Positions 1-64,000 of a stretch of DNA of 64,000 bases are shown here, in pieces. Below the pieces are notes generated by a model. The model made no database searches. It was not told where the DNA came from and saw only the letters and a program-made list of their open reading frames with translations. Location of the stretch: positions 109,405,501 to 109,469,500 of the forward strand of contig CP142453.1 in NCBI GenBank assembly GCA_038049695.1, given 5' to 3'. The stretch comes from Cinnamomum chago. Its lineage: Eukaryota > Streptophyta > Magnoliopsida > Laurales > Lauraceae. The first letter of the stretch is position 1. Every line of letters begins with the position of its first letter. The translations under genes and the position numbers were made by a program.

Positions 1-731
1 GTGAATGTTAATGTAGATGGTACTGCCAAAGAAGAACAGCTGGAATTGAGGGAGTTCAAGAAATGACAGTGGAGTCTCCGCTCCTTTTAGGTCCATTGGG
101 CACCAAGGAATGCAATGAAGAAGTACTGCCTTTAAGGAAGGTGTTAAAACATTCTAAGGTTTATTTTTCTGATTGCTTGATCATTAAAAGTGGTTACTCA
201 AAAAGTGGGCAGGACCCATAGATATTGGCACTGGAAGGAATCACAGAACCATGCACAAGTGTGAATAGAAGCATATCATCAGGGCAGGTGATTGGCTAGG
301 GAATATTGTGGCAAAAGGAGTGAACAGAAAGATGCTGAATTTAGTGTTGAATTGACATAATTTGAGAACTGCTGCAAAGGTGGCATGGAGTCATACCAGT
401 GCATTACTCTTGTACTGTCATGGGCATGCCTTCAAACTTCTCTGGTAAAATCCTTCTTCGTTACTGATCATTCAAAAAGATGAAAAGAAAAATAATTAAA
501 AAATGGAATTAACATGCGTCCGAGTTTGAGTGTGGTGGCTTAGAAAACTGGAGCAGACTGCCTTAACCTTAGGAAACTGAAATATAGAAGCAAAAGAAAA
601 TGTAAATGATCAACTGCACTCTTCATATGCACAGTTCTAAAGGTAGAAATCTAACATGTGGCGATTTGCATCCATGAATCTCAATTTGTCACAGAAAATG
701 CACAAGAAGCATGAATCAAGCAAATGTCCCA
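1..731. other. 3' flank of the PPR5-like gene; no gene seen
   Basis: This stretch lies downstream of the minus-strand PPR5-like gene and should contain its 3' UTR. I see no convincing open frame, tandem repeat or inverted repeat in it. The first 66 bases are open in plus frame 1 and end in TGA, but 21 residues are too few to assign to any gene. Confidence 0.5.
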
Positions 732-3700
732 TCAAGTTTTAGATGTGTCTACACTTGAATTAGTTACAGCGTTCTTAGACTTAGATGTTGTCCGGGCAGA
801 ATTAAGTGCTCCCAAAGCCTCTAGAAAGAACCTTTTATTGGGAATGATACCATCTGCATCCATATACTGCAGCAATTTCTGTAGAAGCTGTTTCATGTTG
901 GCTTTTGTGTAGGCCTTATAGAGAAGTTTATATGTCGAAGTTTCTGGTCGCAACCCAATCTTGCGTGCATAATCCAAAAGAAGATCTGCTTCGGTTGGTA
1001 AACCGTTCATGCAGTAAACATCCAGCATAGCATTCAAAGTTGAGATCTTAATCTCCTTTCTTGTGTCCACGATCTCATCAAATACTTCTCTGGCTCGTGA
1101 AACACAGTCACAGTATCCATATGTAGTGATAAGGCTTTCGTATGTGATGTAGTTGGGTATGCACCCGAAGTCGGACATCTTTTTGACAACATATTCTGCC
1201 TTCTCTCGGAGCCTGGCCTTTCCATAGCTTGTGATCATTGAATTGAATGTGGGTAGTGTAGGCCTCTCTTTCGAGTGTAAGAGGCTCTTGAAAACTTGCT
1301 CCATCTTATCAAAAGCCTGGCGTTTCCCATATGCATCGATGAGGCTATTGAATGTGATTATATCAGGCTTACACTGATTGCTTTTCATGCGTTTAAGCAC
1401 AGATTCCATTTCTTTCAGCATTCCATTCTTCCCAAATGCATCAATCACGCCATTGAAAGTATAAATGTCAGGTGATAAGATGCTTACTTCAAGATCTTTG
1501 AACAGCACATCGACTTGATTTACATCCTGTTGCTGAGCAGACGCTCTCAAGAGAATGTTATACGTAACAATGCTGGGCTGGCACCTTTCAATACCTTTCA
1601 TCTTCTCAAAGTACCCAAGGGCTTTCTCCAAAGCCTTGGATTTATCTCGAGAATGCAAATGTGCTGTAATCAGCGCATTGTATACGGAAGTGTCTGGTCG
1701 GCACCCACTATTCCGCATCTCAGAGAACAGCCACATTGCCATCCGTATCTGGCCTTTCTTTCCCATCACTGATATCAACTTAGAATAAATACCATTGTCT
1801 GCAACATACCACCGTTGTTTCTGCATCCACCTGAATACCTGAAAGTAGGGTAACATGTGTATAACTTCAGGTCATGTTGGTGGCCACATACACTGATACA
1901 CAGAGTGGTCAAGAACTCAAGCTAGTGAAATTGGCACTTTGGCATCAAATATTGTCATTTTGTAGCCCTTAATGTTGGCAGTCCTCTAGTTGTGCATAAA
2001 TCACAAGAGATTGTCAATCTATGAGCTTTTATGTTTATTCAGATGTACCCCGAGTGACAAGTAGCTTGATGGATGGTTAAACATTTCGCTGCCAATTTGA
2101 TGACAGTGCAATTGCATGGGATTTTTTTTTTTTTTGGAGGGGGGGTAGGTGTGGTGTTGGGCTTTATTGATTTGAGGCATCTAATCATTTTCAGCCTTTG
2201 TTTAAGGCTTATTTGGGCTCAACCAGTATTTGCCTAGGCTGGACAATCAACCATTCTGCCCAAATACTCAGACTAATCACAAGTCTCTCTTGTACATTAA
2301 CAAAAGATAATGACAGAGAGATCGACAACCTATTAAAAAATGTGATCTTAAAAGTCAAGGGTCCTTTTCCTCAATTTCCCCTTGTGAAGATAATTTTCTT
2401 CATGTACATAAGAAAATGAAACTTTTGGTTCTTAATTGAGTGATTCAGCAGAATAATGTCATGCGACTAGAAAACTACATTTTGTTAGTGAATCAGAAAT
2501 TAAACCCATGAGCTCAAAAAAATAACTTGCTCTAAATGAAAAGGACATGGTACAACAACAAAAGGTTCATGGTGAGCATCATGAAATAAGTTCCTTCTTT
2601 AGGATATGGGTCATGAGTCATGAGTCATGACCATAGCAACAATCTTGCCATTGCATGAGCATCCATTTGAGTAAATTCTGATGCCATAGATAGTGGGCGG
2701 ATCAATGAGTCAATAATGAAATGTATGGTGCTCGCCGAGTCTCATAGCCTAGTGTAGAGATATTGTCAAAAGAACTACATCCATACCTTTCATTGATAAA
2801 TGAGGTAAAGTCCATACCTTGTATATGTCAAAATAAATGTTCTAAAAATAACAGCAATTGTGCATTTCTCATAAAATCTTCAATCAATTTTCCTTCAATT
2901 ATACCACCAGTTACCATTTGCTATTCAAATTCCCTTGCATTAGATAACAGAAAAACGCCAGAAGTCTTCGCTACCCAAGCAAAAGATAAAGCAAAACCCA
3001 ACAGAATTGAATTCAGTTCCATAGCCTCATCACAAAAGTAAAGAAACACTCCATTTGTGAAACAATTTAACAATCTCATATTTTTATTTTACAATTTCTA
3101 CCCAAAAGAAAAGAGAACATGATTCTCCACCCGAAGGAACCCATCACCAATAGAAAGCAAGTAAACTACCTTAATGAGAAGTTCAAGTGGTAAAATGAAG
3201 TGAAGTTGTAAATAATTTATTTAATCTTTTCTCAGTTATTATTCACAAACAAACACTCATTAGCAAAACCTACTTATCTGCATTCCTTCTTCAGCAAAAA
3301 TAAATAAATATCAGCATTGCTCATAGTCATGATGAAAGAGGACTACAAAAATAAGTAGCCATTTTTTTAATAGTAATTATGTACCAAATTGATGACCAGA
3401 AAATCAAAATGGACAAAAGAACTCAATCTCCCTAGTTCAATTATGAATTCCAAATGCAGAAATATAACTATACCCACAGCCATGTGAGTTCTCACTCAAC
3501 CATTGTGTATGATTTCACCACTGGAAAGACCAACATGATCACTTGAAATTGAACACATGGGGATCTAACCCCACTGTTCAAATAAGATGAAGGGGAAAAA
3601 AGGAATCAAAGATGTAACAGAAATTGAAGTAAACAAGATTGAATATCATCACTCATACACAAAAAACATAGATAACAATGTGTGGTTGAGCACAATAGGA

Positions 3701-4430
3701 AGGTGCTTATTGTTCCAACTTGCAACCAAGATGTTGCTGGGTTTTTGTTAAGATATGTTAAAAGTGTTTTTTTTTTTTTTTTTTTTTTAATGCTACTCAA
3801 TAAGAAGAAGAGAATAGAAGGACCTCCTCCAAGGCATGAATTGATCTTGTGAAGAGGACCCACATTCCAAAACAACACCATCAAGTAAAAGCATTGTTCA
3901 CATAAAGATATCAATAACAACTTCACAAGATTCTACTTTTACATTGGAGATTAAGATACCAATAAAAAAAAAGTACAGCGATTCGGGCACATCCAAACGC
4001 ACCCACCCACAAAGTGCTGAAACAAAACCAGAACCACATAACAAAGAAATCAGAAAACCAACCAACCAACCTCAAGACATTGAAGCCATCTATCTCTCTT
4101 TCCCAGCTCCTCAAACAACATGAAGCAGTGCTCCGTCCTAACCATCTTCACGTACTTATTCAATGTCGATACCAGAGGCCTCTCATCACCGAAATTCCTC
4201 ATCAGAATCCGAACCAGCTCTTCAGCCTCCGAGCTCTCGCTCTTCAAGGCCCTTTTTTTCTTGGGGTGAGTGGAATAGGAGCCCATTCTGTTCATGGGTT
4301 TTCTCAGATAGTGGTCTGGAAGCCATGGATTCTCTGGTTTGAGCTGTGGATTGAAGATTTCTTTGGATTTGAAGAAGAGGGTCGTTGGTGAAGAGAGTTG
4401 CAGAGAGAGGGATGATGGGCTTAGAAGCAT
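732..4430 (-). CDS. PPR5: PPR5/EMB2453-like P-class pentatricopeptide repeat protein (chloroplast)
   Basis: Two exons are read on the minus strand. Exon 1 runs 4430-4071 and ends CTT-GAG before a GTTGGT donor. Exon 2 runs 1838-732 after a TTTCAG acceptor, and the joined frame reads LEVFRWMQKQRW. The predicted protein is 488 aa. The first 60 or so residues are rich in Ser, Leu and basic residues, as in a chloroplast transit peptide. Next come conserved blocks (VSTLNKYVKMVRTEHCF, LFEELGKRDRW) and about nine or ten tandem 35-residue P-type PPR motifs (for example PDIITFNSLIDAYGKR and PNYITYESLITTYG), then a Ser/Thr-rich tail. The residue pattern closely matches Arabidopsis At4g39620 (EMB2453) as I remember it. 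Its maize orthologue PPR5 binds and stabilises the unspliced chloroplast trnG-UCC precursor; the same role here is inferred. The 2.2-kb intron holds only oligo(T/A) tracts. No frame damage is seen. Confidence 0.93.
1839..4070 (-). other. Intron 1 of the PPR5-like gene
   Basis: The 2.2-kb intron has donor GTTGGT and acceptor TTTCAG. It is AT-rich, with T-runs near 2130 and 3769 and an interrupted G-run near 2144. I see no transposon ends or second gene in it. The short open frames on either strand have no recognisable motif. Confidence 0.75.
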
Positions 4431-4688
4431 TTTGAGGGGTTTTGGTGAATTTGGAGAGATGGGTCATGAGATTTTCTTCGGAAATTGAAGGGCTTTGCGG
4501 GGATTTAGCAGGAAACGTCCTTGTTTTTTTGGTTGGATTTCGACGTGATGCCTGCAGATAGCAGCTCCGCTGCTTGAACAAGCAGAGGGTTTTACAGGCT
4601 GTATTTCTTGGGCCGCATGGGTCATAAAAAGCTCTCAGACCCAGGTTGTATCCTTGGGCTCAGCCCAAACATCAATGTGAGTTGTATG

Positions 4689-5218
4689 TAGGGTTGAAAA
4701 CGGGTACCGGACTTTCTGATTATCTGGAATTTTTTATTTCAAGAAAATCGGGTTTAGAACCTATCTTAGATTCTAATTCATAAATAGGTCTGGATCCAGA
4801 ATCCAAATTAAGTTTCGATTGATAAATGGGTCAAGTTCTGAGTCCTTATAGGTTCCGATCCGTAGATCGAGACCCTATATTTTGAAATTGCAAATTGTAG
4901 CTTAAAATTAAAAATTTTGATATTTTTATTTATAATCTCAAAAGTAGTAGACTTAATGTACTATTATAAGTTGAATAATATACTTATTTTAAGAAAAAAA
5001 AGTTAAAACCGATTTTGGAACTAGGTTATGTTCCTCTAGGTGTATTCGGTTCCGAAACGAAGATTTGAATTTCCCTATTGTAGCTAGGTTTATAACTAAC
5101 GAAACAGGTTTCGAGTCAGAACCGGATTCATAGCTGAAGCTGTTATTTAGAAATGGGCCTGAGTCTGGGTCCGGATCCAGTATGGTTCCAGCCCAAAACC
5201 ATCCTCTTTGCAACCCTA
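4689..5218. mobile_element. hAT-like non-autonomous element (degenerate MITE)
   Basis: The left end reads TAGGGTTGAAAACGGG and the reverse complement of the right end reads TAGGGTTGCAAAGAGG. This is the TAGGGRTG-type terminal inverted repeat of many plant hAT elements. The interior is dense in variants of GGATCCGGACC and GGTTCCGATCC in both orientations, typical of hAT subterminal repeats. It has no coding capacity. The flanking 8-mers (GTTGTATG and AACTGAGT) do not match, so the TSD has decayed or the true ends differ. A better-preserved relative lies 150 bp downstream. The element sits between the divergent PPR genes. Confidence 0.55.
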
Positions 5219-5366
5219 AACTGAGTTCCGAGTTTTGAGTCCGCCATGTAGTGGGGAAAATTGATGTCGAATTGAGTCGACGTGGAGACTTGGTGAGTCT
5301 GGATCGAGTCAAAATTGGGATGCCCTACTTACAAAGGGGGTATTTGAAATTTATACACATCATTTT

Positions 5367-5742
5367 TAGGGTTGTAAATAGGTTGGTTCTGGTTCAGGTC
5401 CACCATGGACCCAAAACCAGAACCATTAAGGAGAAGGTGGAACCGTATCTAGACCCGGAATCAATTTCTTGGCTTCGGAATCGGAACCAAAATCATATTT
5501 GGGACGAGTCTGGATTCGGGCCAGAGTTTAGATAGAGAATCATATTAAAAATATATAGTTTTTAAGAAAAATTTTCAAAAATTGAGATAATATGTCAAGT
5601 CTTGGGTCCATGGGTCAAAACGAATGTAGATCTAGATTCGGACCCATTTACATAATGAGGGCACCTAAATAAGGACCCAGACCCAATTTTTAACGGGTAA
5701 GGACGTGGGGTAACCAGATATACGGGACCATTTACATCCCGA
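5367..5742. mobile_element. hAT MITE with perfect 8-bp TSD
   Basis: A 376-bp element. The left end TAGGGTTGTAAATAGG pairs with the right end, whose reverse complement is TCGGGATGTAAATGGT. It is flanked by a perfect 8-bp duplication ATCATTTT at 5359-5366 and 5743-5750; a further ATCATTTT follows at 5751-5758. Eight-base TSDs and this terminal sequence define the hAT superfamily. The interior contains an imperfect palindrome of GGTTCTGGTTC and GAACC motifs and no gene. It ends about 100 bp upstream of the PPR-DYW start codon, so it may contribute to that promoter. Confidence 0.88.
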
Positions 5743-5817
5743 ATCATTTTATCATTTTAGATAATAAGGAGTTAAGCTCTAACGGTATACTTCACTTCTC
5801 TCAATCAGCAGCCAGCC

Positions 5818-5838
5818 ATGGCTACTTCACCTTGTTAG
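5818..5838 (+). promoter_or_regulatory. Short upstream ORF of the PPR-DYW gene
   Basis: A seven-codon frame (ATG-GCT-ACT-TCA-CCT-TGT-TAG, peptide MATSPC) ends 14 bases before the main ATG at 5853. The main start has no closer competitor. If the mRNA begins upstream of 5818, ribosomes would meet this frame first, so it could lower translation. No transcript evidence is available. Confidence 0.4.
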
Positions 5839-5852
5839 AAAGATTTTCAAGA

Positions 5853-8800
5853 ATGTCATTGATCCCAACTTCTCCATCTTCCTCACAGTCCAAATCCCAA
5901 AACCCCAAAACCCTAGTACTACCCCATAAACCCTCCCCCAAAACCCTCCAACATCTCCTCTCCCAGCTCAACAGATGCTCCTCCATCGACCATCTCCGCC
6001 CCCTCCACGCCAAAATCCTCAAAACCCAATTCTCCAGAGACCCATTTCTCCTCACCCGCCTCGCCCACGCCTACCTCTGCTCTCGCAGTCTCGCGCCCGC
6101 GGAGCGAATTCTCACTAAAGTGGTGAAGAAACCACCTGTTTTTCTCTGGAATGAGACGATTAAAGGGTTCGCAAGAAATGGGTATTTCAGAGAATCCATT
6201 GATCTTTACCATACCATGACCGGCGGACGTGGCGGTGGTGGGGTTCGGCCAAATGAATTCACCTTCACTTTCGTGTTGCCCGCCTGTGCCGGGGCGAGGT
6301 CTGTTTTGGATGGTCGGAAGGTTCATGATGATGTCGTGAGGTGGAATTGTGAGTCGAATGTCTTTGTTGCGACTGCTCTTGTTGATATGTATGGGAAATG
6401 CGGGGAGATAGAGGCCGCACGCCAGGTGTTTGATAAAATGCCCAGCAAAGGAATAGCAACTTATAATGCGATGATTGCAGGGTAAGAAGAGAATATGGTT
6501 TTCTTTTATTCTTCTTACTTATTAGCATCCAATCAGTGTTCATGTGGTAAATATTTACTCGGGGACTTGCAATTATGGTTTTAAAACTCGCTTGTGTTTG
6601 CCTCTACCCAGGGGTGGACCCAAGTAGTTGCACCCGCGTAATTTGAAAAATAATTTATATGAAAATTTTTGTTTTATTATTTGACTTATTCACTTGACCA
6701 TTGCCCCCGCACCACCCAAATAAAAACCCTAGGTCTGCCATTACCTCTATCCATAGCAGCTTTTGACCTCATTGGTATGCTCTCTATTTTCTCCACTGAG
6801 GATAAAAAAGGCAGTTATGTAGGGCATATCAGCTGTCGCCTAAGACAATACATATTGGACAATGCATACTGGTTGTGGTACCCATATCAAATATCAGCAT
6901 GAACTTTATTTGAGGTAAAAAAAATATTACATTTAAAAAAAAAATGGTTAAGTATCAATATTTTTTTAATATTGGAAAAATATGATATTTAGTTTTCATT
7001 TTGTTCACCTATATTAAAAATAATCAGATCTTTGAAATTAACACCTACTAAAATGACCATTCAAAAAAAAAAAAGGACTTGCTAAAATGTTAATTAACAA
7101 ATAATTGAAACGATAGTTCATCACTATTTAATATTTATTACTTATTAGTTTGCATATGCTATGCAATACTTAAACCGTCAGATATTCATTCAAAAATCCT
7201 CTAAAAAGTCTCCCAAATGTCCCAAATACTGCATATGGGAGCAAATCTAAGCTCCAAACATGCACTAATTATGATTTAGAATTCATTCCTACCCAAAATC
7301 AAATATTTCAATCATTTCATGGTTTTTTTTTCTTACCTTAGGATGAACCCCAGGCTATTGGGTTGCGATTGTTTTTTTTATTATACATTAGATCTTTTTT
7401 AAAAAGAAGCTTGAAAAAAAAGAAGAACCCTTTCCAAAGAATTTTTTGTGCAAAAGAACAAAAAAATATATATATATATGGGTTTTGTATTGTGGGTCCT
7501 AAAATGGGTGTGTTTCAGCTGTATCTCCCCATGTACTGATTGTATTGAGTGTGTTGGCATTTATATCGGCTGTATCAGGGCATATTGCCTGGTATAAACC
7601 AATGCACGTGTGATTTGTGAATGGTGATAGCTTTGAAATATTAGAACTGAGTTGGTAATACAGTATATATTGGCCTATATTTTGATCCACGCTATCCATT
7701 GTTATATATAATCTAAGGTTTTATTTGTTGCTGAAACACCCTAATTCCATTAAGAGTGGAGATCATCACTTAAAAATACATGATTTTATGGGGGTTTTTT
7801 TCTCAAGAATGAAGAAACGGAATGGGCCATTTAGACTGATTCCTTGGATGTGTCACCTCAAACTTGACCCATATTTGTTCTAAAACCTGTAATTTAAGGT
7901 CATGCTTGCAAGTTACTATGTAGTACAAATGAACCTGGCCCAAAACTCCAAGTTCATTGGATGATAGCCCTTTATTTGAGGATTCATAAAACAAAAAAGA
8001 GGATATTCAGCAGATATTCGGTTCACCTTTTCCTTAATCATCCATTTAGTTTCCTCAAAATGTTCTCCAAACAAATTGTTGGAATGCCATGCTGGTGTCA
8101 CATTGGGCTTTTGCATGTCTATGATGTCTCCTACTCTGGAGGGAACTCATGCATGGTTTCCATGTGTACAAAATACAGTGACTGATAAAGGACTAGGATC
8201 ATGATTTTTGAACATTATCAACCTGAAATGGCCAGGGTCTAACGGTCAAATGCTATTGTTTTCTTTTTTCCACTCTCTTCTTTGAAAAAGATTAGAACGT
8301 GCTAGAATTTCTTTTTTAGAAATATTGAACTTCTTTCTTAATGAGAATTACAGTGGTATATGTTTCATATAACCATAAATATACCATATAAAGGTGCATG
8401 AAACGGTTTTTTTTTTTTTTTAACAATAAATCTTGGCATTTGGACCAATACCATACAAAGTGGATAGTTGGTCAAGACTTCAGAGCAATAACTAGCCATG
8501 TAACTTGAAAAATCAATGCACATCTGTCACTCTTAGAGCATGCTTAGGACACTCAGGAAGTCAGGTTTGATGCAGTTATCTTTCCACAGTGACATGTAAT
8601 GTTATTATCTACCATGTAATAATACCATTTGAAAATTTCAATTTAGTGATAATACAATTGAGCAAAATTCAGCTATGTACTGGCCATTAGTTTCAAACTT
8701 GTGAACTCTCATGTGGGGACCACTTCGATGATGGAAATCACAACGGAGGTAAGATTTTAAGGGCTTGGTTTGGATTACAGGTGCATAAAAATCAGCAAAT

Positions 8801-10767
8801 GATTGTGATCATTTTGATTAAGTGCCCCAAAATTTCAACGGTTATATATTCACTTTGCAAAATATTTAGGGCCCTTAAAATAGATACCTGTGGATCATCA
8901 TATCGTACTGCTGTTGGTTCACCTTTAATCCATAAAATTCCTTTCAATCTCACCCTAAGCTTATGATTAGAATGCTTCAAAGTGGGCATCGTAGATGGGT
9001 TCACAAGTTTAAAACTTGTGGCCTGTTCGGAGCCGAGTTTTCCTCTAATGTAAGTTATTAAACAATGTAACAAAGGCAATGTGAAGTGGCAATCTAATGA
9101 GAATGCAATTTGGATTTGCTAAGACCACATGTATATATATTATATAGAACTATAGATCTACCGATAAAAAAAAACATGTATATGTAGAACTTAGCCTTCC
9201 AAATTCCAATTTGCGTGAGATCCCGGCCATCTTTACGGTTGTCTTTACTATGTGCGCTGGCCTGAAAAGCAGGTCGGTTCACTCCTCAAGACAACATAGT
9301 ATATGGTTAAGGAAAGTTCGCCAACTGTTCGCATCCAGTATGGGTTGAGCCACCAGATGAGTGACTGCCCTTTTTTTGGAATAGTGACCAGCCCACCTGA
9401 GGGCCGCTTGAATACTTAATTACTTACACAAAAACCAGCCACAAATTGTCAGGTTGGGATTTTCATGAATGTGGGTTTTGAAGGCTCTTCCCAATCTGCA
9501 TGATTGAAATCATTGTAGCATTTTTAATCATAAAGGAAAATCAGCCATCTTTGTTTCTAAACCAGACAGGTATGTGATGAATGGTGAGTGCGATGAAGCT
9601 TTGAACATCTTCAATCAGATGCAAAGATCGGGAACCCAAACCGACACAATGACAATGGTGAGTGTTCTTCAAGCTTGTGCTTCTCTTGGAGCTCTACGAC
9701 AGGGTAGATGGGTCCATGAACAAGTCTTAAGGAACCAGATGGAAATTAATGTCTTCTTGGGTGCAGCTTTCATTCACATGTATGCCAGGTGCGGTAGTAT
9801 AGAGGAATCTCGTAGAGTCTTTGACGAGATGCCTCGGAGAGATTTGATTTGTTGGACATCAATCATCTCTGGCTATGGAATGCATGGGCATGCTAAAATT
9901 GCAGAATCTCTCTTTGTTCAAATGGTGCAGGATGGTATTAGACCAGATGCAGTGACATTCATCGGGGTCCTGTCGGGTTTCAGCCATGGAGGGATGGTTG
10001 ATAAGGGGTGGCTGTACTTCAAGAAAATGTCTGAAGTATACAATTTGAGTCCTGGCTTAGAACATTATAGTTGCATGGTTGACATGCTTGGGAGAGCTGG
10101 GAGACTGGAAGATGCTGAACAACTCATAAGGACAATGCCTGTGGAGCCTGATGCTGCTGTTTGGGGTGGATTACTAAATGCTTGCAAGGTTCATAGAAAT
10201 GTTGAGTTGGGCAAGAGAGTTGTCGAGGAGGTCTTGAGATTGGACCCTAATAATGCAGGGTGGTATGTGCTCATGTCAAACATCTATGCAACAGAGGGGG
10301 AATGGGATGGAGTGGCAAAGATGCGGTTGATGATGAAGGAGAGGAAATTGATGAAGCCTCCCGGGTGGAGTTCCATCGAGGTGGGCGGGCAAATTCACAA
10401 CTTCCTTGTTTTTGATCGGTCACATCCTAGGTCGGAAGAGATTTATGAAGTACTGAAGGATCTAGAAGATAGGATGCGATTAGAGGGATATGTTGCAGAG
10501 ACTAGTTGTGTGTTTGGGAAGTTGGATGAGGATTTGAAGGAAGATTTGTTGTGTGGACACAGTGAGAGATTGGCAATTGCTTTTGGCATCTTGGCCACAG
10601 AGGAGGGAGAGGTGTTAAGGGTAATAAAGAACTTGAGGGTGTGTGTGGATTGCCATACCGCAACTAAGCTTATATCTAAAATTGCGAAGCGGGATATCAT
10701 TGTTAGGGATGCAAATAGATTCCACCATTTTAGAGGGGGGATCTGCTCCTGTGGTGATTATTGGTGA
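5853..10767 (+). CDS. PLS-class PPR protein with C-terminal DYW domain (putative organelle RNA editing factor)
   Basis: Exon 1 runs 5853-6481 (GCA-GG before GTAAGA) and exon 2 runs 9570-10767 after an ACAG acceptor. The join is GG|G and reads NAMIAGYVMNGECDEAL without interruption. The product is 608 aa. The N-terminus is Ser/Pro/Lys-rich, consistent with an organelle presequence. Alternating L, S and P repeats follow (PNEFTFTFVLPACAGA, NVFVATALVDMYGKCG, FDEMPRRDLICWTSIISGYG), then E/E+ motifs (PDAAVWGGLLNACKVH). The last 95 or so residues form a DYW cytidine-deaminase-like domain with HSERLAIAFG, CVDCHTATK, DANRFHHF and the terminal CSCGDYW. The zinc-binding HSE and CxxC residues are intact, so C-to-U editing in chloroplast or mitochondrion is the likely role. 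The edited site and exact orthologue cannot be named. The ATG at 5853 is chosen because upstream in-frame codons are not ATG. Confidence 0.93.
6482..9569 (+). other. Intron 1 of the PPR-DYW gene, with a possible MITE remnant
   Basis: The 3.1-kb AT-rich intron splits a PPR motif. Near 6608 the sequence CAGGGGTGGACCCAAGTAG and near 6733 CCCTAGGTCTGCCATT resemble the two ends of the hAT MITE at 25707-25897. The segment between them may be an old relative, but I cannot confirm its TSD. The rest (A/T tracts near 6910-7460, a TATATATA run near 7470) shows no coding or clear repeat structure. Confidence 0.5.
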
Positions 10768-12144
10768 TGAGATACCATATGATGCTCAGCCAAGGGTAGG
10801 ACCTATATATTCTGGTTCAATCCGGCAATGCTACAGGTGGGACCCACCTTCACTGTCATATTTGTATCATCTGGTTGAACCTCATCATGATGGGCACCTC
10901 TATTATATGATCCTAATTCATATTTGCTTACTCTGAAATCAGGCAATATCAGTATATCACACTATACTATGAATGATTTGGACTGCCGACAGATGGGCCC
11001 AACATGCTTGGTCCTTTTGACCAAGCAAACATGGTATGTTGATTACATTGGTGATGGGTCTACTTCAAGTGTTTTGGTTAGGTTGTTGAGTGAGTTACTT
11101 CTAGTGTTTTGGTCAGAGACTTCAACAGCATGGCCAATTTCTAGCAAAAGATGAGAAACCCAACTGTTGCCTGCAGAGATAGATTCTGATGGTATGGAAA
11201 ATGGATGAACAGAAAGTTATTTCCTAGATTAATATATGTATCTCCCTTCTGAATTTTTTTTTTTTTTGGGCTGAAACTTATACACCATGAATAAGAAAAT
11301 CTAGAAATTGAACTGGCAGAAGCTTTTATTCACTTTGGGTTCTCATGACTTTAAAATGAATTTTCATCCTTTCTTTGGCAGAAACTTTCCGTTTGACTTC
11401 AGTTGAAGGCAGCCTTGATATTAAGGCAAGGCATTTATGTCAAACTGGGTTGATCTCAGAAAGTGATTAGTAAGTTTTTTCTCATGTTATATGCCAGACT
11501 CGAAAAGGCGCACAGAATAATGGCGAACAAGTTTATTTCAGACAGGGTCAATCTTCATTTTTCCCCATGTTATGTATATGCTGGAAGATTGGCATAGGAT
11601 CTCAGCACAGGGGAGGAATCTGTTCCCAAATTTTGCATCCGACTTGAATCCAAAGGCTTGAATCTGGCATTAACTGAAAAACCGAAGATCGAATCTCATA
11701 TTTGGATCAGAGTTGAGAAATGTGGCTCATGTAGATGCACTCATTTAATGAGGGGCAATGTTCTCTCTCACGAGAAGCCTATATATGAGTAATGTGCAGA
11801 TTCTGAAGAGGTGAGCCCTGCCTCAGAAAGTGAATGTTTTCCTATGCATTCCAGCCCGTGGGGCCCACTTAAGATGCCATCTTATTACTCGGGTGGGGTA
11901 CATAAAAAGGTCTCCTTACAGATAAGGGCCAACCAAAAAAAAAAAAAAAAAAGCCTTGGAAAATGATTTAGAAATTAGAAGCCATGAACTTTAGTGGGTT
12001 AAGGGTTTTTAACCGTAGATTTCTTTGATATTAAATCCAACAGTGGATGAAAGTCTAATACTAGTGAACCTGGGCGCGGTAGCATATCAGAAAGGGGATG
12101 AGAGTGTGAAAGGGCCTGCATTGATCCAAGGTGGGCTCCAGTGG
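10768..12144. other. 3' flank of the PPR-DYW gene; no gene
   Basis: No coding frame here is supported by motifs. A 9-bp perfect hairpin stem (TGCTTGGTC at 11005-11013 and GACCAAGCA at 11019-11027, 5-base loop) lies in the probable 3' UTR. An A-run lies at about 11936-11952. Otherwise I see ordinary AT-rich DNA. Confidence 0.5.
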
Positions 12145-12289
12145 GTCCCACAACCATATATATAGGGAAGTGATCAGGTATGATGAAATATCCATGCGAT
12201 GGATAGATGAGTCGCCCGCTTTCTTTTTGTTTGGGTGAAAGAGTAACGAAAATACCCATTCCTGCCTTTCAATGCGTCACCCCTCCTAA
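12145..12289 (-). repeat. Dispersed repeat interrupted by MULE-1 (copy A)
   Basis: Read on the minus strand, this segment resembles the plus strand at about 25165-25318. Shared blocks include GGAATGGGTATTT, GACTCATC, GATATTTCATC and CTGATCACTTCC in the same order. The similarity appears to continue beyond the MULE-1 insertion into its right flank (23353-23371). The segment therefore looks like a repeat that existed before MULE-1 inserted. The repeat class is unknown. Confidence 0.6.
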
Positions 12290-12886
12290 TTTTTCGATGG
12301 GACTTTGGTCGGAGGTCCCTCAACTCCTCACTTTATTGCGAACAGTCCACAAAAACAAAAGGTCCAGCCAAAGGTCCCTCATACACAATTTGGTACGTAA
12401 AAGGTCTGATTTGCCCTTGCATTCATTCTATCTTTATTAAGATAAGGCCAATGAAAGCGTTACACTCATATCGCAAAAAGACTTTCGAATATTCTGAAAG
12501 AGGAAAGAAACGACGAAGAAGGCAACATTCTCGTCTCTGTGACTGCATACAACGAGTAACAACAGGTTAGATTAAAATTTCAAAAACTTTCCTTAGATTA
12601 ACTGTTTCATTGCAAGTTAGAGTTTGCATCAAAGATATCTTCGATTTCAACAAGAGGTGATACAAGAAAGACGACATACAAACCCTAGTTGCAGAAGACG
12701 GTTCCACAACTGCATAACTATTTCCGAAAGCATACAAATACAGTTCAAAATACTCATTTCCCTTGTAAGTTCAAAGTTTCTCAGTCTTTTTGTTTGGAAA
12801 CCCTATCTTACCGTTAATCGCCGATTTGAATGATTTACTACCATTCTTTCTGCTTCCTCTTCTAATAACGAAAACCAAATCAGGAA

Positions 12887-15800
12887 ATGGTCAGAACGAA
12901 GTCCTCAATTCTTTCAGAAAGCCAGGAGCAAGAGCAACAGAAAGTTGAAGGTATCCAGACAGATTTTTTCTTTTTTTGGCTTATAATGTCTGTCGTTCTT
13001 GTATAAATTAGAAATGTTGAACCAAATGTATAACATTCATTGCTACTTTGTCTGTTTCAAGTAATTTTATCTTAGATTTTTTTTAAAAAAATATCTGAGT
13101 TTATATCAAATTTATCTGTGTCCTGTGCAATTGTATATGTGCTCTGTGTGATGTTGAATCAATGTCTCTTGACTTTATTTGAGATTAAAAGCAAGATAGT
13201 CTGATGCTGGACTGGAAATCCACCAAATCTTTTGTCTATTGCATGAGTTTATCTGAGTTTACATCAAATTTATCTGAGTTTAGATCAATTTTATCTGAGT
13301 TTATATCAAATTTATCTGTGTCCTGTGCAATTGTATCTGTGTTCTGTGTGATGTTGAATCAATGTCTCTTGACTTTATCTGAGATTAAAAGCAATAGAGT
13401 CTGATGCTGGACTGGAAATCCAACAAATCTTTTGTCTATTTCATGAGTTTATCTGAGTTTATATCAAATTTATCTGACTTTAGATCAATTTTATCTGAGT
13501 TTAATTCAAATTTATCTATGTATTGTGCAATTGTATCTGTGTTCTGTGTGATGTTGAATCAATGTCTCTTGACTTTATCTGAGTTTAAAAGCAAGAGAGT
13601 GTGATGCTGGACTAGAAATTCAACAAACCTTTTGTCTATTTCATGAGTTTATCCGAGTTTATATCAAATTTATCTGACTTTCTAACAATTTATCTGAGTT
13701 TAATTTAAATTTATCTGTGTCTTGTGCAATTGTATCTGTGTTCTGTGTTTTGTTGAATCAATGTCTCTTGACTTTATCTGAGATTAAAAGCAAGATAGTC
13801 TGATGCTGGACTGGAAATCCACCAAATCTTTTGTCTATTGCATGAGTTTATCTGAGTTTACATCAAATTTATCTGACTTTCTAACAATTTATTTGAGTTT
13901 AATTTAAATTTATCTGTGTATTGTGCAATTTATCTGTGTTCTGTGTTTTGTTGAATAAATGTCTCCTAACTTTATCTGAGTTTAAAAGCAAGAGAGTGTG
14001 ATGCTGGACTGGAAATTCAACAAACCTTTTGTCTATTTCATGAGTTTATCTGAGTTTATATCAAATTTATCTGACTTTATAACAATTTATCTGAGTTTAA
14101 TATAAATTTATCTGTGTATTGTGCAATTGTATCTTTGTTCTGTATTCAGTTGTTTTAATCTTTTGGTGATATGAATTTGAGTTATTTTACTATATGCAGG
14201 AATAAAACATAACAAGAGAAAAAGGGTGGAAGATAAACCATCAAACAAGAATGAAGTCAGTAAGGACATAAATGATGAGAAGATTAGCGCTCATTACCAG
14301 TTCAGATCAAATTTGGTCTCAACTGTGTCACTGGTCCACAGCATCAAACAAATGGTCACTGAAGTCCACAGAGTTGAATTAAGAAAGACTCCATTCTGGA
14401 GCCTCATAGAATGCATGCTGGCCAACAAAATATCTAAAAAGATGTGCAGAAAGTTTGACAAGGACATTATGTTGATCCTTGATACATACAACACACAGAG
14501 AAGACAATTCAGATTAGGAAGGTCCTACGTGCCATTAACTACAAATGACATATCGCTGATCTTCGACATACCAAACGGAACAAGAGAACTTGATCTAAAA
14601 TATTCAAAAAGGAAAACAATTGAATTCATATCTAGAAGATTCCATGGCTGTTCAAGGGTGTCGGCTCCACAAATAAAGCAACAGCTCCTTCTAGCATTGA
14701 ATGGAGTATCAGAAACTGACATTGCTGATGTTGCTAGGCTACTTTGCCTGTATATCCTTGTCGTACTCTTTTTTGCAACCCATGGAAACACCATAGGATG
14801 GGCATATGTGGGATATGTTGAAAACTATATGGATATGAAGCACTATGCCTGGGCAGAAGAGATTTCAAAGTTTCTCATGGAGTCGATACACAACAGAAGC
14901 CGTGGGTCTGATAGAGTAATTGGTTGCCTTATTACATTACCGGTATGATATACAACTACAAATTTACAAATTTGAATTTCAATATACAAAGATTTATTGA
15001 CCTACATTTATGTTTTATGATTTTGTAACAGTATTGGTTGTGTGAGCATACGACGATCATCAAACCAGATGATTCGGTGCATTTCCCACGAGTACTAAAG
15101 TGGAATCTAAGGGCACTGAGTATGGCACTTAGGAAAAAGGCCCCTTCATTCACTAGTAGCTACTGAGGTATTTTTCACAACTTTCACTGTCTAATTTTAT
15201 TTAAGTTTTTAATCTAACAAGTTCTTTGTAACATTTGTATCAAATGCAGGTCCTTGGGGACGAATTAGATATCACGCTGCTTGAAGTGCAGCGATTACAG
15301 TCCTTGTTGGACAGTGGCGCTAGTGACAAGGAGGTCATGATGGATATAGAAGGAGAGCAACATGATGGCCAAACACACAAAAAGCAAGGAGATGGGGGAG
15401 ACATAGCAGTAGAAGTAGAAGGAGAAAATGTTGATCAAGGAGACGATCAAGAGGATGGAAATGAAAATATCCAGGAAGAATTGGAAGAAGGAGATCAGGG
15501 AGAACAGATGAAAATGATTGAAGCCACCCAACCAGATACAGACATACTGACAGACACGTTGGTTGTATCCAAGTTGGAAGAGCAGCTGCAAAACAGTAAC
15601 AGTGAAGAAACAGATTTCCCTGTTGTGGCAAAACAGTCAATAGCATTTGGTGCAGAGATGGCGGGCTATGAACAGACGTCCCTACAAACAGATTTGCTGG
15701 TTGCAAACATCTTAGCTGACATAATTGGCAGCGCCAGCAACACAGTAAATGAAGAGTCATCTGAAGCACACTCTGGATCCTTACCAGAAGCTGGTGATAC

Positions 15801-18436
15801 ATTGCCTAGTCCTAGACAACAATCACAAACTCCCGAAAACAGCGAGATCAAAACTCTTACTGAGGAGCGTGACAGGGAAAATTCTTTAGTCATCCAACTC
15901 ACTAAGGAGAAGACAGAATTACAAGAGCAGATCCAACGGATGGCTATTGACCTTGAAAGGACGTCGGCCGAAAACAAAAGCATAAAAAAGCAGCGGCTTG
16001 AAACTGAACAAATGATCACCAGCTTGCTAAGAGAAAGAGATGATGCTCTATTGTTGGTTGAGCAATTGACAAAGGAGAAGACTTTGCTTGAAACACACAG
16101 TGTGGACAAAGATCATACTTTAGAGGAGTCAACTCGAATGGTCAGCTCCCTCAAAGAGCAGCTGAAACACACCATCAGTGTGTCAGATATACAGTCCTCG
16201 AGAGCTACGACTGCAGAAAATGAGGTAAAGGGCTTGAAGAAAAAATTGGTTAATCTGGAATCAAACAACTTCAAACTGCAGCAGCTCTTGAGGGAAATGA
16301 CAACTGAATATACAAATAAAGGATTGCAGTGGGCTGGGAAGACTCTAGATGATATCTTCCAGCCTACAAGAAAAACTACTACACGACAGAAAGCAGCGAA
16401 GGAGGCTGCAACTGATCGTAATGTTGCAGAAAATGTACCTGAGGATCTTCAGGTACACGACCATGCTTGTTTAGATAAATTTATCTTTGCATTGAATTCA
16501 TGTTTTGCATATCTATCAAATTTATCTGACTTATGTGTCATTTTATCTGAGTTTATATCAAATTTATCTGACTTATGTGTCATTTTATCTGAGTTTATAG
16601 CAAATTTATCTGACTTTCTAACAATTTATCTGAGTTCTGTATCAAATTTATCTGACTTCTGTGTCATTTTATCTGACTTTCTAACAATTTATCTGAGTTC
16701 TGTATCAAATTTATCTGACTTCTGTGTCATTTTATCTGACTTTCTAACAGGTTATCTGAGTTCTGTATCAAATTTATCTGACTTCTGTGTCATTTTATCT
16801 GACTTTCTAACAATTTATCTGAGATCTGTATCAACTTATAAAACTTTTCATTAAATTTATCTAACTTCTGTATGATTTTATCACACTATCAGCAAATTTA
16901 TCTGATGTTATATGAAAGTTATCTGCCCTACAACAAATTCTAATTTGATTAATCTATATTTTTATAATTGAAATATTGATCAGATCATGCCGTCTGTTGC
17001 ACCATTAAAACCAATTAAGGAGGTGAAACAATCCTCCACGGTGAAACGAATCAAGAAAAGAGCAGCAACGAGGAAAATAAACCCAACAACTGTCCCCTTC
17101 ACACTCCCCAAAAATGCGGTCACTAAGCTTCTGAATGCATCTGACGTAGAGAAGCTAAAGGAGATTTATGAAGCTGAGGGCAATTCGTAAGTCACATACC
17201 TATGCACCTAATCAACACCACTGTTTAATTTAAGAAACCTTAATGAAGATGTAGACTAATTGGGCCCTTTGTGCAATTGGATTTGCAGGGCGCTCGTCTG
17301 GGGAGGTGAGGGGATACAAGTTGTATCTTATGAAGACATAGTAGCAGTTCTCAGCAGAGCAGAAATGTCAAGCATTGTAAGCATCACAACACAGACACAT
17401 TGACAAAATATCCCTACATTTTACACAAACATAATATGGTAGTGTTCAAACAATATGCCTCACATTATGTGTCTCAAATTGAACAGGTTATTGACTGCTA
17501 CGCTGAGTTGCTATATAGAGAACAGAGTGAAATCCAACAGCAACTCACAACTGTCCAACACACAGAAACGCTGCCTCGTGACAAATCGTACTTCGTAACA
17601 AGTTTATGCTGGGTAAAAGACAATAACTGTCTTGACCGTGTCATCATTTACTTTATTTTTATATATAATAAACAGTTACTAAACATGTCTTAATGTAGAA
17701 AATTGTTACTTCCTCGTCGCCGGAAATGAGGGAAAAGATACTGCACCCTCAGATCTCCCCAAGCAGAACTGCAGAACACAGATTCGTGCTTTTTCCAATG
17801 AATTCAAATGGAAAAAGGAAGGATGCCGAACTCTTCCACTGGACACTGTTGGTGCTGGATAAGAAAGAAGGAGATTGGCTACATTACAACCCCTTACGAC
17901 CAAGATCACCTAAAACAGTGGATCATTACTTTGAGGATGCACGACTTCTGGTATGTCTCACTTACATGGTCATTATTTATTCAAAGATACCGTTAGCATA
18001 ATCGAAACTGACCCAAAATACGGAATGTTTTTTTATTCTGCAGAAACAGTATGTGAAGAACTACAATTATATCAATGTTGAGGAGACACAGCCATATGGA
18101 GCTCCATTGACAAGTGTCGAAGACGCCCCACAACAGAAAATGGGCTCGTAAGTATCATTGTGCAACTACAGTAATTCAATTGACTTCACGGTGCCTTACT
18201 TACAATCGACTAACAATATCATGTCCTGTTCCAGTGTTGATTGCGGAGTGATCGTTTGTTATCTTATAAAGCAACTAACTCACAAACAAGTAATTGCTTC
18301 GAAGTTGCCACAACGCGTAATTGACGGATTAAGGGCAGAGATAGTAAGCAAGTTCCTACACGACAAGCATTGCAGCTGGTCAGTTGAAAACTACCAAGCC
18401 AGGCAACTAGCTGCTAATGATGACTTCGAAAACTGA
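12887..18436 (+). CDS. MULE-encoded ULP1-like cysteine protease (C48), ten exons, one frameshift
   Basis: Exons, read from GT-AG sites and frame continuity: 12887-12950, 14200-14942, 15032-15167, 15250-16452, 16984-17186, 17289-17376, 17487-17612, 17699-17950, 18044-18147, 18235-18436. The product is about 1,040 aa. Exon 2 encodes a domain like the plant DUF1985/mobile-domain group (FRLGRSYVPLTTNDISLIF). Exon 4 encodes an acidic region, then a long coiled coil (Leu/Glu/Lys heptads). Exons 8-10 encode the peptidase C48 core: the catalytic His in HWTLLVLD, then LHYNPL (Asn where Asp is common), Gln in QQKMGS, and the catalytic Cys in VDCGVIVC. Family members cleave SUMO or related proteins; the role within the transposon is unknown. 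Exon 3 contains an in-frame TGA (15164-15166). Total exon length is one base over a multiple of three, so a single-base insertion near the donor is likely. Introns 1 and 4 contain 21-bp repeat arrays. Confidence 0.82.
13090..14150 (+). repeat. Repeat array A: about 199-bp tandem units built of 21-bp subunits
   Basis: The word TGATGCTGGACT recurs at 13202, 13402, 13602, 13801 and 13999, giving a 198-200 bp period and about five and a half units. Inside each unit, TTTATCTGAGTT and TTTATCTGACTT recur every 21 bases. The array fills most of intron 1 of the ULP1 gene. It belongs to the same 21-bp family as the arrays near 16.5, 18.7, 22.0 and 39.8 kb. Confidence 0.93.
16500..16890 (+). repeat. Repeat array B: 21-bp repeats in ULP1 intron 4
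   Basis: About 16 head-to-tail copies of a 21-mer alternate between TTTATCTGACTTATGTGTCA, TTTATCTGAGTTTATATCAA and TTTATCTGACTTTCTAACAA types. Higher-order units of about 63 bp are visible. The array lies between the exon 4 donor (16453) and exon 5 acceptor (16983). Because 21 is a multiple of three, the exon 4 frame stays open through the array for 133 more codons (stop 16852-16854), coding heptads such as LSDFCVI. Confidence 0.92.
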
Positions 18437-19640
18437 CGAAAAAACTACAACAATGATACAAACAAGTTCTTTTCAATCAAGTTGATGTATTTTATGTAAA
18501 TCTCTTTATATGAAAAGTGAAAGTTCAACAGACTTGTGAATGTATTTTTTTTGTTCACATGAAGGTTGTACAAACATTTCTGTCAATGTAATTCTCACAT
18601 TTGTTAATGAATGTAAATAGAATTATTTCTGTCAATGTCTTCGTACATCAGCACTATGCAATCTATTATTCTAATTTCTGGTGGAATTTTAACTGACTTC
18701 TGATAGAAATTCTCTGATTTCTGACTGAGATCATCTACGTTTTGGATGAAATTATCTAGGTTCTAATTTTCATTATCTGACTTCTGAATCAAATTGTCTG
18801 AGTTTTGTATGAAATTATCTGATTTTAGATGAAATTATCTGACTTCTGAATCAAATTACCTGGTTCATAGATGAAATTATCTGACTTATATATGAAATTA
18901 TATGAGTCCTGGATGAAATTATCTGACTCATGGTTGAAATTATCTGACTTCTGCATCAATTTATCTGAGTCATGGGTGAAATTATCTGAGTTCTGACTCA
19001 AATTATCTGAGTACTGGGTGAAATTATTTGAGTTCTTACTCAAATTATCTGAGTCCTGGGTGAAATTATCTAACTCATGGATGAAATTATCTGAGTACTG
19101 GGTGAAAATATCTGACTTATGAATGAATTTATCTGACTTCTGAATCAAATTATCCGAGTCATATGGGAAATTATCTGAGTTCTGACTCTAATTTATCTGA
19201 CTCATGGATGAATTTATCTGACTCATGGATGAAATTATCTGAGTCCTGGGTGAAATTATCTGACTTATGAATGAAATTATCTGACTTCTGAATCAAGTTA
19301 TCTGAGTCCTGGGTGAAATTATCTGACTCAAGAGTGAATTTATCTGAGTCTAGATTGAAATTATCTGAGTTCTGCTACATATTTAGCAGGGTAATGTGAT
19401 TGCTCTGTCTAGCTAATGATTCCAGATAATCTCAGCTCTAATGCAATTTCAATATCAATTTTGAACAATGACTAAATGAGTTAGACACATTTTGAAAGTA
19501 ATTACTTATAAAAGCAAGACCACATTAATCAACATTAAAGGGAATGTCAATTTGACCTTTTTATTCACTAATCAGAATTACATCAGATGTATCAACAATA
19601 TTACACCTAACCTAAATTCAATATCTAATTCAATGAAATG
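18437..19640. repeat. Repeat array C between the convergent MULE-1 genes
   Basis: From about 18700 to 19375 roughly 30 copies of a 21-bp repeat occur, centred on GAAATTATCTGACTCATGGAT with G/C variation after CTGA. The array lies in the convergent gap where both transcripts end. On the minus strand it leaves a 107-codon open frame of the heptad SDNFxxx, which I regard as a by-product of the period. The flanking bases (18437-18700 and 19376-19640) are probably the two 3' UTRs. Confidence 0.92.
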
Positions 19641-21913
19641 TCAAAGAAGAGTCTCCTTGCACGATTTTTTATTGTGGCTGCCAATCCGACCACACCTCCC
19701 ACATTTTATCTGCCGTGTGACCTCCCCTCTTGACAAGATCCTCTTTTTTTTCGGCCTGCCAGCTGGTCGTTTAACAACAGGTGGGAGAATAACGACTTCA
19801 TCGCCTTTTGTCTCTGGCATTCCCACGGTTGGAATTGGGAAAATCTGCTCTTCATACGAAGCCCTATATGTATGAGTGTGAAAATAATGATCAACAAAGA
19901 CATTCAATTCCTTTCCACTCTTTTGGATCGCCGCACAAGCATGGGCGCAGGGGAACCCATTGATCTGCTACTGATAACACGAACATATGTGATTAAAAAT
20001 GTCAACCGTCACTGACGGGTAAGAATGCACATCGAAAACAGTTTCACTCGAACGGCTGACCGTCCACGTCCTTCCAAGCCGGATAGCAGCATCAAGCCTC
20101 TTATCCATGTCCGGACAGATGACTGACTTCCATCTGCTGGAAGCTTCCTTCCTACTAGCCATCTGCTCCATTATTTGAACCCTTATTGTGTCAACCATCT
20201 TTGTAATTGGAAGATGGCGAGCTTCTCTAATCCATGAGTTGAAAGACTCAGCAGCATTCGAACACATCTCACCATACCGCTGCCCCTTAAAATATGCATT
20301 GCTCCATCTATCATGAGGCAATCCACAGAGAAATTTATCTACATTAGAACCACCTTCACGCCTCAACGACTGCAGCTTTGCATGGAAGGCAGGGATAGTT
20401 GGCGCATATGCACATTCCCGCAACATCATAACCATTCTCTCTTTAAATGCATTAGTGTAACCACCAGACAACTTGTCCCTCAAATTTGCCTTAAGGTGTT
20501 GGAGGCAATATGCATGATGGGCAAAATGAAATACCTTTGATACAGCCTCTATCAGACCTGGATTTCTGTCAGAAACAAATGTAATAGTGCGATCTGACAT
20601 AATAATTTTCCTTAAATTCTGCAGAAACCATGTCCAATTGTCCTCTGTCTCTGAGTCCACTACCGCAAAAGCAAGGGGGAACAAACCTGTCCCATGAATT
20701 AACAATTTTTTATATTTCTGATACTATTCAGAAAATCAAAACATGCTGATCATTAGTATAAATATAAATAAATGGGTCAATAATATCAGAAAAAACAGCA
20801 TTACAACTTACCTTGATTCTCATTCTTCCCCGTTGCTGCCAACAGGGTTCCCTTGTATCTGCCCTTTAAGAAAGTACCGTCCAGAAATAATAAAGGACGA
20901 ACATGGTTAAAACCAGCAATTAAAGCATAGAACGACACAAAGAGACGCTTGAAACACATAGTTGATTGGTCATAATCTAGCACAAAGAGGCTTCCTGGAT
21001 TTACCTCCTCCGCCACCTTAATATACCAGCGAACATGGTCAAAAGATAGCGACGAATCACCATACAGCTTATTTCTAGCCCTTTCCACACCCCACCATGC
21101 ATGATGATATGTAATGGTAAGTCCATAATTTGCCTTAAAGTGGTGCACAATATCAATGGGTCTGGTGAGCGGCTTCTCACGGATATGTTCCACTATTAAA
21201 TCTGCAACTGTCTCAGAATTCATACGGCTGTTCTTTGACGTTCGAACTGCTGCACCACATGTATGCTCATTGTTTAATGTCCTGATACAAAAATGGCCAC
21301 TAGACTTTTCAATAGATGCATGAACACGCCATCTGCATCCCATCGAATGACTGCGAGAGCATTCAGCTGTCACCCTCACCTTATCATTTTTCACATATAC
21401 AAATTCAAACCCAACCTCAATTGAATATCTGCACAATGCACTTCTAAACTCCCCAACACCGCCCTCAAACCTCTGCCCCACATCTCTAATACCACTTGCC
21501 CAGCCGGAAGACAGCAACATCTTCTCCTTGTGGGTACAAAACTGTGGAAGAAGATCTGTTTGTATATCTATATCCTCGTACCCCACTAATGGTAGGGCAT
21601 CTTCAGCTAAATGATCACCAATTTCCTCTTGATCATCGTCCTCCGATTCCTGCGATTCTGATACAAATACATCAACTGTCCCCAATCCCATTGAAGAAGC
21701 CAGCATGGACAAGCTCATTATATCCGAATCGTTGTCCAGCAAGCACTTTGGGTGGCCAGGCAACGCATAAGTAAAACAAACCATGTTCATTGTAAGATTT
21801 CTCCACTTGTTACAAACTTGACGCATCAAACCATCATAGCTCATACCCCGACTCAAATGAATAACAGCCGTAAGCATGCCATACTTACAGAGAAGCAATA
21901 ACGGCTGTGACAT
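19641..21913 (-). pseudogene. MURA transposase of MULE-1, intact except for one in-frame stop
   Basis: Exon A (21913-20812) ends AATCAAG before GTAAGT; exon B (20686-19641) follows GGGACAG. The join reads GKNENQGLFPLAFAVV. The frame is 714 codons before the terminal stop. In order it has an acidic N-terminal region, the MuDR DNA-binding domain (KVRVTAECSRSHSMGCRWRV to HTCG), and the MULE transposase core with putative DDE residues in FLDGTFLKGRYKG, FVSDRNPG and NAAESFNSW. A SWIM zinc finger (CSC to FPCAHAC) and a C-terminal CCHC knuckle (CGRCGRIGSHNKKSC) follow. A TAG at 19968-19970 (codon 607) falls inside the SWIM motif where Trp is usual, so a single TGG-to-TAG change would explain it. A 5' UTR intron (donor 22844, acceptor directly before the ATG) is likely and contains array D. 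The truncated product would keep the catalytic core but lose the zinc fingers. Confidence 0.88.
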
Positions 21914-21964
21914 CTATAAAACAGCAAGATTCAATGGATATAAATGGTTACTATCATTGCCCAA

Positions 21965-22345
21965 ATTGTACATGACTCAGATAAATGTTGGCTCTAACTC
22001 AGATATATTGTACATGACTCAAATAAATTGTACATAACTCAGATAAATTTTAGCTCTGAACTCAGATAAATTGTACATAACTCAGATAATTTTTGGCTTT
22101 GAACTCAGATAAATTGTACATAACACAGATAAATTGTACACAACTCAGATAAATTGTACATGACTCAGATAAATTTTGGCTCTGAACTCAGATAAATTGT
22201 ACATAACTCAGATAAATTTTGGCTCTCAACTCAGATAAATTGTCCATAACACAGATAAATTGTAGACAACTCAGATAAATTGTACATAACTCAAATGAAT
22301 TCAATACAGAAATCAGATATTGTGTATAGAACTCAGATAAAATTA
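21965..22345 (-). repeat. Repeat array D upstream of MURA
   Basis: About 18 copies of a 20-22 bp repeat alternate ACTCAGATAAATTGTACATA and ACTCAGATAAATTTTGGCTC. On the minus strand these read TTTATCTGAGTT, the same core as arrays A-C. The array lies in the predicted 5' UTR intron of the MURA gene (22844-21914), just inside the right half of MULE-1. Confidence 0.92.
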
Positions 22346-23343
22346 CACAAACTACGATTTGTCTGATTAACAGTCTGATAAATTTCATGCTAAAAGCCAA
22401 ATATCTTAGATTACATTACTTCTTTCACAATGCAGCTCTGAAATAAGACCGGTAAATAAGTCAGGCTCTAGCTAATCTAAATGCATGACCATCAAATCAT
22501 TTCTACATCAACTGAGCTGATACAAATTGAATACTTCATCACCAACAAAACTAAAGAAACCTAACTATCAAAACTCGAAAAGAAAAATGAAAAACTTCAC
22601 GTCCATATAAAAGATAGAACTGCTACACAAAAGCTAGATCTGAAATCAACTTCACTTCCATATAAAAGATAGAACTGCTACACAAAAGTTAGATCTGAAA
22701 TCTGTTATACAGTAAATCAAACTACACAGCTAAAACCCAATAAGAATAGAACTGAGCATGCGCATCAGATATATATATGGATATCTACACATTCAAATAA
22801 CAAGAACTGCATAATCTCTGATGTATACAGAAAAAATCGCTTACCTCATAAAAGATGAATCCCTTCCCAACGTTTGAATCTGGTTTCTGCTTCCAAGCGA
22901 ATGAACTGTTTCCCAGCCAATCAATATACGAGACTATAATCCAATTACAATAGAACTCCTACCAAAAGTTTGACCTGCAATCTGCTTCGCAAACAATGAA
23001 TCTCTCTCTCGTTAGGTTTCTACATTCAGATTCAGTATCATAACCGATTGCAGGTTTAGATTCAAAAAACGAGATCTGCGCTGGATGACAGGGGCATATC
23101 AGTAATAACTTCCCCACTTATGCACTTAAATCGTGGCTAAATAATCGTAACACGTTAGGGACCACTCCACTCCATGCTGCGACGGTTACAGGGGTAAATT
23201 AGTCTTAACAATTGACACCGTGTGGATAGAGGGACCTTAGGCTGCAAACATCTTAACTGCTTGGACCAGAGGCTTTAAAAAGAATCCGCCTGGACTGGAG
23301 GCTGGAAACATTCCATTCGAGGGACCTTTCGCTAATTAATCCA
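22346..23343 (-). promoter_or_regulatory. Right terminal region and putative MURA promoter of MULE-1
   Basis: This segment holds the presumed MURA promoter and first untranslated exon (donor GAG|GTAAGC at 22845/22844). A direct repeat lies at about 22602-22644 and 22650-22692 (TCCATATAAAAGATAGAACT, ACACAAAAGCTAGATCTGAA), a near-exact 48-bp duplication. The terminal 150 bp carries the right TIR with GGTCCCTC blocks. No coding frame is seen. Confidence 0.6.
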
Positions 23344-23352
23344 TTTTTCAAT

Positions 23353-25150
23353 CCATCTCGTCTTTCTGTCCTACGTCTTTACTTCTCTGTTCCCAACTGC
23401 CTTCCTCTTTCTCTTTCAACAGAAATACTCTCTACCATCCCCATTTCTCTCCTCTCTCAACATTCTTTATCAAAAGAAGCTTTTCATTGAAACAAAGCTC
23501 CATGCGACCATAGACAGTGCTCCTTTAACAAGAAAGCCCAAAACGATTGAGACTTGTTTCTAAGGACGAGATTGCAGGCAGTTTGCGTGTGTAGTTGGTT
23601 GTTGAAATGGAGACAAGGGATTGCTAATAAATCTTGTCTGGAAAGTTCTGTGCTGATTTCTGCACATGGAATCAAATGTTAAGAGAAGAGGTGGATTGGA
23701 GAACACATTGAGGGTTTTGAGGCATTTTCTGAGGTAGATGAAGGAAAAGAGGGAGACAACTGCCATTTAAGTCTGCGTTGAAGAAAAACGAATGAATGCC
23801 ATTTTCATTTCTGCGTTGAAGAGAGAGAGTTTGAAATCTAAAACCAAGTTATCATTCAATTTACTTTTGGGGAAGGAGGAGGGTAACAGATACAGTGATT
23901 AATAATAACTTCTACTAAGATCATTGTGGGTTCCTCTTGGTCCAGATCAATTTAAACCGTTCAACTTCACATACTCTGTGGATTTAAATCCTTTCTCTCC
24001 ATCTCTCTCTGTCTGTCTTTCTCTTCTAGCAACAGTGATGACAAAGTGGGTTTAGCAAATTTGAGTTTTATCCATTGTAGTATTTGATTAGATCATTTAG
24101 TTGGTAAAACATTTGGGTTCTTAGTCTTTCTATGCTTGAACAGAAGGAGCTCTTCAATGTCCATCATTTGGTTCATTTCATGAATTGTTTGTCATTATCT
24201 TTTTTCCGTGTCCAGTTGTTTCTCCTTTTGATTTTTTTTAAGCATCCTTTTTGAGGTGTTAGATTTCAATTTATATTTTTTTTTTATGGGTCGTTTATTA
24301 AAGCCATGTTTTGCCTAGTAGGGATTATTGAGCCATGTAACATCCCTTTCTCTTCACCTTTCCCCTTTCCTTCTCCTTGCCTTCCAACAAGGAAAAAAAA
24401 CCACCTCAACCAAACCAATAAGATCTCTCTCAGAGATTTACATAAAACAACACAATGGCGCCATTTAAAAAAAAGCAGAGAAAGGCATTCCTAAATGAGA
24501 CCGTGAGGAATTTTCAGAGGGGGCGATGGTTTCATTATGCAGCCTCGCCATGATCTCCTAGTCTCCCTTCTCCATCTTCTCCCTCTCTTTCATCTTCCAC
24601 TTCCGCCTCAAGACCCTCCACTCCCACTCCCACCACCTCAAGACTTCAACTCCCTCTGGCCCCTCCACATCCTCGTCGTCTCCTTCGCCTCCCTCTGGCC
24701 CCTCACCGAACCCCTCCGCCTCTCCTTCCATTTGGGCGTGTTCAATTCTCTGTACGTGGTGGGCTTCTTAGGGGTATCTCAAAATCTCCGGAACCCATTG
24801 TATACAAGAACCCTGTAGGAGATCTGAGCATGTCTCTCTCTAGTGGATTGGTTCATGAGCTCCTGCATTGAGAGAGAAAGGAGCAGTCTCTATGTTTCAA
24901 AAGGATGGAGAGAGACAGAAAAGTTTTTTTTACCCTATGTTTGGGAATGGGGGAGGGAAGGAAAAATTAATTTTACCTCCTCTTACTTGTATAGTGAAAA
25001 AGTAGGGGGAAAAAAAGTGAAAAAAATAGGATTTTGTTTGTTTGTGAGATAGAGAAAAAATTACCAATTTATCCTTATTTTGTGAAAAAGTGAAAATGAC
25101 AGTTTAGTAAAATGACAAAGATTCTCTTCTTTCCCTCATAACGGACCCTC
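23353..25150. other. Intergenic DNA; one unrecognised GC-richer open frame
   Basis: No gene can be named. An open frame at 24537-24818 (plus, 93 aa) is Leu/Pro-rich. It is built on CTC/CCC codons and has a hydrophobic stretch (PLHILVVSFASLWPL) that could be a membrane segment. It has no exon context or recognisable family and may be a decayed gene fragment or chance. The rest is pyrimidine-rich (23370-23460, 24000-24030) or AT-rich and unremarkable. Confidence 0.4.
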
Positions 25151-25320
25151 AGGGTGGAGAGAGAAAGATGGAAGGGAAAATAAGGAGAGGCATTGCTTAA
25201 CGGGAATGGGTATTTGCACTTTAGTTATTCTTTTGACTGAAAAAATGGCGGGTTGGGACTCATCGTATCCATCATATAGATATTTCATCGTATCTGATCA
25301 CTTCCATGTATATATATATA
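25150..25320 (+). repeat. Dispersed repeat, uninterrupted copy B
   Basis: This resembles, in opposite orientation, the two flanks of MULE-1 joined together. The order GAAAGATGGA, AAAATAAGGAG, GCATTG, GGGAATGGGTATTT, GACTCATCG, GATATTTCATCG, CTGATCACTTCC matches 23371-23344 followed by 12289-12145 on the minus strand. It therefore looks like a related empty site for MULE-1. It ends at a TA microsatellite. Confidence 0.55.
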
Positions 25321-25481
25321 TATATATATATGAGAGATGCTCTTATGAGATGCTCTTATGAGAGTATCTCTTACCTTATTATGAGAGATAAGGTACGAAC
25401 ATTCACATCCATATCCAATGCCAACAACTTAAATATGAAGGCCCCCACCTTATCTCTCATATAAGATGAGAGAGCATCTCC

Positions 25482-25518
<37 letters not shown>
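25309..25518. mobile_element. Palindromic MITE flanked by TA microsatellites
   Basis: A (TA)n tract (25309-25331) and a (TA)n-(GA)n tract (25482-25518) bracket a 150-bp imperfect palindrome. Its left arm begins GAGAGATGCTCTTATGAGA. The reverse complement of the right arm begins GGAGATGCTCTCTCATC; both arms then share TATGAGAGATAAGGT. There is no coding capacity. Preference for TA targets suggests a Tc1/mariner-type MITE or one that inserted in a microsatellite, but the class is uncertain. Confidence 0.6.
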
Positions 25519-25520
25519 AT

Positions 25521-25984
25521 AGTTATCTAGTGCATTTTAGTTAAATACACACCTCAATATGAGGCCCACTAGGGATCCCACTTGGAGATCTCTTCATCTA
25601 CTTGGGGCCTACATGCCTATAAAATATGGTCCCCATCTAATCATCATAACCCCTTCAAATATATATATAGGCCCCAAGCAGATGAAGAGATCCCCATGGG
25701 TCCCATCATGGGCCGACCTAGGAAATTATCCTTGGGGGGGGGGGCGCTTTGTGTGGAAAAATATTGGGAAAGGGGCAAATTTAAAAAAAAAGCATATTAA
25801 TTTTTAGAACATGCATGGGGTTATTAAATTTTTTTTAACTCTTTTCAGTTTTGAGCGGGGATTCGGCCCTGGATGCTTGTACTTGAGTCCACTCCTGGGT
25901 CCCATCCCCAAGCGGCGTCCAACGTCGGCTCCACATTGAGGTGTGTATTTAAGTTAAAATGCACACCATGTGCACTGGATAACT
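25521..25984. mobile_element. Terminal-inverted-repeat MITE hosting a nested hAT MITE
   Basis: The left end AGTTATCTAGTGCA and the right end (reverse complement AGTTATCCAGTGCA) match at 13 of 14 bases. A further shared block TTAAATACACACCTCAAT lies inside. Internally GAGATCTCTTCATCTACTTG and its inverse around AGATGAAGAGATC make a second palindrome. The element is interrupted by the hAT MITE at 25707-25897. No clear TSD is seen. A related terminal sequence occurs near 57757. Confidence 0.6.
25707..25897. mobile_element. hAT MITE with perfect 8-bp TSD
   Basis: A 191-bp element starting CATGGGCCGACCTAGG and ending so that its reverse complement reads CAGGAGTGGACTCAAG. It is flanked by the perfect duplication GGTCCCAT at 25699-25706 and 25898-25905. 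It contains a G-run (about 25734-25744) and no gene. The 8-bp TSD and CAGGGGYGGACC-type ends indicate the hAT superfamily. It lies inside the older MITE spanning 25521-25984. Confidence 0.85.
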
Positions 25985-26995
25985 CTATATGTGTGTTATA
26001 ATGGGGCTCTCAAAACCAGAATATAATTGAAACCTTTTAGATTGGCCAGGACAACAATGTGATCTAACATAGTGACATGTGAGCTCTGGAGGCTTTTTCA
26101 TAAACATAGGCCCTCAGTATGGAATTTTTTGTTTTTTTGATGAAAAGTATGGATCAATTTGTTGACGAGTACAAACAACCGCTACATTGTCTATGACGGC
26201 AATAAAATATGATGAGATGCATGGAATCAACTCAAACTTTCCATGAGTTTCTAATGAAATACAGAGAAACAATATTATGTTGCTGTTAATATGATGGTAA
26301 TTGTATTTAACATTTGAATATTTGATGTAAAATTGTGTGGGGCTTGCCTTTATTTGATTCTACTCAGTCATCTGGCCCAAATTCTGCTCAAATGATGTGA
26401 GATCTCACCTGCCCTCGGTTTGCCTGTTTTGTTTGTCAGTTTGCTTGTCTCTTGGGCAGCTCAGACTACACTTAGTCACACTTCAAAAATTCTCACGTCC
26501 TGATTCGGGGCTGTGCGGCCTAGCCTTAACTCTACGTGAGGTATTTTAAAACCATACAGCAAGATTGATTTGAAATTTTATGAGTCAAAGAGGACAATAT
26601 CATATGGATAGTGGGGCCTAAGTCATCACAAATGATATGCATTGTTGGATTTGATTATGCGGGGAGTATATAGTTATGGTTGCAAGAGGACTGATTCAAC
26701 TGTAGTCTTTCTAAAAGCAGTCTCAGACTTAAGGCCACCCATGAGTTTAACTATGTGGCTAGTTACTGTCCACTCCAAACCAATGATAAGATAAGGTCAT
26801 TCTTTATAAATACAATGAAGGAAGTATTTTAGGTAATGTCTCGCATGTTAATTAATTGTATTACAAACCCATGAAATATGTACAGGCAGTTCCATACAAA
26901 AAGTGCATTTTTGGGGGGAAAAAGTAAAAAACTAAATTAGCTCCAACAAATGTCACCTTGCTTTTTTTTTTTTTTTGCTCAAAAGGAATTTTCTT
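25985..26995. other. Intergenic DNA; nothing recognised
   Basis: AT-rich sequence with no supported coding frame. A T-run lies near 26961-26976. No inverted or tandem repeat that I could recognise begins or ends here. Confidence 0.5.
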
Positions 26996-27940
26996 GGGGT
27001 TTTTACCAAAAAGTATCCTCAAATATTCATATACCTCTAAAAGCATCCTCAAATACAAATAATGTCCAAAAGCATCTTATGCAGCAAACTTCATTTTCTT
27101 CTAGACAAAATCGCCCTTCGCTTTATCTCTCACGAGTTCGAGACATGGCATTCGCAAGCTTGAGATATGACTCGTGAGTTCGAGACATAACACTCGCAAG
27201 TTCATGATTTTATATCGAGATATGTGTCCAACATTATTCGTGAGCTTGAATACAAATTGAGCATTAACCTGATTGAGTCGCGATGCCAAGAAACAACTTG
27301 CGATGTCAATAAGAGACTTAACAGTTCAATAGTTAAAGTTCATAAAAATATAATAGATGGAGGTGCATTTAGATTAACTAATAATTTTGAATCAGAATGA
27401 GTGATTTCTATAGATGTATGAGTTCAACCGTTCTATTATGAGTTTCTTCAATAATGAATGTAGTTACCGCGAGCACTCTCTTACTACAATTTGTAGAGAG
27501 TTTGCTTAAGAAAATTGAACTTTTTTTTTATAAAAAAAATACAAAAATATGTGCTCTACTCCATTCCCTTTTTGTAACCCTACTTTTACTACCGTCACAA
27601 AGAGGATTACTTTCAAAGTTGATAATGTTTTTCCTCGACGTTTATTGCTTTAGAATATGGGTTTAAAACAAATGTTAACTACTTATGATGTTTTGAATAA
27701 ATTAGCAACTTCAAGAGTTGAAACAAAATTAACAATGCTTGAAATATTTCAATTCACGAATGCGATCAAGTCACAATATTGCGAGAAAGGGGTTGAAGGA
27801 CAATTTGGTTCGAAAATAATCAAAGTATGCAGTAGAAGATGCTTTTGGGCATTATATATATATATATATATATGTATATATTTGAGAATGCTTTTAGAGT
27901 TATAGAATATTTGAGTATGCTTTTGGTATAAAAAAAACCC
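26996..27940. mobile_element. Non-autonomous TIR element, about 0.95 kb
   Basis: The left end (GGGGTTTTTACCAAAAAG, then TCCTCAAATATTCATA, CTCTAAAAGCATCCTCAAAT, AAAAGCATCTT) is mirrored at the right end by TTTGAGTATGCTTTTGGTAT, TTTGAGAATGCTTTTAGAG and AGATGCTTTTGG. TIRs of about 90 bp are therefore visible, the right one expanded by a TA microsatellite. The interior carries repeats of GAGTTCGAGACAT and CTCGCAAG-type words in both orientations near 27110-27250. Long TIRs without genes suit a non-autonomous MULE, but no 9-bp TSD was found. Confidence 0.65.
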
Positions 27941-29279
27941 TTTTATATTTAACCAGCTATGTATTTCTCAAGCAGTCATTGTAACTTATTATTTTTGGGG
28001 AATTTTAAAAAAGGTACAAAACTTTTTACTAATTTTAAAAAAAGGACATTAAGATTTAAATATTTAACAAAAAAAGTATAAAACTTTTCGACAATTCTTT
28101 CAATCAAGTCCTCTCCATAATAGATTTCTCAACAATGAAAAAAAAAAGCCCTCATGTCATTTTTCAAATATTCACTTTAATAAATCATTTAAGTGAAATG
28201 ATCAAGTCCCAACCAAATGACCTAGTGGGACCCACTTCAACTACAATTATGCATGGATGGTTAAAAAAAGGGGGTGTATAAACAACTAAAATACTAGCTT
28301 CATTAAAGGGATTTTTACGAAATAATTAAGCTTATAGACTAAGTAGACAGTTTTATAGAAAAAAAAAATGAAACTACGAATTGGTTGTTCGTACATTTCT
28401 TTTGGACAAAAATATCTCAGTTGACGATATCGCCAACTCCAATTAGGTTGATATTGCCAACTCCAATTAGGTTGACGATATCGCCAACTACCTGAATAAT
28501 TAAGAATATCACGAAGCCTCGAATTTTCAAGTGCATTTCATCTTCTCTCTATCTTTTTGTTCATTTTCTTCAATTTTTGTGGGTTATCTGCTTTCATTTC
28601 TCTTAGATTCTACTTGAATTTAGTTTGCGAACAAATGTGCATCAAGTGGAGAAATAAATGCTAGATGCTCTAATTGAGGTTGAGGATGGAAATGTTGGGA
28701 GATATCCCAACTAACAAACAAGCACAACTCGCTACTCGTTCACAGAAGACAACCCCCACCTCCTCTTTCGTCACCATTCTCATCTTCTTCCTAACTCCAT
28801 CCCGAATTTGCTATCTTCACCCTTTTCTATCACCACAACTAAACCATCTTCCTCGTCCATCCATCTTTCTCATGCTCATCCAACTTTCTCATCATCACCA
28901 TACTTGAACAGTTGAACCGACTTGCAAACGGCTAACACCCATCTTCACATCTACAATTGCAACTCCACTCTAGGACATTGCAACTTGCCCACCGCCAACT
29001 GCAAACAACTCCATCTTCCTCGTCATCTCCAAATCTCCATCTTCATACATCAAACACCAACCACCACTTCAACCCTTTTCTCCATCACAGTTTTTCATCC
29101 CCTTAAACCAAACACAATAAATACCGCCACTACTTGCATGCAGCACCTTTATTTTCATCTTTTTTCTTCTTCGCCATCATCTCCATTCCATCATTTGAAC
29201 ACAACTGTTAGTTTGTGTGGTCTCAATCCATCAGATGATGTAATAAATTGATTAATCTTTATTTATAAAAAAAAAAAAA

Positions 29280-30990
29280 ACATGCTTTCCTTTCATGAGA
29301 TGAATGATGTTTTATTACTTAATGCATATAACCAATATATATGACATGATGGTTCATGAGATAAACCGGGTCCCATTAGTATATTAAATGGGATATATGT
29401 GTATGGATGAGATCCATATACGGGAGACATGTATCACAAATCTTATACTTAAATATCTTCACAACCAGTGATGAGACTGAGCATCTCATCTGATAAGGTT
29501 GCAGTACTTTGATCACTATGAGATAGTGTAATTTATCTCGATCATCAGAATGTAAGATTCTGAATCACAGTGCTGGTACTTTGGATGTATTGAATGACCA
29601 TGAGAAGCACCTTATGAATATTGTCTCGATTTTAGGGTCCGTTCTCGTAATTCCCTAGCAATAAGCTCTCAATCTTGAGACATTGATGAACTCAAGTTTC
29701 TATCTATTCATTTGCTTTGAGTCACCAATGAGTGAGGCCAACTGTAGGTCAACACCTTGGTTTCTTGGGTACGTGGTAATAGGACTGTGGGAACATTCAA
29801 TGGTCAATATGGAATCTATCTATATTATCTCCTTGTGCCAATTAATGGATTTGTTATTGGTAAGTGCGCACCCATCTTAATTAAGAGTTAATTGGATAAT
29901 ACTGATGATCACTGTGATTAATTGGGGCTCAAGGATAATAAGATGTGGATCTAAGATTGGAAGAGATGGGTTTTAATCCAATTGATCTGTTGATATTGAT
30001 AGCTGTGGTAATTGGGAAGTTTATGGTCTTCTTTATAATTTATTCCTAAGACTGTAGTACAATTGCATTTATATAGTAGTGTTATTTGCAATTAACTGTG
30101 AGCCCGAATTGCACATGAGATGTGGGGTCACGGTGTCCCGGTTGGAGTCAGCTTTCTATGGAATCCTAGTGGTCCCTACGCTAGCCCAAGTTATTAGTAA
30201 GATACTAATCCAGCTTAAACTCTAAAAAAAATGAATTATAAAGTTGTTATTTCTATTTGAAGTGAAACTTCTAATAGTGGCAATAGTAAGTTACTAGTTG
30301 TTGTGGAAGTGAGACTTCTATAATAATTAGAAAGGAGATGGTTACTGATTCTTAATAGAGTTGGACTTCTATTTTAATTGGTAAGAAGGGTTGCATAAAG
30401 GCTATAAATAAGGGAGATAAACCCCTTGGACGTCCTGCCATAGAGATCCACGCCCAAGACCTCTAAATTGCAAGAGTTGCATACTTCCTTTCCTCCTTTC
30501 TCTATTCTAGTTCTCTTCTAGTTTCCTTGGAGTTTCCAGTTAGGTTTTCTCCTGAAGTTTCCACCAATCTTCTTGAGAAAAGAGATCCGATATGGGTCAT
30601 AGCGTGGAAGGCTAAGAGGTCTTGGAGATCCTAAGTTTTGCTTAAAAGAAAGAGTTTTTTCATCAAACAAGTCTTCTTCTCCATTAGAGCACAACCGAGC
30701 TCCAAATGTATAATTTGCTTCTCTATTCGTTGTGGGTTATTTTGGTTGCATGGTGTTGCTGATTTCTATCTTCTAAATAGATTTTATTATTGTACATGAA
30801 CGATGAGACGGAGGGATTGCATCATGTATATAGTTTATGGCCTTATGAGTACTTGATCCCTGAGCCAAGTGGGTCAAAAGTTTTGAAAATCTATCCATAA
30901 GACCCACCTACTTACAACAGGTGCAAGATCTATTCCTTCGTGAAAATCACAGTTCAAGGGCTTGGGATTTTTTCCACCAAGGCATTTTGT
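29280..30990 (+). mobile_element. LTR-like non-coding segment (probable solo LTR, unconfirmed)
   Basis: This 1.7-kb segment has no coding frame. It has a TATA-like box (TATAAATA at 30402-30409) followed by a transcript-leader-like CT-rich region, as in plant LTR promoters. Its composition and layout resemble the 48409-50029 segment read on the minus strand. I could not find TG/CA ends with a 5-bp TSD, so this is a weak call. Confidence 0.3.
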
Positions 30991-31002
30991 TGAAATCATT
31001 AT

Positions 31003-31286
31003 GGGCATGTTTCTTTGCTGGAATTCCAGGAATTCCTATCTGAGGAATTCCTGAATTCCCAGACATAGTGGAATTCCTGAATTCTCCTTTGGGCTTGAGT
31101 ATATAGGAATTTCACAAAAAATGCAAAGGGAGTGAAATTCCTGAATTCCCAGAGGTCAAAAGAGATATTTCATGTGGTTGGAATTCAGAAATTCCTATGA
31201 AAGAAACATGGAATATGTAACATCATGTCCAAGAATTTGTAGACATGGTGAATTTCTGGCAGAAATTTCACTAAAGAAACATGGCC
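31003..31286. mobile_element. GAATTC-rich MITE with GGGCATGTTTCTTT ends
   Basis: The left end GGGCATGTTTCTTTGCTG pairs with the reverse complement of the right end, GGCCATGTTTCTTTAGTG. The ends resemble PIF/Harbinger (Tourist-like) termini. The 284-bp interior repeats GGAATTCCTGAATTC several times in both orientations, so it can fold extensively. TTA precedes the left end and TAA follows the right end, so a clean 3-bp TSD is not established. Confidence 0.55.
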
Positions 31287-31698
31287 TAACTATTGATGAT
31301 ATCGTCAACTGGGGCAAAACTGTCAAAATAAAATCTATGAACCACTCAATCGTTTTTTTTCTTATCATTCTTCATCAAAACGTTTAATCACACTCTCAAC
31401 TTAATTATTTGGTAAAAGTCCCTTCATTAAATTATTATGATCATCAAAATCAAAATGATTGATTTTGGGGAAGAAATAGATTAAGAAAAGACAAAAATAT
31501 GTCATAAGATAATCTCTTTTTTTTTGTCATTTTTCAAAAAAAAAAAAAAACTATGGAAGGGACTTAATTGAAAAAACTGTAGAAAATATTTAGACTTGTT
31601 AAAAATATTCAAATCGTTATGTACTTAAAAAAAAAAAAAAAAACCAAAAGCTTTTATAACTTTTTTCTTTTTTTAAGTTTTCCTTTATTTTTTCTCCC

Positions 31699-31881
31699 GA
31701 AAAGCTTTGCAATATGTAGGATATATCGTCCGATATTTGTGACTGTTACTAACAGTGGTTTGACCTAAACCCTTCCACCAAGGTGGAGAGACTAGAGGGA
31801 GGAGAAGGATCCTGTACTTTTCTGCAGCGATATCCCCCACCACCAGAGACTCAGAGAGTCGCAGAGCAGAGCAGAGCTTCC
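31699..31881 (+). promoter_or_regulatory. Promoter and 5' UTR region of the ATP synthase subunit e gene
   Basis: This 180-bp stretch separates the TIR element from the ATG at 31882. It ends in a CAGAGA/GCAGAG-rich leader typical of a plant 5' UTR. No TATA box can be assigned with confidence. A very short distance to the upstream transposon end is implied. Confidence 0.4.
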
Positions 31882-34800
31882 ATGGCACCTCCAGGCCCTT
31901 ACTCTGGCACCAGCACTCTTGCTCTCGTATGCATCTTCTCTTCTCTTCTTCAATTTTTTTCCATTTCGCTTCACCCCATCTTTCTTATTCAGATTTTCTT
32001 TTCACTTCCTTTCTCTGATTTCAGTCTCTCTCTAATTTATCTCATCATCTTCTTCTTCTTCTTCTCCTCTTCATTTACAGGTAGCTCGTGCATCGGCTTT
32101 CACCTTCGGTTTAGTCTATGGAAGTATTAAACTCTCCTATCTCACGGTACTCTCTTCTATCAATCCCTCTCCATCTTCTTTTATTCTGATTCTATCCTTC
32201 CATTTCTTCTTCTTCTTCTTCTCTTTTTTTGTGTTTCATGTGGTGGGGTTTCTTTTCTTTGAGGCACCCTTACAGATGTTAGGTTTTCTTCTTGATCTAC
32301 GGTTTATCTTAGATCGATATTAGGTTTTCTTTCTTTCTCTTTTGAGATAAGGGACTTTTGATGAAACCCATGTTTTTATTTATTTATTTATTTTATGTAT
32401 CGATGACTGTTTTGCTCTTTGACTTTATTGATCTAGTTGAGCAAAATGAGAATCACAACTCATGCCCACAACATCTCCCTTGTAAATCAATTCATCTAGA
32501 TTTACAAAATTCCGCGCCTTCTTTCTTTCTACATTTACTCTTTTTATTGTAGAAAGAAAGTTTCCTCCCTTCCTATATGAATGGTTCAGAGTGGACTGTC
32601 TCCTTCATTGAGGTGATAGTAATTTTCTTGTGATCGTTTCTAAAGGAGTAAGTGTTTGTATAATCATCATGGAATGTACTTTTATCGTACTAACTCACCT
32701 TCCTATGTCGGGCGTGTTTCGCAATTAACTAGTTAAGTTAAAGTAAAGTGAATCCCAACAAGAAATGACAAGCCTCATATCAAAAGTGTACATTTTCAAA
32801 ATTCCCTCCGAATTTTTCAAAAAAAAAGTAAAAAAAGCAACATCATATCTCCACTAAAAGACAAAAAAACTCAAGTAAAAAAGATTTCATACTAAACAAT
32901 TGAAAACAAAATATTATCGTAACCCCTTATATTTTATTCTATCTTAATTTGATGCTTCACCTCACCATACTTCAATTCACCGTACATTCAAGGATATGTG
33001 GTGTGCACCCATTGTGATGCTTCATCTTAGCATTTGTTGCCAACAGAAATGAGAGACATCTGTCAAGTACTGTTAGCTTAGCCCATTTCCTGAACCATTG
33101 GGTTGGTATGGCAGTGGATGCTTCACAGCCTTCGGTGCAAGTCCATCAACCACTTCTTTGGATACTACTTTCTCATTGCTGCTGTCATTGATGAATGAAT
33201 AGTTGGCGACCCTGCTTAGAGTTTTCATGACTTATTACCATGCCACGGGCTTTCGACCACTTCTATACGCTTCTTTCTACACGTCTCCTATATATGACAC
33301 AATTCTTTACTCTTGAAGCATCTCGCTGAATGTTTTCTTATTGCTTAAGCATTGGTTGATCGGTGTCAATTGAACCCGATTGCTTCTATGGTACTTGCTA
33401 CCAAAATGAGCACTCGTTTCAATATTCATCCATTGCATAGTCTGCTCGGCATGTTTTAAGATCTTGTTGGTGCCTTCTGATTACTATACCTCCTTTGGCA
33501 AACTTTGACATGGTCCACAATTGATGGGCAACCTACTTGTCTTCTATGGAAATTTTCCTCTCTTTTGAAGGGTGATGTTTGAATTACTTAACCAAAAAGA
33601 GTTGTATTGGAGGGCTATACCGACTGAAACAGAGCAATCAAAAGCAAGTGAATAAACAAAGCAATAAGGAAAATCTAGACCACAAAGATGACCCTGTTCT
33701 TGGGTGACAGGTCTATGATCTATCCATAACGTCCTTTGTCAAAGAATCAGCCCTCCAAATATTAAATTCAGTACCCTGTTTGTGATGCAAGATCACCTAG
33801 ATGTGCCTGCAAAGATTTCTTGGTGGTTTCCAAAACTCAGCCACAGCATCTGCAAGCAATGCCAATGTCTAACACAGATCAACAATCTCAGATCCAAGTA
33901 TGTTCCTGGTTTCATATAGGGAAGGCAATTGGTTGGGCTAAATGGCTGACCTGCACATATAGGGGCAGGCTTGGTTGAGTTTTGTTGGGTTCGGGGTGGG
34001 TATGGATTTATAGATTTTGGTATGTGCCGGGTACGGGGCAGGTATGGACTTTGGCTGCCCCAATCTGCCCCTCCTCATTTATGAGTTATGGCTTACATAT
34101 TTGTTAATGTTATATAATGCACAAAACCCACTTAAGTGTAGCTGTTCTTAGTCATTTAGAAGTGTCCCTCCTCATTTATGACCGACTGACATATTCATTA
34201 ATGTAATGTAAGGCACAAAACCTACTTAGTGTAGCTGTTCTTAGTCATTTAGAGGTGTGGAAGTGCTAAGTTTCCAGGTTCGAGCTTTCTTCGGTGCTGG
34301 GGATGTGGGGGATCAAAAGATCTGGATGTGAGTCATGTGACCCACCTATGTGCAAAATTTCAAGTCCGTTCTTAAACCTTCTTTGCTCATTTCTAGCCCT
34401 ACTTAAGTTCCTTTGCTTGTGTTGGTGCCCGATGTTTTTGGGTCGCTTTTCTTTTTGTTCAGCCTTCCCCGTGTTTTTTGTAGGGGCTTTTTTGGCTGTT
34501 TTAGCCCTCTGATAGTGTACAGTCTTTGTGCAATGAAAAGTCAACTTTTTTAAATAAAAAAAAAAGTCCGTTCAATCATCTAAATTTCTCAATCTGTGGC
34601 CCTTAAGTTTTAACAGTTTTAGAATGCATCATTAATCCTTTTTATTTCAATCCAGTTGTCAGTCCCATTTGGTTCGGTGTGAAAAATATGGGATCCTTCA
34701 CATTTAGGGAGGTTGGTAGTGTTTGATGGACTTGGATAAATCATAGGGAGCCCCAGGTGGTAGTTTTGCACAATGCGAAACATCTGCATCGGAACAAAAT

Positions 34801-35612
34801 TAAATATCTTTAATCTCTTCTACAGGATTAATCCATATTAAACCTTGACCTGACCCCATACTCTTGATAAGTGGATTTGGTATCACATACCATAAAGCCA
34901 GCAAGAATCGGACATGTACAGCGGTACAGGGCAGAGTAGGTGTGAGTCGGGGTGGCTTGGGTTTACCCTAACCTGTTGCCACTTGCCATCCTAATTGCAC
35001 ATCATTTATAGCAGACTCTGCATTCTAAGTTATTCTCTTTGACTGCTAAAGGAGAGAGACCTTAATAAATGGCTCTTGACTTTATTTGAGGGATATTATA
35101 TGCAGCTGGAAGGTGAGCTTTGATCTTTCACTAAAAGTTCATATAAAATTTGTTGCAGTCTTTACAGTATACAGTTACGGTATTGACTATTGAGTACTGG
35201 CCATTTCTCTTTTTTTATTTTTTAAAAAATTGTTGCATTTTTTACAGTAGGCCACAGTTTGGGTATTGAGTATTGGCCATGTCTATCAATGAATGTCTCT
35301 TGATTTTTTTTTTTAATTTGAGCATTTGATGGGTACTACATGTATCTGGAGGTTGAGCTTTGATCTTTCACCAAAAGCTCCATGATGGGCACGTGTGGTT
35401 TTTCCTTTGATGATGTTATTTGTTTCTTTCAAATTCTCATTCTTCCTGCATTCATAAAATATTGAACTTCAAAAATTTTATGCTCTCTATAACTCTATTG
35501 TACTATCTTCATTTGTTCTCTAGAAATAGATAACAACATAGTTATTGTCTTTCTTTTTCTGCAGGCAAAGGCCAAGTCACATGAAAAAGCTGTGGCAAAG
35601 GGTCATCATTGA
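31882..35612 (+). CDS. Mitochondrial F1Fo-ATP synthase subunit e (ATP synthase E chain)
   Basis: Three exons: 31882-31926 (before GTATGC), 32081-32146 (after a TTTACAG acceptor, before GTACTC) and 35565-35612 (after a TCTGCAG acceptor). All joins are in phase 0. The 52-residue product begins MAPPGPYSGTSTLALVARAS, continues FGLVYGSIKLSYL and ends in a Lys/Ala/His tail (KAVAKGHH). This matches the short plant ATP synthase E chain as I remember it (about 53 aa in Arabidopsis). Subunit e sits at the membrane dimer interface of the mitochondrial ATP synthase. The GxxxG-type motif GLVYG lies in the single hydrophobic segment, as in the family. The gene is easily missed because its longest exon is 66 bp. 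Intron 2 is 3.4 kb and contains transposon remains. Confidence 0.92.
33917..34993. mobile_element. Possible hAT-like element in the subunit e intron
   Basis: The left TAGGGAAGGCAATTGG and the reverse complement of the right end, TAGGATGGCAAGTGG, are similar. GGGTATGG and GGGGCAGG words in the subterminal regions recall hAT elements. The flanking 8-mers do not match. A two-copy tandem duplication (34071-34258, unit about 95 bp with GTGTAGCTGTTCTTAGTCAT) lies inside, as does a LINE tail. The hAT assignment is tentative. Confidence 0.4.
34372..34563 (+). mobile_element. 5'-truncated LINE 3' end with 10-bp TSD
   Basis: About 190 bp ending in an A-rich tail (AAATAAAAAAAAAA) is flanked by direct repeats AAGTCCGTTC at 34362-34371 and 34564-34573. 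T-rich, G/T-skewed sequence with a terminal A-tail is typical of plant L1 3' UTRs. The matching flanks are the mark of target-primed reverse transcription. Nothing coding remains. Confidence 0.75.
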
Positions 35613-36477
35613 AATAAAGAAAATGTTGGCTTTTTTGTTTGTTCTTGATCTAAGACTTAATCCTCACCACTTCATGGAAAGCTGATCAGACATGTTGCTC
35701 TGGCGACTCAGCTAAGCATAATTTTATTTCAATTGTGTCCAATCTTTGAAAACGATTAAATGGCAGTTTTCAGTTTTCTCTTCCCCTGCCCTAAAGAAGA
35801 GAGACAAAAATGTTTCAGATTTCATCTTCAGTTAAAAGAATAATTGCCCTTTCCCTTTTTATGTCTTGAATTGCATTATGACATTGGGCTAGACTGCTCT
35901 GAGGAATAGAAGAGACAATGTTTAAATTTCATCCTTAGTGAAAAGAATAATGGCCCTTGCCCTTTTTTTAGTCTTGAATTGCATTATGATGACATTGGGC
36001 TAGACTACTATCTGCATTCTTCCTCTCAACAAAACTCTGTCAAAAACAATGCTCATCAAATGGTTCTAATCATGCAACTGGTGGCCACTGTCATGTTACT
36101 AAAATGAATGAGCAGTTGTCCCAGTTTGTCTGGTGGAATCAGATTGACCATATTGATTGTTGCATTATATTTTAAGGGTCCAATTGGGCTGGGTTCTGGA
36201 TATATTGCATGGTTTTGAAATTTAAACAAGAGATCAAGGGTTGAAATTTTTGGGTTTTGAATTGAGTTGGCTTTGTTGACAGGTCACCAAAATACTATAG
36301 GCTCAGTCAATTTTGAACCAAATCTGCGTTGGGTTGAGTTCCAATTGAAAGAATTTTCTGTTATTTAACATTAATAACTTGTTTAGAATAATATTGTAAA
36401 AGTATTTATGTGTTTACATGAATTTATTTCAAACAAATTCATGTACACTACCTATTTGATCATGGACCAAGGGTCCC
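35613..36477. other. 3' flank of the subunit e gene with a two-copy tandem duplication
   Basis: An AATAAAGAAA motif immediately follows the stop codon and may help polyadenylation. A duplicated unit of about 110 bp occupies about 35797-35908 and 35909-36013. The copies share AGAGACAA, TTTCATC, AAAAGAATAAT, GCCCTT and CTTGAATTGCATTATG. No other gene is seen. Confidence 0.6.
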
Positions 36478-36790
36478 TCCCCCCTCTCCCTCTCCCTTGC
36501 TTCCTCCCTGCCCCTCTATTTCCGCCTGCTGCGGGGGCTGCCGCCCGATCTCCTTTCCCGCCGGTGACTGGGAGGGGGAGGGAAGGAGAGAGAACAAGAG
36601 GAAGGGAGAGAAAGTAGAGGGAGAGGGGGGAGGCCACCCTGCAGGCCGGGGCTGCCGCTGTGGGCTGCTGGCCGTTCTTCCTCCCCGCTGGAGATTTTTT
36701 TTTTTGCAGCGGGGGCGGGGGGGGTTGTGTTGTTTAGGAAAAAATAATTTTTTATTTTTTTGTGGTGCGGTGCGGAGAGACAAAACCGCG
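36478..36790. repeat. GC-rich polypyrimidine/polypurine low-complexity island
   Basis: A CT-rich tract (about 36474-36528) is followed by a GC-rich spacer (CTGCGGGGGCTGCCGCC). A GA-rich tract (about 36570-36633) comes next, then a second GC-rich block with G-runs near 36709-36724. The pyrimidine and purine tracts are roughly complementary and could form a large hairpin. Several open frames overlap here, but all are low-complexity and I do not regard them as genes. The composition contrasts sharply with the AT-rich surroundings. Confidence 0.6.
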
Positions 36791-37326
36791 GTGCTAATAG
36801 AAGCTCTCTCATGAGATATTCTTATACTTGAAAGTGGAATGTAGGATGGGTAAGAAAAATTAAAATCCTTGCTCCTCCTTAAGCCACCTTTGTCCTTTGG
36901 GACCTGCTTCTTTAAAAGAGACGACAAGAACAATTCTCCTTCTCAAACAAGTTTGCTTTTGTTAATTTAATCAGACCTACCAAACGAGCTATTTTTAAAA
37001 AGTACAAAGGAATCCACTCTATTTCAAAAAGGTCCATCTGGATCAACTCTATTTTAAATAGATAGTACTTGCCAAACAAATTTTAAAATTGTTTGGATTT
37101 AAAAAGTGGCCCCACCAACAGATTCGCCGACATGGCCTCAAATAATTCTCGATGCATTACACAATGGGCTCCAAATTTCAATTTTTAATAATTTCCAATT
37201 CCGATTGGAGAATTATCTGTCCTCATATCAAATACATATGTGCCCCTGTTACTTTAGATTTAATAAGCGGCCCAATAATAAATTCCAGTTTTATTGGATG
37301 CCTCCGAAGAGATAGCTCACCAATAG
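36791..37326. other. Intergenic AT-rich DNA; no gene
   Basis: I see no supported gene or complete transposon here. The words TCTATTTCAAAAAGG and TCTATTTTAAATAGAT near 37018-37062 form a small local repeat of unknown meaning. Confidence 0.4.
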
Positions 37327-37340
37327 AACATTTTAACACA

Positions 37341-37454
37341 CTTGGGCCATAGGAGAATTTTACATGGCTTTTTCTCCAAATTCCGTGGGGATTATTTTAG
37401 TCCAAAGAGCTGGAACCTGCATTATTACACACAAAAAAAAAAAAAAAAAAAAAA
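37341..37454 (+). mobile_element. Truncated poly(A) retroposon with 14-bp TSD
   Basis: About 90 bp of unique sequence followed by about 24 A residues is flanked by the direct repeat AACATTTTAACACA at 37327-37340 and 37453-37466 (the repeat may share its first As with the tail). This is the signature of LINE-driven retroposition. The body is too short to identify its source, and I see no tRNA-like promoter boxes that would make it a SINE. Confidence 0.8.
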
Positions 37455-37466
37455 CATTTTAACACA

Positions 37467-39068
37467 ACCCAGTTTCAGTTTGACATAATTTTCAACATAA
37501 GAATGGTGCGAAAAGGCCTGCTGACAAAGAATTCATGATGCCTTTACCCTGTGAGCTCCTTGATGAAAACAAGATAGTGGTGGATTGCATGTTTAACAAG
37601 CTTTTATTCTGATGGTGGGACCAACTCAGAGTGTAATTTTTATATGTGAAATGAGCAGTTTGGATTTAATGAGCAGCACCCCATCAATTACGTAGAGCTC
37701 TATTTCTTTTTACTCCCCCGCAATCATGTAATCATGTGACTTCCAATCAGCTTTCAATGGGGTATTCTTCACATGTGATCATGTAAGGCTCTATCTAGGT
37801 AAGAAAATCAAGGGCCCTTTTGTTTGCATGCCACAGGAATTTATTTTCCAAATAATCGCAAAAAATCTAACCCATTTTTGTACTCTTTTTTTTTTTTACC
37901 CATTTTTGCAATCCTCACTATTCTTGTGGAATATTAGCTACACAAATGTGCCCTAAAAGTTATATGGACAAGTTATCATTCGGTATAAAGTAAAAGTAGT
38001 ATGGACAAATATGTCATAAAATATAAATAGTTCGAGCCAAAGTTGTCATAAAAGAGTGTGATTACTCCACAAATCCATATATATTTGATTTGCATTTTTA
38101 TGCTTTTAAAAAGATGCAAAGTTCTTAAAGCTAATTGCATCATACACCCATAAAACTTTTCCAAACCACTTAAAATACTCGAACATCTATTTAGATCAAT
38201 TTGAAGTAAAAACTAATCCAAATAGATATTTGAGTGCTTTAGACTATTTGACAAAATTCATATAAATGTTTGATTCAATTAACTTTTGAGACCTTTTACC
38301 TTTTCTCCATAAATTCTGAAAAAGTAACCAACAAATAAAGGGTAGTTTGGAAACTCCAAAAACAAGGTCTTACTTTATAATTTAGAGTTGTCAATCCACT
38401 GATAGCTCTGTGGTGGGCACCTCCTTGCATAAAATAACAAGAGATCGATCTTGGCTATAGCATTGATGGCCAAGAACTTGGGAAGGGTGTGTGTGAGAAT
38501 TTAACCAAAAAAATAAAAATTACAATTTAAAGCTTTTTACATATTAGAGTGTTTGGCAAACCTTTAATTATATTTTCATTTTTATTAGAAATAGAGTTTT
38601 GGCTTCTAATTAAATAAGTTAGAGGAGGCTGACTTGTTTATTGTAGCTCTTCAGAAAACCAAGGCAGGAGGAGTAGGAAAATAAAAGGTTATGGGTATTT
38701 AAATAAACAATAACTGTGGAAATATTTCATAATGATGCAAATGCCCTTGACTCTTTCTTTCAACACCAGATGTTTTCTAGTAAGAATCAATTTATTTGGA
38801 AATGACAAAGATGCTCCTATGAGAGCTTTTATTTCTATATTTACCAATACTCTAATGTGAAGTAAGAGCTTTTATAATGTTTATAAAGATATTAATTGTA
38901 AATTACAACATAAAAACTAGAGTTTTGTTTTAGACTTTAATCTAATTAGGTTTTATTGAATTATTTTAGAGTTTCCGAATGGGCCGCTAACCTTTTTAAA
39001 TGGACATGAATGTCTAAAGAAGTCGACACTTTTGATTTTTCTTACCAAATTTGGCTATATAATTTTTA
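37467..39068. other. Intergenic AT-rich DNA; nothing recognised
   Basis: About 1.6 kb without a supported coding frame, tandem array or clear inverted repeat. T-runs and A-runs occur near 37887-37898 and 38507-38518. Confidence 0.5.
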
Positions 39069-40439
39069 TGGATAAATTAGCGAATGGTCCCTTAACTTTG
39101 CCATTTGAAGGCTCTAGTCCACGAGAGTTTCATTTAAGGCATGTAGTTGATGTAGTTGGACATATTTCAACCAGAGGTCCCTAAATGCGCATCACACATT
39201 GGTTTGACTAATTTGCCCATGTAACTGCCTCAACACGTCGCGCATAATCGTCTGAACATATCATGCATTTGTAGCCTTCGTTTTTTTTTTTTTTTGCGCA
39301 TAAGTATGATTCTTTATGACTGATTTGCCCCTGTAATTTCTTATAGATCAAGTTTTGAATTTCAAATGATAATGACAATCGATAATGATATGTGTGTAAA
39401 ATCTCCTTTCTAAAAGAAATTCATATGCACTCGTTCTAGGCGTGGGATAGATTCTACGACCTTTGAGTTTTCAAAGTAGACTTCTGTGAGGGACAACATA
39501 TTATGCGACCTTTTTAGTTTAATATAGCATCTGTAATTCGAATAAAAAAAATAAGGTTCAGATCAATCCAAATCAAAGTAATAGCATTGAGATGATTTAG
39601 ATTTCAATCTATATCCCACAATCTTCTTTCTTCTTGTTTTTTCAATCCGGATGATCAATCTATATCCCACAATCTTCTTTCTTCTCGTTTTTTCAATCCG
39701 GATGAACAAGGAGAAGCTCTGTTAGAATTCTCATATTTCAACGAAAGAAGAGCTTTTTACGATGCAACGTCGGATCAATTTATTTGAGTTTTGGAATAAA
39801 TTTATCTGAGTTTTGCACAAATTTAATCCGAGTCTTTTGACAATTTTATTTGATTCATTGAACAAATTTATCTATGTTTTGGACAAATTAATCTTATTTA
39901 TGGAAACCATTTATCTGAGTTCTACAATAATTTATCCGAGTTTGCGATAGACAGATAGATCGGATTCCAACACGATAAAGGTTTGCAAATGAGAAAATAT
40001 TCAACTTACTTGTTTTGGAATGAGTGAATGTTAATGGTTTGTACAAGGAGATGCCTGGACTGGTCTAGATTATGTATCTTGTTGGGTTCGAAATCAAACA
40101 AACCACTTCCGCAACCACTAAATGGACATTGAAACTGTTTATTTGAAGATGTTACTAATGCTTGCGGCTCTCTAAGGGAATCTCCTTCCTCGATTCACTT
40201 TCCCTCCTTCTTCCTGCGCTTGATGTTCAAAATATCTAATTCATCGCTTTCGTTCGTTTTTTGGCAAGTTACCGGGATTTTAGGCGTAGCGTTTTTTATT
40301 TAAGTGATAAGAGATTACGAGGGGCATTATTGTCCTTTCAAGTATATGAAGCGATGGAAGGGACATTTGCCTCTACGAATTTAATTCATGAACCGTTTGC
40401 AATAAAAACCAAAGTTAAGGGGCCTTCGGCCAAGCACCA
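39069..40439. mobile_element. Non-autonomous MULE related to MULE-1, carrying a 21-bp repeat array
   Basis: The left end TGGATAAATTAGCGAATGG runs into GGTCCCTTAACTTTG. The right end, reverse-complemented, is TGGTGCTTGGCCGAAGG and runs into GCCCCTTAACTTTGG. Both match the MULE-1 termini in layout, and an inner block GACTAATTTGCCCATGTAAC matches MULE-1's GACTAATTTACCCCTGTAAC. There is no transposase or protease gene. Inside lie a perfect-phase 51-bp tandem duplication (39604-39654 and 39655-39705) and a degenerate TTTATCTGAGTT array (39775-39945). A convincing TSD was not found. It is probably mobilised by MULE-1-type transposase. Confidence 0.72.
39775..39945 (+). repeat. Repeat array E: 21-22 bp TTTATCTGAGTT repeats
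   Basis: About eight degenerate copies, for example TTTATTTGAGTTTTGGAATA, TTTATCTGAGTTTTGCACAA and TTTATCTATGTTTTGGACAA. The core and spacing are those of arrays A-D in MULE-1, about 27 kb away. It lies near the centre of the non-autonomous MULE, on the same strand sense as MULE-1 array A. Confidence 0.82.
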
Positions 40440-40905
40440 TTTTTCCAATATGTTGATGAATTTGCCTGTGATATTTCTATTTTATGACAAATTTGCCTTT
40501 ACAACTTTTATTTGATGTCAATTGTGTCCATATATTTTTTACAACATACCAAGTTTGTTTTCCCAATTGAATCACACGTATCTTATAATTTATTTATAAG
40601 AATGTATAATTGCAATTGCACTAATTTAAACAAATCTATTATAATTAACTCCATTCCGAATAGTCAAGACTCGCCAAACAAGCCTAAAGCCAAATAAACA
40701 TAAAACGTAAACTTGCCAAAGGACATATTACACATCTATTAACTTTTGGCGAAGTCATAAGAATTAAAGTCAACCGTTGGCTGTGAAGTTAGACTAATAA
40801 TTTGTCAAAAATGTAATCTACTCCCTTTATTTTGTGTATTTCAATCACATGTGTTGTACCTAATGACAAAGGCAGTGGACAATGCATGGGTGCTTAGTTG
40901 GCTAA
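40440..40905. other. Spacer between two MULEs; no gene
   Basis: AT-rich DNA between the non-autonomous MULE and the TSD of MULE-2. No coding frame or repeat is recognised. Confidence 0.5.
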
Positions 40906-41152
40906 TATATAATAGGGAAAAATGCACTATACGTACTTGTACTTTGGACGTTTTGCAGAGTGACCCCTATACTTTCGTCTTTTGGACTAAACCTACCTGT
41001 AGTTTTAATTGACATGCAAATACTAACTGCCGTGACGAAATATAGTAAATGGCAAATTTACCCTTGATATATCCATTTTACTGTTAGCGATTTTTTCTCG
41101 TTTTCCCCCTTTTCACTTGCGGTTAGGGTTCCGACGATTTTAGGTGAAACCG

Positions 41153-44100
41153 TGTGAGGCCCCATTCTTTGTGGGGCCTCTAATTTATATTTTAAATGCT
41201 AATTAATACTAATTATTGCTAATTATGCTAATTAGGGGTTAATCAAGGTAATTAGATAGATTTTCCCTAAGTTGTAGTTAGACTAGCTTAGTTGAGTTAA
41301 TAATTTGGTTAGTATGGTGTTTTGGGTAATTCTAGGGTTTATTAGTGTAGGGAGACCATTACTAGGGTTTTTAGTAAACTATAGGGGGGTTATTGCAAAA
41401 GGCATCTTCTAGAACTTTCCACCTAAATACCCTAATGCCCCTAGCCCTAACCCTAATCCTATGCAACCCCAAAGGTTATTCCTGTCATTAGCCACCCCCA
41501 AAAATCTATAAAACTAGCACATTTCCCCAAATCCCATCAACTATTCATTCCTCTCTCCCTCATTTCCTCTCTTCTTCCTCTCTCATTTCCTTTCTTAAGC
41601 TACTGTTATGCTGGAGGATTTTTCCTAGGAGCTACAGCCACTTCATCTTCTTCATTTAGCTTGGGATTTCTCTCTTCTCTTCTCTTTCTCTACAACCTTC
41701 TACTCCATCAAAGGCAAGTGCATATTATACTCTTAACTTAGGTTTATATACTGTGCATTGGATTCTTTTAATTTCAGTTCAGTTAATTTCATTTTGTTAG
41801 AATTACCATGGAGCTTAGTTGTTTTGTTGGATGGCTGGACATTGATGGATGGGGGTTCCACCCCCCATTTGGAAAATCAATGGGTCTAAATGGGTGTTGG
41901 ATTGATGGGTATTTTAGTAGATTTGTGTTTTATTTTGTTTGGACGGAATTTGGAAGTGATTGGAAATTATTCAGAGGAAGAATGGATCAAAAAGATGAAA
42001 TCTGCAGAAACTGGGTTTTTCCCAGTTTTCGTGCACGAGGTCGACCTGGGAGTCCACCTGCAGTGTACCCGGTCGACCGGTAACACTAGAAATTGGAAAA
42101 ACAGGGCTCCCAGCTAAATTCTGCAGGCACTGACTTTTCAGTGTACCCGATCGATCGGGCACACTGCATTTCTGGGAAATTTGCTCCCAGCTGGGAACTT
42201 TCTGCAGACTGAGTTTTCCAGTTGGCCACACTGTATTTTGGGAAAAACTGGCCCTCAGTTAATTTTTCCAGCAAAGATTCATTTCAGTTAGTCAGGTCGA
42301 CCTGGCCCTGCCCAGGTCGACCCGGTACACACTGCTTCGCAGGAATTGACTGAAAGTTGGTTTTTCACCTGAAATTCAGACACTTTACGTTCAGGTCGAC
42401 CTTGTACTTAGGATTTACAGTAGAAAATGTCTGAAAGTTGAGACATCAATCTTTCTAGGGTTTTTTGTGTATGCGGTCAATCACCCAGGCCAGGAGGTTG
42501 ACCGGACATGCTGGGAACCCTTAGAAACGAAATAAGTCTTCTAGGAGGCCTAACCTAGATTATCCAGTGCACTCGGTTGACCCACCAGGCTAGGAGGTCA
42601 ACCGAGCCCACTACACATCAGGTCCACCTGGGGGTCAATCCCCAGGGTGCCATGTCGACCCAGCCCGTGCCAGGTCGACCCAGCACACTGAGAAACCCTG
42701 ATTTTTTTGGTTTTCAACATTTAGGAGTTGTAATCAGTTGTGGGGCCCATTGACCATCAAAATGGACATTTATTAATGTTCTAAGCCCGAGTCAACGGTG
42801 TGGCTCAACCTTGACTCGCGAGGACCACCGATTAGGGTTTTGGTTGTTAATCTAAGATGATTTGACCCCTAAGAGTTGTCATTGATGCTCGTAACCTCAT
42901 AAGCACCAAACACAGTATCATATGGCATCAGTGACTTCGTTTAGAGATCAAATTACCGGAGATGGATCTGAACCTGAATGTGGTCCATTACCTAGGATTG
43001 GATTGTTGTTATTCCCCGTTGACTCTTTTGTTGAAGTTCATACTTCACTCCTATTATTTACTGTCACTCTTATATCCTTAGTATAGCTGTTAACTGTTAA
43101 TTAAATATAAATGGAGGACCGGAACCTAGGATATCTTAGAGGTGATCCGTTAGTATGATTGGAGAACACTGACCCGTGTCTATGGCTAGGCGGGCCCTTA
43201 TTGGGCCTAAGTGTGAAGATGTGTACCTTTAGTTGGAAGAGGTAGTTTATATTGGGCTTTTAAGTCATGATGGATTAGAATGAACTGTTTATCAGTAGTA
43301 AATGGATTTGTTCCCTCGTTTGGATCGTTTTAGACCAGGCCATGTGCTGATGGGCCTTGGTATGGATCCAACGAGTGGGCTTGGGCTTGAACTATAATCC
43401 ATTGATTAATTGATATATATGAACCTCTTAGAGACTTGGTTAGGACCTTGTTCATGCAAGGCAAAGCCTAGACAGACATAGACCCGTAAAGTTATTCTCG
43501 AGTCGGCATTAACATTCACTCGGTTGATTTAAGCTCAGCATGTGGACTGATCATCCCCGGTAGGAGCTATTATGAGTGTTGAGGAGCTATTATGATGAGC
43601 TATGTTGTTAAGACGGACGGTGCGATACTGTGTCCGGTCTTCGAGTGATGAGTGTGATGAGATGATGAGTGATTTGCGGGATTAGTAATTCCCAGCATTT
43701 GTGAGATTTCCCCGCAGCAACTGTGTTCAGTATGGGAGAGCCGCGACATAATATCCCGCGGTATTCCAGCTCGTGTGAATGTGTCGTTTTGTAGTAGATT
43801 AGATGTTGTATATTTACTATGATTCCTTATGCTTGTCTTGCTCAACTGCCTAGTTCTTTTACCTTGTTATTCTTTAATTTATATACATGTCTCTATTCAT
43901 TTGATATATATATCCTGCGTTATTAGTATACTGTGACTTGTCAGATCATTTAGATCTGACCCATCTTTGGTGCTTAGGCCTTGACCCAGAGATCTCAGAG
44001 GATGCGCTAGCGTTAGTAGAGGCGCCTGTCATCGGAGACTACGGATGGGGCCCGGCCGACCCGGATGTCGAGCCGGAGGGCGGAGATGATTTACCTGGGT

Positions 44101-44430
44101 TTTTAGGGCACTTACTTATTTTGGGTTTTGAGAGAATTTTGTAGGTGAGCCGGGTAGTTATGAAAAATGTATTAACTTTTAATTAACAACTGATACTTTT
44201 AACTAGACTGTAGTTCTGCTCACACTTTACTTATATATTGATACCAAATGCTTCCGCTTTATTTATTATGCTTCCGCACATTTAACCATTGAGTTCATAT
44301 TGGTCAAAAGTTTTAAATTGGACCTCATTGCGGGCCTACGATCTTGGAAGTTCTCGGATTTTCCGGGAAGTAGTACGCCAACTTCGGGTATTCGAACGAC
44401 TTTATCGGTATCCGGAATTGGGGTGTTACA
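41153..44430 (+). mobile_element. 3.3-kb solo LTR with perfect 5-bp TSD
   Basis: Starts TGTGAGGCCCCATTC and ends GGAATTGGGGTGTTACA, giving the canonical TG/CA borders. It is flanked by the identical pentamer AACCG at 41148-41152 and 44431-44435. No gag, protease, RT or integrase motif is present and no second LTR is seen, so this is a solo LTR left by recombination. A TATA-like box (ATCTATAAAACT near 41503) and a CT-rich leader follow the usual LTR promoter layout. The interior repeats GGTCGACC palindromes (42040-42680). Very long LTRs with GGGGTGTTACA ends are typical of Ty3/Gypsy lineages such as Tat/Ogre, but the lineage is inferred. It split the left part of MULE-2 and is therefore younger. 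Confidence 0.88.
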
Positions 44431-44435
44431 AACCG

Positions 44436-46632
44436 CACCTCCTTCCTTGCGATCGACAGATCCCTCAAGAAGAACAATAGATCCACACCGAATGACCATC
44501 AGCAGTTTCAGAAGTATGATCTCCTACCCTTAATCATGTATATTTTGATGCATGTGGTGGTTCTTAGCCTTGCCGATGATTTATGATTTATGATTTTGAA
44601 CAAACATCCTAATTTCATAGCTCTACGTGCATATATTTTATAGTTGTTTGAGGGTTTGCCCAACGTCCATGATTAATGTGAAGTTTGAATTTCTTTGTCT
44701 CATATGGTGAATGTCTGATATAGAAAAGTGTAGGACCTTTCGCTGTCGAAAATGGTCCCCTCTTGAAAAAAGGGATTTTTTTTTCATTGTTTTTGTTTGA
44801 ATGTTTGTGGAATAGAAACCCCACCTATCTGCTACTTTTGTGGGTTATCGATGGTGGCAGTTACACATGGAGGGGACCACAGTCACACCTTGTTGGATAT
44901 CCATTGTCTGCACTGTTATGTGTATCTGTGGGTCTAGATGAAAGATGTTCACAAATGCTCCCTGGATCACGAGTGCAAACCCACACACTCCAATGCACCA
45001 TTCATGTGGATCTGTGGATGCAGGGGCTTACCTGTATCAGTTTAATCTAGTCATAAGGTGATTGGCACTCACCTCAAACTGACAATGGTTTGACTCTATC
45101 AGTTGTTAAGAGTGAATCAATAGGAAACAAAGTACTATATAGTTTAAGGCTGTCAAACTTCTGAGTCCTCAAAACATGAGTTTAATGATCTGATTGATAG
45201 GGCTAAGTTTTTCCCATCCTAACCACAACGAGACCTTTCCGTTCATTTCTCCCATGAATGGCATGCACCCAATTGGGCTCCCAATGGAGGGAACTAGGGG
45301 TTGCACTGTAAGAGGTGTGTATTTTATTGAAGTGTGAACCCCTGCACACACTTATGGACATCTTGAGGAGCTCCACTGGGTGCTTACTATTAAATGACCT
45401 AAATAAGAGGTGCTTATGGGTGTCCACTGTAAAAGATGCTCACCTTGAGAAGTGAATGTGGTTGCACACCATCTAATTCAAATGTTCTAATACAAAATCA
45501 ATCCAGTAAACAGAGGATTTATGCTGTAACAACAATATTTCATCACAGTTTTACCTCAAATCCAATATTTAATCATAGTTTATAGTTAATACAAATAAGT
45601 GGTCATTCAAACACACAAAGACTTACCAAGTGCATTTACGCCATCTTCCACGAAATCCTAAAACTATCTTGTTAAAAAAGAAAAAAAAGGAAAAAAAATG
45701 TTAGTGACTGCTCTTAGAAAATAGGATGCAGAAGAAGAGCTCAATTATATATATGCCCCCGGCCCTGTTTCTAATAAATATGACCCTGAATTAATCTCCT
45801 CTATCCATTAAACATATATCAAAAGAAAAGCAAAAAAGTGATCCTTCTTTCAAAAACATAAGGCATAAATATTACTTCCCAAAAAAGATTGTAGTAAACC
45901 AAAATACTAAATAAGAACAAGAGCTGCAACATGAAAGAAAACCCAGAAATGAAGATAGCCGAAAGAAAGAATCAACGGCAGAAGAAGAGAAGATAGCATA
46001 GAAAAAGCAATCTTTCTTTCAAAAACATGAGGCATAAATATTACTTCCCAAAGATTGTAGTAAACCCACTAATGGTAAGAGGTCTGTTATAGATGCATGC
46101 CAAGTCATATGTATATGTTCATGGAGCTAAATTTATAGTGGTACCTGCTTGCATATGGGAACTCTACTTGGTCATGAGAGCATCTGGAAGGACCACTTGT
46201 GGCCTATACTTTCCCTCACATTATCTATTAATCCAAAGTTTTTGTTATTGCTGACTGCTGGATTAATCAACCCTGTTTTTAGTGAATAATCTTAGGACAA
46301 TGAAATCCATAGTTTTTTCTGATTTGAATTTTGAAGGTTTTTTGTGCCCTCCCTAATCCACCCTTACATCTTCTCAGTGACAGCAAAAGTGACGCTCTCA
46401 ATTTATTTCTTTTCTTTAAAAGATTTTATGAAGTTTTTTTACTTGAGCCTTTATGAAAATGAAGATGCTACCCTCAGTTATGTATTCCTTTATCAGCTAA
46501 TCCAATCAAACATGTCTTCAAATTTCCTTTAGAAGCACCATAGAAAGGATCAAGATTAAGAAATTGCATATATTAGATTAAGAAATTACATATTAAGTTT
46601 TTTTCTTAACTGCTATAAGGTTCTACATGCAG
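44436..46632 (+). other. MULE-2 left interior upstream of MURA
   Basis: Non-coding DNA between the solo LTR and the first MURA exon. A segment of about 65 bp is duplicated with both copies in the same orientation (about 45835-45901 and 46008-46071, sharing AGGCATAAATATTACTTCCC and GATTGTAGTAAACC). The MURA promoter and untranslated first exon presumably lie here. No coding frame is supported. Confidence 0.5.
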
Positions 46633-49600
46633 ATATTTGATGAAGTTACAATTGAATTCCACCATGGTGGTTAGTTTACAAACCCACCAAATAGTGTATA
46701 CATTGGGGGTATGGTACATGAAGTCAGGGAATTTGATATTGACAAAGCATCATTTTTTGAGTTCAAGGATTATATGATAGAATTAGGGTACCCAGGGAAC
46801 AGTTTAATGTATTTTAAGGTGCCAAGAGTGGATTTTGATGATGGTTTGAAGCGGATTGAATCAGACAGGGATGTATTTATTCTATTAGAACATTATAAGG
46901 ACAGTAAGGTGTTGACTGTTTATATAGAGAGGGGACATGAACCTTTGATGGTAGTGTCACCTAAGAGGAAGATCTTGATGCAAAATATTCACACTGAAGG
47001 TTCCTTGAAGCAGTTACCTGCAGCAGAAGTAGCATCAATTAGTAAGAAACTTCACTGTGAGGAGGACTATGCTGCTGATGTTGATGATGAAACTTCTGGT
47101 GATGAAGGCAGTGATGATGACCCTAATGTTCATCAGCATCCTCATGACCCTAATGTTCATCAGCATCCTCAAACAAATGCTGGCCATGATGAGGATAATG
47201 TTCATCAACATCCTGATGTTGGAGACGATCAAAACCAGCAGCATCAATTAGATGATGACAGTGACGTTGAAAGTGAAGGAAATCCTATAGATCCTGATGA
47301 GCCACCAGAGTTACATGAGGATATTGAGAAGCCAGAAGATGAGAATATCTTCAGAGGATCTTCTGAGAATGTGGAAGGGGTGCATAAAGGAAAACAACAA
47401 GTATCAGTTGATGAGAATCGGGTTACAGATGATGAGCATGGGGATGATCTTCACTCATTGTGCATCTCATCTGATGAGAACAGCATGTCTAAATGGCCTG
47501 AGTTTAATGAGCCGACTGATATGGAGAATCCTGAATTGAAGTTGGGTATGATATTTTCAAGTCCACAAGTTTTCAGACAAGCACTTGTTGAATGGACTGT
47601 AAGGCAAGGCTATGACATTAAATATCTGAAAAATGAAAACAAGAGAATCACGACTGTTTGTAAATATGATTGTGGGTTTAGGATTCATGCATCACCCATG
47701 CAGGGTGAGAAGACATTTCAAATTAAGACATTCAAGCCCAAACATGCATGCGGTATGAGGTTTGAGAATCACTTGGTAACTTCTAATTATATAGCTGCTT
47801 AACACCAGTAGAGGAAGAGTGACAATCCGAAATGGTCAATTCCTGCAATGCAAAAAGAGCTGAGAAGAGAACTAAAGGTGAATTTGTTGAAGGATAAGTT
47901 GTATCGAGCTAAGAGGAAGGCATCAGATAACATCTCTGGAGATATTAGAATCCAATACACTAGATTGATGGACTATTGTGTCACTGTCTAGAAGTACAAT
48001 CCCAACACAAGTATATTTGTGGTGACACAAATTCCTCACATGGATAGAATTCCAAATTTTCAGATATTGTACGTCTGTTATGAGGCACAAAAGGTAGGGT
48101 TCCTTAGTGGATGTAGACCCATAATTGGTCTAGACGGGTGCTTCCTCAAGGTAGTTATGGTGGACAAGTGTTGGCTGTAGTGGGTAGAGATGGGAATGAT
48201 AATATGTTCCCGATTGCAATGGCTGTTGTAGAGGCTGAAAATTTGGACTCATGGACTTGGTTTTTGAAATCATTAATTGATGACATTGGAAATGGGGGTG
48301 ACATGGGCTGGATTTTTTTGTCTGATAGACAGAAAGGGCTTGACGCAACATTTGAGATAGTAGTTCCTACTACTGAAAGCAGGCACTGTCTGAGACATAT
48401 GTATGATTGTTAGGCTATGCGATTCAGATTTGAACTCTCATGTTAGGGACGTCCATGGCTGATTTTGGATCGTCAAAACAGATCTGATATGGGCAGCGCA
48501 AATCAGCCATAAAATACGCATAATAACACCATGAAATCATGATCAACAAGTGTATAATAAAAGGAGATGAGAGAGGACTAATACCTTGATGATATGAAGA
48601 CTTCAAATCTCTGAAACTAAAGTTCCAAAGGACTGGTCACAGGCCTGCAATCAGCAATACAAGTTGCAGGAATTTTTTGCGATGACTTTTCTTTTGATAT
48701 TCTCTTCTATTCCACAGCCCAATCTGATTGGCTATGATTGTGGGATCAAACTATGGATTTCTTGAGAGATTTTCCGAACTATATTTTGTGGAAAGACCCA
48801 GACCCGATTTCCTCTCATCAATGAAGGAAGAAGAAGCTAGCCATGGGCGTATGAAACTCTCCTTTTGGACGGCCAATGGGTTTTCACGCATAGGGTTTTC
48901 TTTCTCCTCATGTTGTTGCACTCCTAGGGGAGAGATATATATATATATATATAGATAGTTTATATCCCTTTTAGTTCTCTATAATAGGAAGGACCATCCC
49001 ATGAAATTAGTAACCAGCTACCTTAGGAGTGCAACAGCTTCTTATTTTAGTTTCTAAAACAATTAGAAAACATTAACCATAGGAATTCTTACCCAATGAG
49101 GAATTCAACCTTCCAAGTAAAGATACCTATTCAAAATTTGAAACCTCGCACAAGGGGCTCCCTTTATGGCTAGCCCACATGATAGATAAACGCACCATGG
49201 CCCACAAGTTAATAATTTAGCTAGAGTTAAATTCATGTATGCCATCAAAGGCCTATTTGAATTTAAACTCAAAAATAGTTTTCCACAAAAAATGATTCAA
49301 CCACATATCATCTAATCAAATTAAGAAACCATGCCAATATAGGAAAGTGGCTGGAGAAGGGACCAAAAGACATATTTGCATTTGGCTCCCAAAATGACCA
49401 AAATGTCCATGCTAACCCCATAGCAATATTAAGATCATTTTAACCCTAACTCATTTCACTAAAGAGTTATGGTTGCACTCCATAGACAAATATTAAATAT
49501 GAAATAAGCTCGTCAGGAAATGACATTCGTCTTCGACCTACTAGGTGAAATGACCGAAATGCCCCTCTATGTAACATCCATAATCAAGTAAGGTTATCTG

Positions 49601-50224
49601 ATGTGCTATCAACTTTCTTGATTATATCTCAACCTTAGAACTTCATATCATTGACTTAATCATCATGCAGATATCATTGTCTTGGTCCAGGGAGCGACCC
49701 ACAAGTTCAATATCCATATGGAACATCCATTTACTAAGATCTTAGATTTTTATGATTAATCGGATAATTCTAAGGGGACGATCACTCCATCACAAGATGA
49801 CATGGATTCTTTGTTGCATCTGTACGTCCCAACTAATCAAGCTCGAGTACCCAAAACACAGAGTTGTCGACCCATGAACAGGATCTCACCCATAGTGAAT
49901 TAAAGTACAAGAACCCATCGGGTACAGCCCATGCCAACACATAGGGTACAATACTTTCACCCATGTTTTATACTTCTTATTCTAACTAGATTATATGCAT
50001 GCATTTACTAACTACTGTATTGAAAATTTTGATTGATCAGGGGAGAGTCAGACAATAATTTTCTCAGCTGTTGCCAGCTTCACAGCCATTTTCATCAGCA
50101 AATAATACCAGTGGTAGAGGAAAGTTACAAGCAGCGAGGTCTACGTAAACACCTAGAGGTAGAGGGAGGATTGGAGCAGGAAAATGCAGCACAATTTGAT
50201 GATGTTATGTTGATTCTATTTTAA
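46633..50224 (+). pseudogene. MURA transposase pseudogene of MULE-2, interrupted and decayed
   Basis: After a CATGCAG acceptor the frame reads a PB1-like start (VTIEFHHGG), then an acidic tract with repeated DPNVHQHP units. The MuDR DNA-binding domain follows (LGMIFSSPQVFRQALVEW, TTVCKYDCGFRIHASP, KHACGM). The MULE transposase core comes next, with putative catalytic Asp in IIGLDGCFLK and IFLSDRQKG and the conserved RHCLRHMY. Damage: in-frame stops at 46672-46674, 47800-47802, 47809-47811 and 47989-47991, and a one-base loss near 48151. The gene stops at about 48403, where another element has inserted. An R/G-rich tail (TPRGRGRIGAGK) resumes after 50035. The third catalytic residue region and SWIM finger are absent, so a deletion accompanied or followed the insertion. 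No functional product is expected. Confidence 0.85.
48409..50029 (-). mobile_element. 1.6-kb non-coding insertion in MURA, LTR-like
   Basis: This segment separates the MURA core from its C-terminal tail and has no coding frame. The pentamer TGATT flanks it (48404-48408 and 50030-50034) and may be a 5-bp TSD. The ends are GTT/TTT rather than TG/CA, so the limits are uncertain. On the minus strand a TATA-like region (GGATATAAACTATC) near 48968-48955 is followed by a leader, as in LTR promoters. A TA microsatellite lies at 48934-48953. A solo LTR is the most likely identity. Confidence 0.45.
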
Positions 50225-50620
50225 AACTTTGTCTGGATGATGTTGTAAGATTTTATTTTGGTTTTGTTTTAAAAAACTTTGTCATGATGATGTTGTAAAT
50301 TTGATTATGGGGCGGTATAGACTATTTAGGAGATGATGGTGTTTTAAGAAAACCTGATGTAGTTTGTCAATGACTGTTTCAAAAAACTGTTTGGATGATG
50401 ATGACTGTTTAGAGCAGCATAAATGACCATTTTTTATTGTTTGGATTGACATATTGAATGATGATGTCTGTTTGGAGCAGGATAGATGACCATTTTTTTA
50501 TTGTTTGGATTGATTGTTTGGATGATGATGATGGATTTGAGTAGCATAGATGACCTTTTATATTGTCTGGATTGAGTGTTTGGATGATGATGCTTTTCTT
50601 ATTGCAGGTTGATTAAAGTT
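50225..50620 (+). repeat. Degenerate tandem repeats downstream of the MURA tail
   Basis: Units of about 75 bp contain TGTTTGGATGATGATG and CATAGATGACCATTTTTTAT. They recur roughly four times between 50380 and 50600, with shorter relatives upstream (AAACTTTGTCTGGATGATGT). This is the convergent gap between MURA and the GRF gene, matching the position of array C in MULE-1, but the repeat sequence is unrelated. Confidence 0.7.
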
Positions 50621-50707
50621 CAGAGCAAAATAAGGAGTGGACGCATGCACGGACAAGCAAACTTCACCAACCCACTTTCATTAAAATATTCCAACTGATA
50701 CATATGA

Positions 50708-51193
50708 TCATGGTAATTCTAACATATCTATAGGGAACCAAGCCACAACTAGGTAGCACATGAACAAAAACAACACAATTCCAGCCCACGTACACAGCAA
50801 TACACGTAGGTAACATTTTTCTCTTCGACAAGCTGTCTTCAGTTCATTCTCCAGCACATCAATCTTATCCAATAGCTTTTGTACCTAATCAATTTCTCCA
50901 TCAACCCATTCAAAAAATCCACACGCTAGCTGGATCTGAAAAAAAATTGAAACAAAATAACATTAATAATAGCATTATTGACCATACATCAAGAAGAACA
51001 ATCAGATAGTTGACAGCATAACCCCATATAGAGCACAACGAATAAACCTCCTCCCCATGTTGCGCTGTGTTCGAGAAATTCTCAAAGCAGCCCTATGCCT
51101 GTAGTGACAGTAACGAATTTCACCATCAAGTTGAGAGTATTGGTCATGAGAACAATGGGTATAGGAGTTTTGAGAGTTTTGAGAGGAACCCAT
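50708..51193 (-). pseudogene. MULE-2 second gene: GRF-type zinc finger plus coiled coil plus transmembrane helix (degenerate)
   Basis: Two exons on the minus strand: 51193-51023 (before GTTATG) and 50935-50708 (after TTTTCAG), joined in phase 0. Exon 1 has a Ser/Gln-rich start, then RYCHYRHRAALRIS and GRRFIRCALYG. Exon 2 opens QLACGFFEWVDGE. Together these give the GRF finger pattern (Cys, GRRF..C, CGFFEW), but the second Cys of the first pair reads Tyr. After an in-frame TAG (50885-50887) the frame continues as a short coiled coil (LLDKIDVLENELK) and one hydrophobic helix (AGIVLFLFMCYLVVAW) near the C-terminus. This zf-GRF/coil/TM layout is common in plant genomes, often in many copies. It reads inward from the right TIR, opposite MURA, in the mudrB position. 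Function in transposition is unknown. Confidence 0.75.
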
Positions 51194-51472
51194 GACTGAA
51201 AAGATAAAAATTGACTAAGAACGTGTCTTGTGCATTTTCAATGTTTATGGGCTGGTTCAGGGGCAAATAGGTCTTTTTGGGATAGTAATTTAGCGCTGGT
51301 ATGCACAAAACACATTTTATACGACCTACACTATTAATACTAACATAATCCGTCAATTTTGTCTGTCAACTAAAACTACAGGTAGGTTTAGTCCAAAATA
51401 CCAAAGTTCATGGAGCACTATGCAAAACGGCCAAAGTACAGGTAGGTATAGTGCTATTTTCCCTATATAATA

Positions 51473-52287
51473 ACATATTTTGAGAACAAACCCTCATAAT
51501 TAATGACAGTTAAAACCTAATAATTACGTTTTAACATGTAATTGTCTAGTTGAGCTCTTTTTAACTTAGCACCTATTTTCTTGAAACTCCACGTATCTTT
51601 TTGTAGCTTTAAAAAAAGCTTTTACAAATTAGAGTTTAGAGTTTTTATAGATATTTCCATGAAAAACATTCGACGAAATTGTCTCGCCTGAGAGAACTCT
51701 CTCTCTCTCTTTTTAAATGGCGAAAATGCTCTCAACATAGGAAGGAATTAGGGCTTCTCAAAACCCTAATATGTTTTTTCTTCTCCACTTTTCTCATTCT
51801 TGTTTTTTCCTTCCTTTCCTTCATCTTCACCTCCTCTTTTAACGATGACCCCAAGGGAACCACTGGTGTCCACATTGTAATTTTGTGCCCCCTCTTATAA
51901 TGTGTTTATTGATTGGTTGATTTCACTAGATATCCTAAGTTGGAATATATCTAGAAAACTCGAACCCTAATTAGAAAAAAAACTAAGATTTTTCTATCCT
52001 AATTTTACTAATTAAAAAAACCAAGTTTTATCTATCCTTTATTCACACATACACCAAAAAAACAAAAAAAAAAAGAAAAAGAGGTTATTTTCTATCCTTT
52101 TCTTGAAACCTAAGAAAAACATAGGGAGTGTTTTGAAAAGGAAAAATGTCCCTTCCCTTTTTTATCTAAAACATCTCTAAAACCCTCGCGAAAATCTTCG
52201 AACGGATAAAGTCGGTTCACGTTGGCCATCACCGCGCTCTCTTTCGCTCTCACTCCTTCCCTCGCAGAGAGAAAATACGAAGCGAAG
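51473..52287 (+). promoter_or_regulatory. Upstream region of PNP1
   Basis: About 0.8 kb between the MULE-2 TSD and the PNP1 start codon. It is AT-rich, with CT-repeat tracts (51699-51713) and oligo(A) near 52060-52080. The last 90 bases (CGCTCTCTTTCGCTCTCACT and similar) are CT-rich, as in plant 5' UTRs. No separate gene is supported. MULE-2 has therefore placed its right TIR within reach of this promoter. Confidence 0.45.
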
Positions 52288-55200
52288 ATGCTCGCAAACC
52301 CTAGAATCCATGGCGGACCTTCTCCTCCCTTCCTCCTTCCTCTTCGCTCTCGCAACAAAACCCTGTTCGCCTCCTCCTTTCTCCCTACCTCTCTTCACTC
52401 CAAAACCCTCACATTCCCTTTCCTCTTCTCTCTCCCTCACAGAAAAAGGAGCAAACCTCGAACCAGAGCTTCGTCGAAAGAATCGAACAGTCCACAGATG
52501 AGCGATGCTGTCGATAGGCCGCATTTCTCTCCGCAGCCATACTCTGTCAAGATCCCCGTTGGCGATCGGCACGTGAGTTCTTTCATCGTGCATTTGTTTG
52601 TGTTCTTGATTACTGAGAAAATGTGTTTAGGTTTTGTTTGGATGAGTGGAAAGTGATTAGTGGGGGAATGCGATTAGATGGAGAAATGTAGGTGTGGGAA
52701 TTTCTCCAGTTTTTTCTAGTGCTGCTTCTCTTCTGTGTTTTGGATTTAGATGGAGAAAGCTTTCTTGGAGATGTCATTTTTAATAATTAAAACTCAATTT
52801 CAGTAAGAGAAAAGGGGAAGGAGTTTATCTTTCTCAGAATCCCACAAGGCTGATGTGCAGGATTTTCGCAGAGATGGAAAATCCCGCCGGGACGTCCCCA
52901 AAGGTGAAAACTTTCTGAGAAAAGGAGTGTTTTCTCTATGGAAAAATCTCCTTCTCTCGCCTTTTGCAAAGTGTAGTTTAGGGGGTAATTACTTTCTTCC
53001 TACAAATAGGAGGAAAGAGGTTTTCTTACATAATTTTTTTTCTCATATCCACTTTTGTCTGTGTCTGTTTGGATGAAGAGAAAAGATGGAGAGCTGGCTG
53101 CAGTTTAAAATTGGACTGTGAGCAGTTTTCTCCGCACCCAAATGGCCCGTTTATTTGCCTCTCGTACTAGGTTCGTTTTATATATTATTTTGAGTTTTTG
53201 AAGGATCTGCTCTTATCCTTTTCAAGTTGGCTTGTCATGATTTTCAGACAAGTGTAAGGATATGTTCCTGTTGCATGGAGCATTTTGTTGTGGAGAATGA
53301 AAATGGTTTCTGGGAGAGGAGGATTCTCTGATGTTCCATGAGCACATTTTTGTTGTTTTTCATTTTCTGAGGTGAAAGAAATTCCTGAATTTTTTTTTTT
53401 TTTTTGTGAAAAGCTGATTCTAACCCGAGAGATGGAGAACCATTTTCTGCAGATAAACCAACATTCCTACCATTGTAATAGTTGAAGAAGATAAGAAAAT
53501 ATGCTTATTACAACGAAAGAACAAGAACATGTGTTGAAAATCCATAGTGGGAAGGTCAAGTGGACCAAAAACCGTATCAATATGGTGCGGCTAGGCTGGG
53601 TCTTGGCTTGGGAAGGTTCGGCCAGGGCTGGTTGAGGCCTAATAGTGTTCGGCTGGATGCGGAATGTGGTTATTGATGTTGTTAGGTCAATGGGTTTGAT
53701 GGATCTAGAGAGGCAGTTAAGTGTTTAGGGCTATATGGATGGCTTGGGGTTTGGATGGTTTGGTTGATGGGTTTGGGGATTAATGGTGTTTGACCATTAG
53801 GATTTTGGGGTTTATTGATACAACAGATGGATTTAAGGAGTTTGGACATTCAGCTAACTTGAATTTGGGTCTTGAACATGTCGACCATTGATGGGTAGGG
53901 TTTGGGAAGATTGTGAATAGTTTGGGTTGGTTTATGGCTGATGGTCGACTGAATTAAATTTAATGCTTTCGGATGGAATGTGAAAGATATGGCTTGGGGA
54001 TGTGATGACTGTGGATTAGGATTTCTTTGGTTATGGCTTGGGTTGATGAAGATGACATAACTTAGGATTGGAGAAAACCAACAAAATTCAATAATGGAAA
54101 AGGGAGAAGAAGTATTGCATGGATTTGCGGCCTCATGCCGGATGGTCTCACATCAAATCCTATCATAGGAGATAAGTCAAGAGCCACGATTCCTCTGAGT
54201 CATCATCATTCATTAAGTGGGAAAGACTCTTTACAATTCTTTAAATGGAGAAAACATAACCCTAGACATAATCTCAACCATCTAATTAATCCTATGGTCA
54301 AGATTATAACATCCAACTCAAAAACTTAAAAGCATAGCTTAAGCAAATGAATCCCATAATTAAATAATTAGAACAAACTAAAAGAAATAATTAAACTGGG
54401 TTGGGCCATAGAGTCACTTGGGTGGGCCCCCTTAGATGGCCCCCTTTTAATCCTCAATCCTCTGTTTCTCCACTGATTTATCCCATGTGGCACGTCCCAA
54501 TGTGGGGTCTTCCTGATTTTGCCACTCGGGGTCTTCATCTTGATCAAGTGTTAGATCGAACTAGATCCAACTATTGATCTTTATTAGAGTTAAGATCCAA
54601 CGGTGCATCTTTTTCATAATCGCGATCCAACACTTGGAGGTGATTTTACATAAAAAAAAAAGGAAAAAAGAAAAACACTTGGAAGTGATCATCCAACCAC
54701 GAAGAGGCCTGCATGTGTGTCTTCTTGGTCGTCTTCTTCCTCTTGTCGAACTTGTGTGGAGGAGCTTCAATGTCCTCATTGTTGATCATAGAGCCCAAGT
54801 GGGTGATGCAACAGCAATATACATCCGTTGGAGCAAGTGACATGGTCCACATGCGGGACCCAAGGAAGTTTAGGAATTTTTTATTAATTGTTATTAGTTT
54901 CTGATTTTATTTAATATATAAGTTGTATTTAGGAGTAGTTTCTAATTTGGATAGGATTATTATTTGGTTTCCTAGTTTGATTAGGATAGATTTCTTAGCT
55001 CCTAAGTTTCTTTTATTATAAATATAGCATTGTAGAGATCGATGATCTCAGAGATTTGGAGTTAATAAAATTTTCCCTTTCGTGGGTTATAGTTGGAGAG
55101 TTGTCTTCTTCCTGTGATTGTTCCCGTGGGAACCCTAATTGTGCCCCGGCACTTGCGATCCTAACCCTAGGATTGCATCAGTGGGCCTCACATGTAATGC

Positions 55201-55944
55201 GCAGTGGGGGGAGGGATGGTGGGAGAGTTGAATATAAAGGGCTGAGATTGATCGTGGAGAGCATAGTGGGACTCACAAGTAATGCAGCAAGGAATTAGAA
55301 GAATAGTGGCTTAGAGGATAATTACGACCACATGTCAAGGTTTCAGAACAACCGACTTCATTCAACACCAACTTAAGGAGAGAATTCAATTTTTTTTGTT
55401 CATTGGGTGCTTGGGAAGAAGAGAGTGCATTTTTTTAATACTAATAACAGCTGCTGGGGATTGCATAAATCTCTTTCCATGGTTGATATTTTTTTCTTTT
55501 GAAATTTTAGCTTCTAGGAGTGAACAAATCCTTTGATTTGTTCTTCTCTCTAAATACTAGCTATTACTGGGCTCTTTAAACAACTAATACTAACCATGAT
55601 AAGATTCTTCCAATATAGGACTCTAAGAAGGCCCAATCCCTTTTCCAATCCTCATCTTTGTTCCTCATTGAGAGACCAATCTCCTTTCCACATCCTAGGG
55701 CTTTTCTTTGAAAGAGACTGTAGATTTCTGCTAGCAACGGATGGCAACACCTTGACTGAAGCCCCTGCTGATAAAACCACACACTTGCAAGCCAATTGGT
55801 AGCTACCATGGATGCTGAGCTGAGATTCAGATGAACTAACTCTAGTGATCACCTTAGGCGAGGAAAGGTAGGCCATTTGTGGCTATTGGGGAAATCTCTC
55901 CAGGACCTGGTCTGGTCTAAAAGCGAAGCCCCCACCCCACCACA

Positions 55945-55977
<33 letters not shown>

Positions 55978-57548
55978 GTACCTCTTTCCTTTCCAGCAGG
56001 GATTCATCCTACGGCTCTTGAACCTTCCTATGGTGCCTCAGATTGGTGTGTCACCATTAAATCACTCTCCCTTCTGCAACCTACTGACAAGGATTTGTTT
56101 GAGTTTATGAAGTTGGCCTCAGTTTCACTATCGTCCTGTCTCTCCTTGTGTTTGCTGGACCCTGCTTGAGTTTCTCTGCCTTGCTGTGCTGGGCTTGGAT
56201 GGTCAATGAACCCAGTTCCCATGCTTGAAACCTCCCCCACTGTCTTGACCTGTTGGTCGCCCTCCCTAAAGGCTGGGTGGGGCAGAGAAGTGTTCGGCTG
56301 GAAGGTGTTGTCCTGCTTTGATGTGCCATGATGCTCCTTCCTTCCCGCCTCTCAAAGCATCGCCTTGCATGACAATTTAAAGTAAAGAGGTGCTGTTCGG
56401 GCTGAAAGAGTGTTTGCAGCACATGTATGGAAACCATCTCAAGCCCATGATCCATCTGCCTTCCAGACTGCTGGGCTAAGGGAAGGAGACATTTCTTCCT
56501 ATCTGAACCTGAACCTGAACCCGAACCCTGCCATAGGAGCCATGGAATTGGAGCCAGGTTGGGATAGGATGCTGGCCTAAAACCTCCATCAGTCTTTCTC
56601 CAGCAATGAACGGAGATGGTATTTGCTTTGAAGCACCTAGGAGGATCTCCTCGGTTCCTTTTTGGACAGTGCACGCATACAGTTGTTATGACCTCAATTG
56701 TGATTGGCATTTTGCCCCAGCAGTCCCTTAGCCAAGAGCCCAACATAGTCCCAACATAGTTGGGACAAGGCTTTGATAATGATGATGGTGATGAGTCCCT
56801 GAGCCAAGACTAAGTCTCTGATTCGATTGTCACTGGATTTCAAGAAGCCCATATAACTACAATTGAGGTGTTTTTTTTCCCTTCCTCAGCCATCCTAGGG
56901 GCCACACAGACTACTCTGCCAGACTCTTCACTTAGAAGCCAGCCTTCTGCTTCTCCTGTGGCCTGATCAAGCATCCTTGAAGGCTCAGCTGAGAGGCAAA
57001 AACCTTAGCCCCTTGTTGCTGCTGATCTGTTCCATGATGGCTTCCAGATGGAGAATCTTTTGGCTTTTCAAACAGAATTGAGCTAACCTAACTGTACCCA
57101 GATCGATGGTTGTTTCTGCCTTCTTTCTCATTCTGAAATGAATGAAAGTAAAACCTCTCTTTTTTCCAGTTTCTTTCTCTCCGGGTATAACACTGTTCAT
57201 TCTCCTACTGGCATGGCAGAATATTGCCTCCAGCTCTGCTCTTGTGATTTTGTCTGGGAGGTTTTTAGACAAAGATGGAGATAGTTCTCCCCCCAACTCT
57301 CAGAGCTTCCTTGGATGGAAAAATCTCTCCATCTTTTCGTTGAAGATTAAATTAATTTTTGTATTTTTTTGGGAAATATAAGCAGATTTAAAATTTGGGG
57401 ACTTTATAATTGTTACTATTGGTTAGTGCCAAATGCACATTGGGTATGTAAATTGATCCTTTTGAATTTATTATTGCAGATCTTGGTTGAGACAGGTCTT
57501 ATTGGGAGACAAGCTAGTGGTTCAGTTACTGTAACAGATGGGGAAACT
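52288..57548 (+). CDS. PNP1: Chloroplast polyribonucleotide nucleotidyltransferase (PNPase), 5' part only
   Basis: Exon 1 (52288-52572, 95 codons, before GTGAGT) and exon 2 (57480-57548, 23 codons, TTTATTATTGCAG acceptor, GTAAGC donor) join in phase 0 across GDRH|ILVETG. Residues 1 to about 65 are Ser/Pro/Arg-rich, as in a chloroplast transit peptide. The mature N-terminus FSPQPYSVKIPVGDRH, then ILVETGLIGRQASGSVTVTD, matches the start of the first RNase PH domain of plant plastid PNPase (Arabidopsis PNP1/RIF10). The enzyme degrades RNA 3' to 5' by phosphorolysis and can add tails, acting in plastid mRNA, rRNA and tRNA 3'-end maturation. Only about 118 residues of a protein near 900 aa are here. 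No further exon is found to position 64000, so intron 2 is at least 6.4 kb. The ATG at 52288 is chosen because upstream in-frame starts are non-ATG. Confidence 0.9.
54804..55180 (+). mobile_element. 377-bp solo LTR with perfect 5-bp TSD
   Basis: Starts TGATGCAACAGC and ends AGGATTGCATCA, so the termini TGATGCAA/TTGCATCA are perfect 8-bp inverted repeats. It is flanked by GTGGG at 54799-54803 and 55181-55185. A TATA-like box lies in TTATTATAAATATAGC near 55013. No internal domain or second LTR is present. Its 3' half resembles, in layout and ending, the LTR fragment at 60762-61061. Confidence 0.9.
55945..55976. repeat. (CA)n microsatellite
   Basis: About 14 uninterrupted CA units follow CCACACCA in PNP1 intron 1. 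It is a likely length-polymorphic marker with no assigned role. Confidence 0.9.
56985..57296 (-). pseudogene. LINE-like ORF1 remnant with RNA-recognition motif
   Basis: The minus-strand frame reads LSKNLPDKITRAELEAIF, then SVIPGEKETGKKRGFTFIHF. These are the RNP2 and RNP1 regions of an RRM. Plant L1 LINE ORF1 proteins often start with such a domain (NLP...T..EL...F; IP...K.TGK.RGF.F..F). The frame decays after about residue 65. Minus-strand sequence continuing to about 56100 has Pro/Arg-rich broken frames, probably more of the same element. It lies in antisense orientation within PNP1 intron 1. A host RRM pseudogene is the alternative. Confidence 0.6.
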
Positions 57549-58646
57549 GTAAGCTATGAACTCTCTGTCAAGGCGTGCTGTGTTTAGCTTTGTCAAAGAT
57601 GGATAATGCGACTTGTGTCATTTATTATTATTATTTTTTCTGATAGGAATTTGGTTAATTTGCGGTTCCTAAAAGATTTGTTTATTTGCTTTTTCCCTCG
57701 TTAAACTGTCTTAGAAGGTTTATTCTAGATGCATATGTGTTAATTATATATATATGTGAAATTATCCCATGTGCACAGTGCGCACCCATATTGGGGCCCA
57801 CCTAATGGTCCATCCGAGTGGGAACCTAACCACCCCCCACCTCCAGCCCCTAAAAAAAAAAAAAACCCACAAAATAGTGAGGCGTGCATGGACCGCACTG
57901 GAGTGTTTGTATCTATATATATGAGTGATGGTCCTCACACCTAGTGGATCCCACATCATGACCCATCCAAATGGACCACACATACACAATTCCCCTATAG
58001 TCACCGTATACCATAGCTGTTGGATTGAGGGTGAATTTTGTTGCTTGATATAAAGCCGTTGAAGTTGTGGACAGCAGATGAAGGGTTTAGAGGCATTAGA
58101 TTGGCTTAACATTTTTTTTGGATTGGTTAACAGTGCTTGCAGTTCCCTTTGGTATTGTTCATAGCTCAAATCCACTTTTAGAATTGTTGAACATGCTACA
58201 AGCTTTCACCAGAAGATCTAAATGCTTCCAAAGCTTCTTTATTCAGTTCCTGTAAACTATGAATACTGCAATTGTTTCTCCTAGACATTTACAAGTTACA
58301 AATAATTTATGCAGAAGAACTCTACACTAAAATGTGATTAAAAAAGAAAAAGAAAAGAAAACATGAAAAAAGACTCTACACAAAAACCAAATTGATTGAG
58401 TACACTCCCTGGCTGTGAGTTGGTGTGAAAGCTATATGATTTAACAAATTTTTTTCTTTCTGCATTAGCTCTATCCAAAGTAGAAATTTCCAATACTCTG
58501 TGGGGTTAGGTTTTTATTTTTATTTTTTCAAGCAAATTGGTTTTTTTTTTTTTTTTTTTTTTTTTGGGGGGGGGGGGGGGGAGGTGGGGTGGGGGTGAGG
58601 ATTTGGTTTGTGATGTGTGCGATGCAGGCCATATGTATGATTGGCC
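57549..58646 (+). other. Start of PNP1 intron 2; MITE-like fragment and T/G tracts
   Basis: Non-coding. At about 57757 the words ATTATCCCATGTGCACAGTG recall the ends of the MITE at 25521-25984, with GGGGCCCACC and GGATCCCACATC words downstream. A T25-G16 tract occupies 58541-58581. No exon of PNP1 is recognised. Confidence 0.5.
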
Positions 58647-59650
58647 TGGGGTGCACAAAAAATCCAATCCGATCCGCGGATTTTTATCCGATCCGAAGGT
58701 AAATGGCAGGGCCGGCCCTGCCATTTTTTGAGGGGGCCCAAAATCCCTTCTACTTCTTTTTTTTTTTTTTTTTTTTTCAATCATTTGGTGAGGGCAGGGC
58801 TCATCCAATGAATTTCATCGTCCTGGGCATCAATAGACTCATCATCAAATCATCTGAGAGTGCTTATTGCATCACTTATTTGAGCATCCATCAGAGGGGC
58901 CCACCAATGATATTTTATATTTGATGGCTGAAATTCTGGGAGAATCTGGTCTAGTGTTGGGATGATTTAGGGCTTTTTTTTTTTTACAAATAGATCATCA
59001 AGCCTTCAGCCCTACACCCGTTCTTCTCATTTGTTAGTGGGGCCCACCAATGATTTTTAATTCCCCATATATGATGCTTAAATTCTGGTCTGAGTTTTCT
59101 TTCTTCTCTTTTTTTTCAAATAGTTATACTAGGGCATCATCAACCCATTGCCAATCTTTCACATCAGTGGGACTCACCAATGATATTATCATATATGATG
59201 GCTGAAGAAGCCTAACTTTTACTCTTGCCCTGGGCCCTAAAAAATTCAGGACCGGCCCTGGTAAATGGATTGGTGACGGATTGAGAATTTTGTAATCCGT
59301 TAGCAACGGATCGGTGGTGGATTCCACCCTCAATCCGCAGATTCATTTTGATCCGATCCGTTGACATTAAATATAAATAAAAAAATATAAGGGGTCTAAA
59401 TATAAATTAAGATGTCTAAATAAAAAATAAGAAAAAAATTTATGGGTCAAAATGTAAAATTTTTACAACATGTTTGATATTTTTCTTTTAACATTAGATT
59501 GAACGGATTAATCCAACCCGATCCAGTCCTCCACGGATCGGATCGGATCGGATTTTAACAGCCACGGATTGGTGACAGATTCCAAATCTGTCAATCCGTA
59601 GGTAACGGATTGGTGACGGATTTGGCTCAATCCGATCCGTGTACACCTTT
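58647..59650. mobile_element. Outer hAT-like element (host of a nested hAT)
   Basis: The left end TGGGGTGCACAAAAAATCC and the reverse complement of the right end AAAGGTGTACACGGATCGG are GGTGYACA-type hAT termini. Subterminal GATCCGATCCG and AACGGATTGGTGACGGA words occur in both arms. The flanks GATTGGCC (58639-58646) and ATTTGGCC (59651-59658) match at six of eight bases, a decayed TSD. Removing the nested insert leaves about 440 bp of non-coding MITE. Confidence 0.65.
58707..59260. mobile_element. Nested hAT element with perfect 8-bp TSD
   Basis: A 554-bp element. The left end CAGGGCCGGCCCTGCC and the right end (reverse complement CAGGGCCGGTCCTGAA) are followed in both arms by an ATTTTTT tract and GGGCCC. 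It is flanked by the perfect repeat GTAAATGG (58699-58706 and 59261-59268). No gene is present. Internally the word GTGGGGCCCACCAATGAT and near copies occur three times. It inserted into the older hAT-like element around it. Confidence 0.93.
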
Positions 59651-59752
59651 ATTTGGCCAGCCCATTGGGCCCAAGCCCACTGAAGCCCATTAAAGAAATC
59701 AAAAGTTCAAGATCGTGCAAGCTTAGAGGTTTTTCCCCTTTTTTCCAATTAA

Positions 59753-60758
59753 GGGGGGCTGTTTGGCAAGTCTGTAACCCTACCTCTATTTCTCTTAATG
59801 AGGTTTGAAATAGATATTTAGACATTAAGGGGCTGTTTGGATGGTGCAAGTAGGTATCTTTTTGAAGCAGACAAAAAGACATTTTTTGTTTGTATGAGGA
59901 AGACCCAAAACCTATCCTTTTTCAGACAGATGTATTCATCTAAAGCGGGGAGATGTGATGCTACAGTGCTTATTGAAGTCAGCCCGTGTTTTTGTATTTT
60001 TTTGAAATTAAGAGCCCCTAGGTGAAAATCCAAACCATTGTATGTCTTAATAACCTCAATAATGGCTATAACATCAAGTTTGAACAGTTGATGTTGCACA
60101 AATCACGAGATACTCTCCAAGAGATGTAAATCATTGGATCTACATTTCTAACCTTTTGTGGGACCCTCTATCAAGATCAGAACCATTGATCCCCTTCATA
60201 AGCCGAAGAACGGTGATAGGATTAAATTTCAGCCTCCGATCCCTTGAGAATCTCGAGAAAATCATGTAAAACCGTTGGACCATTGATATCAATGCTTTAA
60301 AACTAACTGGGTTTCACGTGATTAACCCAGTCTTGTTTTTCGCTTTTCTTTTTAGTTGTTAGGTTCTTAGCTTCAATCAAAACTGTTGGTTCTCTCTATT
60401 ATGTTAAGCAAGACTATGGTATGAAAACTGAACCGTTGATTCTTTGTCAATCTCAAGATATTTGTGAAAGATTTTGGACCATATGATCTGAATTTCTTCA
60501 TTTTGTGGCCCTGAATCTCAAGATCTGAACCGTTAATCCTCTTCCTAAGCCCAAGAGCATTTACGAGGCCAAATCCGAGTCCCTAATTCCTTCTGTATCT
60601 TGAGGAATTCATGAAAAACATTGAACCGTAGGATCCTAAAATGTCTATTTAAACTGTGAAACGGTCTTACCAAACTATCTAAATGTAAAACGTCTATTTT
60701 ACACAAATCTATTATCCACATGTCTGTTTCATTCCAATAAGATTCGCCAAACAGGGCC
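59753..60758. mobile_element. PIF/Harbinger-like non-autonomous element with TAA TSD
   Basis: The left end GGGGGGCTGTTTGGCAAGTC and the reverse complement of the right end GGCCCTGTTTGGCGAATC share CTGTTTGGC(A/G)A. This recalls the GGGNCTGTTTGG termini of Tourist/Harbinger elements. TAA occurs directly outside both ends (59750-59752 and 60759-60761), matching the 3-bp TWA TSD. The 1.0-kb interior repeats phrases such as AAGATC(A/T)GAACC and CTTGAG(A/G)ATCT. No transposase is present. Confidence 0.65.
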
Positions 60759-60761
60759 TAA

Positions 60762-61074
60762 GTAAATAATGAGTAGCTACAATTTAGGGGTATAGATTTG
60801 ATTTTATTGGAAAGTTTATATTAGGATTTAGAATTTGATTTCAATTGGAATTGTTTCCAAGAATAGAATTAGGAAAGCAGTGCCTATATAAAAGATTGTA
60901 ATTTCTTTCATGATAATAACATTTCTATCCTTGAGAATATCTCTTGGTGGTTTGTCTGTGGTGTGAGACCAAGACGGTTTTGATCCCTATGGCTTCCTAT
61001 CCCTAAGACTTTAGTTTGGAGATTAGTACGTTGGCTATTCTTCCGTACCCGTGCTGCATCAATTGGTATTGGAG
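60762..61074 (+). mobile_element. 5'-truncated LTR end with primer-binding site
   Basis: The segment ends CCGTGCTGCATCA (61061) and is followed by TTGGTATTGGAG (61063-61074). That is close to the TGGTATCAGAGC primer-binding site complementary to initiator Met-tRNA. A TATA-like CCTATATAAAAG lies near 60883. The expected TG start of the LTR is missing, and the sequence begins next to the Harbinger-like element. With the downstream gag fragment it forms an LTR, PBS, gag order on the plus strand. Confidence 0.65.
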
Positions 61075-63700
61075 AGAAGATCCATTCTTAGATCACCGTT
61101 TAGATCGCCGATAGAGGTAACCCGCGAATCCAATCCTGATTCAAATTGTTTTCATAGATTTCATCCGTCATCATCATCAGCATAATTAGGCCACCCATCC
61201 ACCACCATTCACTATCCCACCTCACAATAACCTATCACTAGATCCCCAGTCAAACCGACCCCCCACAGAACCCAAATCCACCTAAACCAATAGATTCCAA
61301 ACACTATTTTCCCAAAACCGATCACCACTGCCTCAGACAAACCTAACCCACTAAATCCCAATCATTGATGAAAATATCGGCCGCGGCGGCACTGGCTGCC
61401 ATTCTAAATGTGATTTATCGGGTGTCGCACCCGTATCGGCCGCAACGTAGTGGCGCCACACACTAGCCGAACCTTGCCTCCTCCCCCCTTCTCTCCTCGT
61501 TTGCTTGACTGATAGAACAAACAACCACAAAATCGGAGAAAAAGAGGAAGAAAGGAAAACAGAATAAAAGAGTGAGATGAGTTGATACTTGATACATGGA
61601 GGCACCAGTAGCATCACGTCAGCGACAACAACAACAGGCGGCATCGGTGCAGAACCCTCCTCCACCGCTCCAACTTCTTCTCTACTGCTCCAGCATCGCT
61701 TAGAACCCAGTATAGATTGCACAAAACCTAGTACATGACATGTGCTCTTCTCCTCCTCCTCCTCCTCCTTTCCCTCTTTCTCATCTTGATTTTGTGTTTC
61801 GAATGAAACCTAGGGCAGCAACAAATGGCCTTTATTGGGCTGCTTGCATCGTCCCTTACTCCCCTTTTGTTTTATTAAACAGGTAAGTTATGGGCCCATG
61901 AGATGAAAGGCACAAATGAAAATTAATGGGCCATCAAAAAACATTAAAAACCATTAAAAAATCATTAAAAAAAAATAATTCAAAATTAAATGGGCCATCC
62001 AAAACAATAAAAGCTGAAGAACCTAATGGCTAATGTAACCATTGGTGGGCTCCACAATGAGGCCCCAATGTTAAAATAAAAAAAGTCATATCATAGCCAA
62101 ATATTACTTAATTGAAATTGACTCCTTAGTCAAATTTCACTCTAATTAGGAATAGTGCCATAGCCAACTTTCAAACCTGCTGAAAATAAAGTGCAGCCAA
62201 ATTTCACACAAACTAAACATGGGCTGCTCTAATAGGACATAGGGCCCAAACCAAAGTTAACTCTAATTAATAGGAAATAGGGTCCTAACCAAATGACACT
62301 CGAATAGAAAATGGTCCCTTTGTAGCCAAAGTTCACTCTTATTGTTTGCTATTGAATTCCTAAGACCTAACTCTTAACTTAAGTCTTTTAAGTCTTATGC
62401 CTTTACTTCATGACTCAGTTTTTTTTTATGAGTCTTTCATTAGTTTTTAAGAGCATAACTAAGTAACATGAATACATGTGAAAAAAATGATCATTACTAT
62501 TTTTTTTTTTTTTTTTCTATTCATACAGCGATACAGGACCTCGTACAATGAGGGGACTACTATGCCCCCTTATCTTAGTTACTTTTGAAAAAAAAAAACA
62601 TTTTCTATCATTTTCCAATATTATGGATTTTCTGAAATTTTTTCAGTCCTTTTTTTTTTTTTTGATGATTTTTTCAAAACGCACTGCCACGCAGCGTTTT
62701 GGCCACGGGCCGCTACGCCCGCCGCCACCGCTATTTTCATCCTTGATCCCAATCCAATCCCAACTTCTACAAACCACCAAAACCAAATGTCCCCTAATCT
62801 TAAAAAAAAAAAAAAAACATCCCAGGCCCTTAAACCCTAATCCCCAATTTCCCTGCTGTTTTTTGAAACCCTACAACTCGTCTAACCATACAAAACTATC
62901 TACGACTCCCAATCAAACCCAAATCTCAAAAATATCCAAAGACCGAAACCCAATCCCCAATATCCCAAAACTCAATTCAGAATCCCAAATTTCCCGAAAC
63001 CATGAACCACCATTCTCCCAGTTTACCAAAACCCTAATCCATCCCCCATCCTCAAACACCATTCCCCCCTTTTGAACTCAACCCCACACATACCACTACC
63101 AGCCAATTTACAGCCTCCCAGAATCCCAACCTTGGAAAAAAAAAAGGAATAGTAGAAGACGAGGAGAGAAAAAAGAGAAGGTGCGTACCTAGTTTGAAAC
63201 CCAATCACTGGAACTTCTTCGTACCAATCACTGTTGTTCGACATAATCTCCAGCATTGTCGTCATCCCCAATGCCATCGCTTGCACCCACCACCATCAAC
63301 ACCGAGGCCCCAGCTCTCAATTTTGCCTCCACTTTCAGTTTTGGAAAGCACATAAACAAAAACGAAAAAAGGCTTGAAAAAGCTCCTTTGTATTTCGGTG
63401 TTGCATCAAAGCCGATGGAGAGTCGAGAGGGCCTCACGTGTCGTCTCCTTTGACACGTGCCAACCGGGCCCAATTCCTTTGAGTCCTTCGTATTTGGGTC
63501 AGATCCGACTCAATGCTTAAGGAATTTAAAAAAAAGAAAAGAAAAGAAAAGAAGAGCGTGAGCCACAGGCCATAACTTGTAGCTCAGATTGGATCTGGCA
63601 GACTTGCATTCTGTTCCCCGCCTTATTTGCAAGCTACGTCTGGTATGCTCGACCCGGCCCATCCAGGAATTATAAGTGTGCAGTTGCTCCATTCAACATT
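61075..63700. other. PNP1 intron 2 / retrotransposon leader; no gene recognised
   Basis: The segment lies between the primer-binding site and the gag remnant. C-rich, A/C-skewed DNA (61200-61360 and 62720-63080, with frequent AAACCC and CCCAATC words) flanks an AT-rich middle. A (CTC)n tract lies near 61749-61768, and T-runs near 62502 and 62651. Several open frames exist but have biased composition and no motif. It may be an untranslated leader expanded by other insertions. Confidence 0.4.
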
Positions 63701-63756
63701 ATCAAGTAGCAAACAGTCCATCATTCGCCATTGATAGTCAAGGTACAGTCTAAAGC

Positions 63757-64000
63757 ATGTTTCATCGAAAACCTTTAGAAGTTTCATTTTTTTATGGGCA
63801 TAGAGATCCAAACATCTTGAATTGGGTTAAAGTACTCGAAGAGTATTTCATGTTAAGATTATGCCAAAAGAGAACTTCATGGAGATGCACAACAATGGTG
63901 GAAAGGAGTAGAATGTCAATTGTATCAACATCCACCGACATGGAATGAGATGAAATTGCTACTGGAGGATAAATATGTATGTGGTTGAGATCCATTCTCC
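63757..64000 (+). pseudogene. Ty3/Gypsy-type gag fragment, frameshifted, running off the window
   Basis: The plus frame reads FYGHRDPNILNWVKVLEEYF, the start of the retrotransposon gag domain. A second frame continues it as AKRELHGDAQQWWKG, then PPTWNEMKLLLEDKY, so a small frameshift lies near 63865. The Asp-Pro, WVKVLEEYF and QQWW...TW spacing is typical of plant Gypsy gag. The downstream pol region would be outside the window. No functional protein is expected. Confidence 0.7.

Follow-up and report, generated by a model that had tools for sequence, protein, structure and literature searches.

The closest described systems are the VANDAL transposons, MULEs in which, according to passages of Hosaka 2017 (PMC5735166), the words bound by VANC proteins are arranged in tandem repeats in introns, intergenic regions and upstream regions. 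The same passages give YAGTATTAY as the Arabidopsis VANC21 word and AGTTGTCC/AGTTGTAC as VANC6 words, and DUF1985 is shown there for the VANC proteins. A section of a review (PMC13317346) describes VANCs that carry Ulp1 and act on motifs of their own family. In parts of Ikeda 2017 (PMC5418596), Plant Mobile Domains are found fused to MULE transposases, with an anti-silencing role that is only speculated, and two silencing proteins of the host, MAIN and MAIL1, also contain the domain.

Here we describe MULE-1, a transposon of Cinnamomum chago whose predicted non-coding parts carry dense arrays of one word. As in the VANC/VANDAL system, in the passages of PMC5735166 that concern it, arrays of words in one orientation lie in the introns of an accessory gene, upstream of the transposase and in intergenic DNA, the word is enriched in one MULE family and differs in related families, and repeat units are rapidly gained and lost; the placement of the MULE-1 arrays matches that of the VANC21 targets. 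The preliminary description of this locus knew of no account of such a pattern, which does not hold for the kind, since arrays of VANDAL words are described in those passages. The Ulp1-carrying VANC genes Kaonashi and KIU likewise combine a MULE, a C48/Ulp1 gene and family-specific non-coding motifs (PMC13317346, in the section cited). Unlike VANC/VANDAL, MULE-1 has other words, DUF1985 was not found and the C48-type accessory gene is convergent with MURA; binding and hypomethylation, shown for the Arabidopsis system, are putative in MULE-1. Because DUF1985 was sought in most of the gene and not found, we liken MULE-1 to a VANC target set in the way it would work and do not call it a VANDAL.

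The window, the whole stretch of 64,000 nucleotides that was analysed, corresponds to C3:109405501-109469500 of the 1.06-Gb genome, and all positions below are window positions (Table 1). MULE-1 is flanked by a 10-bp target duplication, ATTTTTCGAT / ATTTTTCAAT, with 9/10 identical positions. Its terminal repeats appear degenerate and have in common only a short stretch centred on GGTCCCT, a word that is reiterated in inverted sense at the termini and has no copy elsewhere in the element. The ULP1/C48-type gene and MURA are convergent, their exons and introns being predictions from open reading frames and splice motifs. The Peptidase_C48 match of the former (E 0.0087, 16.3 bits) is below the Pfam cut-off of 20.7, while MURA contains the Mutator DNA-binding domain PF03108 (E 1.5e-16) and the MULE transposase domain PF10551 (E 8.3e-12). 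Both genes are interrupted by in-frame stops, at 15164-15166 in the ULP1-type gene, where exon 3 ends, and at 19968-19970 in a part of MURA judged by eye to be the SWIM region; thus, this copy of MULE-1 looks inactivated.

Table 1 Features of MULE-1 and of its short relative E2 in the window.
Feature	Position	Strand	Basis or remark
MULE-1, whole element	12299..23342	.	10-bp target duplication and inverted GCGAAAGGTCCCT-like ends
GGTCCCT words at the left terminus of MULE-1 (n=2)	12314..12379	+	
GGTCCCT words at the right terminus of MULE-1 (n=3)	23157..23326	-	
ULP1/C48-type gene, multi-exon (predicted)	12887..18434	+	Open reading frames, splice motifs, weak Peptidase_C48 match
MURA transposase gene, two coding exons predicted	19641..21913	-	Pfam domains and open reading frames
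Array 1, ULP1 intron 1 (12951-14199)	13092..14143	+	Higher-order repeat of ~200 bp; 17 exact cores within intron 1
Array 2, ULP1 intron 4 (16453-16983)	16514..16905	+	16 exact cores
Array 3, gap separating the convergent ULP1-type gene and MURA	18689..19374	+	22 exact cores
Array 4, predicted intron (21914-22844) preceding the start codon of MURA	21963..22341	-	12 exact cores
E2, short non-autonomous relative of MULE-1, 1.37 kb	39070..40438	.	
Array 5, inside E2	39777..39943	+	Tandem Repeats Finder

The four arrays of MULE-1, delimited by Tandem Repeats Finder, are built from a repeat unit of 20-23 bp with the core TTATCTGA(G/C)TT. The degenerate word TTATCTGASTT, with at most one mismatch, has 84 matches in the window, compared with a mean of 4.07 in shuffled sequence (largest value 10; none of 100 shuffles reaches 84), and these are distributed as 78 in the four arrays, 4 in array 5 and 2 elsewhere. 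All 67 exact TTATCTGA cores of the element fall in the two ULP1 introns, the gap and the intron of the MURA 5'UTR; none was found in the 4,959 bases listed as predicted exons, nor in the mixed exon/intron stretch at 17191-18434. The remaining 51.6 kb of the window, outside MULE-1 and E2, contain two. Each MULE-1 array has a single core orientation, and the three intronic ones are all in sense orientation as far as the introns are predicted, the cores of array 4 lying on the minus strand, sense to MURA. The preliminary description is thereby confirmed in the existence and the sites of the four arrays and in the freedom of the predicted exons from them, and its view that one word has grown at separate non-coding sites of a single element, suggestive of protein-binding sites, slippage or recombination, stands as well. 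Its list was nevertheless incomplete, as it missed array 5 in E2. A separate feature of the MURA 5'UTR intron is a 55-bp direct duplication at 22593-22702 (96% match), which is unlike the 21-bp family.

The tandem unit is real, but the period of 20-22 bp first given for it describes the arrays only in part: in array 1 units 20-21 bp apart are interrupted by longer gaps of 42-74 bp within the higher-order repeat, and the spacing in array 4 is 20-23 bp. Similarly, the core is common to the arrays as proposed, yet the spacers do not simply differ, for much of the 21-bp consensus is common too: wraparound alignment gives closely similar consensus sequences for all five arrays, near CAAATTTATCTGAGTTCTGTA. 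The most conserved block in the arrays holds most or all of the core. In a column permutation of core against the rest, only array 4 gives a clear result (10/5000), and the corresponding counts for arrays 1, 2, 3 and 5 are 974, 323, 191 and 2761. Between copies, divergence amounts to 43/984 in words and 372/2444 in spacers, a comparison confounded by the alignment of non-orthologous units through unit turnover. An open reading frame runs from the intron 4 donor 133 aa into array 2 in the MULE-1 of the window; array 2 was rejected as coding sequence, as the open frame stops after 61 aa in a young copy (L030+L031). In L009 the donor string has no exact match.

VANC words are reported to act through helical periodicity (Sasaki 2022, EMBO J). 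In MULE-1, the distances from one core to another have peaks at 10.5 and 21 bp. We rejected this as independent evidence for helical phasing, because a peak at 10.5 bp is the harmonic expected of any 21-bp repeat, and only the 74-bp spacing (and 95 = 74+21) favours phasing at 10.5 bp. Over distinct spacings in other MULEs with a C48 gene, treated below, the mean cosine at 10.5 bp is 0.36 in L045, 0.34 in L046 and 0.49 in L049, the spacings being too few in L047, L048 and L052. Taken together, this is a weak hint of helical phasing of the words.

E2, the second element in the window, has two ends that both align to those of MULE-1, its left 357 bp showing 62% identity to the right end of MULE-1 (E 4.6e-18); no target duplication was recognised around it. 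Array 5 is closest to array 4 (73.7%), and both point the same way when viewed from the end that E2 and MULE-1 have in common.

We then assessed the distribution of the word in the genome. The 12-mer TTTATCTGAGTT has 12,344 exact matches, compared with 288 for the reversed control. By our own grouping, the first 100 places listed form 22 clusters on C1, of which 18 were fetched. One of them is a sister MULE-1 that is 94-96% identical outside the arrays and has kept all four, and its MURA is interrupted by an insertion. (At C1:29001-38500, L010, we observed an insertion of ~8 kb in the MURA of a sister MULE-1.) All other 17 clusters have at least one end of the MULE-1 family within 1.3 kb of a core, and 11 of these have both family ends, facing each other, one end in L014 matching at only E 0.017. 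The two family ends were represented by profiles of six ends each, which gave no match in 13 control pieces of 128 kb in total. Since L015, L019, L021 and L024 themselves supplied ends to the profiles, the result without them is 13/13, and with L022/L025/L027 and L023/L026/L028 being copies of larger repeats, the clusters amount to about nine independent groups. Target duplications of 9 bp are present without mismatch in L019, L021 and L024 and with 8/9 identical positions in L015, the boundaries being chosen freely and lying partly in T-runs. No match to MURA or ULP1 at 1e-4 was obtained in any of these 17 clusters. Thus, the word is common genome-wide, an observation that the preliminary description would have counted against its proposal if made outside the family, and in the 18 sampled of the 22 listed clusters it always accompanies one MULE family, being retained in short copies without MURA or ULP1 matches.

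The word is also present in every sister copy examined, contrary to the absence from all sisters that the same description would have counted as a refutation. A search with MURA, in which 111 of 1,678 first-look candidates were scored, returned matches 81-100% identical. Sixteen further sister copies, namely 14 short stretches, L030 and L011, with a MURA about 81-97% identical, all carry units before the MURA start, in numbers of 5-22 and with varying spacing. In seven of the sixteen, the 5-10 units counted with at most two mismatches exceed the 0-5 on the opposite strand by little, and there the claim rests on the spacing of 20-23 bp, not on the count. All four arrays are present in the young copy L030+L031. 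Eleven of the MURA matches listed agree exactly in E-value and in score (819.6), as a recent burst within one sub-lineage would lead one to expect; such a burst has apparently taken place, with L030, L032 and L033 as members that retain the arrays. Units are gained and lost between related copies while the word persists.

If the arrays are targets of a reader encoded by the element, other C48 MULEs should carry other words at corresponding places. Genome searches with PF03108 and PF02902 (150 scored matches each) gave many convergent pairs 3-4 kb apart, and nine C48 MULE copies were fetched (L045-L052 and L053+L055). Their MURA is ~26-33% identical to that of MULE-1 in the longer alignments, and TTATCTGA occurs in them not at all or once each. 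All nine have the layout C48 gene, gap array, MURA, with tandem arrays between the convergent genes, and eight have a clear word of their own: CCGATATCGG has 23 sites in L045, GGGATATCCC 21 in L046, CGATATCGAC 4-10 in each of L047/49/50/51/52 and AAGGTCATC 13 in L048, each with no site in the rest of the nine. The exception is L053+L055, which has a gap array and no clear word. The table of words by lineage is this clean when the words have 9-10 letters. The shorter CGATATCG is found 23 times in L045, 3-6 times in the L047 group and once in L053+L055. The repeat units are 22/96 bp in L045, 33/52 bp in L046 and 21/98 bp in the L047 group.

Seven of the nine copies have the gap word again upstream of MURA, usually in the form of a pair of sites 21-22 bp from each other and, in L046, as one exact site and one changed site 33 bp away; it was not found there in the stretches fetched for L048 and L053+L055. 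Homology between L049 and L050 extends past these upstream sites and ends about 130-180 bp further, which places the sites inside the element in these two copies. GATATC is enriched in L045 (29) and L046 (27), with about 3 expected. The words of L045 and the L047 group both contain CGATATCG and differ in their outer letters, although the MURA of L045 is 82-83% identical to those of L047 and L049. Three of the words are thus variants round one centre, a point that speaks for common descent and for a GATATC code alike. Tandem Repeats Finder at a score of at least 40 detects in the 5-kb L054, a control presumed to lack a C48 gene, 2.1 copies of a 12-bp repeat and an (AT)n run and nothing else, which is weak as a single case; L053 was discarded as a second control of this kind when it was found to have C48.

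Further observations were made on these lineages. Dozens of PF03108 matches are listed with the same score of 59.6, many of them in 714-aa open frames like that of L045, and apparently represent a second recent burst, in a Plant Mobile Domain lineage. In the gap arrays of L047-L052, AGTTGT is enriched (13-31, with 3.6-6.6 expected). This 6-mer of the L047 group and L048 resembles the VANC6 words, a likeness that is only a lead and may be due to chance, as a unit of ~100 bp often has a given 6-mer by chance. At 4690-4821 of L053, between MURA and C48, there is a 54-bp repeat with the palindrome GTGACGACATCGTCAC.

A candidate reader is present in four of the nine C48 MULE copies. The Plant Mobile Domain (PF10536) was identified in L045, L046, L047 and L049, which represent three word classes, at E 6e-40 to 5e-45. 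Its open reading frame lies upstream of C48 on the C48 strand, convergent with MURA, as opposed to the fusions of the domain with the MULE transposase in the cited part of PMC5418596; the Plant Mobile Domain exons and the C48 exons would form one gene. L048 has a relative of this frame (35.6% identity, E 5e-25), and the C48 domain of L045 and L046 (E 1.6e-9) is above the Pfam cut-off. DUF1985 was found neither in five pieces of the MULE-1 C48 gene, covering most of it outside exons 1 and 3, at E up to 10, nor, at E up to 0.1, in nine pieces from L045, L046, L047 and L049. The part of MULE-1 that corresponds to the Plant Mobile Domain frame has no credible Pfam match, and its hhalign probability for the domain is 2.9%. 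On the other hand, blastp of MULE-1 against L047, run in a very small set, gives E 0.002 across 60 aa, and in likeness to the domain sister copies rank 1-2 of 487 open reading frames (E 0.017-0.033) and MULE-1 ranks 12 (E 1.6), so that a kinship of the MULE-1 N-terminal part with the Plant Mobile Domain is suggestive at best. Fold predictions for the Plant Mobile Domain part (4 rows) and the MULE-1 N-terminal part (2 rows) had a mean pLDDT of 37 and were set aside.

Several other explanations have to be weighed. The arrays may be neutral minisatellites, produced by slippage in the low-constraint introns and gaps of a high-copy transposon, with gene conversion seeding further arrays and no protein reading them; the wide variation of unit number among sisters, an exact 36-mer common to arrays 1 and 2 and a column permutation that is clearly significant in one of five arrays agree with this. 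However, slippage alone sits poorly with the presence of the same lineage word at separated sites with different repeat units in L045, L046 and the L047 group, with the use of different words by different lineages and with the keeping of the word in short copies, and we regard it as unlikely. Recognition of the word as an iteron by MURA transposase or by some accessory factor of transposition, the transposase reading having already been offered in the preliminary description, would fit the word's retention in short elements without MURA or ULP1 matches, as well as the small word array about 130-180 bp inside the end of homology in L049 and L050. It is less supported as far as the transposase is concerned, because the termini of MULE-1 reiterate a different word, inverted GGTCCCT, and no core lies within 400 bp of either end; moreover, the majority of the MULE-1 sites are in the gap or in ULP1 introns, and the outer letters of the words differ between L045 and L047/L049 in spite of their similar MURA. 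We consider this distinctly improbable.

Host-factor sites or RNA-level elements that boost expression of the transposon genes would explain why three of the four MULE-1 arrays lie in predicted introns, all in sense, and why GATA or TATC occurs in four of five lineage words; these could be GATA-factor sites, AGATAA being part of the core, intron enhancers or branch points (CTGAC). One array, though, is in the gap beyond both genes, the lineage words have no common fixed site longer than GATA, and the L048 word is without GATA, all of which makes this explanation very unlikely. Finally, the arrays could be sources or targets of small RNAs in host silencing of the family, as suggested by their tandem structure, by the opposite orientation of array 4 and by the targeting of the same non-coding VANDAL regions by RdDM, reported in a portion of PMC10398659. 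Since arrays are retained in members of the apparently recent burst and the 25 longest inverted pairs are only 72-89% complementary, we give this the least credence of all as an explanation in itself, while noting that it is compatible with the reading we prefer.

Weighing these data, we consider that the arrays are probably dense recognition sites for a protein encoded by the element, most likely the ULP1/C48-type product, with a VANC-like anti-silencing function. The putative protein of the C48 gene would bind the word within non-coding DNA of its own family and clear silencing there, allowing MURA and the C48 gene to be expressed, and non-autonomous relatives that keep the word would be released from silencing as well. 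Each MULE lineage would have its own word, amplified by tandem duplication and by copying between sites. We infer the C48-gene protein as the reader, its binding and its removal of methylation; the confinement of the arrays to predicted non-coding parts and the lineage-specific words are observed here.

The comparison of lineages further suggests, tentatively, that proteins with a Plant Mobile Domain and C48 could be a second, DUF1985-independent class of transposon anti-silencing factors, reading palindromes in which the centre, GATATC, is constant and the flanks depend on the lineage (CC-GATATC-GG, GG-GATATC-CC and TC-GATATC-GA). Several orthogonal codes would then coexist in one genome, the TTATCTGA of MULE-1 being another; this we see as a serious possibility that falls somewhat short of likely. 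As far as our searches reach, these words and the Plant-Mobile-Domain/C48 lineages with such arrays are new, the kind being already known from VANDAL, and among open-licence papers we came across no account of lineage-specific word arrays in Plant-Mobile-Domain/C48 MULEs.

If this interpretation is correct, sequence-specific anti-silencing by MULEs would extend beyond VANCs of the DUF1985 type, and several word codes would be present in a single genome together with candidate readers, some of which have a Plant Mobile Domain. The speculation in the cited part of PMC5418596 that Plant Mobile Domains captured by MULEs serve to counter silencing would become directly testable, and pairs of a protein and its DNA word would be available for targeted epigenome editing.
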